The translations under genes were made by a program, and so were the position numbers. Under the pieces are notes generated by a model, which had not been told where the DNA came from, searched no databases, and was given only the letters and a program-made list of their open reading frames with translations. Below are positions 1 through 64,000 of a stretch of 64,000 nt of DNA, piece after piece (within the stretch, counting starts at the first letter, position 1; each line of letters begins with the position of its first letter). Origin of the DNA: Camellia lanceoleosa (lineage: Eukaryota > Streptophyta > Magnoliopsida > Ericales > Theaceae); NCBI GenBank assembly GCA_025200525.1, contig CM045762.1:74955217-75019216 (forward strand). The letters are read 5' to 3'.

Positions 1-59
1 AAAATGCCAGTTCCTCTAAAGAGAGTCCACGTATAAGGTATTAGCAAAAAAGAAATAGT

Positions 60-840
60 TCAGACGAAGAAGACCAGCACGATCCCTTTGTACGACGGAT
101 TGCAAGGGTAGTGCTACCCAAAAAGTTCAAAGCACTGTTATTCACCTTGTACGACGGTAAATCAGACCCCACCGATCACATCTGCCATTATAAGCAAGCC
201 ATGACGCTCCATGCAGACGACGAGGCCCTCATGTGTTGAATATTTCTGAACAGTTTGGGACCACTGGCTGTCAGATGGTATTATAAACTGGAGCCGGCTT
301 CGATCAAGAGCTTCCACCAACTACAAAAATCCTTCAAGGCAAGGTTCATCACTAATGTGGTCCAGCTAAAGCAAGTCGATTCCCTTTGGGCCATGCAGAT
401 TCAACCAGGGGAAACCCTTCGTGCGTATTCGGCGTGGTATTGGAAGTGTTTTAATCTGGTAGATGATGGTTGCAATGACTCCATGGCCATTACCGCCTTC
501 AAGATGGGGTTACATCCCGACAGTGCCCTCTGCAGCTCTTTGACTAGACGGCCCCCAAAAACAGTCTGGGCGTTGATGAAAAAAGTTGAGGAATATTGAA
601 AAGTCGAAGACGATGCCCTCCGAGTCAAAGACGGGCATAAAGCCACTAAGTCGGCCCCCCCTAAAGTCGTGCAGCTGATAAATGCTATACCACCACGGAG
701 CCCTGAATCACGGAATCGGGCTAAGCGAGATCGAAGACGGGATTCACCCTGATCAAATGACCAGTGTCCACACCGAGCTAATGAGCAGCTTCAAATGGAT
801 AGCAGGTGCACGAGGCGCGCCGACAAAAAATAGTCGAAGC
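60..840 (+). pseudogene. gag remnant of the Tat-like element
   Basis: Seen: one frame reads through a retrotransposon-gag-like region (motifs DPFVRRI, YDGKSDPTDH, WYYKLEP, FKARF) with an in-frame TGA at 237-239. The longest open part is 255-599, and it stops again at 597-599. Beyond about 640 the frame is lost. Known: this is the capsid-like region of Ty3/gypsy gag, which packages the RNA in the cytoplasmic particle. The TGA at 237-239 fits a CGA codon that lost its C by deamination. Gag starts upstream of the window, so its N-terminus cannot be seen. The family call is fairly safe, but the 3' boundary is vague. Confidence 0.7.
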
Positions 841-908
841 TATCGGAGCCGGTCAGTGCGGTTATGGCTAAGGTTTAACACCTCTCATTCTTCAAATGGC
901 CATAAAAA

Positions 909-2129
909 ATGGTGGGACCACCCGACACGAGGAGACGGGATAGGCGGTGTGAATATCATAAAGATCACGGTCATGATACCGACAATTGCTATGCTTTGAA
1001 AGACCACCTTGAGGAGTTGGTACAAGACGGTCGACTCCAGCAACATGTCCGAAAGAACTCAACAAAAATAGTTGCTCTTCGGCAGGATTCACCTCCGCTC
1101 AGCGTCATCCATATGATATACAGCCTGCCAACAGCCCCAACTGTGCATGCAATTCAGTCGCATCCAATCCCCCAAAAGCACATCACACCAGCAAAACGGC
1201 CCCATGAAGCTCCGAATATTACCTTCAACGATTCTGATTTGATCGGCGTAACACTCCCCTACATTGATCCATTGGTCATTAAACTACACGTAAACCAATT
1301 TACCGTTGAACGCGTTCTCATAGACCAGGGGAGTACTTCAGAGGTTATGTATTACAAGACATTCATCAAACTCGGGTTTGTCGAGTCAGACCTATCTTCA
1401 GCTCATTATCTGTTATTCAGCTTCAACGCTAATCCAGAGTACCCGTTGGGCAAAATCACACTACCAATTCGAGCGGGCTCCCGAACAGTGGATGTAGAAT
1501 TCTTGGTCGTCAAGCTACCTTCGCCGTATAATCTCATCATGGGACGAACCTGGTTGCATACTCTGCAGGCCGTGCCAAGCACCTATCATCAACTGCTCTG
1601 CTTCCCGACAGACCGCGACATCGAGCAAATCCGTGGTTCCCAGAAATCGGCACACACATGTTACCTCCTTGCTGCAAAGACACCAAAAGAGTTGGAAGTG
1701 AATTCTATTGAGGTGATGGATCTCGAGAGCCTCAACGATGTTGGGCGGCCCCCAAGTGAAAAGGCCACGGAAGCCCTGGATCGAGTTGAGATTAACGGGA
1801 ATCCAGATAGGGTCTTCATGGTCGGCGCCTCCCTGAATGAAGCCGACAGGAAGCAGCTAATTTCCTTCTTGCTCGGCAACCTGGATGTATTTGCGTGGAC
1901 ACCATATGAGATGTCGGGTGTCGATCCTTCTGTTTCGCAGCACCGTTTAAACGTTAACCCTAAATGTAAGCTGATTATTCAGAAAAGCCGGCGATCAGCC
2001 GCAGAGCACACTGCCGCCGTTGTTGAAGAGGTTGACCGGTTGCTTGACGCTGGGGCAATTAGGGAAGTGACCTATCCTACATGGCTATTGAATACTGTGG
2101 TTGTAAGAAAGAAAAATGGGACTTGGTGA
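909..2129 (+). pseudogene. gag zinc knuckle, protease and start of RT (Tat-like element)
   Basis: Seen: a 406-codon open frame. Residues 14-27 hold a zinc-knuckle-like stretch CEYHKDHGHDTDNC. Around residues 136-150 lies VLIDQGSTSEV, an aspartic-protease active site of the DxGS type, followed by the downstream ILMGRTWL-like strand (here LIMGRTWL). From about residue 330 the sequence enters the N-terminal part of RT (AWTPYEMSGVD, then an RKKNGTW strand). The frame ends where one should read on into the RT palm, so a frameshift separates it from the next block. The ATG at 909 is simply the first in this frame and is not believed to be a real start. Role: polyprotein processing and nucleic acid binding within the particle. 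Confidence 0.8.
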
Positions 2130-4005
2130 GTCTGTATTGACTTCACGACCTCAACAAAGCCTGCCCCAAAGATTGTTTTCCTCTCCCCAGATAGACCAAC
2201 TTGTAGATGCTACAGCACATCATCAGCGTATGAGCTTCCTCGATGCCTACAGAGGCTACTATCAAATTGCCATGCATCCGGAAGACCAAGACAAAACTAC
2301 ATTCCTCACCCCAAGAGGAACCTATTGCTATAAGATTATGCTTTTTGGGCTGAAGAATGCAGGGGCAACTTACCAGAGACTAGTCACTGCCATATTCAAG
2401 GAGAAACTCGGCTACACTATGAAAGTGTACATTGGCCCTGTTTGGTAGAGCTGTGGGAAACAGCTTATAGCTTATGCCTAAACAGCTTATAGCTTATAAC
2501 TTTCAGCTTAAGCTGATTTCCAGCTTATTCTTAAAGCATCTCCTGCCCCACTCAAAGAATAAGCTGATTTCTGACTTCCAAAAAGCTATAAGCTATAAGC
2601 TATAAGCTAAACCAAACACATCAAAATAGCTTAAATTAAGCTGAAAGCTGGAATAAGCTGAAAAAAAGCTGTACCAAACAGGCCTATTGACAATATGGTG
2701 GTCAAGTCCAAGGAAGAGCAAAATCATCTAGCCAATCTGGAAAAGACATTCGGCATTCTATGCAAATATAGAATGAAGCTGAACGCATCCAAATGTGCGT
2801 TTGGGATCGGCTCTGGCAAATTCTTGGGTTACATTGTCAACCACCGAGGAATCGATGCCAACCCAAGGAAAATCATAGCAATCCTGGAACTCGACTCCCC
2901 TTGATCGGTCAAGGAGGTTCAGAAGTTAATGGGGATGGCCGCCACACTCAACAGGTTCATCAGTCGTTCCACGGACTGCTGCCGACAATTCTTTCACACC
3001 CTACGGCAGGGTAAAGCTTTTGAATGGACCTCTGAGTGTGAAACCGCTTTCAACGGTCTGAAGACCAATCTCCAATCTGTTCCACTGTTGACAACACTAT
3101 CGGCAGGCGACCCGCTCATTTTATATCTGACCGTCTCCGACCGGGCCATCAGCACCGTACTATTAAAGGAAGAGCTTGGAGAGCAGCGACCAGTGTATTA
3201 TGTGAGCAAGGAAATGGTTGACGCCAAACAACGTTACCTTCCTTTGGAAAAACTCATCCTAGCCCTCGTCATGGCAGCAAGAAAACTGATGCATTACTTT
3301 CAGGGGCATACCATCAGGGTACTAACGAACTACCCCCTCTGGGCAGTATTCTGCATTGCAGAAGCATCAGGGAGCGTTTCAAAGTGGGCTATTGAACTCG
3401 GCCAGTATGATATTCAGTTCCTGCCTAGAACCTCAATCAAGGGTCAAGTGCTTGTCGACTTTGTGGCCGAATTCACCGGAGATGTTGCCGACTTGAAGTC
3501 TGATCAAATTCAACCTAAGCCAAACTGGAGAATTTATATTGGGGACATTTGGCAGTTGTACTATGATGGGTCGTCCAATCAACGCGGCAGCGGAGCCGGA
3601 GTAGTGATCATGGCTCCCGACGGAGTAATAATTGAGCAGGCCATCAAACTCGACTTCGAAGCATCGAACAATGAGGCCGAATATGAAGCCCTGCTAACCG
3701 GCTTGCGAAATGTGCATCTCCTGGGTGCTCGGCGTTTACTTGTATTTTGTGACTCAAAACTTGTGATCAATCAATTAAAGGGGGAATACGCAGCCAAAAA
3801 TGACTGTATGGCCGCTTACATGAAAACGACAAATTCCTTGTTGGCAAAATTTGATCATCATGAATTGAACCAAATAATCCATGATCAGAACACACATGCA
3901 GACGCCCTGGCTTGCCTAGCCTCCGCCATTAACTCAGAGATTAAACAGACAATCGAAGTGGGCTTCATCCTTAAGTCGAGCATTGGCTCTTCAGAGGTAG
4001 CCTAG
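2130..4005 (+). pseudogene. reverse transcriptase, RNase H and second RNase H, interrupted by a MITE
   Basis: Seen: RT palm motifs SFLDAYRGYYQIAM and FGLKNAGATYQR, then a break at VYI by the MITE at 2434-2685. After it come DNMVVKS and KCAFGIGSGKFLGY. A TGA at 2903-2905 interrupts the frame again. From 2929 an open frame carries the connection/RNase H region (VYYVSKEM, LEKLILALVMAARKL) and then a separate RNase H with DGSSNQRGSGAG, NNEAEYEALL and CDSKLVINQ. Known: the second RNase H copy marks Tat-like elements. The catalytic YxDD box reads YIDN once the MITE is removed, so the second Asp is lost, consistent with a G-to-A change. The RT is therefore inactive. Confidence 0.83.
2434..2685. mobile_element. 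Harbinger/Tourist-like MITE, 252 bp, inside the RT
   Basis: Seen: near-matching inverted ends GGCCCTGTTTGGTAGAGCT and (reverse strand) AGGCCTGTTTGGTACAGCT, flanked by the 3-bp duplication ATT (2431-2433 and 2686-2688). The interior is full of short AGCTTATAGC-type direct and inverted motifs and codes for nothing. Removing it restores the reading order VYI then D at the RT catalytic loop. Known: a 3-bp target duplication with GGCC-type ends suits PIF/Harbinger-derived MITEs. The superfamily is inferred from the target length only. Confidence 0.75.
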
Positions 4006-4029
4006 ATCAATGTCATAGAGCCAGGTCCG

Positions 4030-5271
4030 AGTTGAATGGACTCCATTGCTACATTCCTATCTTCCGAATAGCTCCCACCAGATAAGAAAGAAGCACACAA
4101 GCTGCGAAACAAAGCCCTGCGATATTACTTGGATCCGCAAGGAAAGCTTTATAAAAAATCCGTTTCTGGCCCATACCTAGAATGCGTTCATCCGGATAAA
4201 GTCGAGGAACTCCTGACTGAAATACATGAAGGTAGCTGTGGTGCCCATTCTGGCGGGCACTCTTTGGCCCATCGAGCTATAACACATGGGTATTATTGGT
4301 CGACAATTAGAGCTGATGCTGAATGTTATGCGAAAAAATGTGAACAGTGCCAGAAGTTCTCCCCCTTAACCGATCTGCCTACTGAATAGTTAAGCTCTAT
4401 CACTAGTCCCTGGCCGTTCGTCCAGTGGGGACTTGATATCGTCGAACCATTGCCGAGGGTCCCAGGGAACAAGCGATACTTGATTGTCGCAACAAATTAC
4501 TTCACAAAATGGGTCGAAGCTGAGGCACTAACGCACATTCGAGATGCTGATGTTAAGCACTTTGTATGGAGAAATACAATAACACGATTCGACATTCCAA
4601 GAGCACTTATCTCAGACAACGACACCCAATTTGATTGTGGCGTCTACCGAGAGCTGTGCAGCAAGTATGGTATCCGGCCTTACTTTTCCACGCCGACTTA
4701 CTCACAAAGCAATGGTCAAACCGAAGCCTCTAACAAATCCATTTTGGACAGCATTAAGAATAGGCTGGAGAAAGCTAAAGGCAAATGGGTCGAAGAATTG
4801 CCGAGCGTGCTGTAGGCTCATCGAACTACGCCGAGGCGATCCACTGGGAAAATGCCGTTTGCTTTATGCTTTGGAACCCAGGCAATCATACTTCTGGAGA
4901 TCGGCCTCCCAACCCTGAAATCGAAAGTTTTTGATATGGGCCGAAACGACATGATGCTGGCCTTGGATTTGATTCGGATTGAAGAATGAAGAGACCGTGC
5001 CCTTGCATCCATGGCACGGTACCAGCAGCAGCTTACTAAGTCATATAATCAACGTGTTTAGCTGTGTCACTACAAACCAGGAGAGTTGGTCCTGAAGAAA
5101 GTACTTCCAGCTGCCAGGAAACCAGCTGATGGAAAATTGGGTCCAAACTGGGACGGCCCCTATCAGATCGATTCGATCGCGAGAGTAGGGGCATGTCGGC
5201 TCAAAGACATGTCAGAAAGGAGTCTGTCACGGCCTTGGAATTCAATGTATCTGCGTAAATTCTATCATTAA
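4030..5271 (+). pseudogene. integrase with C-terminal domain (Tat-like element)
   Basis: Seen: the zinc-binding domain HEGSCGAHSGGH...CEQCQKF (H-H-C-C pattern) near 4226-4360, a stop at 4387-4389, then the catalytic core (WGLDIVEP, YFTKWVEAEAL, ISDNDTQF, GQTEASNKS). Further stops lie at 4813-4815, near 4987 and near 5059. The C-terminal part ends at 5271 with RPWNSMYLRKFYH. Known: the core uses a D,D35E triad to insert DNA. The first Asp is expected just before YFTKW, but the sequence reads ATNYF, so it is Asn. The second Asp and the Glu remain. The integrase is dead both by stops and by loss of this residue. Confidence 0.8.
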
Positions 5272-5384
5272 ACCCGACCTGTGGGGAATGATACTAGTTT
5301 TGAATGGTTCACTATGTACACATTCCTCTTTTGTAATGCAAAGTTTCCTGCTTACTCACTGCGAAATCCAGTTCAAAAGTGTTC

Positions 5385-6850
5385 CGATAAAGCCTCTGGA
5401 TTCGGAGCGCCCTCCATGGATACCACGATTGGCCAAGACAAAAAGTCTCCGAATTTGGAGCCCCATCCGTGTAGGTCACATTTAGGCCGAAAAAGACTCT
5501 GGATTCGAAGCGCCCTTCGTGGATATCACGATTGGCCAAGACAAAAAGCATTCGAATTCAGAGCCCCATCTGTGCAGGTCACGTTTGGACCGAATAAGAC
5601 TCCGGATTCAGAGCGCCCTTCGTGGATGCCACGATTGGCCAAGACAAAAAGCCTCTGAATTCGGAGCCCCATCTGCGCAGGTCACGTTTGGGCCAAAAAA
5701 GACTCCGGATTCGGAGCACCCTCCGTGGATACCACGATTGGCCAAGACAAAAAGCCTCCGAATTCGGAGCCCCATCCGTGCAGGTTACATTTGGGCCAAA
5801 AAAGACTCCGGATTCGGAGCGCCCTTCGTGGATATCACGATTGGCCAAGACAAAAAGCCTCCGAATTCGAAGCCCCATCTGTGCAGGTCACATTTGGGCC
5901 GAATAAGACTTCGGATTCGGAGTGCCCTTCTTGGATACCACGATTGGCCAAGATAAAAGCCTCTGAATTCGGAGCCCCATCCGTGCAGGTCACGTTTGGG
6001 CGAAAAAAGACTCCGGATTCAGAGCGCGCTTCGTGGATATCACGATTAGCCAAGACAAAAAGCCTCCGAATTCAAAGCCCCATCCATGCAGATCACGTTT
6101 GGGCCGAATAAGACTCCAGATTCAGAGCGCCCTTCATGGATATCACGATTGGCCAAGACAAAAAGCCTCTGAATTCGGAGCCCCATCCATGCAGGTCACG
6201 TTTGGGCCGAATAAGACTCCGGATTCGGAGCGCCCTTCATGGATACCACGATTGGCTGACAAAAAGTCTCCGAACTCGAAGCCCCCTCCGTGGTCACATT
6301 TGGGCTGAATATGACTCTGGATTCGGAGCGCCCTTTGTCGATATCACGATTGGCCAAGACAAAAAGCCTCTAAATTCGGAGCCCCATCCGTGCAGGTCAC
6401 GTTTGGGCCGAATAAGACTCCGGATTCGGAGCGCCCTTCGTGGATACCACAATTGGCCAAGACAAAAAGCCTCCGAATTCGGAGCCCTATCCGTGCAGGT
6501 CACGTTTGGGCCGAATAAGACTCCGGATTCGAAGCGCCGTTTGTGGATATCACGATTGGCCAAGACAAAAAGCCTCCGAATTCGGAGCCCCATCCGTGGT
6601 CACGTTTGGGCCAAAAAAGACTTCGGATTCGGAATGCCCTTCATAGATATCACGATTGGCCAAGACAAAAAGCCTCCGAATTCGGAGCCCCATCCGTGGT
6701 CACGTTTGGGCCAAAAAAGACTTCGGATTCGGAATGCCCTTCATAGATATCACGATTGGCCAAGACAAAAAGCCTCCGAATTCGGAGCCCCATCCGTGCA
6801 GGTCACGTTTGGGCCGAATAAGACTTTGGATTCGGAGCGCTATTCATGGC
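5385..6850. repeat. 103-bp tandem array (about 14 units) in the 3' region of the Tat-like element
   Basis: Seen: the phrase GATTGGCCAAGACAAAAAG recurs about every 103 bp (first near 5427, last near 6770). Each unit has two related halves of about 50 bp. One begins GAATTCGGAGCCCC and runs to ATAAGACTCC. The other begins GATTCGGAGCGCCC and runs to AAAAGCCTCC. The array is therefore a dimeric, higher-order repeat. Some units are shortened, near 6250-6310 and 6590-6610. Because 103 is not a multiple of three, many frames on both strands stay open. I regard those ORFs as by-products. Known: 3' regions of Tat/Ogre elements are a recognised source of new satellites. Confidence 0.93.
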
Positions 6851-6884
6851 GAAAATTAAAGCATACAAACATATAAAACCATAT

Positions 6885-7070
6885 ACAAACAGGCCAACAT
6901 TCAAAGTGAAATACTTGATTAAATTGAGCCGAAAACCGTATACATAAATTAAAGCATACAAACGGGCCAACATTCAAAGTGAAATACTTCATTAAATTGA
7001 GCTAAAAACCATTTACATAAATTAAAGCAGGCCAACATTCAAAATGAAATGCTTAATTAAGTTGAGCCAG
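6885..7070. repeat. About three copies of a 65-75-bp repeat
   Basis: Seen: GGCCAACATTCAAAGTGAAA recurs near 6891, 6965 and (slightly changed) 7029, each time followed by a TTAAATTGAGC stretch and most of the time by ACATAAATTAAAG. It follows directly on the 103-bp array and precedes the antisense gene region. Confidence 0.8.
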
Positions 7071-7166
7071 CACAAATCATATAAAACAGCGTATTTTATT
7101 AAATAAACCAATAAATACATAGCTGACACCCAATCTGCGTTGGAGCGTTTTTAATATGTTCAAATT

Positions 7167-8094
7167 CTATTCGGCGTCACCCTCGTCATCGCTTTTTTCA
7201 ATTTCGAAAGCGCCAAAAGGAAAGTGATGACTTTGATATAATGGCGACGCCGACTCCACTCCTGCATCTTGGAAAGCCTCTGCGGCTTGGAAAGCCTTAA
7301 TCCACCCGTGCCTAAAGCCCCGATTCTCACATCGACATACCTCCTCTGCGAGTTTCTCCTTGGTCTTGTCTATCCCGACTTTCCGGCCGTCATGGAAGCC
7401 TCGTTCATAGGCCGCAGCCTTCGCATTCTCTATTGCGAACATACTTGTCGTATCTTGATTGGCAATAGCATGGCTTAACAACCGTTGGGTCACTCTTTCA
7501 TCCACGACCGGGTTGGATTGTCCGGCCGCACGTGGCTCGGCAGCTTGGGCCTTCCTTAGCTCGCACTCGGCCTTCTCCGTACAAGCCTTCAAGTTTCAAA
7601 TTCGTTCGTCCTTCTTCTCTATCTCCCGCCACGTGGCGCGCAAACACATGCTGACTTCATAAGCGGTATGAAGCCCACTCACTACTCCGTAGATGCCCTC
7701 TCGAAATACTTCAAAATCCTGTCGACCAACCATCGACTACTATACTTCCGATGGAAAAATCTGTTGAGCGAACTCGACTGCTACACCTAGGTCATTAACA
7801 ATAGAGTCTGCCTCCGTCATTAGTTTATTCCCCACAAAAATTGTAAAACTCAACGGTCGCGGCGTCGCGTCGAGCTCATTTCTCAGTCGCGGTCATGGGG
7901 AGCTTCCCCATTGATGTTTTTCCTTTCAGGGTGATCTGCTTCGACAACTTAGGGGCTGATGTTTTTCCAGGTTCCCTAGACGTCCTACCTCCCATGCGTG
8001 TGGGCTCGCTGCTTCGATTCATTTCGGTGTCAAGCTCAGCCAATGTTCGCCCTTCTCCTCTGTTATTAAAGAACAGTTTATTTGACATTCGCAC
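7167..8094 (-). pseudogene. antisense ORF copy 2 of the Tat-like element (C-terminal type)
   Basis: Seen: on the minus strand, a Lys/Arg-rich piece (7876-8094), a gap with stops, then an open frame 7167-7592 rich in Ala, Glu and Lys. That frame ends with ENRGFRHGWIKAF followed by an acidic tail (KSDDEGDAE). The same arrangement, ENRGFKHGWLKAF plus acidic tail, closes the other antisense gene at 8922-9155. Known: Tat-like plant elements often carry antisense ORFs of unknown role between integrase and the 3' LTR. I infer that this is a diverged, decayed duplicate of the C-terminal part of that antisense gene. Function is unknown, and a coiled-coil character is likely from composition. Confidence 0.6.
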
Positions 8095-8234
8095 TTATCT
8101 AACCTTCCACAACAAACTGGTTTAAATTGAGTCTGAACACAGTAAGTGGAATCACTGGTGCGAAGAACCCACCCCATTTATTCCTAATGCATGCAGCGAC
8201 CTCGAGACGATTTCATTAATGCTAAACTCCAAAA

Positions 8235-8590
8235 GCTCAATGCCGATCGATCTGTGCCGCAGCCACTCCATGAACTAATAATATTCGACTTTGGAACTCA
8301 TGCATTGGCTGGGGCAAGGGCAGATTTATTAATCTGATCGGCCAAATATCTAAGCCCGATACCGATCGATCTATGCCGTAGCCACTCCATGAACTAATAA
8401 TATTCAGCTTTTTGGAGTTCATGCATTGGCTGGGGCCAAGGCATATTTATTAATCTGATCGGCCAAATATTTAAGCCCGATGCCGATCGATCTGTGCCGC
8501 AGCCACTTCATGAACTAATAATATTCGGCTTTTGGAGTTCATGCATTGGCTGGAGCAAGGGCAGATTTATTAATCTAATCGGCTATTCGA
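8235..8590. repeat. Three tandem copies of a repeat of about 121 bp between the two antisense ORFs
   Basis: Seen: GCCGATCGATCTGTGCCGCA (or one- and two-base variants), CCATGAACTAATAATATTC and TTCATGCATTGGCTGG recur in the same order three times, with a spacing of about 120 bp. There is no coding potential. The array separates antisense copies 1 and 2. Confidence 0.88.
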
Positions 8591-8921
8591 CGAGGATAAA
8601 TTGTTAAATTGCCTAGTTATCTAATAAACAAGTGTACATGAATGTTTTATCCAAAGTATCAAAAAGCAATACCATTCATCAATAGCAAAATTAAGCACAA
8701 ATAATAGCAAAGTATAAAGGAGATTTTCATTAGTAAATTGGGCAGACTGTAGCCATTTTACACATCAAAACTACTAAACAAAAAGCTACAAGTTTGTATG
8801 AAAGTGCCTAGTAAAAACCTAAAAATTGTAGTCATTTTACACGTAAATAAAAACTACTAACGAAAAACTGCAACAATACGTTCCAAATCCTTAAACAAAA
8901 ACAACTAAAGTGTCGCCCTAA
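8591..8921. other. AT-rich stretch with a short duplicated motif, no gene
   Basis: Seen: two related segments with GTAG(C/T)CATTTTACAC and AAACTACTAA(A/C) lie at about 8750-8785 and 8827-8865. I see nothing else. It is probably the 3' untranslated part of the antisense gene ending at 8922. Confidence 0.5.
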
Positions 8922-11027
8922 TCAATCCTCGGAGTCAGACTCCAGCGGCTCAACATCCACTTGCTCGTATGGAATCAGTATAGCCAATGTCACATCAGCA
9001 GCAGCAAAGGCTTTGAGCCAGCCGTGTTTGAATCCTCGATTTTCAAATTTGGGGACTTCTTCCACATAATTTACGAGAGCATCACTTTGCCCGGCCTCAT
9101 ACACCTTGGAAGCCTTGGAGTCGGCTACTTCCTTCACCTCCTTCGATTCTTCCAATTCAGCCTCCAGTTTGGCAATCGCCTCTTAGGCTAACTTGAGCGC
9201 ATCTTTGCTTGCGTTTTCCCCCTCCTCGGCGGCCAATCTAAGCTGGTCCTAATTTCTCGCCCTCTCCATCTCGGCCTTGGCCCTCGCGCTTTCCATCTTC
9301 GCCCTCGCCACCTCAAACTCGACCCTGTTCCTCTAGCCCTCAACTTCCGATTGTAAACGGTCAAGTCGTTCGACGGCGTCATGCTGGCGACGGCCTATCT
9401 CAGCTATCCTTCTGACCGTCTGCAAAATAAGAAATTAAAACCAAAACAATATTTGCATAAAAGGGAAAGACAAGGTCAAAGTACATACCAAAAGAGCCGA
9501 TTGAGCGGCTAATGCTATTGCTAGCAGATCCGGCTCTGCCCAGAAAGCTGCCTTGTTAGCCGGCAATGAGACAGATGTAGCCATGCTCAACGCCACGGAT
9601 GGGTCTTTAATAGCTGACGCGTTAGAGGAGATCGGCATGTTTTTTATCTTTGGTTGAATGACAAAAGGCATAATCACATCCGACTCCTCTAAACGCGGCC
9701 GTTTGTCAGCACGATTTTCTTCAGAGCCGGCCTCGACCTTAGCAGGACGTTTCTCCACCCTTCGCTCAGCCTCCTGATTGGCCTGCACAACCACCTCGGA
9801 CTCGGCACTTCGGATTTGAGCCGTTTCCTCCTCAATAACAGGCAGGGAGGGCTGAACTTCGGCGGCAGGTGGAACCTCAGATTGTATGGCCTCTGCTCTT
9901 CGCCGCACGGCCATTCTTTCCGCGTTTTTGTTTTTGGCGAGTTGTGTGAGGTTTCACCTGGCCATGTCTTCGGAGTATGCGCTAGGAAGGTCTTCTAAAC
10001 CGGTAAAAATGTCATCAAACGGAAGGTCCCCTCAGCCCGAAGTGGATGGAGGGTTGGGTGAATTGAGGCTGGCTTCCTCAAAGGCCAACTTCAAAGCCTC
10101 GTCTACTTCAGCTTCGAATTGGTCTGACTCAACAACCTCAGCTACTTTCGCCCACTCCGAATCGGACCCCTCGAAACCAACTTGCCGCAAGTTTTTTAAG
10201 TCAGTCAAAATAAGAGTCGTAAGAAACTCTTCACCCCTCGGAATTGGGATGTTTTCTGCCATTGAAAACATTGTATATGCCGACTCATACCGAAGTAGAA
10301 TGTGGGCCGCTATCCATTGTTTCTGAAGACTCGGACGGTTGAAATATTTGAGCGCAACTTTAATTTCTAAAAGAACGGCGTCATCGGTTGAAGTCAAGAC
10401 TTTCTTCAAATCGTTTCCTGCACAAGCAAAACCATGAGATCTCAAAAATGAAGCTTTGTAAATATAAGAAAAATAAACGCAAGAAGCTATACGGCCACCT
10501 GGTTCGACCCTCCGTCTAGGAATAGGATCAAGGCGGTCATTGCCTTCGCCGAATTCCCAGTTACCTCGGACAATGACCATAACCTCATCGACTCGCTTGC
10601 CAGAGCTGGAAAGCATAGTCACTAATTGATGGTCGATGTCCTTCGCCCTAAGGAAATAGCGTCCATGCCGACCAGAAGACTTGGCCAAGGCATAACAATG
10701 CCGAATAGCAAGTATGCCAAGGTTAATCCTAAGGCGACGGTTTAGCTCTATAATTCCCATTACGATTCTAAAAAAGTTGACATTGGGTTGAGAGGGAATT
10801 AGATCCCAATGACGAAGGACAACCCTAAGAAATGGGTGAAGTGGGAAACGGCTTCCGCCTTTTGCAATTGATAAGAGAGGGAAGACGATTGTGCTTTCAT
10901 CAACCCTCTCCATATCGAGGGTGCCGTCTGTCACAAGTGACAAACGGACATCATCAGGGATAGAAAAATGGCGTCGAAAGCCAGAGATTCGATCCGCGGA
11001 GAGGAGGTCTTTCAGATGCTTTTCCAT
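8922..11027 (-). pseudogene. antisense gene of the Tat-like element (aORF), two coding exons
   Basis: Seen: starting from the ATG at 11027 (MEKHLKDLLS), a minus-strand frame runs to about 9489. It is interrupted only by two TGA stops (10032-10034 and near 9960) that keep the same frame and look like CGA codons changed to TGA. The first 330 residues look globular. The rest is Ala/Glu/Arg-rich with a basic patch (KRPAKVEAG, ADKRPRLEE) that could serve as a nuclear signal. A GT...AG intron of 69 bp joins it to a second exon ending at 8922 with ENRGFKHGWLKAF and an acidic tail. The second exon has about three more stops. Full length would be near 680 residues. Known: such antisense ORFs exist in Tat-like elements, with unproven roles. 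No function is assigned. Confidence 0.7.
9420..9488 (-). other. putative 69-bp intron in the antisense gene
   Basis: Seen on the minus strand: donor TTTTG|GTATGTAC, acceptor TTCTTATTTTGCAG|ACGG, and T-rich sequence before the acceptor. Splicing would join two pieces of similar composition. A further candidate intron in the 5' leader has donor CTT|GTAAGTTC near 11105 and acceptor CCTATAG just upstream of the ATG at 11027. An antisense promoter is implied, but none can be proven. Confidence 0.6.
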
Positions 11028-11382
11028 TTCGGTCAGCCTATAGGAGTGTACTAAACTAAAGGCAAACCAGGGAAAGGGATTCAAAAAAAAAAAAGGAAGA
11101 GAACTTACAAGAGACGAAGAGGACAATGAAGGATGAATGGAAGTTGCAGAGGTGAGTCGAAAGGCAGTCCAAAAACTCTAAGTATCCAAAAATGTGTGCT
11201 CGAAAAGACGACAATATTTTAAATCACAATAAATGGAAGTGTACGAAGGGGCGGGAAGTTAAAATGATAACTGAGAGACATGTGCTCTGACATCCATGTT
11301 GGAATGAGGTTACCCGCCGAATTTCGGCTCTGACTTTTCGAGTTCGAAACCAAACACTCCAGCTAGCTATCGTTAGTGGAGT

Positions 11383-11396
11383 GCTTTGGGGGTAAT
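11383..11396 (+). promoter_or_regulatory. polypurine tract of the Tat-like element
   Basis: Seen: GCTTTGGGGGTAAT directly before the LTR start TGTGGGGG. Known: this is the usual place and look of the plus-strand primer of Ty3/gypsy elements. Confidence 0.65.
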
Positions 11397-11836
11397 TGTG
11401 GGGGCTGAATATTGGGAGACAGAAAAAGGCCGAATAATTGGACCTGGAAAGTCGAAATATATACATCGCATTCGACCCTGTCTTACATATTTAAATCCTA
11501 CCCTATTCGGCCAAATAGCCAGTTGAATAAGGGGCTGAGTGACAAGCGGTTTGCAACCAAAGGAGCCGAGTAAATAGTTATACGGCGAATTGAATGTGGG
11601 CCCAACCCCGAGGCCCAAGAAAGAAAAGATATAAATAGAAGAACATCAGTCAGAAAGAGGTATGTGAGAATTAGACGCTTAACTTAAAATACAAGTAATC
11701 AAGAGAGTAGATACTGACTCGTCCGTTGGAGTGCTAATTCCGGCACCCCCGACCGGAGTGTTCATTCTTTTTCAGGTTACCAGCTGAGGATCTCCAGTGC
11801 CCCATTGAATCAAAAGAGTATTTCCAAAACTACTTT
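11397..11836 (+). repeat. 3' LTR of the Tat-like element
   Basis: Seen: it begins TGTGGGGGCTGAATATTGGG and contains a TATA box (ATATAAATAG near 11628). It must end before copia coding sequence resumes at about 11837-11841. Candidate CA ends lie at 11826 (TTTCCA) and shortly after. The partner LTR is upstream of the window, so length (about 440 bp) and edge are approximate. It would carry the promoter and polyadenylation signals of the element. Confidence 0.65.
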
Positions 11837-12617
11837 CCCACACTCATGGCCTTCAGTTTGCTCCTGGTTCTTTTTATCTCACAGCCTACTCTGACTCCAA
11901 TTGGGCTAGAGATGCCACTGATAGACGTTTCACCTCTGGTTACTGTGTGTTCTTGGGTTCTAATCTCATTTCTTGGTCCTCTAAGAAATAGTCCACTGTG
12001 TCTCGCTCCTCGACTGAGGCTGAATATCAGTCGTTAGCTCACACTACAGCGGAACTCACTTGGTTACAAATGCTTCTTGTTGATTTTCAAATTCTTCAAC
12101 CATCTACACCTGTTCTTTAGTGCGACAGCATATCTGCCTTATCCTTGGCTGCCAATCCGGTCTTTCACAGCCGCTCTAAACACATTGAAGTGGATTATCA
12201 TTTCATTCGTGAGAAGGTTGCTAGTCGCCAGTTCATTCTCAAATATGTTCCTTCTTTGGATCAATTGGCTGACATCTTTACAAAGTCTCTGTCCACTGCC
12301 AGATTTTCTTTTCTCACTTCCAAGCTTCGTGTTGTTCTTCCCCCTCTCAGCTTGAGGGGGCATGATAAGAAAGAGGTCCAAGAGGTTCATTAAGTGTAAT
12401 GTGCTGGTCCATCAAGTGTAATGTGTTGCAGGTGTAGACAATCTATTTAACAGATTGTAACAGCTTTAGTTAGTTGATTAGTTAGATGATGTGTAGTTAG
12501 TTAGATGTGTGGTTAGGTTAATTAGTTTGTTAACTGTACTGTTGTATAAATATCATTTGTAATCTCTCATTATCATTCAAGGAAGATATTTCAGAATCAG
12601 GTTTAACATTTCTTCAA
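11837..12617 (+). mobile_element. copia retrotransposon tail (RNase H end plus 3' LTR), split by the Tat-like insertion
   Basis: Seen: a copia-type RNase H with motifs [38 protein letters not shown] and LADIFTKSLS. It starts abruptly after the gypsy LTR and ends with a purine tract CTTGAGGGGGCA and an LTR. Stops at 11989-11991 (KK*STVS, where other copies read KKQPTVS) and 12118-12120 (VL*CDS, where others read LWCDN) show that it is dead. The 5' part would lie upstream of the window, on the other side of the Tat-like element. Confidence 0.82.
12363..12617 (+). repeat. 3' LTR of the copia tail
   Basis: Seen: it starts TGATAAGAAAGAGGTCC after a purine tract, is rich in GTTAGTTAG runs, and has a TATA-like TGTATAAATATC near 12543. 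The end at TTTCTTCA (12617) is a guess. An alternative is TTTTGTGTCA near 12639. Confidence 0.55.
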
Positions 12618-13077
12618 TAATATTGTATTTTGTGTCATGAGGTCATCAAAAATTTAATTTTGCTAATTTTATCTGTAAATTTTTTAATTTGAGTCAAATT
12701 GGTTTAATTTCAAATGACTCTAAATCATTAATGGAATATATCTATTGTCCTAAAGAATGCGTTCTGTGTCACTATGTGGTTCTTAAAGTTTTTCAGTGTT
12801 ACCAATTTCATCTCTAGAACATTATAAGTTATGCTTCATCTTCTTTAATTATCATTTCATCAATAATTTTAATGGCTCATTTGAAATTGGATTATATTAG
12901 ATTAATTTGGCTCAAATTTAAAATTTTAAGAACTAAATTATCAAATTAAAACTTGAAAAAGGATGATACTGACATAGAACACAATTTCTAAGGAGCATAG
13001 GTCACGTGCATATTTTATGTTGAATCTTTATCTATCTTTTGAATCATTTTGACGTTAATCACATTTTTCTTTGTCCA

Positions 13078-13370
13078 AGTATCAACACTACAATCAGGGT
13101 GAAAGTTTGTTGCCTAAATAAGTACATGGTTTTGATGCAGAACCAGCTCAATTGTTGTTTGTTCATGGGCTGGAAGTGGCAGAGATAGAGTTCTCTAGTG
13201 ATGAGAATGAGGTGGAGTTGATTAAGTACTTGCTCTAACATGCCAAATCATTGAAGAAAATGACCATCTTTTTTATTCACCTCATCAAGACCTCTCCAAC
13301 TCAGTCAAGATTACTAGCAAAAAGGTAGAAACTTTCACCAAGGCTTCCTCTATTTTTGCAAACTACTAAT
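13078..13370 (+). pseudogene. FBD-domain exon fragment of an F-box gene (decayed copy)
   Basis: Seen: the reading FVHGLEVAEIEFSSDENEVELIKYLL, a TAA stop, then HAKSLKKMTIFF aligns residue by residue with the exon at 44.1 kb (ELSDDENEVKLIKYLLKHAKSLERMTIF). A frameshift follows in the ATCTTTTTTATTC run. Upstream TTTGTCCAAG resembles an intron acceptor. Known: FBD domains end plant F-box/LRR proteins that recruit substrates to SCF ubiquitin ligases. No F-box part remains here, so this is a broken duplicate. Confidence 0.72.
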
Positions 13371-13399
13371 AGGTCTTAATAGTTTGACTTAATTATCAT

Positions 13400-13725
13400 A
13401 AATTTTTGTTAAAAATATGTCCTAGTAAAATAGTCGCTAAAAATAATTTTTTATGATATTTTTTGCATATGTCGGTAAAAATTGACAATTAGTGACTTTT
13501 TTTTTGCCACGGTTTTTATAAATTGTCACTAAAATGTACAATTAGTGAATTTTTTTATGACAATTTTTTCAAACTGTCAGTGAAAGTTGAAAATTATTGA
13601 CTTTCTGTGACGATTGTTTTAAATTGTCGCTAAAACTTAAAATTAGTGACATTTTTGCAACAAAATTTTCAAACGGTCACTGAAAATTAACAATTAGTGA
13701 CGTTTTTTAATAGTGTTTGATAAAA
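13400..13725. repeat. non-coding repeat with GTCGCTAAAA / TTAGTGAC motifs, possibly CACTA-derived
   Basis: Seen: alternating motifs of the kind TTGTCGCTAAAA and AATTAGTGACTTTTT recur five or six times. The right end reads TTTTTTAATAGTG, which on the other strand begins CACTATTAAAAAA, resembling a CACTA terminus. I could not find a matching left end. A related GTCGCTA-rich stretch lies at 28.74 kb. Confidence 0.5.
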
Positions 13726-14216
13726 AATGGCATTAATTATCATAGAATCTTTTGGATAATAAATCCACATATTAGGACCTACACATAAATTCCTTTATTT
13801 TCTTTTGAACTCTTTTGTTTTGTTTTGTTTTGTTTTATTTTTTTTCTTTTGTGGATATCTTTTATGAAATTGTTTACAATTACCTCTTGGGATATTGATC
13901 TATCTTGGTACACAGTTGGAATAAAAATCATACTCTTTTGAAATCAATATCGATTTATTTTGGTACGTAGTTGCATCAATTGGTTTCTTATATATTTCAG
14001 TTCACAAACCAATTCACAACTGATGCATATGGTCCTTTCGGTTGTTATAAAGTTTTTATTTTTATTTTTATTTTATTTCTTTGCTTTTGATTATTTTTAA
14101 AAAATTACAATGGTGACACTCGATTTTTGATATATATTACTCAATATTCTGGATATTATTGCACCACGGTCAATACCAATTCATCTCCTGATGCTACTAT
14201 TTAAAACCTTAGTTAT

Positions 14217-14714
14217 TGTGAGAACATAATTTTAAGTTGTCCACGTGGTGGTTAGCCGAGATGCCACATGGATAGTTCTGGTTTGTCGAGGTGTCGTTGG
14301 ACCATACCTATATCCAAGATAATCAGACGAGGACAAGAGTCTTAGATAATGACAAAATATCTGTTTGGATAAGTGAGCACTTTTGAAAGAGTTAATCTTA
14401 ATCTAAATTGAAAGCGTTCAAGATAAGTGTTATCCTAAAAAAGAGTCCTATGAAGTAAGACTTTTAGGGGAAAGTGGGCATTAATTACTATATAAATAAG
14501 TGCGTCTAAGGTACGCTTTGATTAGACGATATCTTTGAGAGATAGATTATTGATTTGATCATCGTAGTGTCCCCAGGTGGATGAGCCACCAGTCTTATTG
14601 TCTTCTTGTGAATAGGTGGTGGGTTTCTTTATTTTTGTAGGTGCTCTACGGCTTAGTTCTCAAAATCTCGGGAAAGATATTTGATCGGGTTATGAGGTCA
14701 TATTTCAACACCCA
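14217..14714 (+). mobile_element. solo LTR candidate, 498 bp
   Basis: Seen: it begins TGTGAGAACATA and ends TTTCAACACCCA. It is flanked on both sides by the same 7 bases TAGTTAT (14210-14216 and 14715-14721). It contains a TATA box (CTATATAAATAAG near 14491) and a CCACGTGG motif near 14239. No coding sequence is attached. Known: recombination between LTRs leaves solo LTRs with 4-6-bp duplications. Two of the seven matching bases may be chance. The strand is taken from the TATA box. Confidence 0.62.
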
Positions 14715-14935
14715 TAGTTATGATGAATAATATAACAACTCTAAAATCAAGCCAAATCAATAAATCTAAAATATGATGTTGCTAAACAAAATTATGACTA
14801 ACTTTAAAATTTTCATAAATGGAAAAATAAATTTGGAGATCCAAATGATGGAAATAGCCCAAAAATTAGTCAGGTTACATTAGATGAGTGTGACTTGCTC
14901 TTTGAATGGTTTACATAAGCCTGGGCAATGGGCCA

Positions 14936-16470
14936 TGTCACGCCCTCAAAATAAACCCATTATATAAATATCACTGACATGCAGTATTTAAAAGAAAACA
15001 ATATATTACCCCATTCATCAGAGTATTACTAAATATAAGCATTACATGTAACATCAAAGTAAATGCCCTACGGGCTTACATCTTTCCAAGCCAACACTTG
15101 GACACAAAAATATGAGTTCTAACTCAATTACAAATTAAGCCCTTGGCTTGAATGTTTACATGCAATCTCAAATAAAATAGATAAACTAAAGACAAGTCTT
15201 CGAGTCCAAATCCTCCCAAGCTAAGTCCTTGGAGGCAGCTTATCACCTGAACCTGAAAATGATGTTCCCTTATAGGGTGAGCCACAGCCCAGTAGAAATA
15301 TACTAAACCACATATAAGCATTGAATAAAGCAATAGCATTCAATAGATGGTTAACCAAGATACTCTACTAAATCAATAAATAGTCCGATGAAAACTAATG
15401 TCTAAGACTTGTTTCATTTTCCATTATTATCAATATGGCTCAGAACCTGGCCAAACATACAACAGTGAACTATCTATCATATTCACATTACTTCCAATAT
15501 CAACAATACAAATGAGACTCAAGCTCATATCAAAACACTTCATACTTCCGTTTGATACACATTTTAGTGCTGTATCAATAACGTGTAAAAACACTTCAAT
15601 ATCAATAAGCACACATAATAGTGATGCTAATGGAGTCCATCCCCTATCTCCTCCCAAACAAAATTCGGTTTAGAGGTCCATCCCCTATCTTCCCCTAAAC
15701 CGTGGAGTACATCCCCTATCTCCTCCTACACAATATGCAAATGCAATGCTCAATCAATATACGTATTTTCTGTATTAATTCAATAGTCAACATAAATGAC
15801 TTAACCAATGTGATTAGGTTCAGTTTTTCCTAATCCACATGGAATATCTACAACAATCATAGCTATCCTTCACCGATAGCCCAAAACAGTTATTTCTAAA
15901 CAAGAAATAAATATATCGACAAATGTAAATTCAACATTTTCATAGGCAAGTATTTAAACTACCCAATTACATCATTAAATCACTAATTTCCCCAATTTCA
16001 TGAATTTACCCAATTTCACAATCTTCCCTAAATTAATTATACAAATTAATTTATTTCAACCCATAGGGTTTCTACCAAAATTACCCAACTACCCCCAACA
16101 TATCAAAATACTAAAACTTAGAACAAAACGTATAATATGGAGTAGGAAATCCCTACCTCGAAGCAAAGAACTCGAATGGAGAAGATAGAGATGATGATCC
16201 AAAATCCAAAGTGCTCCAAACCAAGAATTGTTCAGATTAAAACGAAGCCCTCGACTCACTCTATCTTTTTAATAAAGGATCTAGGTTAGAAACTCACTCT
16301 AAGTAGATCAAACCTAAGAGAGAAGGTGTGTAGGGAGAGAGAGAAAACGGTTTTAGGGTTTTAGAATCAAGAGGGAGATGAAAAATGGTCCAGAAAGTCG
16401 GATCTCGCCCTTTTATAACCGTCGCCCCGCTCGAGCGGCACTCACAGACCCCCGCTCGAGCGGCCAAACC
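14936..16470 (-). repeat. 3' LTR of the chromodomain element, missing its U3 start
   Basis: Seen: identical in order to 21906-23439, then it stops abruptly at CGGCCAAACC and runs into a T-tract and internal sequence. The 373 bp corresponding to 23440-23812, including the TG end and seven of nine palindromes, are absent. No purine tract is seen at the junction, so a deletion removed it together with the LTR start. Confidence 0.9.
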
Positions 16471-16832
16471 GTTTTTTTTTTTCAATTCCCAATGATATGT
16501 TATAACAATGATAAACAACTTGACCCAATATTGGTCACTTCATCTCTTATCAAGAGGCATCTCACAATATGTATATAAAACAACATATATTACAACCTGT
16601 AACAATGTTATGCATTTTTTCTTTCAATCTCAACAGTTTCAATATCATATTCAATTTCATGATAGAACTCGAATTCAATATATTCAACATAATGAATGTT
16701 ATACTAAACTTCCATTATAAGGCAAGTTTCAAATTATTAACATTACACCAAAACATTCTCAATGTTTTACAACTCAAGACATATATAGAAAAGCTCTTAA
16801 GTCCAACAATAGTACAAAATCTAAATACAAGA
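16471..16832 (-). other. 3' untranslated part of the chromodomain element
   Basis: Seen: AT-rich sequence between the integrase stop (16833) and the LTR break, with no gene. The T-run at 16471-16481 lies exactly at the deletion junction. Confidence 0.6.
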
Positions 16833-18477
16833 TTACAAATCAATAAACATGTCCGGATATTTCTCACGGACTTCCAACTCACGTTCCCAAGTGGCTTCCT
16901 CCACCCCGTGATGTTTCCACAAAACCTTTACCAAAGGGATGGTCTTGCCTCGCAAAACTTGATCCCGTCTATCCAAAACTCGAATTGGTCTCTCCTCATA
17001 CGAGACATCCTCGTCAACCACTAAATCAGTCCAATCCAACACATGTGATGGATCCGGCTCATACTTCCGAAGCATACTCACATGAAACACGTCATGTACT
17101 CCGGACAACTGCGGTGGCAAAACTAAACGATAAGCAGCCTCGCCAATCCTCTCAAGGATCTCAAAAGGACCTATAAACCGAGGGGACAACTTTCCACTCT
17201 TCCCAAACCTCATCAATCCCCGTCTAGGTGATATCTTCAGAAAGACATGATCACCCACCTCAAACATTAAAGGTCTCCTCCTACGGTCGGCACAAGATTT
17301 CTGACGACTCTGGGCTGTAACAAGTCTCTTACGGATAAGCTCAACTTTCTCCGTCGTTTCTCTCACCAACTCCGGACCCAATAGTGGTGCATCACCCACC
17401 TCGGCCCAACAAACTGGAGATCTACACGGTCGGCCATACAAGGCCTCAAACAGTGCCATACCAATACTAGACTGGAAACTGTTGTTGTAGGCAAACTCCA
17501 CCAAAGGCAAGTGCCTCTCCCACGACCCACTGAAATCAAGAACACAACCCCGAAGCATATCCTCAAGGATCTGAATAGTACGCTCGGACTGCCCGTCAGT
17601 CTGAGGATGATAAGCCGTGCTAAAGGTCAACTTAGTGCCTAAGGCACTCTGCAAACTCTGCCACAACCTAGCAGTAAAACGAGGATCTCTATCTGAGACA
17701 ATCGTCACTGGGACCCCGTGCAACCTCACTATGTCCCGAATGTACAAGTCGGCAAGATGATCTACCGAATCTCTCACGCGCATAGGAATGAAGTGCGCCG
17801 ACTTAGTCAACCGGTCTATAACTACCCAAATAGCATCACTACCTCGCTGAGTCCTCGAAAGACCCACAACGAAGTCCATAGTGACATGCTCCCACTTCCA
17901 CTCAGCAATAGGCAAGGGTTGCAACAAACCCGCTGGCCTCTGATGTTCGGCCTTCACTTGCTGACAAGTAAGGCACTTAGACACAAAAGCTGCCACATCT
18001 CTCTTCATACTCCGCCACCAAAATTGGCGCCCCAAATCCCGATACATCTTAGTACCTCCTGGATGCACCGCAAGGCACGAATGATGAAACTCTCGGAGTA
18101 CTTCCTCTCGGCAAGACTCCGGCACAAACAGACGGTCTCGGTATCTCACACTCATGTCGGGATACACCGTCAAACCCTTCTCAACCTTCCTACCGGAAAT
18201 CTTCTCCCGGAGGGATTCTACCTCATGGTCACCTCTCTGAGCCTCTAACACTCGAGTCACAAGTGTAGGCTGTGCAACAACAGAAAACAATACCGCAGTC
18301 TCAACTGATTCACCCAGAAGCAAATCGAACTCTCCAAGTGCACCCAACATCTCCCACTCCCGGATGGCTATACTAGCAACGTCACTAACAGATTTCCTGC
18401 TAAGGGCATCGGCCACAACATTGGCCTTCCCCTGATGGTAATGTAACTCAATCCTCCATAAACTCCATCCACCTCCT
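16833..18477 (-). pseudogene. integrase with chromodomain-like tail
   Basis: Seen: the open frame starts at 18416 (MADALSRKS), which is the end of the RNase H-integrase linker. It contains the HHCC domain (HHSCLAVHPGGTKMYRDL, CLTCQQVKAEHQ), the D,D35E core (MDFVVGLSRT, IVSDRDPRF, DGQSERTIQ, all catalytic residues present), the GPFEILERIG module and a C-terminal VLWKHHGVEEATWERE segment typical of chromodomain tails. Between 18416 and 18478 a frameshift near 18441 and the stop at 18478-18480 separate it from the RT frame. The integrase frame is otherwise intact to its stop at 16833. Confidence 0.88.
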
Positions 18478-20028
18478 CTACCTCAAATTCAAGTCTTTCT
18501 GTGTAAACAGATATTTCAGACTCTTATGATCCGAGAATACCTCGAACTTCTCACCATAAAGATAATGCCTCCAAATCTTCAAGGCAAATATCACAGCTGC
18601 TAACTCTAGATCGTGCGTAGGGTAATTTTTCTCATGAATTTTCAACTGACGTGAACCATAGGCAACCACTTTCCCTTCTTGCATTAACACACAACCCAGA
18701 CCCTCTCGTGAGGCATCACAATAGACTGCATAACCCAACCCTCTCTCCGGAATAATCAATACTGGAGCGGTGGTCAGTCTAACTTTCAACTCCTGAAACG
18801 ACTTTTCACAAGTCTCACTCCATACAAATTTAACTCCCTTCCGAGTCAATCTAGTCAAAGGCGAAGCTAACCTGGAGAAATCTTTCACAAACCGGCGATA
18901 ATACCCAGCTAATCCCAGAAAACTACGGATCTCAAACACACTCTTAGGCTGTGCCCAGTCTTGCACTACCTTCGTCTTAGATGTATCAACCGACACCCCT
19001 TCCCCAGAAACGACATGGCCTAAGAATTTCACCTCTTCTAACCAGAACTCACACTTCCCAAACTTAGCATAAAGCTTATGGGCTCTAAGTAACTCAAGCA
19101 CCACTCTCAAGTGTTCCTTGTGCTCCTCCTCTGACGGTGAATAGATAAGAATGTCGTCCATGAAGACAACTACAAAACGATCTAAAAATTCTCGGAATAT
19201 CCAGTTCATCAAATCCATAAACACAACTGGTGCATTGGTGAGCCCAAATGGCATCAACAGAAACTCATAGTGGCCATACCACGTACGGAATGCCGTCTTC
19301 GGAATATCCTCCTCCCTGACTCTCAACTGATGATAACCCGATCTCAAGTCTATCTTAGAGAAACAACGGGAACCCTTCAACTTGTCAAACAGATCATCTA
19401 TACGAGGCATAGGGTACTTGTTCTTAACCGTCACCCGATTCAACTTTCGGTAGTCTATACAAAGTCTCAAAGCACCACCTTTCTTTTTAACAAAAAGGGC
19501 TGGCGCTCCCCACGGTGAAACACTAGGACGGATATAGCCTTTATCTAACAACTCCTGGAGTTGAATCTTCAACTCAACTAACTCGGCTGGGGAAAAACGA
19601 TAAGGTGCCATAGAAATTGGTGCCGTACCGGGCACTAGGTCAATAGAGAACTCAATCTCTCGATGTGGTGGCAAACCAACAAGATCTTCGGGAAAGACGT
19701 CCGGGTACTCACAAACCACCCTTGGCAACACAATCGGAACCTCATTAACCTCACTAATCGAAAGATTAGCAAGTAGACCACTAAGCTCACTCCGCCCTCG
19801 TGAAACATATTCCGATGGCAAAACACTACCAACCCGGTCCCCCAGAAAATGGAAACACTCACCGCTAACGGTACAACAAGTGACCCTCTGACGGTAGCAA
19901 TCAATAACTGCCCGGTATGACGATAACCAGTCCATACCCAAAATAACATCAAAGCCTTTCATAGGCAAAACTACAAAAGAAAATGGGATTCTATGATCAT
20001 TAACTTCTATATCACAACCCCTAACACC
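18478..20028 (-). pseudogene. reverse transcriptase and RNase H of the chromodomain element
   Basis: Seen: an open frame of 496 codons (18478-19968) from the C-terminal protease part ([11 protein letters not shown]) through RT ([54 protein letters not shown] with both catalytic Asp) to RNase H ([42 protein letters not shown]). It ends at TAG 18478-18480 in NLR*RRW, where relatives have Gln (CAG). A stop near 20029-20034 separates it from the protease frame. RT residues look complete, so the lesions lie outside the active site. Confidence 0.88.
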
Positions 20029-21509
20029 TTATTTCAAGATCAATTCACCCCCAAGAGGTGACACTACACAAATAGGAGACGCTAACTGTGCTAATTCCAA
20101 CTCCAAAACAGATGCAAATGCAGCAGACACAAAGGAATGAGATGCACCCGTATCAATCAAAACATTAGCAACCAAGTTGCAAAACAAGAAGGTACCTCTC
20201 ACAACCGATGGAGCCGGTACCAGATCCTGCGCGGTAACAGCATACACGCACCCAGATGAGCTCTGATCCACCTGCTCACCCCTAGGAGCATACGATTGCT
20301 GCACAGATTGGGATGATGAAGCCCCCTGATTGGCCCTCGAGGCCTGACCCGACTGAACTGGTTGCTGACCCTGAGTCTGCCTCAAACCTGATGCACTAGG
20401 TATGCCTCCCAACTGCGGGCAATACCTCTTCATGTGCCCTGCTTGACCGCACTGAAAACAAGTGAGCGGCTAGCCTCTACCCTGACTCTGGCTCTGAGAT
20501 CAAGCCGAAGAAGATGCTGTTCTCTGCCCTCCTCCCCTCTGAGGACAAACTGGAGACTTGTGGCCCAGCTGGCCACACTTGTAACAAGTAATGTCTCCCT
20601 GGCTGCCTTTCCCCGAACTAGCACTCGGCACAGGAAAAGTGGATCTAGAAAAGCTACCCTGAGACTGCTGAGGTGTAAAACCTCTCTGCCTCTTGCCATC
20701 ACCCTGGCCATCTTGACTCCACTTGGAGCCCTTCTACCCTTCCTCCTCTTCCTGCATCATAATCTCCGTATGGGCTGCAGCACTAACCAGACGTCCATAA
20801 TCACGAACCATAGACCCAACAATTCTCAACTTGAGGCCGCGCCTCAATTTCTTCTCAAACTCAATGCAACGGCGTTCCTCGGAAGCCACCAACTTAGGTG
20901 CAAACCTGGACAAACTAGTGAATGCAGCCTCAAACTTCGACTCTTGAAGAACTTCATTGTTTAAGGTAGACAGAATCGGTCTCAGCTTCTCCCTGACTGC
21001 CGGAGAAAAAACCTCTCCTGGAAAGCATTCACAAAAGCCTCCCACGTAGCTCCTATGCGACCCTTAGTGAACTTCCACCACTGACCCGCATCTCCCTTCA
21101 GCTGGAACGATGCCAAGGTCACCTTCAACCCCTCATCTTCGATGCCAAGCATCTCAAAAGTCTTCGTTGTCTGTTCGAGCCATTCGTCTGCCTTAAGCGG
21201 CTCTTTAGGATCACCTAAAAATTCGTCCGGATTGGACCGGAAGAACTCCCTCTTCAGAAAAGAAGGTCCAGCATCTGCAACAACAACTTGGGCTGGGTCC
21301 GCAGCCCTCAGAATGCCCCTGAATTCCCTGAATGCCCCTGCTATCTCTCGGGCTAAAGCGCCCATAGCCTGCTGGCCTACTGGCTCGGCCACATTGGCCT
21401 GACCAACACCCTCCTGCACTGCCGGAATCTCCTGTACTACTGGGATCTCCTCTAGCACAGGCACTTCCTGCCTACCACGCCTACCGCATCCTCGTCCTCG
21501 TCCTGACAT
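20029..21509 (-). pseudogene. gag and protease of the chromodomain element
   Basis: Seen: likely start at 21509 (MSGRGRG), followed by capsid-type motifs FLGDPKEPLKADEWL and QLKGDAGQWWKF. A frameshift near 21005-21045 moves gag to another frame (FAPKLVASEERRC). Two zinc knuckles, CYKCGQLGHKSPVC and CFQCGQAGHMKRYC, follow, then the protease site VLIDTGASHSF. In-frame stops occur near 20737, 20505 and 20473. Known: gag builds the particle and the knuckles bind RNA. The broken frame means particles would have to come from an intact relative. Confidence 0.85.
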
Positions 21510-21890
21510 GCTAATACAAGAAACCAAGACGTTAGCACATTAATAAATGTGCCGAAACTAAACATTCTCGTCCTAATGCATTGGACAACAATAATTCATT
21601 CCATGTAAGCACATAATCACATAAGCACCTACGAATTTCATTCCCGGATAATGATAGTCCCAAAGTGTTACTATAGTTCCGGTTGGAAGCAGCAGTGATC
21701 AAGTGCCTTTCCAACAAGACTACTAGAAACTCAAGGGTCCAATCAACATCCCAGAAACTACGTTCCATACCCACATAATCACATAAACATGTTATCAAAT
21801 AAGCGGAAGACACTAAGTCTCTATCAAACGAGACGAACCCAATGTGATACTAATCACTTCCCACGTACCCAAAGTATTCAAACCCGGTAC

Positions 21891-21902
21891 GCTCTGATAC
21901 CA
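21891..21902 (-). promoter_or_regulatory. primer binding site, initiator tRNA-Met type
   Basis: Seen on the minus strand: TGGTATCAGAGC, three bases inside the 5' LTR end. It matches the 3' end of plant initiator tRNA-Met, the usual primer. Confidence 0.9.
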
Positions 21903-21905
21903 AGT

Positions 21906-23812
21906 TGTCACGCCCTCAAAATAAACCCATTATATAAATATCACTGACATGCAGTATTTAAAAGAAAACAATATATTACCCCATTCATCAGAGTATTACT
22001 AAATAAAAGCATTACATGTAACATCAAAGTAAATGCCCTACGGGCTTACATCTTTCCAAGCCAACACTTGGACACAAAAATATGAGTTCTAACTCAATTA
22101 CAAATTAAGCCCTTGGCTTGAATGTTTACATGCAATCTCAAATAAAATAGATAAACTAAAGACAAGTCTTCGAGTCCAAATCCTCCCAAGCTAAGTCCTT
22201 GGAGGCAGCTTATCACCTGAACCTGAAAATGATGTTCCCTTATAGGGTGAGCCACAGCCCAGTAGAAATATACTAAACCACATATAAGCATTGAATAAAG
22301 CAATAGCATTCAATAGATGGTTAACCAAGATACTCTACTAAATCAATAAATAGTCCGATGACACTAATGTCTAAGACTCGTTTCATTTTCCATTATTATC
22401 AATATGGCTCAGAACCTGGCCAAACATACAACAGTGAACTATCTATCATATTCACATTACTTCCAATATCAACAATACAAATGAGACTCAAGCTCATATC
22501 AAAACACTTCATACTTCCGTTTGATACACATTTTAGTGCTGTATCAACAACGTGTAAAAACACTTCAATATCAATAAGCACACATAATAGTGATGCTAAT
22601 GGAGTCCATCCCCTATCTCCTCCCAAACAAAATTCGGTTTAGAGGTCCATCCCCTATCTTCCCCTAAACCGTGGAGTACATCCCCTATCTTCTCCCACAC
22701 AATATGCAAATGCAATGCTCAATCAATATACGTATTTTCTGTATTAATTCAATAGTCAACATAAATGACTTAACCAATGTGATTAGGTTCAGTTTTTCCT
22801 AATCCACATGGAATATCTACAACAATCATAGCTATCCTCCACCGATAGCCCAAAACAGTTATTTCTAAACAAGAAATAAATATATCAACAAATGTAAATT
22901 CAACATTTTCATAGGCAAGTATTTAAACTACCCAATTACATCATTAAATCACTAATTTCCCCAATTTCATGAATTTACCCAATTTTACAGTCTTCCCTAA
23001 ATTAATTATACAAATTAATTTATTTCAACCCATAGGGTTTCTACCAAAATTACCCAACTACCCCCAACATATCAAAATACTAAAACTTAGAACAAAACGT
23101 ATAATATGGAGTAGGAAATCCCTACCTCGAAGCAAAGAACTCGAATGGAGAAGATAGAGATGATGATCCAAAATCCAAAGTGCTCCAAACCAAGAATTGT
23201 TCAGATTAAAACGAAACCCTCGACTCACTCTATCTTTTTAATAAAGGATCTAGGTTAGAAACTCACTCTAAGTAGATCAAACCTAAGAGAGAAGGTGTGT
23301 AGGGAGAGAGAGAAAACGGTTTTAGGGTTTTAGAATCAAGAGGGAGATGAAAAATGGTCCAGAAAGTCGGATCTCGCCCTTTTATAACCGTCGCCCCGCT
23401 CGAGCGGCACTCACAGACCCCCGCTCGAGCGGCCAAACCCCCGCTCGAGCGTCGGATGCATACTCTCAGCATTTTCGCATGCAGGCTCCCCGCTCGAGCG
23501 TCCAACTCCCCACTCGAGCAACACACACAGACTTCCGCTTGAGCGGCCAATCCTCCGCTCGAGCGTCCAACACAACACAGGAAATACTAAAAGGTTGTAT
23601 TCCCCGCTCGAGCGGCCAAACCCCCGCTCGAGCGGACAAGCAAAATTTTGGGCAACAGGGCTTGGTTCCTAAGCTCAACCAACCTGCTCCAAACACGCCC
23701 AACACATCCTAAAACTCAATCAAATAGACTTAAAGGATGACAATAACAAGGGAATCTACGGAACATAAGTCCGAATACAATAATCAAATGGGAAAAGACC
23801 GGGGTCGCTATA
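21906..23812 (-). repeat. 5' LTR of the chromodomain element, 1,907 bp
   Basis: Seen: its inner (3') edge on the minus strand is GGGCGTGACA. Its outer start reads TATAGCGACCCCGG, where TGTAGCGACC would be usual, so the terminal TG has changed to TA. It holds the full cluster of CTCGAG palindromes. It borders the GGCCA duplication. Confidence 0.9.
23396..23635. repeat. cluster of nine CCGCTCGAGCGG-type palindromes in the LTR
   Basis: Seen: nine sites in 240 bp. Four are exact 12-bp palindromes CCGCTCGAGCGG, three read CCGCTCGAGCGT, and two are decayed (CACTCGAGCA, CCGCTTGAGCGG). The spacing is irregular (18-60 bp). The left LTR keeps only the two innermost sites (near 16428 and 16453). The sites lie in the early part of the LTR, upstream of where the transcript should start. 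They may be protein binding sites, but that is inference. Confidence 0.9.
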
Positions 23813-23817
23813 GGCCA

Positions 23818-24640
23818 AGCCTGGCTAGCAGAATGTGAAAATTTTAGGCCTAGGCCTAGGCCTAGTCCAAGCCTAGGCCCATGAGTCTTTGACTAGTCAA
23901 CAGATTGTGCTCAGGCTAACCCACTCTATATTTGTAAACCCAAGCTCTACTCATGAGCTTACAAATATGGGCTTGGATCAGGCTTGGCCCGTTTTAACTT
24001 AATATGAACTTTTTTATTAAATTGAAAAGTAATTGAAAAAAATTCAAAAATTATAATATTATATTTTTAAAGGCATACTAACAATTATATTTACATATTT
24101 GACAATAAAAAAATTAAAATTGAACTTTATTTATTTAATTGAAGTACAAAATTACATTCATGGTGTCACTAAATAGAAAGTAAGAACGAGATGAATTGCA
24201 TCACTACAAGATAAATATATTCTAACTAGGTTGGTACATACAAACTTGTCAATCATTTGCAATCTTAACCCAAACAAACTATGTATACATTAGAGATTAA
24301 TAGAAAAAATAATATCATAAAAAGTAACAAAACTCTTAATGATAACAAAACTTAAATGGGCCATTGACATGGGCTTATGAGTTGAGCCCATGAATCAAGT
24401 CTTGAAAAGCCCATTGGACCGGGTAATGCACTAGGCAATGGGCCAATGGGCTGGTCTAGACTTGGGCTGGCCCATGGGTCATGGACTTTTGATGAGGCTT
24501 AGGTATATAATTGGGAGACTTATTTATAAGTCCTATTTCAGATACTTATGCTAAGTTAAGTCCTGTGTAATTTCTTATAGAATTTCAAGTCCTATTTAGA
24601 TTGGAATATATTCCACAAGATCCTATGAGTAAAACCTAGT
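23818..24640. other. AT-rich intergenic DNA with GGCC/CCTAGG-rich ends, no gene
   Basis: Seen: AGGCCTAGGCCTAGGCCTAG near 23851 and several GGGCCA/TGGGCTTG motifs near 23960 and 24355-24480. They suggest an old non-autonomous transposon into which the chromodomain element inserted (the flank at 14924-14935 has the same GGCAATGGGCCA as 24434-24445). I cannot define its ends. Confidence 0.4.
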
Positions 24641-24832
24641 AAGTTTGCGAAACGTAACGTGGCACGTTACTTTACGCTTATGTAGGTGTCACGTTACGTT
24701 ATGTTTATGTAGGTGTCACATCACGTTACGTTTATGTAGGTATCATGTCACGTTACGTCTATGTAATGTCCCATCTGATATGGTCACATTACGTTACGTT
24801 TATGTAGGTGTCACGTTACGTTTCACAAACTT
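24641..24832. mobile_element. inverted-repeat MITE-like element, 192 bp
   Basis: Seen: the left arm AAGTTTGCGAAACGTAACGTG faces the right arm CACGTTACGTTTCACAAACTT, with only one mismatch. The interior has about four copies of a unit containing ACGTTACGTTTATGTAGGTGTC. No protein is credible. The superfamily is unknown. Confidence 0.72.
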
Positions 24833-24966
24833 AATCTATGGTCACATTCAATAACCATATATAGGAAATTGAATATTACCATAGATAATATCTACGTGAA
24901 TGTGAATTTCAAAATACACGAACAAGTAACATTTTCACATTCAATTTAAAAAATCAAAAACCTAGT

Positions 24967-25036
24967 AAGTTTGTGAAACGTAACGTGACACGTTATGTTA
25001 CGTTTATGTAGGTGTCACGTTACATTTCACAAACTT
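24967..25036. mobile_element. shorter copy of the same inverted-repeat element, 70 bp
   Basis: Seen: the arms AAGTTTGTGAAACGTAACGTG and TGTCACGTTACATTTCACAAA enclose a single ACGTTTATGTAGG unit. The flanks AACCTAG (left) and AATCTATGG (right) match those of the 192-bp copy, so a wider segment is duplicated. Confidence 0.72.
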
Positions 25037-26890
25037 AATCTATGGTAACATTCAATTTTCTATATATGGTTTTACTATTATTTATGATATTAACAACTAA
25101 TATTGAGGGTAAATGTGTCAACAAACTTCACAAAGGACTTATGGGAACATAAATCTTTTAGTAGGACCATATGTAACATAAGTCTCCTTAATAGAACTTA
25201 TAAATAATTTTCCCTATATAATTAGACAATTAAATTTAAAACAATTCCAAAATCACTTGTCACAATTATAATTTTATCCTTTCACATCAATTATAATTTT
25301 ATCCTTTGGTCACGTATTTTACATCACAAAAAGATTGTACTGTGGCCTTACCAAAAAATTAGGAATAATTAACCATTTAGTGTAAGTTTTTAAAAATAAT
25401 TTCAAATCAATGGAAATTTTATGAGCATTAATAATTAAAGTTTTAAATTTTTTTCATAAAATTGTAAGTCTTTGGTAAAAACATTACCCAATTGTAATTT
25501 TTCAAAAAATTATCATATGGCTCCAAAACACCACATGGCCGTGTGATTTGTTCACAATTTTTTTCTTATTTTTCTAATTAGGTAAGTATATAATTCTTAT
25601 TATTGGTCGGTTACATAGCTAACATGGTATTTTGAGAAGAAACGATAATTAATGGTGGTTTACGACTTTGATGAAACCCCCCCCCCTTTTTTTGTGTGTG
25701 TGTAGGTAATAAATACATTTACTTAAAATATGAATTGTTTCTTGTGATTCTAAAAATTATAAATATTCTTGTCATAATTTTTTATTTAACAAAATTAATA
25801 GAAAAAATAAAATTTCTAACTTTTTTTATGAAATAATAAAATTATAATTGAAATATATACATGACATTATTAAAATTGTTAATTAAATAATAATTTAAAA
25901 ATAAAAGATGTCATTGATTATACAATCAAAAATTTGAAAGGATGTGATGTAATTTCAATAACATTTAGTGGTTGGCAACAAGGTTGCCGACTAAGGAACA
26001 ACTCATATTTTAAGCAAATTTCAAGAGTGTAGTGGAGTAATTATATTTCTATACACCATTTACTCTCTATGCTCATAATTTCTTAGTGCACAAATTTATC
26101 TTTTGTTTTACTCCTTCTACACACTAAATGTTCCAAAGATACCCTAAGACATAATGTATGTACACATCAATACAAAAATTCAACACATTATGTACACATA
26201 CCACACAAAACATACAAACCCACGCCACACCCCTAAACGTAAATTTAAATTGTACTTTCCGACACTTTCCGACAATACTTCCACATTGTTTAACTATTTT
26301 TGTTATTCATTTTGTATTGACTGAGGAAGAGAAGGAAAATTGTTAATACTAGTTATCCGAATAAATTTAAAAAATTCAGCAATCAACAACCAAACAAAAT
26401 AACAAATTTCGGTTTGTTATTTCTCAATAAATATAAATTTTCAACAAATAACTACTAAACCATAGAAAAACTTTCTTTAACTATACTTCTAAATTAAATT
26501 TATGTTTTTGAATCCGTATTTTCGAATCATTTATATAGTTTCAGTTTTGTAGTTTTGAACTATTTACATATTTTCGGTTATATATTTTTGAATGAGATTT
26601 TAATTTTTTTTCATACCCTCTATTTACATATTTTCGGTCTGATGTGTTTATTTTTTGAAAAGATATGTACTAAAAAATTTCATGTTCAAAAGATATCTAC
26701 TGAGAAAATCTAGTTTTGAAGGTTTGGCATGGGTATTGATATCTATATTGATCATTTTGTTTAATGGTAAAATTGTATTAAAAAAAAAATTTTAATTCAA
26801 TGTGTGTGAAAATAGAATTACCCTAATTGGGCCTTTGTTTTAAGTAGATAGCCCTAATGTAAATAATACTAAAACGGCAAGCAAACGCAC
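25037..26890. other. AT-rich intergenic DNA upstream of the F-box gene, no gene seen
   Basis: Seen: only short AT-rich ORFs, a C11 run at 25678-25688 and a TGTG run after it. It may contain the promoter of the F-box gene, but I cannot point to one. Confidence 0.6.
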
Positions 26891-26939
26891 AACTCAAACC
26901 TTCAATTGTTCAATTCATGTGCAAATCTAGTTTCTCTTT

Positions 26940-27231
26940 TGTTTTTATAGATTTGGATTGAAGGCTTGTACAGAGAAATCAAGTTCTTTAGAGTTGACGA
27001 GTAATATTATTATACAATTTTAAAGGGAAAAAATCATCAATTTGCAGAACAAAGAAGATCTGAGTCATTGGGGAGCAAGGTATTATTCCACTCTTTTACT
27101 TACTCTTTCTTTCATTATTACTATATTCAGATATTAATCTATCAAGCAAAATTTGCTTTGCATTTTATTTTAACTGTGAGATTATTATTATTATTATTAT
27201 CATTATTATTATTATTATTTGGTTATGTTAG
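26940..27231 (+). other. 5' leader exon and leader intron of the F-box gene (candidate)
   Basis: Seen: GGGGAGCAAG|GTATTATT (donor at 27080) and TGGTTATGTTAG|GTTTTC (acceptor ending at 27231), followed 14 bases later by the ATG of the F-box frame. The intron contains an (ATT)n run at about 27180-27220. The start of the leader exon is unknown. Confidence 0.5.
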
Positions 27232-27245
27232 GTTTTCAATTGGGC

Positions 27246-28243
27246 ATGGAACCACAATTGAAAAAGACCAACTACAAGTTTGATCGGTTAAGTAATCTTC
27301 CAGACAACATAATTTATGACATCTTTTCATTGCTTCATATGACAGACATTTCATGTGTGTGTGCACATTGTCAAGGAGGCTAAGACAGCTTTGCTTCTCT
27401 ATGCCTTGCTTGAATATATCTTTGGAATCATCCTTGAATTTAAAGACATTCTGGGGCGTAAAACCAATCAAGGAACAGGAATTAGACAGTGTTACCTGAT
27501 TTGTCGAGAGATTCTTGCATCTTCGCAATGGGGCAAACTTATTCCGCCTTCGTATTGATTACCCATTCTTTTACCGCAACCTCAACTATGACATGGATTA
27601 TCGTATAGTGACATGGATATATAACGCAACCATGTGTCGTGTTCAAGAGCTTGATCTTGACATTGCCTTGAAAAATACATTTTGCTTGCCTCTTTGTGCC
27701 TTGAACTGCTCATCGTTGCGGGTTCTAAAACTGAACTTGAATTGGGGTAATCTCAAGTTGCCCAATGTAGAGTTCTACTCACTGCAGAAGTTGTCGTTGA
27801 TCAAGTTCAGAGTTGTTAATCCATTGCTCGGAGAGTGGATTTCATCGTACTGTAAGGCCCTTGCAAATTTAAGCCTCAAGGTGTTTTATGGGATGAGCAA
27901 TCTCAATATATTACAAGCTCTTCTCTTCAAGATATGAAAATTACTTTTCATCATGAGGTTTGAGATGTCAAGATTTCTGCTGTGAAACTGCAGACTTTGT
28001 TTGTAGGAGGACGAATGGGGTATGGAGGAGGTTTTCGGACTGGCAAATCGTTCATAATTTTGCACCCAATCTTCAAGAGTTTAAGTATGTGGGAGACCTT
28101 GTATATATCTCTTGTAAAGGGGAATTCAAGTCTCTGGAAATTGCCAGTGTTATTGTCTCAGATTATCCTCTTGTAAAGGCCATGATTGACCGCTTTATAA
28201 AGTTCTTTTGCCCTAAGCAAAGCAAGAAAAATGGAATTAAGTG
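27246..28243 (+). pseudogene. F-box/LRR gene, first coding exon (decayed)
   Basis: Seen: from ATG 27246 the frame gives a canonical F-box beginning (RLSNLPDNIIYDIFSLLHMTDIS). It then shifts frame at a TGTGTGTGTG run near 27350 and continues as LSRRLRQLCFSMPCL. Leucine-rich repeats follow (RVQELDLDIA, LRVLKLNLNWGNLKLP), with further shifts near 27935 and 28070, then APNLQEFKYVGDL. Known: F-box/LRR/FBD proteins are substrate receptors of SCF ubiquitin ligases, and the F-box binds SKP1. The remaining exons would be at 38.3 and 44.1 kb. At least three frame breaks make it a pseudogene unless the assembly is wrong. The start is chosen because the F-box follows directly. Confidence 0.8.
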
Positions 28244-28662
28244 ACAGGTTTATTAAGGTATTCAATGGCATGCTTCTTTCACAATTTTTAAATTTTTTAA
28301 TATGTTGTTCTTGTACCTACCTTTGCTTCTTTCTTTCTTCTCCTATTTTATCTAGTTTATAATTGAACTTCTTTCACAGTCGGATGGTCTTATTTGGTAA
28401 TTTTTTACATACACACGATTGTTTTTAATAATTATTACTTTGATCTTCTAAGCCTATGCGCACAAATCATTCAAGACTGATAATCATAAACACGTCATTT
28501 TATTATATTTGTCATATGTTACCAAAATCATACATGTGCATTTTTTTGATAATATCAATTTCAATGGCTAGGATATCCAATTTCATCTAATTTTTTTCAT
28601 TATTGATTTACAGTTCGACCCATATTTGACATGAAGAAAAGTCCAGTCTTTTTGTATATTAC

Positions 28663-28737
28663 TTTTTTTTTTTTTTTTGACCAGCTAAACGAAACAACTT
28701 TATTGACGGAACATAAAGCATTACAATATAACTATAT
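28663..28737 (-). mobile_element. LINE 3'-end stub (poly(T) plus about 60 bp)
   Basis: Seen: T16, then GACCAGCTAAACG and ACTTTATTGACGGAACATAAAG. The layout matches the tail of the large LINE at 31116 (poly(T), GATCAGC, CACTTTATTGATGAG). It is a strongly 5'-truncated minus-strand insertion. Confidence 0.6.
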
Positions 28738-29165
28738 GATCCTGCAAAAAAATTCACTTATAGCAGCGGCCAAAACTGTCGCTAAAAGCAAGAAAAAGTG
28801 TCGCTAAAAACTATAATACTTTTACCTGCGGTTGCAATAGCGGCAACCAAACCGCCACAATAGCCCCGTCAGCATAGCCTTATAGTGACGTTTTTGTGAA
28901 ACGCTGGTATAATTTTTTTTATTGCGACAGTTGCTGTAGCGATGGTTATAAATGTCACTATAGCTTAAATTTAACCATTACATGGTAACTTTATAGCGAC
29001 AAGTTAACTGCTACTATATCCTTCGCTTTTGCGACGCTTTGCAAACCGCTTCTATATTTTGACTCTATTCCATCAGTTTTATACTGTCGCTATAGCCATA
29101 GATTTTTTTTGAATTTTATTTGCAGCGACGGTTATTAACCACGATTATATGCTATGTTTACTATG
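28738..29165. repeat. non-coding repeat rich in GTCGCTA / GCGACAG motifs
   Basis: Seen: motifs such as TGTCGCTAAAA, GCGACAGTTGCTGTAGCGA and ACTGTCGCTATAG recur in both orientations. It is similar in style to 13400-13725. It is probably a non-autonomous DNA transposon, but no clear ends were found. Confidence 0.5.
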
Positions 29166-29666
29166 CAATTACCAATAATATATAGCTTGAAATTTTCAAT
29201 GGTTTGATAATCATTAATTGTTGTCCCTCATTTATCCCTACTCACATTAAATATCTATAAAAGCACTATTTTATTCTAATAGCTCAATACTCAATAATTG
29301 TAAAAGATAAAATAGTTTGCATTTTCATAATCTCAAAATATCCAAAACACCTTAATTAAAAGGTTCATTACATAAGCTTGTCATACCAAAATAGATCAAA
29401 TATTTCTAGCAAACTAATAGCCACACCATAATCTAGAAGGTACATATAAACTTGTCACATGACAATAGTACTCAAAAATATTACTCATGATGCCATTTTA
29501 TAAAGACCTCCATAAAAAATGTTCAAATCGAGAAATGACGTCCATTGTTTGATGCTTTCATATTGTCTTATTTCCTGCAATAAAAATAATTGAATGAGCA
29601 TAAGTATCATTTTCAATTTTAAAATCTGTAAAGAAAATTTAGACTACAAAAAATTCTAGACAAGTC

Positions 29667-30175
29667 TTTTTTTTTTTTTTTTTTTTTTGGTAAGTATGCA
29701 GTTTACATATCAAAAAATAAAGATTATAATGAAGTTGAAGATCATATTTGCATATTATTTTTTATCAGCCAAATAGAGCACTCTTTATTATAGATAAAGG
29801 AGAAATATAACAACCAACAAGGAAGAGAGAGATTGCATCATAGCGAACCTAACTCATCCTAACTAGGTTGGCACAAGGAGGACTGCAAAATCACGTGCAA
29901 GCACAATCAAGAGAAACAAAAGGGTTGGCAAGAGATACCAACCACAACAAAAGGGAGGAAATATAAAGATACAAAGAAATTACACACCACCTTTATCACT
30001 CCATATATTCCAAGTTCACTCTAAACACACCAAACCCAACACCACCTAAGCTTCCATAAAGCATCACAAAGCCAAACAAACAAAGTAGCAATGAAACCCA
30101 CTCCATACCAGCCAAAAAAATCTGCATTATGATGAAACCCACCCCTCTCTGTTTTCTTCCTATGTTTTCTGTTTT
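29667..30175 (-). mobile_element. degraded LINE 3' end
   Basis: Seen: T22 at 29667-29688. Then at 29757 a second poly(T) runs into ATCAGCCAAATAGAGCACTC and, farther on, AACTAGGTTGGCACAAGGAGG. The latter matches AACTAGATTGGCACCAAGGA in the LINE at 31230. It is probably two truncated insertions. The outer limit is uncertain. Confidence 0.55.
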
Positions 30176-31059
30176 CTTTTAAACCCAACAAAAAAAAACT
30201 CTACATTAGTTCTTGGTGCTGTTCTTTAAGCACTGTAAGTTGATCTCTAAGATTAGATATGCTTGAACACATCTAAAAGGCTTAGAACATGTAAACAAGC
30301 AACTAACAGGTTGACATTTTGACTGAATCGACCAATAAAAGCCAAACATTAGTAGTAGCCACCAAATCAAGCAACCACTAGCAACATCCAAGGGTCTATT
30401 TTTAATTGTATATTACAGTTTGATACGTTACTGATATTCAAATTTGTTCGATTGCCCTGGTTTGTTTAGTATTTTTACGGATGCCAATAAAGGAAGCACA
30501 GTAGAGAAGTCAATCTATCAAATCCCAATTTTGTCCAAACTGACTAACAATTTATTGGTAAAGAAGTCACTAACAGTGGTTCTAAATTTTGTGTCAATGT
30601 ATGTGTATTGTAATGATGACTTACCCCGATTAGAAGGTTGCATTTCATGACTCCCAAAAGAGGATCTTTGATGTGTTTGTGGAGAAGCCTGATCCGGAAT
30701 GCCACTAGATCCATTTGTCGTCTAATTTATACAATAAAATTTACTTAAGTATGCATAAATATAGAAAAGGATAACATATGATAAATACATCATATAAAAT
30801 TACAAAACAAAAATGCAGTTAGGTTCACAGATTTCACAGATTTTAGTTCCTGTTTGAAATTGAATCAAACCATTTCTATATATACACATATATAGACATT
30901 TAGTCTGGACACTGCAAACTCATTTACCCAAAAGTTGCAGCTCTTTTTAGGGATTGTATTTTCAAACACAAAAGACAACGAGAACTTCGAAAACATTCAC
31001 CTTTGGGAATCAAACACAAAAAACAATGAGAACTTTGAAAACATTCATCCTTGGGAATC
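30176..31059. other. intronic DNA of the F-box gene, no gene recognised
   Basis: Seen: a possible minus-strand coding-like stretch at about 30640-30725 (reads SSGIPDQASPQTHQRSSFG) without homology I recognise. It could be an exon scrap of a DNA transposon. The rest is AT-rich. Confidence 0.35.
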
Positions 31060-32276
31060 CGTTTAAACCAAACTGAGTTGGCACCAAGGAGAATATCCTA
31101 TAATTTATTAGCACTTTTTTTTTTTGATCAGCAAAAAAAGCACTTTATTGATGAGAAAACATACATTACATATGAAAAAAATATCAATAAAGAAAGGAGG
31201 TGCAAAAAGCATCAAAGTACGCCCCCCAATCTCAACTAGATTGGCACCAAGGAGGATACCTAATCATTTGCTAGCACCACCGAAAGTTGGTGAGAAACCA
31301 ACAAGAAAAGAAAGAAAAAAACAACACAAGCCCTAAGGCCATCAGATGATACACCAGCAGAAACAAGGAAAGAAAATTCCCAAACAATTCAACTCAGTAG
31401 CACCAAGCAGCTGCAGTTCTAACTCAAGAGCCACTCCTAATGCAGATTCTAACTTGCTTAATGGATTCACATAGTTCATCAAGATCCACCTGAGCATTAC
31501 TGAACACATGAATCTGAGAAAAGACAAAAGTGTTGTTGAAGAACATATGGATCTAACAGCTGAGACCTCAGAAACACTTCAGCTTGCAACTTGAATAATT
31601 TCCACCAATGTAGAGCAACAGACCCAATTTCATCACAGAGTTGAGCAGACCAACCAGAATAGAACTTAGCAAACCAACTGAATACCAACTCTATGTAGCC
31701 ACAAACCCAACTTAATTCTCTAGCAGACCTTCCACAAGACTAATCCCCAAGACTATGCTTCCACAAACTCAAACACCATTCCAGAGGTGCAAGATCAGCA
31801 AACAATTAAACAAGCTGGCATGTGTATAGCCAACTAGCAGCATACATCAGCAGATCTGCATAATTCCTTGTGTTCATAATTCCTTGTGCTCAGTATGAAG
31901 CAGATAACATCAATATACATCATACCAGTGAAGCAGATAACAGACCAGTTTCCACCATCTCAACATAACAGAGCCACCATACCAAATCAGAGCAGATCAG
32001 TGAAGAACAAAAGCAGACTGACCAAAACAACAGAGCCACCATCTCAAACACCCAGACCATATCAATCCGAACAAAATGGACCAACCTTACAGACCACTAA
32101 AGCAGACCAAAATGAACAAAACAGAACCAAATGGATAGACAAAGAACAAAAACAACCCAAAAAAGACTAACACAGAGCACACCAACATAATCAATACAGC
32201 AGCCACCATGCTCACTCCATCCACATCCTCCCTTATGAAGAATTCAGGTAATTAAACCAACTATTATAAGCTTATC

Positions 32277-35200
32277 TCAGCTCCCATTCCTAATGCAATA
32301 TTGAACCTGCTGCAAATTAAATACTATATCAGTAACAGAGAACTCTAAATTAGCTGGAGATGATTTAGCCCACAAAGCTATTCTTGCTTTGACAACCTCA
32401 CATAGTTCCTCAAAGTTTGGTTGAGAACCATTAAAAACACAATCATTTCGATGTTTCCATGTGGACCACAAGACAGCCAAAGGCACAATCTTCCACAACA
32501 GCTTTTCACTTCTCTTTGTTTTGCAAAACGACCACCATTGTAGTAGCCCTTCCACTGTGTTTGGCATAGCCCACTGAGAACCCCATCATTTCAGAATATG
32601 AGACCACAACAGCCAGACAAATGGACAAAATAGCAATATATGGTTGACAGATTCCACCTCTTTTTGACAAAAAACACAGCCCACAGTGGCAGATGCATCT
32701 AAAATCTCAATTCTCTACAGGAAACTAGAGGTTTTTACCTTGCCTTGCCAAGCCAACCACCCAAAAAAATTTATTTTAGGAGGAGCACAGTTGTTCCAAA
32801 CTACCACTGCCATTTTCCTAACAGGGCCCAAGGAGAATTCATAACTTTTGTACACAGATGCAACCGAGAACACCCCAGATGGATTAGCCTTCCACTTCTA
32901 AACATCGGGTTTGGTGGCCCTCATTTCTGGCACATTCATAAGGAAGGAATGAAGTCTACAAACCTCTTCCTCTTCCCAGGCCAACAGGGGCCTCCTGAAT
33001 TCCAGATTCCATTCCTGAATCCCTCATCTCCTGTTATAAAAATCAAACACTACTCCTACTTTATCAGTGGACAGAGCAAAAAGTCTAGGAAATTCCTCCT
33101 TGAGACACAACTCCCCAACCCATTTATCCAGCCAGAAATGGGCTCTCCTACCATTTCCTAACTCAATTGCAGAATTTGAAATGTACAGATTGTGTAACAC
33201 AGGTGAGGCTAGAATTGAAGTAATAATATCGAACCAAATTTTTTATCCTCTGTTGTTTCCTTCCAGACAAGGCAGCCACCTTCCACTCCCCATATTATAC
33301 TTAGAGCATATAACATCCTTCCATAGAGTATGATGCTCTGACCCAAACCTCCGCCACCATTTCATCAGTAAACACTTATTCATAACTGTGATTCTTTTGA
33401 TCCCCAAACCTCCCAAATGCTTACTCTTGGTAATGATATCCCATCGTACCATGTGAACTTTTCTTCTAAGATCAGATCCCCCCCAAAGAAAGTTTGCTTG
33501 AATCTTGTCAATTGCTTTTGCCACCCCCACTGGTATCTTGAATAATGACAGGTAATAAATAGGCAAGTTGCTCATAACCGACTTAATTAGAGTCAGCCTC
33601 CCAGCAAACGACAACAGCCTTCTCTTCCAAGTGGGTAACTTCTGTTTAAACTTATCCAAGACTGGCTTCCAAGTACTTGACCTACGAGGATTAGCTCCTA
33701 GAGGTAAACCTAGATACTTAAATGGTAACCTCTGATGGGCGCAATTTAGTCTAGAGGCAAAACTTTGCAGCATTACTTCCTCCACTCCAATACCCGCAAT
33801 CACACTCTTATGATAATTTATTTTCAGCCCCGAGAGGATTTCAAAACACCTAAGAATTCGTTTGATGGTCACCACTTCCACCCACTCAGCTTCACAAAAC
33901 AGTATTGTATCATCTGCAAATTGCAGTTGCGTTATTATGACCCCATTGTTTCCAATGGCAACCCCTTTGATCAAACCCATTTCCTTGGCCCTATCAAACA
34001 ATATATTCAATCCTTCGGCCACAATATTGAAAAGAAAAGGGGACAGTGGATCACCTTGCCGTAGACCTCTCTCTGGGCAAAACTCGTCAGTAGGAGAACC
34101 ATTCACTAAAACTGATACTTTTGTGGAGGTTACACAGCCTTTTATCCATCTCACCCATCTATCCCCAAATCCAAAATTAGATAACATATTGAATAAGAAT
34201 TCTCAATTGACTGAATCATATGCCTTCTCAAAATCTAATTTTAACACCAAACCTTTCTTCTTTAATTTTCTCCACCTATCAACTATCTCGTTTGCAATGA
34301 GGATCCCATCTAGGATATTCCTTCCCTCAAGAAATGCGAATTGTGTCTCACTAATAATCCTTGGCATCACTTGTTTCATCCTATTTGCTAAGACTTTAGC
34401 TAGGATTTTATACAAGGAACCAATGAGACTTATAGGCCTATACTCTCTCAAGCTTGATGGGCTATCTATTTTTGGAATTAGGGCCATAAAAGAGCTATTT
34501 AACCCACTAACCAATGAGGCATTTTGATGGAACTCTCTTAAGAATTGCATTACCTCAGGTTTGACTATTTTCCAGCATTTCTTAAAAAAGGCTAAATTAA
34601 AACCATCCGGCCCAAGTGCTTTATTTCCATCACTGCTCCTGATAACATTTCTAACTTCCTCCTCCGTAAAGTCTGCTTCCAACAAATCCGCTGCTTGATG
34701 ACCTTCAATATTTTTGAACTGGCCAGTCAGTTTAGGCCTAATCACCCAAGATTTAGAAAACTGATTCATGAAATGAGACTTCACCTCCTGCCAAACCTCT
34801 AAAGGTTCTTCCACCATTGAGTTATTCACCATAATTGAACACAAGGAATTCCTACTGTTTCTCTTAGACGCCATAATGTGAAAGTACCTCGTATTTCTAT
34901 CTCCTTTGGAGGCCTAATTAAGTCTGGATTTTTGGAGCCAAGTCTATTCCAACATTTTGTTTAACCTCCAAATGTCATTCATTACTTCCTTTCTTCTAGC
35001 TTGTTCAACCCCCAGAAGTGACCTTTCTTCAGCAATTAGCTCTATGGTATGGGCTTCCTCCTCGGCAGCTTTAAGCTTAGACTCTAGCTTCCCAAACTCT
35101 TCAATGTTCCACACCTTTAATTTGTATCTCAAAGCTTTGAACTTCATAAGGCATCTGTAACCAGACCAACCTTCCACCTGGAAATCTAACCAAAATTTCT

Positions 35201-35968
35201 GTACTAAATCTACAATTTAGGATGAAGAACCCAAGCATTCAAAAATCGAAAAGGTCTAGGGCCCCAATCTCTTTCATCCTTCATCAGAATTATAGGACAA
35301 TGGTCAGATATCAATCCAGGAAGTCCCCATAACTTGAGATTAAAATTTTGTATCCATTCATAATTGAGTAAAAATCTGTCTATTCTGCTCCATTTCTCTC
35401 TTGTTTGTAAGTTACACCAAGTAAATTTCCTCCCAAGCATAGGCAAATCAATCAACTCCAGTTGTTCAACTAAGTAATTAAGATCCCTCATTCCTCTATC
35501 CCTTCTAGAGCACCCAATACGCTCAGCAATATTCCTTATTTCGTTGAAATCCCCCCCATACACCATAGCCCCAAGAACAGACTCTTCAACCGAGCTAGAA
35601 TGACCCATAATTCTTTCTTTTTAACTACCTCTAATGGACCATATACATTGACAATCACACAATTAAAAGAGGAAAATAATTTACCTGACAGTAGTATAAA
35701 ATGACGATTTCCACAGCAAGCATCCAATTGAAACACCCCTATATTCCATATACATAGCAACCCACCAACTCTTCCTTCCGTATCCACTGCCAGATACTCA
35801 AAATTATCTTCATACCAGAGAGACTTTACAATTTCAGGCGTAATTGATGATCTCTTTGTTTCTTGAAGCATCACAAAATTGACTTTCCTTGCTGCCAAAC
35901 TCTGTTTAATTTTTCTCCTTTTTCTCTGGTCTGCCAATACCTCTAACATTCCAAGATTGTATCTTCAT
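32277..35968 (-). pseudogene. LINE ORF2 (endonuclease, reverse transcriptase, zinc-binding end)
   Basis: Seen: start ATG at 35968 (MKIQSWNVRGIG), then the endonuclease with LQETK (catalytic Glu kept), FNEIRNIAERIGCSRRDRG and LISDHCP. RT motifs are ALGPDGFN, LIPKIDSPSSLREYRPISLIG, LKLDFEKAYDSVN, GLRQGDPLSPFLF and LQFADDTILF with both catalytic Asp. The last part (32277-32567) is a zinc-binding RT-associated segment with VLWSTWKHRNDCVF. Breaks: an early stop after MKIQSWNVRG..., a frameshift near 35540-35600, a TGA at about 34200 (SVN*EFLF, Trp expected) and shifts near 33240 and 32580. Role: nicks the target and copies LINE RNA. Confidence 0.85.
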
Positions 35969-36009
35969 AACAAAAGTTGTTTCACTCAAAAACTCCCTAA
36001 GCTTAGTGT

Positions 36010-37692
36010 TCATTGCATATCACCTCCCCTTCTGACCTCTTTTCCTTTATCTGTAGCTTCAAATTCCTCTAACTTGCTAATCACCTCCTCCTCCTTGCCA
36101 TCACAATCTACCCCCAGCACTTTACCAATTTGGATGGCTGCTTCTGCCTCTGATAAACGTAAGCCACCTCTACTAGATTTACTTGCCATAGATAGTGAAA
36201 TAGCAGCTACGGCAAACCTGAAAACAGCCCCTTTCCTCAAATTGAGTGCTTTCTTCAAAGATTTTTTCCCCATTTTAGACTTCCCCTTCTTCCTCAATTT
36301 GTGGCATCGGTTTTCCTCTTTTTTCTCCTACAAACACTGCTTATTAATAAGAGTTGTGCCCAGCTGACTTGTCATAGAATTGGGCTACCCAACCCCAATA
36401 TCAAAGACTCCAATATGTTAATTGTTGGACTTAGCCCGAAAATCTGATTTTGTAACCCTTTGGGCCGACTCATCCTTATTTGTATCCACTTGGGCCCTGT
36501 TTAAGTCCACTTCCAAGCTAATGCCTTGTTTCTACCCTACAGACCCACTCATGCTTTTTATAAACCCAGAGGTGACCCCCTCATCATCAGCTCTACGGCT
36601 ATCTCCCTTGCCTATGCCACCCTCCTCTGACGCCTCTGTGCAGAGCCTCCTTACAACGGCCACCCCACATGCGGCACCTTCCTCTGACACGCCCATCATC
36701 AGGTCTGTCTCCTCTACCTCCGGAACCTCCCTCAAGCTTGCTTCCCCCTCCATGTCATTTGAATTGACATGAGCCACCTCCCTCTCCCCTGCAGCCACCT
36801 CACCCCCATTATCCACCTCTTCACCAACATGGTCTACCACTTCATCATCTTCTTCCCCTTGTCTATTGCCTCTATCTGCAATATTCTCAACTTCTTCATC
36901 GAAGCTGAAGCTGTCTTCATTATTTCTCAAAAATGATTGGCAAATACAATGCTCATGCACAATTGTTGAGATTATGATTTGTTCCTCTGAGATGCTGACT
37001 AGATATAATACACCTTGGCATTCCAGGTTGATTAGATGATTAATGGTGTTCATGCATCTTGTCTCGATCTTGATTTTCCTACAGTGGAGAGACTCCATAT
37101 TCAGTGTGCCTTCCTCCACTTCAATCACCTCACCCCACTCTCTACCTATTGTACAAAAAGTATTGTTGCTCCACAATACCAGTTGTACACCATAGCAGCT
37201 TAACCACACCTGCCTCACCTGTTCAAGAACTATACTTTCGACTCCTTCCTCAATCGATTCACACCAGTCTATAAGCCATTCCCTTCATTAGCAATAACTT
37301 CTTCTTCATATCACTCACTGATTGAAATGAGAGAACTAACTGTCTTCCACCTCCAACTCTAACTTTAATATCTCCATAGCCACGTCTTTGAAGTTTATCC
37401 TTAAACTCTGCAACCGAGAGTTGTGGTTTTAATCTTACCACTGCACTCTCATACAACCATCCATTACCTCCTTTTGTGATCTTGATAGTTCAAATTAAGT
37501 TGGGTTGGAGGACCCTACCTCTAGCCGCATCAACATATGACTTTTTTCCCTAGTAGGGATCACTAATGGTGTGACTTCCTTCTTTTTCCCTCCACTGTTG
37601 TACTGGTTTGAGACTTTTTTGGTGTTGATCTTTGTCCTTTCTGAACTCAACCATTTTGACCTTGAGTACTTTGTCATCGCACCAAAGTCCAT
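36010..37692 (-). pseudogene. LINE ORF1 (RNA-binding, DUF4283-like)
   Basis: Seen: pieces MTKYSRSKWLSSERT (near 37680), KPQLSVAEFKDKLQRRGYGD and QLVLSFQSVSDMKKK (37259-37456), VWLSCYGVQLVLWSNNTF (near 37200) and a long acidic hinge. The C-terminal part SEAEAAIQIGKVLGVDCDGKE (36010-36297) matches NEAEATVQLGQKLGINFQGKE of the LINE at 48.8 kb. The frames are broken. Known: plant L1 ORF1 proteins bind their RNA to form the particle imported to the nucleus. Confidence 0.72.
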
Positions 37693-38019
37693 TTGCTTTT
37701 TACAAAGCCATAACCGCTGCTACCAAGCAATCATACCTGATAAACCCAAATCTGGATCATGTAGATTTTCTCCTCTTGTTCGGTATGTACGCATCCCTCA
37801 CCAAACCAAAGTTTGAGAAGAGTTAAAATAGCCCTTTTGCCCCCATCGATGCTGGTATATTGTCCACAAACATCGAATAAATGTTATTCCCCCTTAAAGC
37901 CCCATCAGCGTGACTTCCATACCTGCGAATCACAGGTTGCCATCCTCCATTCCCATTCGTACTGGTTTGCCCCCTCATCATTTCTCTCCAATTTCAAAAG
38001 CCTATAATTTATTAGCACT

Positions 38020-38165
38020 ACCCTCAAGAGTCAATGAAAAACTAACAAGACAGCAACACCAACAAACAAAACTGAAATACCACACCAGCAAAGCAACAGG
38101 GCATAGCCACCCAAGTGAAAACAGGACACAACCACCCAGGATAGCCTTATGGGCAAAACTAAACT
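38020..38165 (-). mobile_element. older LINE tail, split by the LINE at 31116-38000
   Basis: Seen: together with 31060-31096, this gives GTTGGCACCAAGGAGAATAT, then the target site, then CTCAAGAGTCAATGAAAAAC. The 3' part of the younger LINE reads TTGGCACCAAGGAGGATACC ... GTTGGTGAGAAACCAACAAG. So the younger copy inserted into an older relative. The boundary at about 38165 is approximate. Confidence 0.6.
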
Positions 38166-38292
38166 TGGATAGGATTAGCTATTCAGTCCTGTATATTACT
38201 TATTTTGTAGTTATTTGCTCATTTTCTTGCTTTCTTTCTTCTATTTTTTAATTTTTGTATTTCTATTGGTGGGACTAATTGATACTGAAAAT

Positions 38293-38472
38293 TACAGTTG
38301 CTATGTAACCAAGATTGTGCTCCCATTGGACAACTTATGGCACTTGACTATACATGATGGTCCTTACAAGGACAGTTTTAAAGTCCTGCTATTAGCATCT
38401 TTTCTCAAGTCATCACCTAATCTGAGATATCTCAGGACTTTTACATATTTTTGTTCATCTTTCAAGCTTTGA
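38293..38472 (+). pseudogene. F-box gene, middle exon (LRR part)
   Basis: Seen: a reading with VTKIVLPLDNLWHLTIHDGP and LASFLKSSPNLRYL, a typical late-LRR segment of F-box/LRR/FBD proteins. A possible acceptor AAAATTACAG ends at 38296. No good GT donor is visible after LRYLRTF, so the exon is either decayed or my boundary is wrong. It belongs with 27.2 kb and 44.1 kb by orientation and content. Confidence 0.65.
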
Positions 38473-38736
38473 GTTATCTTATACTTTTTTCTTTAATCCT
38501 TTAATTTAGGCAAAATTTCACTTTGATTACGATAGTTTCTATTTTATTGTTTAAACTTTATATTTTTAATTACATTTCAATGTGGTCCAGTTGTTAATTG
38601 TCAGTATTTTAGACAAAAAATAATAATATGTACAACTTAAGTAGGAATTTTGACAATTCTTGTAAAAATAAATAAATAAATTACATTGATGTCCATATAA
38701 TTACTACACAAAGATGGTTGAACCCATAAGCTGTTT

Positions 38737-38760
38737 GTTGAGGATACTAATAACTCTGCT
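38737..38760 (+). repeat. 24-bp remnant of the 5' LTR
   Basis: Seen: 24 bases identical to the first 24 of the 3' LTR (42511-42534). After CTCTGC the two sequences differ completely. The correct target duplication borders it. Confidence 0.92.
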
Positions 38761-38779
38761 ATGTTCTAAGGTGATTCAT

Positions 38780-41700
38780 TTGGAAGCTAAACACAAACTA
38801 GTTGCAGAACCAATTGTTGCATTCTCTTCATTTAAAGGTTCTGGATCTGTTCATTCTGCTTCACGAGCACCTCCTTTCACTTATTCAAAAGGCAGATCAT
38901 TCTATAGAGGCAGAGGAGGTCGAACTTCAGGATCATATAGAGGTAATAGTTGCTATTATAGCAACAACAGAGGCAGAAGACGCAATTTCAATCTGATCTC
39001 TTCTACTTCAGGTTGTCAAATTTGTGGAGGACTGAGTCATTCTGCACTTGATTGTTGGCATCGCATGGATCCTCAATATCAGTCTTCTTCATATGCTTCT
39101 ACTCATTCTCCATCCTCTCAATTTTCTTTCCCTCAGCAACCTAGAGCACATCTTACATCTTATTTACCTGGTTCTAGTGTTTCTTTACATCTGTCTCAGG
39201 TTTCTTCAGATTTTCGGTCTAGTCCTTGGTACTTAGACTCTGCTGCCACTGATCATATTACCAATGATCTGAATCATCTCAGTAACTATCAGGCTTATCC
39301 AGGTTCAGATCACATTACCATAGGAGATGGAACTTCTATTCCCATTCAGAACATTGGTAAAGGTCTCCTTCCTACACCTCATTATTCTTTCAAACTCAAT
39401 AATGTTCTTCATGCTAATTCTATGTCTTCTAATCTTGTTTCTGTTCAAAAGTTGGCTAAGGATAATAATTTCATTATTAGTTTTGATGAAGCCAATTTTG
39501 TGATTCAGGACAAAGTTACGAAGAGAATTCTTCATCAAGGATCTAATCTCAATGGATTATACCATTTTCTTCCATCAGTCACTAAGACATCTGCTTCTGC
39601 TGCCTTTGCTGCTCCAAACACAACATCACTCATATCTACTACTACTAATGTACCAGATTCTGTTGTCAATAAGTCATTGCCTACTTCTAGTATTGTATGG
39701 CATAATAGATTAGGTCATCCTAGTAGTTTGAAATTTCAGCATCTAGTTCCTCATTTACAGCTTACTACAAATAAATCTGTTAAGTCACTTGATTGTATTG
39801 GCTACTGTGTTGCTAAAAGTCATCGTTTACCTTTTCAATTGTCTAATTCTTCTATAAATACACCTTTCTCATTGATACATAGTGATGTTTGGGGTCCCTT
39901 TGATTCTACATCTGGCTTCAAATATTATGTTCTCTTTGTGGATGATTTTAGCAAATTTACATGGTTATATCCTTTGGCTTATAAAAGTGAAGTGTATGAT
40001 AAGTTTCTTGAGTTTAAAGCTTATGCTAAAAAACAATTCTCTACTTCACTCAAGATTCTCAGAACTGATGGTGGCACTGAATACTATGATAAAAAAATGA
40101 AAGTTTTTACCACAACTCAAGGCATTATGCATCAACATTCTTGTCCATAAACACCACCACAAAATGGTGTGGCTGAGAGAAAACATAGACATCTCACTGA
40201 AGTTGCTATAGCCTTGTTACATCATTCCTCTGTTCCTCTTCATTTTTGGTTTGATGCTCTTGCTTGTGCTACTTATTTGATTAACAGATTGCCTTCTTCT
40301 AAGTTCGGTCACAAATCTCCCTTTGAAGTTTTGTTTTGTCATCTTCCAGACTTTGCTTTTCTACGAACTTTTGGTTGTCAATGTTTTCCTTGGTTAAAAC
40401 TATATGACTCTCCTAAGCTGCAGCCTAAATCCCTTGCCTGTGTGTTTTTAGGCTATCATTCTTTTGCTAAGGGTTATAGATGTCCGGATCTCATTTCAGG
40501 TAAGGTTTACTTATCCAGGCATGTTGTGTTTAATGAACATGTGTTTCTCTTTGCTATGGCCACACCTACTTCTCCTTCTACTTCCTCTAGTTCTTCTTTA
40601 CCTCAGATTCAGTCTTTCTTCTGGTCTTCTCCAGTTCCTGCCTCTACTTCTTCAGCTGCTAACATGTCTCCATCTGTTTCTCTCTCTTTTTCTGCTGCTG
40701 CTCCAAGTTCTACTGCTGCTCCAATTTCTGCTGCTGCTCCTATTTCCAGCACTTCTACTTCTCATCAGGTTCAGTTTCCTATTCCTGTTTCTTCTACACC
40801 TGTTGCACCTGTCCCTATTCCCATTTCCTCTATTTCCATTGATTTGCCTCTTCCTCCTCCTTCTAATGTCCATCCCATGGTTACTCGATCCAAGTCTTCT
40901 TCACATTGTTTAATTCATACTAATTCTCAACAACCTTCTATTATCTCTGCTTCTCTCTATTCTGATATTGAACCTCCTTCATATAAGGAAGCTCTTCATT
41001 CTCCTATTTGGCACAAAGCCATGACAGATGAAATTGATGCCTTACACAAGCAAAAGACTTAGTCCTTGGTTTCTTTGCCTCCGGCTAAAAATGCTATTGG
41101 TTGCAAGTGGGTATTTTGCGTTAAAAGAAATTCAGATGGTACTATTGCTCGGCATAAGGCACAACTTGTTGCCAAGGGTTATCTTCAACAAGAAGGGGTT
41201 GATTTTCAAGAAACTTTCAGCCTAGTGGCAAAACTTCCCACTATCAGAATTGTGATTTGCTTGGCTCTTCATCATGGTTGGCCCCTAAAACAGTTAGATA
41301 TATCCAATGCTTTCTTGCATAGTATACTAGAAGAAGAGGTGTTTATGCTCCAGCCACCTGGGTTTGTTGATTCAGCTTATCCTCACCATGTCAGTCATCT
41401 CCAAAAAGCTTTATATAGACTAAAACAGGCCCTCCAAGCCTGGTACTCAACATTTTCAAACTATCTAATCTCTCAAGGATTTTCCAACAGCAAGTGTGAC
41501 TCTTCCTTGTTTATTCAAAAATTAGGCTCCAATATTACTATTCTTTTAGTCTATGTTGATGACATATTGCTTACAGGCAATAATCCTTCTCATATTCAAT
41601 CCCTTATCTCTCATATGCACACAACTTTTTCCATAAAAGAACTGGGGAACCTATCTTACTTCCTTGGTATTTCAATCACCACCACTGCTTCAGGCTATGT

Positions 41701-42628
41701 TTTATCTCAAACCAAATATGCCCAAGACATTCTCAAGAAAGTAGGTCTAGTTGACTGTAAGCCATGTTCCTCTCTCATCTCTGTCAAGCCAACTCTTCCT
41801 CTCAATGCTAATCATTCATTTTCTAATCCTGCTCTTTATCGTAGTCTGGTTGGGGCTCTTCAGTATCTCACCATTACTCGACCAGACATTTCCTTAGCTG
41901 TCAATTAGTCTTGCCAACATATGCATTCACCCACTGTTGGAGATTTTGCTGCTGTGAAGAGATTGCTTCCTTTTGTCAAAGGCACTCTTACTCATGGTCT
42001 CTCTTATTCCCCTAGTTCCTTTGATGTTCATGCATTCTCTGATTCCAATTGGGCTGGTGATATACTTGACCGTAAATCCACTTTAGGCTACTGCATTCTA
42101 GGTAATAATCTTGTCTCTTGGTCAACTAAAAAGCAACCAACCGTGTCCAGATCTTCTACTGAGGCAGAGTATCGGTCTCTTGCTCATACTGCAGCTGAGT
42201 TAGCTTGGATTGGCATGCTTCTTCAAGATTTATCTGTTGTCTCTCCTGTGCTTCCTATACTTTGGTGTGATAATGTTTTTGCGATTGCCTTAGCCTCCAA
42301 CCCTGTTTTTCATTCACGCTCTAAACACATTGAGGTAGATTGTCATTACGTACGTGATCAAGTTCTGGCTAAGAAGTTGCTTCTTCAGTACATTCCTACC
42401 ATTGATCAGCTGGCTGACATATTCACTAAGCCCCTCTCTGTTTCTCATTTTTTGTATCTTAAAGCCAAGCTCATGTTGTGTCCATCTTCCCCCATTCGCT
42501 TGCAAGGGGATGTTGAGGATACTAATAACTCTGCAAATACTACCTCTGCAGAGTTACCTACTCAGCTCACAGATCAGTTTCAAGTTCGACAGATCAAGAC
42601 AGCTCAAAGAGGTCAAGGAGCTAGCTGA
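38780..42628 (+). pseudogene. copia polyprotein: gag end, protease, integrase, RT, RNase H
   Basis: Seen: one continuous frame with stops only at 40148-40150 (SCP*TPPQNG), 41060-41062 (KT*SLV) and 41906-41908 (AVN*SC). In order: zinc knuckle CQICGGLSHSALDC, protease WYLDSAATDHI, HNRLGHPSSLKF, integrase core HSDVWGPFDS, RTDGGTEYYD and NGVAERKHRHL (D, D, E present), RT (CKWVFCVKRNSDG, YVDDILLTG with both Asp) and RNase H (FSDSNWAGD, SSTEAEYRSL, LADIFTKPLS). The frame runs 118 bases into the 3' LTR before TGA. It is one of the best-preserved coding sequences in the window, since three point changes would account for its loss. Confidence 0.92.
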
Positions 42629-42818
42629 GGTCTCATTGTATCATTCCTGTGCTGCAGCTATAGTTGAACATTTGCTTCAGTTAGTTAGATAGTTTGTTAG
42701 GTGGTTAGTTAGTTAAGAGTTAGTTATCTTCTTCTTGTATATATGGAGAGGGCTACTGGATATTTGTAAGTATTGAAATTGAGTTGAATGATATATACTT
42801 GTTCTGTGTTTTTCATCA
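42511..42818 (+). repeat. 3' LTR of the copia element, 308 bp
   Basis: Seen: it follows the purine tract TTGCAAGGGGA, starts TGTTGAGG and ends TTTTTCATCA before the duplication CTGTT. It contains a TATA-like TTGTATATATGG near 42736. Confidence 0.9.
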
Positions 42819-42823
42819 CTGTT

Positions 42824-44034
42824 AATGAGGTACACCAGTGTTTGCCACTAAGCCAATCCCATGATTCATTTCATTTTATTTGGTTTTCAATAACTTTTGC
42901 CTCTGAACATTTAATGAGATTGAAAGTCGCAATTGTATTACAAGTAATATATTTGAATACTAGGTGAGACACACCTATGGTACATGGTATGCATTTTGTG
43001 TTATTTTGGCTATTTTAATTTTGGATCATCATCTAAATAATTACTAAAATAATATATATATATATATATAATTCCTAAAATATGTATATCGTATTAATAA
43101 GTCCGGATATTTCTAAAATGGTATTGTCTCGTGTTCAACACTATATCGAACACTGACACGACACTCTTTAAACATTTCTCAATATGTAGACATACATGAA
43201 ATACATTATAAGTTTGAATAAAATACTTGAAATCTAGATAGCAAATGAAAATTTATGCCAATTATCCTCCTTTAAACTTTTAAAAGTATAATTTTTACTT
43301 AAATATTGATATATATGACATATAATAATTATTTGTCCTTATATTTGAAATATAATAATTATAAAATTATAAATTTTGTACGTGTCCCCTACTTGTTATG
43401 GCTACATTTTTTTAAAATTTTGTGTTAGTGTGTCCATCTTGTATTACATGTCCTTACTTATTAGGTCTTGTATCACTTTGTTGTTCGCAGAGTTTTAATT
43501 TTATCAATTTCATCCCTAAAACACTTTAGAGCCATGATAGAGATCCCCTCCAATCACCACCTCCACAACCCCCACAGACACGAGGCGGGTGGTGATTGGA
43601 GGAGCAGGAAAAAAAGAAAAAAGAAAAAGAAAATGTAACCAATGAGAAAGAGAGGGGGTCAAAGGGGGTGGGGGAAAAGGGGGCATGAATCATTTTTGAA
43701 CACTTTAAGCCTATGCTTCATCTTCTTCTTCTGTCTTTAGGGAAGAAACTAATAAAATTAAAAACTATGAAAATCAAGGAGACGTGAAAAATATACTTCA
43801 TAGAGCATAAATGTATTTTATTATCACCCAGTTAATGATTGTAGTGACCCATTTAAAATTGAATCAATGTGACTCAAATTAAAAACTTTAAGAACGAAAT
43901 TAACAAAATCAAAACCTTAAAAATCATAGTGACATGGACCCCATTTTTTAGATACATAGGTGCATTTCTATCTTGAATATTTTTATATCTATTCAATCAT
44001 TTTGACTTTAATCATATTTTCTTTCCACAAGATT
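42824..44034. other. intron of the F-box gene, AT-rich, no gene except a MITE
   Basis: Seen: a (TA)n run near 43050, sequence shared with 12.7-13.06 kb, and the 170-bp insertion at 43529-43698. Nothing else is coding. Confidence 0.6.
43529..43698. mobile_element. 170-bp insertion with 9-bp target duplication (Mutator-like MITE?)
   Basis: Seen: flanked by AACACTTTA at 43520-43528 and 43699-43707. The interior holds CCTCCAATCACCACC and its inverse GGTGGTGATTGGAGG about 30 bp apart, then a purine-rich tract. The duplicate region at 12.8 kb lacks the insertion, reading through as ...CATTATAAGTTATGCTTC. A 9-bp duplication suits Mutator-type elements, though long terminal repeats are not evident. 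Confidence 0.68.
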
Positions 44035-44340
44035 CTGAACTTTAATGGGGATGGGCGTATGTTGAGTACGAATGCATAAGCACAAAGCTGGGATGTAGAG
44101 TGGTGGGAATCAGCTCAATTTTTGTTTGTTAATGGATTGAAAGAAGAAGAGATAGAGCTCTCAGATGATGAGAATGAAGTCAAGTTAATTAAGTACTTGC
44201 TCAAACATGCCAAATCATTGGAGAGAATGACAATCTTTTATTCACCTCATGACATCTCCAGATCAGTGAAGATTATTAGTCAGAAATTAGAAGCTTTCAC
44301 CAAGGCTTCATCTGCTGGTATTTATTTTCATCCATGCTAA
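44035..44340 (+). pseudogene. F-box gene, last exon with FBD domain
   Basis: Seen: possible acceptor TTTCTTTCCACAAG (ends about 44033). One early frame break lies near 44080. Then an open stretch FVNGLKEEEIELSDDENEVKLIKYLLKHAKSLERMTIF ends at TAA 44338-44340 (first ten or so residues of this are the best-preserved start). Known: the FBD domain sits at the C-terminus of F-box/LRR proteins. The duplicate at 13.1 kb has more damage. Together with 27.2 and 38.3 kb it completes the expected domain order F-box, LRR, FBD. Confidence 0.75.
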
Positions 44341-44554
44341 ATTGCTTTTCTTTTTTTATTTTCTATGATCCCTTTATGAAATTATTTACTGTTAATTCTA
44401 CAATTAAGTTTTGTCAATAAGTTGGAAACAATAAAAAGAATTGTGATCATGATCATGGTTTTAAGTATCTTCATTTTGCTTCTTCGAAATCGATATACTT
44501 GGGTATACTGGTGGGAATGAAAATTATATGTGTATTGGTTGTTTTCAGTTACAT

Positions 44555-44640
44555 TTTTTTTATCAGCAAAGTAAAAATGCCATTAAAAATATAAAGTTAA
44601 AGGTACAAGTGATGAAAATGCATTGAGAGATTCAGATAGT
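44555..44640 (-). mobile_element. LINE tail stub
   Basis: Seen: T8 followed by ATCAGCAAAGTAAAAATGCC, like poly(T)-GATCAGCAAAAAAAGCAC in the LINE at 31116. It is absent from the duplicate near 14 kb. The right end is unclear. Confidence 0.45.
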
Positions 44641-45135
44641 GCAAACTCCCCTATTACTATAGCTTGCAACTTCACAACCAACCCCTCGGCCTCACAAGTT
44701 TTCAGATATATATTGATTCAATTTCATGAGTCAATTCACAAGTTGATACAATCATTTTATAGTTTTTTTGCTTGTTGCTTTATGAAATTGATACACTTGG
44801 ATATACTAGTGAGAATGAAGATTGTGTATTGGTTATTTTCAGATATATATCATTTTAGTTTCGCGAATCCGTTCACAACTTGATATAACCAGTTTATAGT
44901 TCATATGCTTTTTGCTTGTTAAAATTGATACACTTGGTATACTGGTGAGGATGAAAATTATGTGTATCAATTTTTTTCAAATATTACTAATTTAGTTTCA
45001 TGAGTTAGTTCACAACTTGAAATAACTGTTTCACAATTTATACAATCGGTTTGGTTGTTACAAAACTATCCTTTGTGGAAGATGGATTTACAAAATTCTA
45101 TTGTTTCACCTAATTGCCAATATGTATTGCTTAAT
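44641..45135. repeat. diverged tandem copies of a unit of about 150 bp downstream of the FBD exon
   Basis: Seen: the phrase GATACACTTGG(A)TATACT(A/G)GTGAG recurs near 44780 and 44927 with a third, older form near 44494 (GATATACTTGGGTATACTGG). Each is followed by a GTGTAT and TTTTC stretch. The 13.9-14.0 kb duplicate has one or two such units. Confidence 0.55.
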
Positions 45136-45159
45136 TAGGGTTGTTAAAAGAACCAAATT

Positions 45160-46842
45160 GCACCAATGGTGTGGAGCCTTATGTCTCAAAGATGAATTTC
45201 CAAGGCTATTCCAACTATCGAATGACAAGGAAGGTTTACTCAAAGAGTTTGTGGATGCCTCCTCTAATAATTGGTTGTTTTCCTTTAGAAGGTCTCTATT
45301 CGATTGAGAGAAAGAGAAGCTTCTTAGATTAATAGGCATCATTGCACCAACACCTGCACTCAATCTGCTGGTCCAAGATAGTGCTTCATGGTTAGCAGTT
45401 AAGCCCGGGCAATCTCTGGTATCTGTTCTCTACAATCAGACTAATCTCGCTTATGGTGGTAATGTCAGCTCTTACAGTTTGGTCTGGCTAAAATATCTAC
45501 CTCCCAAAGTGCAGTTCTTCGGTTGGCTCGCTTGGAAACAAAAGGTCAAGACTGCTGTGTTCTTGCAACGGATTGCTGTGCTGGATAGGGCTGCATCTAC
45601 TCCATGTATTTTTTACAAATCACAGCAGGAAACTATGGATCATGTGCTTCTCCACTGCCCTCTGGTGTGGAGAGTATGGACTAGGTTGCTGCAGTGGTGG
45701 GGGACTCTGTGGGTGACTCCAGGCTCTGTACAGGGAGTGCTGCAGTGGTGGGCAGGTCATCCCTGTAGGAAAAATGAATAGAGAATTTGGCGAGCATTAC
45801 CATTAGTCACCCTTTGGTCATTATGGAAGCTCAGAAATGAACATCTATTTCAAGATTCACAACAAGACATGCACGAGTTGCAGGAGCTTATAATCATAAG
45901 GTTAGCTATTTGGCTTAAGGCCTCTTCCAAGGATCTTTCATTCTCCATAAATGATTTCCTCTATAACATCTCGAGCATTAGGAAGTTATCTGTTGATGGG
46001 TATGATTTTGTTGTACTCAGTTTCTCTGATGGGTGTGATTTTGATGGGCCATTATCTGTTTTTCTGATTCTTTACTCAGCAGTGGTGTCTGTTGGTTTGT
46101 TCCCCCCCAGTGGGATTGGTCTGCTTCAGTGGGATTGGTCTAGTGGGTTGCTGTTCTGTCCACAGTGGAGTTGGACTCAGTTCTGTATCTCTTTTGATTT
46201 TCACACCAGTCTTCTTGCTGCTTCATAGTTCTGGGGTCTGCTTCTCCTTTGTTGAGGACTGCTACTGGTTCTGAGGAGGTGAAATATTGTATCAGAAATG
46301 GAGAATGACTAAAGGGCTGCAGTAGTGTATCAGCTGGTTCTGAGGAGGTTCAAGGCTGAATTGTGCTGGTTTCTTCTCTGGTTGAAGGCATTGCAGGTTC
46401 AAGGCTGATGGTTGGGTGCTGCTGTCAAATGTATGCTGCTTGGGTGCTCTGTGATGGAAGGATGTGATCTGATCTGATCTACTGCTAAACTGCTGCTGCA
46501 TGTCTAATTTAGTTTTTGCTATGTTTTTTGGTCTTCAGACAGAGCATCTCTGTTTTTGCACCAGTGTTGTTGTGTTGCTGTCTCCAATTCCTCATGGATG
46601 CTTTCTGATGGAAGGGTGTGATTTAGTGTTGTGGAGCTCACAAATGAACTACTGCTGCATGTCTACTAGGTGGTTGCTGTGCTGCTGTTTCTTTGCTTTG
46701 ATCTTTTGTTGGTCTCTCACCAACTAGGAGGTTGGAGCTTAATCTATCTCCAAGCTCCTCTTTATTAACGTTGTCTATTATATGTAATCTATATGTGGTT
46801 CATCAACAAAGTTTCTTTTGCCGTTCAAAAAAAAAAAAAAAA
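45160..46842 (+). mobile_element. 5'-truncated LINE, 1.7 kb
   Basis: Seen: target duplication AACCAAATT (45151-45159 and 46843-46851), tail of about 16 A, and the 3' end GAGGTTGGAGC...CTCCAAGCTCCTCTTTATT shared with the LINE at 48.8-54.3 kb. It contains only the C-terminal part of ORF2 and an 0.85-kb 3' region. Confidence 0.9.
45165..45995 (+). pseudogene. LINE ORF2 C-terminal zinc-binding part
   Basis: Seen: WCGALCLKDEFPRLFQLS, then LPPKVQFFGWLAWKQKVKT and the histidine/cysteine-rich end (TPCIFYKSQQETMDHVLLHCPLVW), LVTLWSLWKLRNEHLF and ASSKDLSFSINDFL. This is the RT-associated zinc-binding region of plant LINEs. Stops at 45306-45308 and 45779-45781 and a possible frameshift near 45140 break it. 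There is no endonuclease or RT, so it is inert. Confidence 0.8.
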
Positions 46843-47128
46843 AACCAAATTACTCGAACTCGATTCGTGTTCGGCTTGTTAAAAGCTCATTCGAGACTAA
46901 CTCGTTATATAAACAATTCAAACTTGAACACAATTTTAAACCCATTAAATTTTTAAACAGCTTGGACAACCAATTACTTGGCTTGATAAGCTTATATATC
47001 CATAAAAAAAATCAAGTTACTCGAGCTTAACTTGTTATGTAAACAAGTCAAGTTTGAACATAATTTTAAGCTTGTTAATCAAATTTGAATAATTTACTGC
47101 TCAGCTTATTGTCAGCCCTATGCTTAAT

Positions 47129-48800
47129 ATTGTCAATTTCATTATACGAGGATGGATATCTCTTCAAAAATAAAGACAAGGCTATGTGAAATCCTACACC
47201 TTGCTTTATCAAAAATCTCACGCATTGTTTTACTCTTGGCAAGCCAAAATTGCAAATATGACCATCAAAATCAAGTAAAAGTTGAATGTCCCAAATGTGA
47301 TAATATGTAATGTCGAATGTGGGTATATTAATATACAAATTAAACGAAGATTAATTCATAAGCAATTGCTTTATAATCAAAAGTACAAAGAAACATGGAG
47401 CCATTATGCCATAGAATCCAAAAATCCATCTATAATCACAAGTATGAATAAGGAAAACATGAAGGCAGTGCATAGAAAGTACTCCACATTGTAGTTGCAT
47501 TAGCATGAGTTCCTCTTGCATGTGTTTTATGTTTGTTCTTTTTTGTTTTGATTTGTTTTTTATTTTTATTTTTTTATTAGTATTTTTTTTTTTTTTTTTG
47601 ATAACTGGGTGTATGGACCAATTTGTGCACAACTTGATTAATTCTGGAGCCTTGGAGTTAATAACCGGGAAAATCTCAAGTGACTCATTAAGGTGACTCG
47701 AATTCGAGATTTTAAATCTTTTACTCAAGTTTTTATTGCTTGGGTTTTATGTTTGTGTTGTTTGATGGGGACTTACAATTAAACACATGCTTGAAATATT
47801 GAAGTAATGAATTTATCATTGACATTATTTATTGCTTGAAGAATTAAAAACAAAGGGATTGGAGATTTCTTTATTTATTGCCATAGTGTTCTTGTGGTAT
47901 AAATACAGTCGTTTATAAACAAAGGCACCAAACAACATAAATAAGGCACAGTTCATTAATTTTGCATTTGGAAGTAGATGTTAATGCATGTAAGTACCAA
48001 CACCCACTTATCATATCATTCTATTAATAAAAGCAGTCTCCATGAATTGCCACATAGAATTAAGTAGATATTGTTAGGTGAAAATTTTAATACAAAAATG
48101 TAATGAACATATATACAAGAGGAGCCATCAAGCAATAATTGTAACCACACCAGATCACAGCTCCTTGGAGCTAACAACAGAAAATTGGTTTTCCACACAG
48201 AAAAATAAATCCAAAAGAATTCCAACCACTATTACCCTTATTGCAATGTTGTTAATATTGTACCGAATAGGGTAGTACCAATTTCATTGTTGGTACCATA
48301 TTGATCAGTGCATTTCAACATACTAGTTTGAATTTATGGTATAACTAGATTTAGAAGTCTTCAAATAAAAAATTTTAAAAATTAACATCAGTTACTTATT
48401 GGGAAAATTCAATACTACAAGTGCTCAGTTATGAGACTTTCGTTACATTTGTGATGAATTTGATCATGAAAGTATGCTGGTTGGTTATGAGACTTTTGCC
48501 ATTTTTTTTTATTTTTTTTTTTGGTTATGATCCAAATTAGTTTTGTTACGAGATTTTGTGGTATTCTGTTATGAATCAAAGTGATCTTAGTTATAAAATT
48601 TTGTGATGTTTTATTATGAATTAAAGTGAGCTTGGTTGTAAGTGACTTGTGATTTTTTTTTTAAATTTTTTTTATTTTATATATATATATATAAACCAAT
48701 TTAGTTTTGTCATAGTCCAAATTAATGGAAATTATGAAATTGTGACTGAAATTTTAATTGCATAAAATATGTCCTTTTAAGAGTGTATATCAATACATTC
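47129..48800. other. AT-rich intergenic DNA, no gene seen
   Basis: Seen: T-tracts near 47580-47600 and 48505-48525 and a (TA)n run near 48679-48693. The small ORFs have no recognisable content. Confidence 0.6.
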
Positions 48801-48840
48801 ATGCTTACTAACCATACTTCATCAATTTTTATCATACGAT

Positions 48841-49260
48841 ATGCAGCCTCATGCAGGAATATCTACTATTGGGCCGAATGTTTTAAGTATACATGATCAA
48901 GGCCAAATTAAGACATCTTCTTTCTCCCTCAATCATCTACGGAACACCAGGAAACCAGGGAGGAAAAAGGCACAGATGGAGGGCTTCTCCCGTTTTGCTT
49001 GTCTTTCGGCCATTAGTAGGAACAACTCCAAATCAGTTATCTTCAGACCAGCTGTTGCTGTCCTAGCTCAATCTGATCTTTCCGAAGGATGCTCCAACCA
49101 CCGTAGCTTTCTTCTCAACGAAGCAGAGGCCACTGTCCAGTTGGGGCAAAAGCTGGGAATTAATTTTCAAGGGAAAGAAAATGTGGTGTTGCACAAGATC
49201 AAAGATTTGGAACTCCAGGACAAAGCAAGAATTATCAAGGAGGGTAAGGCTAAGATGTAA
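48841..49260 (+). pseudogene. LINE ORF1, C-terminal remnant
   Basis: Seen: an open frame whose end (NEAEATVQLGQKLGINFQGKE, then DLELQDKARIIKEGK) parallels the end of ORF1 in the minus-strand LINE. The N-terminal RNA-binding half is missing because the copy is 5'-truncated. It lies 44 bases upstream of the ORF2 start. Confidence 0.7.
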
Positions 49261-49303
49261 GTGCAGTAGCTCGGGGATGTTCAGAGTATATATTTGTCTC
49301 TTT

Positions 49304-52300
49304 ATGAAGCTTTTATCCTGGAATGTTAGAGGTATTGGTAAATCTGAGAAGAGGGGTAGAATAAAGAAGCTCCTAAAGGATAGGCACATTGATGTGGTAT
49401 TCTTTCAACAAACGAAGAAGGTAGTAGTATCAGAGGCTGTGGCAAGGGGGCTATGGGGTAATAGGAATATGGAATTCTTATCTGTGGACCCTGAAGGCTC
49501 AGCAGGTGGGCTCCTGTGCATCTGGGATCCAGGTGTGTTTCAATTATCTGGTAGCTGCTGTAACAGGAGGTTTATCTTACTCTCAGGTACATTGTATAAT
49601 TCTTTTCATTGCGTTTTACTTAACATTTATGCCCCCAATGAGGTCAGCAGCAGATCCACTTTTTGGAATGCTCTTCTCAACCTCAAAATTCATTTTCCTC
49701 TTCCTTGGTGCGTGGGAGGGGACTTTAATGAGATAAGACATATGGGAGAGAGAGTGGGATGTTCCCAGAGAGACAGGGGTGTGAAACACCTAAATGAATT
49801 TATAGATGCCTGCGAACTGAGTGACCTCCCACTCTATGGTAGAAAATATACTTGGTGTAATACTCAGGATGCTCAGAAATGGAGCAGAATTGATAGGGAC
49901 TTGCTTAGCCCAGAATGGCTAATCCACTTTAACATGAAGCTGTGGGGTTTGCCTAGGCTCATATCTGATCACTGCCCTTTATTGCTGATGGAAGATGACA
50001 GAGATTGGGGCCCCAAACCGTTCTGGTTTATCAATGCTTGGACCCTACACCCTAGCTTCTCCAATTTCTTTACTACTTGTTGGCAGAATTCGAACTTTGT
50101 GGGTTGGGCTGGGTACAGAATCCTTCAAAAACTCAAGCATTTAAAATTGAAACTGAAGATTTGGAATTCAGAAGTGTTTGGTAATGTCTCCTCTAAGCTC
50201 AAGGCTGCTAAAGATGAATTGCATGCAATAGATATCACTGCAGAGTCCAGAGAGCTACTTGATTCAGAAAAGGGCAGGCGAAGGGAGGTTAGAGGTGAAG
50301 TGTGGAATCTATATAGGAGGGTTGAATGGTTATGGCATCAGAAATCCAAATTATCATGGTCACTGCAGGGGGATAAAAACACTCGATTTTTTCATGTCTT
50401 TGCAAGTTCTAGACAAAGTAGAAATATGATCAACTCCATCCCAATTAATGCAGTGCCCTGTGAAGATCCTAGCAGAGTCAAGCAAGAGGTGCTCCGTCAC
50501 TTCAGTCATCAATTCATGGAAAATTGGACGAGTAGGCCTGTGTTGGTGGGGGATTTCAAAACAATTGAGGGAAGCCCTATATCTATTCACCTGGTATCTA
50601 ATTTTACGGAAGCTGAGGTTTTGGCTGCCATCAAAGAGAGTAGTGGTAACAAAGCTCCGGTCCCGGATGGATTTAACTTGTTGTGCTACCAGAAATTTTG
50701 GAAACTTATGAAGCTAGAGATCATGCAATTTTTCAGAGATTTCCACAGAAACAGCAAGCTCACCTATGGCATCAACAGCTCTTTCATTACCCTCATCCCC
50801 AAAATTGCCAACCCCATCAAGCTGACTGATTATAGACCCATCAGCTTGGTCAATTCACTCTACAAAATTTTGGCAAAAGTTCTTGTACATAGGATGAAGC
50901 CAGTGATGCCATTAATTATTGGAGAGGCTCAAACAGCTTTTATTGGTGATCGGAATGTCATTGATGGGGTGTTCATTGCCAATGAACTAGTTGATGATTG
51001 GAAGAAATCCAAACGGAAAGGACTAATTATCAAGTTGGATTTCGAGAAAGCATTTGACTCTGTAAATTGGGAATTCTTATTCTCCCTGATGTCCAGCTTT
51101 GGGTTTGGCTCTAAGTGGATCTCTTGGATAAAAGCCTGTGTATCTACAGCCCGGGTCTCCATTTTAGTGAATGGATCACCAACTAACGAGTTCTCTCCAC
51201 ATAGAGGCCTTCGGCAAGGGGATCTGTTGTCACCTTTCCTATTCAACATTGTGGCTGAAGGGCTCAACATTCTCATTACTAGAGCAATTAATCTTGGCAT
51301 ACTTAAAGGAGTATTGGTTGGAGCAAATAAGGTCCTCCTATCCCATCTACAATTCGCTGATGATTCTATCCTCTCTTGTGAAGCAGACTTGGATCAGGTG
51401 GTTATAATCAAAAGAATCCTCAGGTGCTTTGAAGTACTATCTGGGCTTAAGATCAATTATCACAAAAGTGCTGTTTGTGGAGTGGGCGTGGTGGAAGAGT
51501 CACTGCACTCCTTTGCACACCTCTTGAATTGCAAAGTGCTTGACTTACCTATGAAATTTTTGGGGCTACCTCCAGGAGCCAACCCTGGTAGGAAATCAAC
51601 TTGGAAGCCTGTATTGGACTCTGTCAAAGTAAGACTCTCAGGATGGGCGAGGAAAATGCTATCTTTTGCTGGAAGATTAACTCTGATCAAATCCGTACTT
51701 TCGAGCTTACCGGTGTACTATCTCTCTCTTTTTAGAATGCCTGAAGGTGTGGCTCGTGACTTTGAGAAATTAGAGGCTGCATTCTTGTGGGCTGGTTCAG
51801 AATTCAAAAAGAAAATTCATTTGGTCAAATGGCTAGGGATGTTAACTCTTGCCTGCTTCCCAAGTGGTGGTGGAAATTTGGTACTCAAACCAATGCTCTT
51901 TGGAGGCAAGTTATTTGCAGTAAATATAAGATAGAGGTTGACAGCTGGTTTCCTCCAATGAAATCTTCCTACAAACACTCCAGGGTCTAGAAGGATATCA
52001 TGTTTATAGGAGTTCAGAGTAGAATCATTTTTAACTACTTCTTGGATAATTGCATAATTAAGGTGGGTGATGGCCACAGGATAAAATTTTGGCATGATAA
52101 GTGGTGTGGGGCTGCCTCACTTAAGCACAAGTTTCCTAATCTTTTCGCCCTCTCTACTGCCAAATCTGGTTCCCTCCACTTTTTTTGTGCATTGAAATCT
52201 AGCTCCAATGGTTGGAATTTTTGTATAGAAGACCATTGTATGCTTGGGAGCTAGCGGATGAAGCTAGACTGTCCGATTTGTTATCCCCTGCCCCTTCTCT

Positions 52301-52940
52301 AAGACTTGAGTGTGTTGACAGTCTGGTTTGGGAGGCTGCAGCATCTCGTTCTGGTATGTTCATTGTTTCCTCCTTATACTCCTTTAGCTCTTCTCTTCTT
52401 GGGCCGCCACTAGTTCTTAGCAAGTTTGTCTGGAATCACTCCCTACCCCCAAAAGTTTTATTTTTTGGTTGGTTGGCTTGGAAAAATAGAATCAAATCTT
52501 CAGAACTCCTTCATAATATTGGCATTCTAGGACCTGGCATTTCCACCTCTTGCATTTTCAGCAATTCTGCTTCAGAATCGGCTCAGCATTTGTTGCTTCA
52601 TTGTCCCTTCTCTTGGACCATTTGGTCCTCTGTGCTTCAAGATTGGGGTATTCAATGGTGCATTCCTCCATCTATTTCAGATCTGTTCTCTTGGTGGATG
52701 GGGATGAATTTTAAGTCTTTTCTCAGGAAATTTTGGAGAGCCACTCCCCTTGTTGTCTTCTGGTCCCTTTGGAAACACAGAAACGATTGTGCTTTCTCTG
52801 GTGCCTCTCCTAACTCAGCTGATCTGTGGGACCTCATAAAAGTTAGACTAGCTTTTTGGCTTAAAGCCTCCCTTAGGGGCTTCCCACACTCTATTAATGA
52901 TATTGTTCTGAATTGGAGTCATATAAGGGGCTGCCCCTGA
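49304..52940 (+). pseudogene. LINE ORF2: endonuclease, reverse transcriptase, zinc-binding end
   Basis: Seen: start ATG 49304 (MKLLSWNVRGIGKSEKRG). It is open to 51934, which covers endonuclease (GGDFNEIRHMGERVGCSQRD, LISDHCPLLL) and RT (YRPISLVNSLYKILAKVL, IKLDFEKAFDSVNWEFL, GLRQGDLLSPFLF, LQFADDSILS with both Asp). The endonuclease motif reads FFQQTKK where relatives have LQETK, so the catalytic Glu is Gln. After FKKKIHLVKW the frame shifts. It goes on as SCLLPKWWWKFGTQ, VGDGHRIKFWHDKWCG, and finally the zinc-binding part ending at 52940 (WSHIRGCP). Stops lie at 51988-51990 and 52252-52254. Confidence 0.87.
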
Positions 52941-53439
52941 TTCTCTCCTACCTGCCAGTGTTCTGAATTGCATCAGGAGTGTGGTTGATGGTTGGTTATT
53001 GTTTTGACTGTGTTCACTGCTGTATGGGATCACTTTTGCTTCTGAAATGGGTAGGCAGGATAATTAATTCCTCACCATAATGGAAGGCTGAATATTTCTG
53101 CTTCTGAATACTTCTGCTTCTGGTTCTGCATTTCTCTGGATTGCAATTGGTCTGAATTGTCGCTCTGAATGGATCAGATTTGTATATTATTTTTGTTTTG
53201 AAGTCCCAAGGGCTCTGTCTGCTGCTGATATGAGATTGCCTCTCCCACTGTGCTAGAATGCCTTTGTCTTGGTTGATTCTGCTGATGTGTTTCTTCCTCT
53301 GGCAATGCTAGTGTTCTGCAATTTTAGAATGCCTCTGTCATGCTATGTGATTCTGCTGATATGATTTGCTTTTGGAGGTCGGGGCTGCTTTGGTCTGCAA
53401 TTTCCCTTAGCTGGAGTTCTGGTTCTTTATTTTCATCAG

Positions 53440-53565
53440 ATGAAAGGTCTAGTTAGAGCCTACTTTGTGGAAGCAAACTGGTTTAACACCAAGTATATGC
53501 TTACATTTGAGGAGTTCTTAAGCATTTCTGTGCTGAGTGTTATGCTTTGGTGCTTGGTGGGTGAT
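53440..53565 (+). pseudogene. captured terpene-synthase exon fragment inside the LINE 3' region
   Basis: Seen: after TTTTCATCAG (a good acceptor) the sequence reads MKGLVRAYFVEANWFNTKYM then LTFEEFLS. This resembles the conserved plant terpene synthase segment of the form M-(K)-x-(L/V)-VRxYxxEAxWF-x-x-x-Y-x-PT-x-EEY. After about 30 residues the match continues in another frame ([10 protein letters not shown]). Known: in TPS genes this segment forms a small exon of about 139 nt in the C-terminal (catalytic) domain. The fragment alone has no function. Identity rests on motif memory only, without a search. Confidence 0.68.
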
Positions 53566-53572
53566 CTGCAAG

Positions 53573-53706
53573 GTTAAGATGAGGAGAAAACTTAGAGAGC
53601 CAAGGTTTTGTTTTCAGACAAGAAGTGAGGTGGTGGATGTGCTTGATGATGGTTACAAATGGAGGAAATATGGCCAGAAAGTTGTTAAGAATAGCCTTCA
53701 TCCAAG
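53573..53706 (+). pseudogene. captured WRKY12/13-like exon inside the LINE 3' region
   Basis: Seen: 134 bases reading [14 protein letters not shown], a short variable part with one extra Val (SEVVDVL), then [16 protein letters not shown] and SLHPR. It is preceded by TCTGCAAG and ends AAG|GTTCAG exactly at the Arg where group II WRKY genes have their conserved intron. The DNA-contacting WRKYGQK motif is present, but the C2H2 zinc ligands, normally in the next exon, are not. So it looks like one clean exon, cut at splice sites, placed in LINE sequence. An extra GTG codon suggests slippage. Known: WRKY12/13 act in stem and flowering control, but this piece cannot. Confidence 0.88.
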
Positions 53707-54213
53707 GTTCAGCTCCAGTTGGTGATCTGCTGCTGTTATCCAAGTGGGTGATCTGCACTTAGTAATTTGTCATCCCAGTGGGTGATCACAGTGCTGCTTT
53801 GCTGGGTTTGTGTTGTTTAGTGTTGTGTTGCTGACTTGGTGATTTATCACCCCAGTGGGCTTGTTGCTGACTTGGTGATTTGGTATTGTGTTGTGGTGAT
53901 TTGTTGCTGATCTGAACTGGTTTTATGAACTGCAATCTGTCACCCCAGTGGGTGATCTGAACTGGTTTTATGCAAGTTGTGTTTTGGTATTGTTTTGTGG
54001 TGATATCAAGTTGCTGATCTGAACTGAACGAACAAAGTGATGGTAGAGTTAAGTTGTTCATAGGTTCATTCTGTCTGGGCAGCAGATATCAATAAGTTCC
54101 TGTGGATGGTTGGTATAGGTGGTGGTGTATTCCCCCACATCAAGGAACCTGATTATCTGTTTCTGGTTTTACTAGTTTTTTTGCTCTGTTTCTTTTGCTC
54201 GTTGGTTTCTCAC

Positions 54214-54307
54214 CAACTTGGAAGTTGGAGCTTGTTTTAGCTCCAAGCTCCTCTTTATTGATGTAATTTTCTTATAATTCATCAATAAAGTCTTCTTTTT
54301 GCCGATT
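54214..54307 (+). terminator. conserved LINE 3' end with hairpin and AATAAAG
   Basis: Seen: GGTTTCTCACCAACTT, then GTTGGAGCTTGTTTTAGCTC, which can fold by GGAGCT/AGCTCC pairing, then TCATCAATAAAG before the A tract. The same order stands at 46711-46826. Known: LINE RT can recognise a 3' hairpin. Its role here is inferred. Confidence 0.55.
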
Positions 54308-54377
54308 AAAAAAAAAAAAATACATACAAGACATATGAGATATGTATGAAACATGTATTTTAGCAATCAGCTTGAGC

Positions 54378-54383
<6 letters not shown>

Positions 54384-54408
<25 letters not shown>

Positions 54409-54421
54409 TGGTGCACAATAT
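54384..54421 (-). mobile_element. tail-only retroinsertion (38 bp, mostly T)
   Basis: Seen: CT(n) of about 26 T and GGTGCACAATA between two copies of TGAGCTGTCTT (54373-54383 and 54421-54431, sharing one base with the insert). It looks like a target-primed insertion that copied little more than a poly(A) tail. Confidence 0.6.
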
Positions 54422-54431
54422 GAGCTGTCTT

Positions 54432-54577
54432 GGTCTTCTAGTAACTACAATGGGACAACACAATCCCAAGGTGGGAGCAGCCTTAAATCCCTGGGCCAGC
54501 TGTCCCACCCTTCGAGGTGCCTACAAACCAGCGAAGGGATTAGTCTCCGCGGTCGGCGGGGGATACCCTGGGGAGAC

Positions 54578-54620
<43 letters not shown>
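54432..54620 (+). mobile_element. SINE-like fragment with a 41-A tail
   Basis: Seen: a GC-richer body (GTGCCTACAAACCAGCGAAG, GGATTAGTC, GGGATACCCTGGGGAGACC) then 41 uninterrupted A (54580-54620). The GGATTAGTC...GGATACCC part recalls the 3' body of plant SINEs. I see no convincing box B promoter or target duplication, so it may be truncated or of another type. Confidence 0.45.
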
Positions 54621-54622
<2 letters not shown>

Positions 54623-55390
54623 AGTTCGGACAAAGGGATGCTGTTGTGCCTTTGGGTATAACAGCCTGTTGTGAGGGCTCGTGGAAATTTATTTCGGGTA
54701 TATTTTGATAATCTAAACTATTTATATTATAGGGTTCATTAAATAAATTATTCATACCACAAAAAAAAAATCAAACAAAAAAAAAAAAAATCAAACAAAC
54801 AGATTAATTGGCTATATGTAGCCCTACAACAAAAGCACATTTGGTTTTTAAAAAATAAACGGTTAATATGGTTTTAATAATTTTTTAAAAAACAATTAGG
54901 ACTTGATCATAGGGTTACAATTGTCCGATTAACTTAATTTTTAGCAAGGACAATATACTCGATAAACCTTACAATATGAATGATTCAAATCATCAAAGTA
55001 GACCCACGATAAACTCCCACAAGCCCTCACACCAACAACCCCATTCCCATGGAGTTCATGCCAAGAGTTTAAATCTACCTAAATTATTTTGTATTAGCAA
55101 TACTACAAATTCAAGAACAAATTCTCAAAAAAGTATTCTAAAAAATATATCACAATCATTATAAATAAGGCTCACACCACACAAGCTTTAAATTTAAAGT
55201 ATATAACTCATTTCAAGATAAATTTTGAAATATCTTTTCACGATCCATGGTATTTCTGGTTGTGGTTGGGGAAGCAATTTCGAAATTCCCAAGTCCCTTT
55301 CATAGTTTAAGGAATTAGGCATTCCCCATATAGGGAATCCCCAGTCAATTGGACTTTGTCGCACCAAACAATACTACAACCACTATTACA
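54621..55390. other. AT-rich DNA, no gene seen
   Basis: Seen: A-tracts at about 54762-54790 and nothing coding. The last base, A at 55390, is the left insertion base of the Helitron. Confidence 0.6.
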
Positions 55391-55686
55391 TCTATCTATA
55401 TATTATATAAGAAAAATGAGATTTTTAATTTATAAGACTTGTGAGAGTTCTAATATTTCAATCTTAATTTTTAAAATTTTTAATTTAAAAAAAATAGTAT
55501 TTATTGACTTCTTCCAACCTACAAGCATTTTTTACTTCTCCCATATCTACTCCTACATCATTTTCAACTTCTCTCATATACTATAGTTAGTGATGGGATT
55601 GTTAAATTATTTTTATAAAAAAAATCTTTCAAAAAATAATTTGTATTTTAAAAAAAGTATATAAAACAAATATAAATTCTTAGTAA

Positions 55687-55725
<39 letters not shown>

Positions 55726-57854
55726 GATATATTATATAAATAAAAGGGGGTTTCTAACCACAAGTCTTATGGGAGTTTCAATATCTCAAACTAAAATTTT
55801 TAATTTTTTGATTTTAAATAATTAAAAAAATCTCTATAGCTCTCATTCAAGCAAAAAAAAAATAATAATAATTATAATAATAATAAATTAATTAATTAAT
55901 TAATTAATAAATATCTCTTCATTTATTGCCTTTCAAATGGAAAGTATATCAAATATATAAAATAAAAAATAGAAAGTATACCACTCTATTTCAAAATTCA
56001 AATTTGAGGGGCAGTAAATATGGAAAACATTCTATTAATTTAAATTTAAAATTATAATGATTTATCCCATATATATAAGTTTTAAATAATGATATATTCT
56101 ATAATTTATCTATATCTATATACTATTATAGTTGCAAAATATTATCATTTCGTTAAGGTAGAAAGTTGTAATTTTTTTTCTCATTTTTTTTTATTTTGTT
56201 TAATTTTTTGTTAATACGTGTTACAATATGATTGGTCTATAAATTAATTTTATATTCTTAAAAGAAAATTTCAAATTTAGATTCTTACTTAAATAATGTT
56301 ACTATAGTTGGAATGAGATCAATATTCATTCCTTAAATTTTGCATCCTTTATTAAATTATAAAATAAAATTTCAAATTTAAATTCTTTTTCAAAATATAT
56401 TACTACAATTAGAATGAGATCAATATTCACATGTGTCATAATAATGTGTCATAATATTATTAGTCTAAATATAATTTGTTTTAAATACACGTGTTCAAAT
56501 TATTAATCGCTACTATTTTTGTTTTCTTTTTTTGTTTTAAATTTTATAAAAAAAATTATATCCTTCTAAACTATAAGGACTTGAGCAATAATATTTTTCT
56601 AATATAAATTTTTTTTTTTAGAAAAGAACAAAATATAAATTTTTAAGTACTTACCAAACATAGTGGATTTTGTTAGATTTTATTTTTTTAATTTCAATTG
56701 TTAATTAAAAAAATTAAAATAAAGAGTAAAGATATCTTTGGCTCAAATTGTTAAAAAGTTAGTTTTGCTAAAATAAATTAGAAAGAAACGTTGATTTTCA
56801 TTTTTTTATATTAAAAGTGATAGTTCGTCAAACTTTTTTATTTTAAAAAAAAGGGGGGGTTATAGGTGATAATTTATCGTTCATCTAGAATTATTTTCAG
56901 ATTAAATGAAAATACCATGTTTAAATTTTAAATTTCTTACCTTTTTTTTATTCAAATACTTTCATTTTGTAAGAAATTTGTTTTTATTATATTTAATATT
57001 TTATTGTAATTTTTAAATTAAAAATAATTTCAAAAAGATCATATTTAAATTATTTATGTCATTATAAAAAGTAAATTTTTTTAATATGTGGTAGTTTGAG
57101 AAGTGCTAAATAAATATACTTTTTTACTTTTTACAAAAATATGTATAAAAAAATAGAGATATGATGTGAACCAAAAAAGATAATTAAGTATATTTTTTTA
57201 ATTTTTACTAAAAAATATGTAGAAAAATAGAGATGTGGTGTGATCCAAAAAAAAAAAAAAAAGGTGAGCTAATATGGCACTTCCCAAACAACCCTTTATT
57301 TGATGATCCCTTTCTAAAAGGCGTATTTTTTTAAATATTTTTAAGAAAAATTTTATTGAAAATCTTAAGTATATTGCTTTTTCTTTTGTTCATTAATATT
57401 GAATTTTCAAATTAATTTTATTTATTATTTTAAAAAATAAATTAGCAAATAGTTTATATATTTATATATATAATTTTGTTTTGGTTGCTCAAGTTATTAT
57501 TTGGTGTTTCTGCCCAAGTCCACTGAAATTTAATTTGAATTTTTGAATTTCTGCATAGATTCTCACTTAATTAAAAACTATATAGTTCAATCTTTAAAAA
57601 AATTTAAGCTCAACTCAAGTTGCTTGGATTGAACCCACCTAAGTTTGCAGTTCTAGAAAGGGAGGTTGAAAGTTATATGATTAAATTTGTGACAAATTAA
57701 AAAATAAATAAATAAATTGTGAGACTTAAATTGTAAATTTCAATCTGCTTTGTTTTCATAATTTGCATACAAAAATTTAACTATTTATATTATTTTGTAT
57801 AAAAATATATTATTAACTTTGTTACATGTCGTGCGTAGCACGGGTTACCACTAG
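55391..57854 (+). mobile_element. non-autonomous Helitron, about 2.5 kb
   Basis: Seen: left end A|TCTATCTATATATTATATAAG. The right end has the hairpin CGTGC-GTA-GCACG (57830-57842), 12 bases, CTAG, then T. Known: Helitrons start with TC, end with a hairpin 10-12 bases before CTRR, and insert between A and T. The interior is AT-rich without RepHel coding sequence. A second left-end-like sequence lies inside, near 55729 (ATATATTATATAAATAAAAG), so the true left end could be there. Confidence 0.72.
55688..55724. repeat. (CTAT)n microsatellite
   Basis: Seen: nine CTAT units in a row. It lies just before the second Helitron-like left end, whose first bases are TCTATC, so it may have grown from the Helitron terminus. 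Confidence 0.9.
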
Positions 57855-57855
57855 T

Positions 57856-58160
57856 ATATTATATAAGGAAATAGGGATTTTTAACTCACAAGCCTTGTGA
57901 GAGTTCCAATACCTCAATCTTAGTTTCCTAATTTTTTGATTTAAAAAAAAAAAAAAAAAAAAAACTCAACATTTATTAATTTCTCCCAAACCTTTTTAAC
58001 TTCTCTCATACACACTCTTTTCAACTTCTCCCATACCTATTTAATTATTTTGAAAATAATAATTATCACCCATTTTCAACTTCTCCCATACCTATTTAAT
58101 TATTTTGGAAATAATAATTATCCTCCCCCTTTTAACTTCTCTCAAACCTATTTAATTATT
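57856..58160 (+). mobile_element. second Helitron left-end region, directly abutting the first right end
   Basis: Seen: TATATTATATAAGGAAATAGG and then TCACAAGCCTTGTGAGAGTTCC match 55399 onward (ATATTATATAAGAAAAATGAG, ATAAGACTTGTGAGAGTTC). It begins one base after CTAG of the first element. Repeats with TTTAACTTCTC and ATTATTTTGGAAATAATAAT follow. No right end was found. Confidence 0.55.
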
Positions 58161-59281
58161 TTAAAAATAATAATTATTCCTTAATTTATGGATTTCAAAT
58201 GTAAATATAACAAAAATATTTCATAATCTCTGCAATGTAATTTCTCTCATTGATTTCCAAAAGAAAATATTAAAATTTGACTTCCTTTCCTCTCCCCCAA
58301 AAAATCAGATAATATTTTTCATGAAAATTGTAAAAATCTATCTATATCTTATATATTGTATTATAACATAACCCCAAAAATAAAAATAAAAACAAAAATC
58401 AGATATACAAACAGATAAAATTAATAAATATGATTTTTATTTATGCAGTTGAAATCTTTCTTTTGTCTCTCAATACCCAATTTTAAATTTTAAAAATCTT
58501 TAAAGTCTATCTAAACAAATCTAATATAAAAGTATCTCACACCATCATACTTTAAATCAATAAAACTCACATGTCTGTCACATATCTAACTCACATCATA
58601 ATTTACCTAAATAATTATAATTAAAAACAAATAGATACCATAAATAAATTAAATTTTAAAAAATAGAAATCCACAACTCCATCTTAAATAAATTGAAAAA
58701 AAAATAGAAACCACACAAAAATAAATAAGATAAGAATTTAGATATAGATTTCAAAAAGATATGACAATATCAAAATTTGAATTATGATTTAATAATATAA
58801 TTATTTTCTTTTTTTTTTATGTATATCTATCAAAATTTTAAATCACTTAATGAGACAAATTAATCAATTTTTAAGTCTTATTTAAAGAATAATCTAATTA
58901 GTCATCCCAACTCCTAAGGTTCACAGGCACTGGTGGAGGAGCTGACCGATTAGGTGGGGTGATGACTAAATTGTTGGGGGTAATATCCTACCACTCCATA
59001 AATTTATTTGTTTTGTAATTTTATTTTTTTTTCTTGTGTAATTCTCTTTCTCTGTTGTTAGTTTGGTTTTGGTTACGATTTTAGTGAGATTTATGAGAAG
59101 AAAATTAATCAAATTATACATTTCAACCAAATACATACTCAAACTTTCACTATTTCAAGATGTTATTTCACTATAATTCTAATTAAGAGAATCTTCAACC
59201 CTTATTATTTTTTTTCTCAAATTACAATTTGATAAAAATTTAAAAGATGAAGCGTTATTTTTTTCCATCAAAATTGATGAA
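58161..59281. other. AT-rich DNA, no gene seen
   Basis: Seen: no coding content. It could include the interior of the second Helitron. Confidence 0.55.
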
Positions 59282-59617
59282 TGTTAAGGATGAAGAACCT
59301 TCTAGTACATCAGCAGCATCTTCTCATGCATCAGCATCAGATGCAATCACAGCTCTCAACTGTTTCTCAACTGTTTCCATAACTGCTGGAAAGTAGTTAG
59401 AAGTCATTAGAAGTAGTTATTCTAGTGCATCAGCAGCATCTTCTCATGCATCAGCATCAGATGTAATCACAGCTCTCAACTATTTCCGTAACTGCTGGAA
59501 AGTAGTTAGAAGTCATTAGAAGTAGTTAGACTCTATTATTCAGTTACATATCTCTTGTATAAATATACTCTGTAATCCAGATATTCTTTAATGAGAATTG
59601 AGTTCAATCTTTCATCA
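59282..59617 (+). repeat. 5' LTR, 336 bp, with an internal tandem duplication of about 110-120 bp
   Basis: Seen: it starts TGTTAAGGATGAAGAACC and ends CAATCTTTCATCA. A unit beginning TCTAGT(A/G)CATCAGCAGC and ending CATTAGAAGTAGTTA occurs twice in tandem (from 59301 and from 59421). A TATA box TTGTATAAATATAC lies near 59557. Confidence 0.88.
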
Positions 59618-59629
59618 TGGTATCAGAGC
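59618..59629 (+). promoter_or_regulatory. primer binding site, initiator tRNA-Met type
   Basis: Seen: TGGTATCAGAGC directly after the LTR end. Copies stand at 62102-62113 (+) and, inverted, at 62627-62638. Confidence 0.93.
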
Positions 59630-59667
59630 AATTCTGAAGCTCTCATGAGCACAATTCTGGGCCATCC

Positions 59668-60540
59668 ATGGCTTCTTCTGATTCATCTTCTTCTTCTTCT
59701 TTATCGTCTAATCTCAGTCTGTTAATGTCTAATCTCAGTTCACTCATTACAGTGAAACTTGATTCTGTAAATTTTCTAATCTGGCACAGTCAGTTTCAAA
59801 ATGTTTTGCGAGCAACTGAGTTGTTCGATTTTGCAACTGGTTTAGTTCCTTGTCCACCATTGCAGATCAAAGATTCAAATGGTGTTGAAGTGCTCAATCC
59901 AGCTCGAGCACAGTGGAACAAAACAGATGCTCATCTGCTAAGCTGTATAACAGTTACACTTACACCTCCGATTTTTTCCTCTGTTCTTCATTTGCACCAT
60001 AGCTTTGAAGTTTTGAATGCTCTCTGTAAAAGGTTCACAGTGTTATCTAGATCTCATATTCATGAAATGAAGAACCGTTTGAATCATCTAACAAAAGATT
60101 CATTGACCATGCATGAGTATTTGACTCAGATAAAAGATATTTCTGATCAATTAACTCTGGCCTCTTTACCGGTTGATGAAGAAGATCTGGTACTTCTCAT
60201 TCTCAATGGCTTACCAGATGAATTTGATGCTCTCAAAGCCACCATTCGAGCACGTATTGAGCCTATTTCTATGGCAGAGTTAACATCTCTCTTAAATTCT
60301 GAATCAATTCACATTACAGCTAAATAGAGAAAGTTGCATTCTCATGAACCTTCAGTTGCTTATACTGCACATGCACAGCGTGGTTCATTTAGTTCTGCTT
60401 CTAGAGGAGGACGCTCGTCCCTTCGCGGTTCCAGAGGTGGTTTTAGAGGTGGTCTTCGTGGTGGCAGTAACCGATCTACTTCTCGTGGTGGTAGAGGTTG
60501 ATATTCCTCCTACAACTTAACTTGTCAAATCTATGGGAAA
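59668..60540 (+). pseudogene. copia gag
   Basis: Seen: start MASSDSSSSSSL at 59668. Capsid-type (UBN2-like) motifs follow: VNFLIWHSQFQNVLRA, ALCKRFTVLSRSHIHEMKNR and VLLILNGLPDEFDALKATIR. It is open to TAG 60325-60327 (TAK*RKL, Gln expected). Then come RGG-rich repeats, a TGA near 60499 and a zinc knuckle reading CQIYGKSSHTAIDC, in which the second Cys is Tyr (TAT for TGT). Role: particle formation and RNA binding. The start is chosen for its position 38 bases after the primer site and its match to the repeated copy at 62152. Confidence 0.85.
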
Positions 60541-61797
60541 AGCAGTCACACTGCCATTGACTGTTGGCATAGACTGGATCCTACCTTTCACCCATCCTCT
60601 TCCTCTAATTTTGCTTCTTCATCTGCTTCAGCATCTCCTTCATCTGGCTATCCTTCTCCTCGAGCCTTTGTGACTTCCACTCCATCCATTGTTTCTGCTG
60701 ATTCTTCTCCCTAGTACCTTGATTCTGCAGCTTCTGATCATATTACTAATGATCTCTCTAATCTTCACATGTATCAGGATTATCATGGCCCTGATCAGAT
60801 TACTGTAGGTAGTGGTAAGTCCATTCCTATTCATCATACAGATAAAGGCCTACTCCCTACTCCTTATTTTTCCTTTAAGCTTAATAAGCTTTTGCATGCT
60901 CCTATCTCCTCTAACCTTCTTTCTGTGCATCAACTCACCAAGGATAATAATTGCACTGTGACATTTGATGACTCTTCCTTTGTGATCCAGGAAAAACACT
61001 CGAAGGCCATTCTGCACCAGGGCCATAATGCTCATGGCTTATATCACTTTCCACATTTGTCATCACCATCTCCTACTGCTGTGTATACTCTTCCTGCATC
61101 ATCCTCTCATGCTGTATTTTCTGCTACTACTAGTCATGTATCTGAGGTTACTTGGCATCACAGATTGGGTCATCCCTCACAACAAAAATTTGTAGTTTTA
61201 AAACAACACTTGTCTGTTGCTAATACTCACTCTAAGTCTATTGTGTTTTCTTGTAATCATTGCAGCATAGCTAAAAGTCATAGACTGCCTTTCAAACTTT
61301 CTAATTCTACTGTAAATAAGCCCCTATCTCTTATACATAGTGATGTATGGGGGCCCTTTCATTCTTCTTCTTCTTGTTACAAATTCTATGTACTTTTCAT
61401 TGATGAATATAGCAAGTTTACTTGGCTTTATCCTCTTTGTTATAAAAGTGAAGTGTTTTCCAAATTTTTGGAATTTAAAGCTTATGTTGAGACTCAATTT
61501 TCCACTAAATTGCAAGTGCTTAGAACTGATGGAGGTACTGAATTTGTTAATTCTTCTATGACTCAATTTCTGAAAGCACAAGGAATTGTTCATCAATTAT
61601 CTTGTCCCTACACTCCCCCTCAGAATGGGGTCTCCGAACGCAAACATAGACATATTATTGAGACAACTATTGCTTTGCTTCATCATTCTAGTGTTCCCCT
61701 CAAGTTTTGGTTTGATGCTGTCTCTACTGCTACTCATCTCATTAATAGACTCCCTAGTGACACTCTTTTGCATAAATCACCTTATGAACTTCTTTTT
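60541..61797 (+). pseudogene. copia protease and integrase (C-terminal end lost)
   Basis: Seen: protease SP*YLDSAASDHI with TAG at 60712-60714 where relatives have Trp, then WHHRLGHPSQQKF. The integrase core follows: HSDVWGPFHSSSS, RTDGGTEFVNSS and NGVSERKHRHI (D, D, E kept), ending at LLHKSPYELLFH. Directly after it, LTR sequence begins at 61798. The integrase tail and the first part of RT are missing. Confidence 0.85.
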
Positions 61798-62910
61798 CAT
61801 GCATCAGCATCAGATGCAATCACAGCTCTCAACTGTTTCTCAACGGTTTCCGTAACTACTGGAAAGTAGTTAGAAGTCATTAGAAGTAGTTATTCTAGTG
61901 CATCAGCAGCATCTTCTCATGTATCAGCATCAGATGCAATCACAGCTCTCAGCTGTTTCTCAACTGTTTCCGTAACTGCTGGAAAGTAGCTAGAAGTCAT
62001 TAGAAGTAGTTAGACTCTATTATTCAGTTACATATCTCTTGTATAAATATACTCTGTAATCCAGATATTCTTTAATGAGAATTGAGTTCAATCTTTCATC
62101 ATGGTATCAGAGCAATTCTGAAGCTCTCACGAGCACAATTTTGGGCCATTCATGGCTTCTTCTTATTCATCTTCTTCTTCTTCTTCTTTATCATCTAATC
62201 TCAGTCTGTTAATGTCTAATCTCAGTTTACTCATTACAGTGAAACTTGATTCTGCAAATTTTCTAATCTGGCGCAGTCAGTTTCAAAATGTTTTGTGAGC
62301 AACTGAGTTGTTCGATTTTGCAACTGGTTTAGTTCCTTGTCCACCATTGCAGATCAAAAATTCAAATGGTGTTGAAGTGCTCAATCCAGCTCGAGCACAG
62401 TGGAACAAAACAGATGCTCATCTACTAAGCTGTATAACAGCTACACTTACACCTCCGATTTTTTCCTCTGTTCTTCATTTGCACCATAGCTTTGGGTTTG
62501 GAATGCTCTCTGTAAAAGGTTCACAGTGTTATCTAGATCTCATATTCATGAAATGAAGAACCGTTTGAATCATCTGACAAAAGATTCATTGACCATGCAT
62601 GAGTATTTGACTCAGATAAAAGATAGCTCTGATACCATGATGAAAGATTGAACTCAATTCTCATTAAAGAATATCTGGATTACAGAGTATATTTATACAA
62701 GAGATATGTAACTGAATAATAGAGTCTAACTACTTCTAATGACTTCTAACTACTTTCCAGCAGTTGCAGAAACAGTTGAGAAACAACTGTGAGATGTGAT
62801 TGCATCTGATGCTGATGCATGAGAAGATGCTGCTGATGCACTAGAATAACTACTTCTAATGACTTCTAACTACTTTCCAGCAGTTACGGAAACAGTTGAG
62901 AAACAGTTGA
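61798..62910. repeat. palindromic block: partial LTR, primer site, gag start, inverted primer site, inverted partial LTR
   Basis: Seen: forward LTR part 61798-62101 (matches 59325-59617), primer site 62102, gag start with ATG at 62152 and a TGA near 62296. The gag copy stops at 62626 within AAAAGATA. The inverse primer site GCTCTGATACCA (62627-62638) and an inverted LTR part (62639-about 62910) follow. RT coding resumes with EEVYMTQPPGF. Arms of about 300 and 270 bp face each other across about 525 bp. The outer junctions have short shared bases (CATG on the left, TTGAG on the right). Confidence 0.9.
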
Positions 62911-64000
62911 GGATGAAGAGGTTTATATGACACAACCACCAGGCTTTGTTAGTCCTTCTTCCCCTCACCTTGTACGCAAATTACAGAAGGCTATCTATGG
63001 ATTGAAGCAAGCTCCCCGAGCTTGGTATTCTACTTTTTTCAAGTTTCTTATTTCTCAGGGATTTGTTAATAGCCACTATGATAATTCCCTGTTCATCCAT
63101 AAAACTTCTAATTCTATTACTATTCTTCTAGTATATGTTGATGACATTCTTCTTACTGGTAGTAATCCTTCTCATTTTCAAACTCTTATTCACCATATGC
63201 ATTCCGCTTTTTCCATGAAAGAGTTAGGTGATATTTCCTATTTCTTGGGCATTTCAATTCAATCTCTTGGGGATTCTTATTTCTTATCTCAGCAGAAGTA
63301 TGCCTCTGATATTCTTGTTAAAGCCGGCATGACTTCTTGTAAACCTTGTCCAACACCTAGCTCCATGAAACCTCCTCTTCACTCTGCTGCTGCTCTTCCC
63401 TTTGCTCAACCTCAGTTATATCGCAGCTTAGTTGGAGCACTGCAATATCTTACAATTACCCGTCTGGATCTTTCCTTAGCTGTTAATCAAGCTTGTCAAT
63501 ACATGCATGCTCCTACCAATGGTCACTTTGCTTTGGTCAAACGAATTCTTCGGTTTGTTAAGGGCTCTCTTTCTCATGGGTTGATTTTTCGTCCTAGTTC
63601 CTTCACCTTACAAGCGTTCTCTGATTCTAACTGGGCTAGGGATCTCCTAGATCGCAAATCTACTTCAGGTTATTGTGTCTATCTTGGTTCAAATATTATC
63701 TCTTGGTCTGCAAAGAAACAACCAACTGTTTCTCGATCAAGTACGGAGGCTGAATATCGATCCCTTGCTCAGGCTACTGCAGAATTGAGCTAGTTACAAA
63801 TGCTTCTCCATGATCTTTCCATTCCTAATCCATGTCCTCCTATTATTTGGTGTGACAACTTATCCGCCATTGCACTTGCTTCTAATCCCGTATTTCACAG
63901 ACGCTCAAAACATATTGAGGTGGACTGTCATTTTATCCGCGAAAAGGTTGCTAGGAAACATCTTGTTCTAAAGTACATTCCCTCTGAAGAGCAGATTGCT
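62911..64000 (+). pseudogene. copia reverse transcriptase (C-terminal part) and RNase H
   Basis: Seen: from EEVYMTQPPGFVSPSSP through KAIYGLKQAPRAWYSTF, YVDDILLTGSN (both catalytic Asp), SYFLGISIQ, then RNase H with [24 protein letters not shown] at 63791-63793 (ELS*LQ, Trp expected) and HRRSKHIEVDCHF. It runs off the window at 64000. The fingers region before EEVYM is absent because of the block at 61798-62910. Confidence 0.88.

Follow-up and report, generated by a model that had tools for sequence, protein, structure and literature searches.

How did a LINE in the genome of Camellia lanceoleosa come to carry pieces of two unrelated host genes, a terpene synthase (TPS) gene and a WRKY gene, inside its 3' region? 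The element lies in a stretch of 64,000 nucleotides (C5:74955217-75019216, referred to as the window), and the 3.0 Gb assembly of the same species was searched for the source genes and for further copies. The Pfam analysis of ORF2 revealed the domains Exo_endo_phos (E = 8.2e-6), RVT_1 (E = 5.7e-33) and zf-RVT (E = 1.9e-15). An AP-type endonuclease, a reverse transcriptase and zf-RVT in ORF2, as expected for plant L1-type elements, are thus all present in this LINE, which we take to be L1-type on the basis of these domains. In a search for a target-site duplication (TSD) of this copy, an 8-nt match was found and nothing longer. The coordinates are summarized in Table 1.

Table 1. Features of the LINE, the captured gene pieces and an overlapping gene model; positions refer to the window.
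Feature	Position	Strand	Evidence or remarks
LINE	~48.8-54.3 kb	+	5'-truncated at about 48.8 kb; poly(A) at 3' end
LINE ORF2 (endonuclease, reverse transcriptase, zinc finger)	49310..52940	+	ORFs and Pfam; broken by frame changes and stops
LINE 3' region, mosaic of short repeat units	52941..54307	+	
TPS intron, final ~10 nt	53430..53439	+	LINE TTTTCATCAG, gene TTTTCTTCAG
TPS exon starting MKGLVRAYF, 5' part (germacrene D synthase type)	53440..53537	+	95.4% to genes over 53430-53537; Pfam
LINE sequence separating the TPS and WRKY pieces	53538..53568	+	contains unit GTGGGTGATCTGC
WRKY12 exon 2 minus first ~27 nt	53569..53706	+	137/138 nt identical to gene; ends at exon-2 donor edge
Right junction of WRKY piece	53705..53708	+	gene CCAAG/GTACC; empty LINE copies TTCAG/TTTCAGC; window CCAAG/GTTCAGC
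LINE tail common to other copies	54160-54320	+	
LINE poly(A) tail	54308..54320	+	
P0129, 'putative WRKY transcription factor 12', C. lanceoleosa, 97 aa	44227-44316, 46228-46284, 53570-53722	+ (last part)	

An earlier note, made from the letters of the DNA, had proposed two tandem pieces in sense orientation between ORF2 and the poly(A) tail. Pfam and DNA matches to the source genes confirmed this arrangement, with the terpene synthase piece first and the WRKY piece second. Pfam assigns the open piece that starts at 53440 to Terpene_synth_C (E = 1.7e-7) and the one that starts at 53576 to WRKY (E = 7.5e-8). The window contains three LINE 3' regions, and scanning their nine sense frames with Pfam (stops written as X, matches at or above the curated cut-offs) gave matches in this LINE alone, in two of its three frames; in the sense frames of the other two 3' regions neither a TPS nor a WRKY piece was detected. 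The absence of the pieces from the sister elements therefore holds for the window, but other LINE copies in the genome carry parts of them. About 31 nt separate the two matches, and 13 of these are identical to a LINE repeat unit. In shuffle controls this unit was equalled by 12 of 500 shuffles, or by 34 of 500 with a longer query. For the flank left of the TPS piece the value was 44 of 500, so that its LINE-likeness is not significant; right of the WRKY piece it was 151 of 500 for the first 16 nt and 1 of 500 for 24 nt.

Both source genes, which the note had suggested to look for, are present in the window's own genome, and their exon edges could be compared with the pieces. The WRKY piece is 99.3% identical to the WRKY12 gene over 140 nt, which rules out a chance match, and the TPS piece is 95.4% identical to four TPS genes (L005, L010, L004 and L027) over 108 nt. 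At the protein level, 46 residues of the WRKY frame are identical to the Camellia WRKY12 proteins P0001-P0003. The frame shares with these three an extra V (SEVVDV) that is absent from the other WRKY12 proteins compared (8 WRKY matches inspected, among the 120 of 904 matches listed). All 8 proteins listed as matches of the TPS frame are from Camellia and 81-91% identical to it; those with a name are (-)-germacrene D synthases.

The four edges of the two pieces are of different kinds: one lies at a splice site (WRKY right), one in an intron (TPS left) and two inside exons. WRKY12 exon 2 comprises 165 nt (G/TGG...CCAAG; L009) and the LINE contains its last 138 nt, with some 27 nt of the exon missing on the left. 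On the right, the piece stops at the exon-2 donor edge to within about 2 nt (shared GT), where the gene continues with GTACCT and the LINE with GTTCAG; beyond the piece the LINE reads GTTCAGCTCC and the gene GTACCTACTT. The assumption that the piece ends at the conserved WRKY intron proved correct. It does not begin after an AG, as had been supposed, since the match starts at 53569 inside exon 2; if the CAG at 53615-53617 was meant, it lies about 48 nt downstream of the start of the piece.

The left edge of the TPS piece is located about 10 nt upstream of the exon, inside the intron and before the ATG, and the right edge inside the exon. A start directly behind a CAG acceptor is thus replaced by a match that takes in a short intron remnant. 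We consider this remnant real because, at the place of TTTTCATCAG in the window LINE, the LINE loci L012, L028 and L032 have GTTTTCTTCAG, which is nearer to the gene intron. The concept of two clean exons was rejected, as the comparison with the TPS source gene shows an intron remnant and a stop inside the exon; from the idea of two exons bounded by splice sites the real donor edge at the right of the WRKY piece is retained, one edge of four. An intronic flank of the source gene, named in the note as a sign of ordinary genomic DNA, accompanies the TPS piece by about 10 nt only and is lacking at the WRKY piece.

The right WRKY junction was compared with the empty LINE sites L025 (identical to L056) and L045 (identical to L043), in which the LINE sequence that follows the WRKY piece is present and the WRKY exon is absent. 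Both read ...TGTTCAG followed by TTTCAGCTCCAG. On the LINE side they show ...TTCAG and then TTTCAGCTCC, with 10 pyrimidines among the 13 positions before CAG; acceptor-like sites of such kind occur 21 times in 7269 nt of LINE 3' region. The junction is ambiguous, as two equally short alignments are conceivable: the piece, ending in AG, would be joined to the LINE directly after the CAG, combined with one T to G change, or one TTTCAG would have been lost and the LINE edge would be located about 6 nt earlier. Piece and LINE share CAA at the left junction and AG at the right one.

To what extent other LINE copies carry the block was answered in part by a genome-wide search with 40/50 candidates scored and 20 places fetched. 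Besides the window copy, no copy spanning both pieces was found among the 40/50 candidates scored. Eleven further copies with WRKY parts were identified among the places fetched. Ten of these (L014-L016 and L018-L024) carry the 5' part of the WRKY piece, joined on the left as in the window copy: its first 54 nt in four copies and its first 31 nt in six, 89-97% identical to the gene. All ten possess the LINE tail and share with the window copy a T variant that differs from the WRKY12 gene. The unit GTGGGTGATCTGC stands directly before the WRKY piece in all eight copies inspected (L014-L016, L018-L021 and L023). In the eleventh copy, L017, the WRKY part is an internal one (87.8% over 82 nt). The TPS piece was detected beside LINE sequence at five other loci (L013 with 90.6%, L011 with 87.7%, L012, L028 and L032 with 77% identity), and three further TPS matches of 78-84% (C767, C9 and C12) were among the candidates scored. 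BLAST revealed no WRKY exon in the five TPS loci and no TPS piece in the WRKY copies. Among the copies compared, the pieces of the window copy are nearest to both source genes.

Related elements without the cargo are present as well. L030 and L033, near relatives by their ORF2 end (90 and 86%), carry neither piece; L036-L038 match 53385-53423 and lack the TPS piece; L041 and L042, which agree to 97% with the part of the window copy that begins at 53725, lack the WRKY piece. TSD-like repeats were found in five of the ten WRKY-bearing copies (L018 with 18/18, L019, L022 and L023 with 14/14, L021 with 18/20), with scores of 14-18 compared to a maximum of 11 in 60 control placements. The WRKY cargo was thus copied, and spread, by retrotransposition.

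For an estimate of further captures, 8 of the 16 fetched 3' regions were analyzed with Pfam, using stop-free pieces of at least 25 amino acids and leaving out pieces seemingly behind the tail. Two of the eight regions matched, both with known pieces (TPS in L013, E = 1.1e-6; WRKY in L017, E = 0.005, below the cut-off). The remaining six gave no match, in a scan that is blind to pieces as small as the short WRKY parts and missed such parts in four of these six; frequent capture in the LINE family was rejected at that sensitivity. A search for WRKY in viral_contigs gave no match.

Among the three routes named in the note, template switching fits best; splicing is possible for the right WRKY edge, and transfer of DNA is possible too. 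We favor, with a probability of about one half, template switching of the LINE reverse transcriptase onto nuclear host RNAs in two events, followed by multiplication. A Camellia LINE family would have gained the germacrene D synthase piece and the WRKY12 piece in its 3' region, in sense orientation and in two events. We infer that in the nucleus the reverse transcriptase switched from the LINE RNA to a host RNA, and not to DNA, and then back. The presumed donor of the TPS piece is an unspliced terpene synthase pre-mRNA; the roughly 10 nt of intron exclude the mature TPS mRNA, and fit DNA equally well as pre-mRNA. For the other piece the donor would be an RNA of WRKY12 that terminated at the exon-2 donor or underwent splicing there, a proposal that would explain the exact right edge; that one of four edges falls at a donor by chance has a probability of a few per cent. 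After these captures, in the presumed order of events, the family would have multiplied together with its pieces. The sense orientation of both pieces (two of two, 1 in 4 by chance) and a right WRKY edge at the donor with no intron past GT argue for template switching, and the three of four edges that are not splice edges argue against it. The window copy could descend from a two-piece ancestor or have arisen by recombination of LINE RNAs at the shared unit GTGGGTGATCTGC; the nearness of its pieces to both genes fits the best-kept descendant of a two-piece copy as well as a recombinant.

A patchwork made at the level of DNA, in which a break in the LINE was repaired by copying distant gene stretches (filler DNA) or by recombination and the altered LINE then multiplied, is a rather doubtful alternative. 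Two short pieces from different genes within one stretch, edges inside exons, the TPS intron remnant and the shared CAA and AG at the WRKY junctions are all consistent with it. It is disfavored by the WRKY piece, which stops at a donor edge, and by the fact that both pieces are coding and in sense, an argument that is biased, as only coding pieces are recognisable, and weak with two of two in sense. Chance resemblance, or a later insertion of a gene fragment into the LINE by a DNA transposon (Pack-MULE, Helitron), is very improbable. Gene fragments are common in plant DNA transposons according to PMC13317346, but the inverted repeats within 52900-54400 are all pairs of A/T runs at the tail, with none around the block, other copies have LINE sequence on both sides of the pieces, and an identity of 99.3% over 140 nt is too high for chance.

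For the WRKY piece alone, a chimera made by splicing has to be considered: exon 2 would have been joined to an acceptor-like site of LINE RNA, either in trans or in cis with a LINE inside the intron, and the product reverse-transcribed. The junction coincides with the WRKY donor; one of the two equally short alignments also places it directly after a pyrimidine-rich LINE CAG. We regard this route as unlikely, since the left WRKY junction is no splice edge, the right alignment is ambiguous and the TPS piece has no splice edge. In addition, WRKY12 intron 2, which is longer than 21 kb (L009, L063 and L064; C6:127289000-127313500) and was followed up to before exon 3, contains no sense LINE in the 21.2 kb searched with eight LINE queries. 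A LINE in this intron as a visible source was therefore rejected for this stretch, which gave one antisense match of 75 nt (73%). A more general form of this scenario, in which the LINE 3' region traps host exons at the RNA level, appears similarly unlikely. Here the donor of WRKY12 exon 2 would be spliced to a LINE acceptor; after reverse transcription, the chimera would be joined to LINE coding sequence and multiply, and the LINE 3' region would act as a slowly filling, self-copying store of exon pieces.

Template switching thus remains our preferred reading, and it has precedents. LINE template switching with double jumps is described for a fungus and for mouse (PMC2104539), and L1-like retrocopies are known in dicots (PMC4838847). 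MINE of Magnaporthe and the tripartite fungal and mouse chimeras, as presented in PMC2104539, resemble the Camellia element in that a LINE is fused to copies of cellular RNA, with multiple switches per element and TSDs at some copies. In those chimeras the cellular RNA, mostly full-length, forms the 5' part and the LINE the 3' part, whereas in Camellia LINE sequence flanks short pieces on both sides. Accordingly, the arrangement of MINE and U6-L1, a 5' cellular RNA followed by a 5'-truncated LINE, was not found here: ORF2 is upstream and the LINE tail downstream of the block. At the right WRKY edge the LINE adjoins the gene piece directly, with no flank of the gene in between, and the left TPS edge has its intron remnant of about 10 nt. 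Unlike the chimeras of PMC2104539, the Camellia copies with a WRKY part kept retrotransposing.

Most described cases of gene capture by plant transposons concern DNA transposons and LTR elements. In mammals, L1 is known for exon shuffling and SVA for exon trapping, with a splicing step in the case of SVA. Several systems treated in PMC13317346 are comparable to some extent. Bs1 of maize, with segments of three host genes, is likewise one plant retroelement with several unrelated gene pieces, but it is an LTR element with the pieces inside its coding part, and the Camellia element is a LINE with the pieces in its 3' region. L1 3' transduction and SVA 5' transduction in mammals also bring host sequence into LINE-type transcripts. 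In L1 3' transduction the host sequence is located behind the element's own 3' end and followed by a second poly(A); in Camellia it is located before this end, and the LINE tail follows the block. Gene fragments, in many cases with introns, are also carried and spread by Pack-MULEs, Pack-CACTA and gene-carrying Helitrons, but these are DNA transposons, and terminal inverted repeats around the Camellia block were not detected in 52900-54400, where the only inverted repeats are the A/T runs at the tail. Joined exons with a poly(A) of their own, as in a processed pseudogene, were not found either, as each gene contributes one partial exon and the TPS piece an intron remnant.

Plant LTR elements and DNA transposons that carry gene pieces are covered by PMC13317346; its mechanisms section contains no LINE case of gene capture, and the whole words 'LINE' and 'non-LTR', searched in the singular, are absent from its main text. 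A literature search of titles and abstracts yielded nothing on host exons within the 3' region of plant LINEs, and the listings found contain no plant LINE that took up gene pieces in this region and afterwards multiplied with them. The Camellia element shows that LINEs of plants are able to take up pieces of host genes and to multiply them. As one genome contains the source genes together with empty and partial LINE copies and with descendants that bear TSDs, the capture can be dated, edges can be compared, and capture at the RNA or the DNA level becomes testable. We see no apparent function for the captured cargo.

The 3' regions of such LINEs are mosaics, as is evident from L015, whose 3' region contains a second C-terminal end of ORF2 (L015:3405-3461, E = 6e-4). 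A similar but weak case is present in a LINE of the window at 31425-31540 (- strand, E = 0.04). Mosaic 3' regions fit template switching between LINE RNAs. By eye, the LINE at 45.2-46.8 kb shows an ORF2-end-like stretch, EEVKYCIRNGE*, at 46228-46310, well behind its own ORF2 end. The unit GAATAGCCTTCATCC, observed in L012, L014, L019 and other LINE copies (CTCAACC in L012, L028 and L032), resembles the 3' end of WRKY exon 2; this similarity may be fortuitous or mark a remnant of WRKY.

The captured WRKY piece also accounts for the public record P0129 as LINE 3' sequence plus an exon piece. Its three parts all map inside the window, which excludes it as an independent second copy; it is a model stitched together out of LINE 3' sequence, the captured piece and a small exon further upstream, and probably no real gene. 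In another C. lanceoleosa gene model, P0128, a LINE ORF2-like protein (by eye, compared with the ORF 33243-34202) is joined to terpene synthase exons; Pfam detects the terpene synthase domain only. Two further observations concern the rest of the window: similar small coding pieces (FYSPH..SVKI) at 13268-13351 and 44227-44316 are 71% alike, and 5272-6876 is a long tandem repeat that is open in several frames on both strands.
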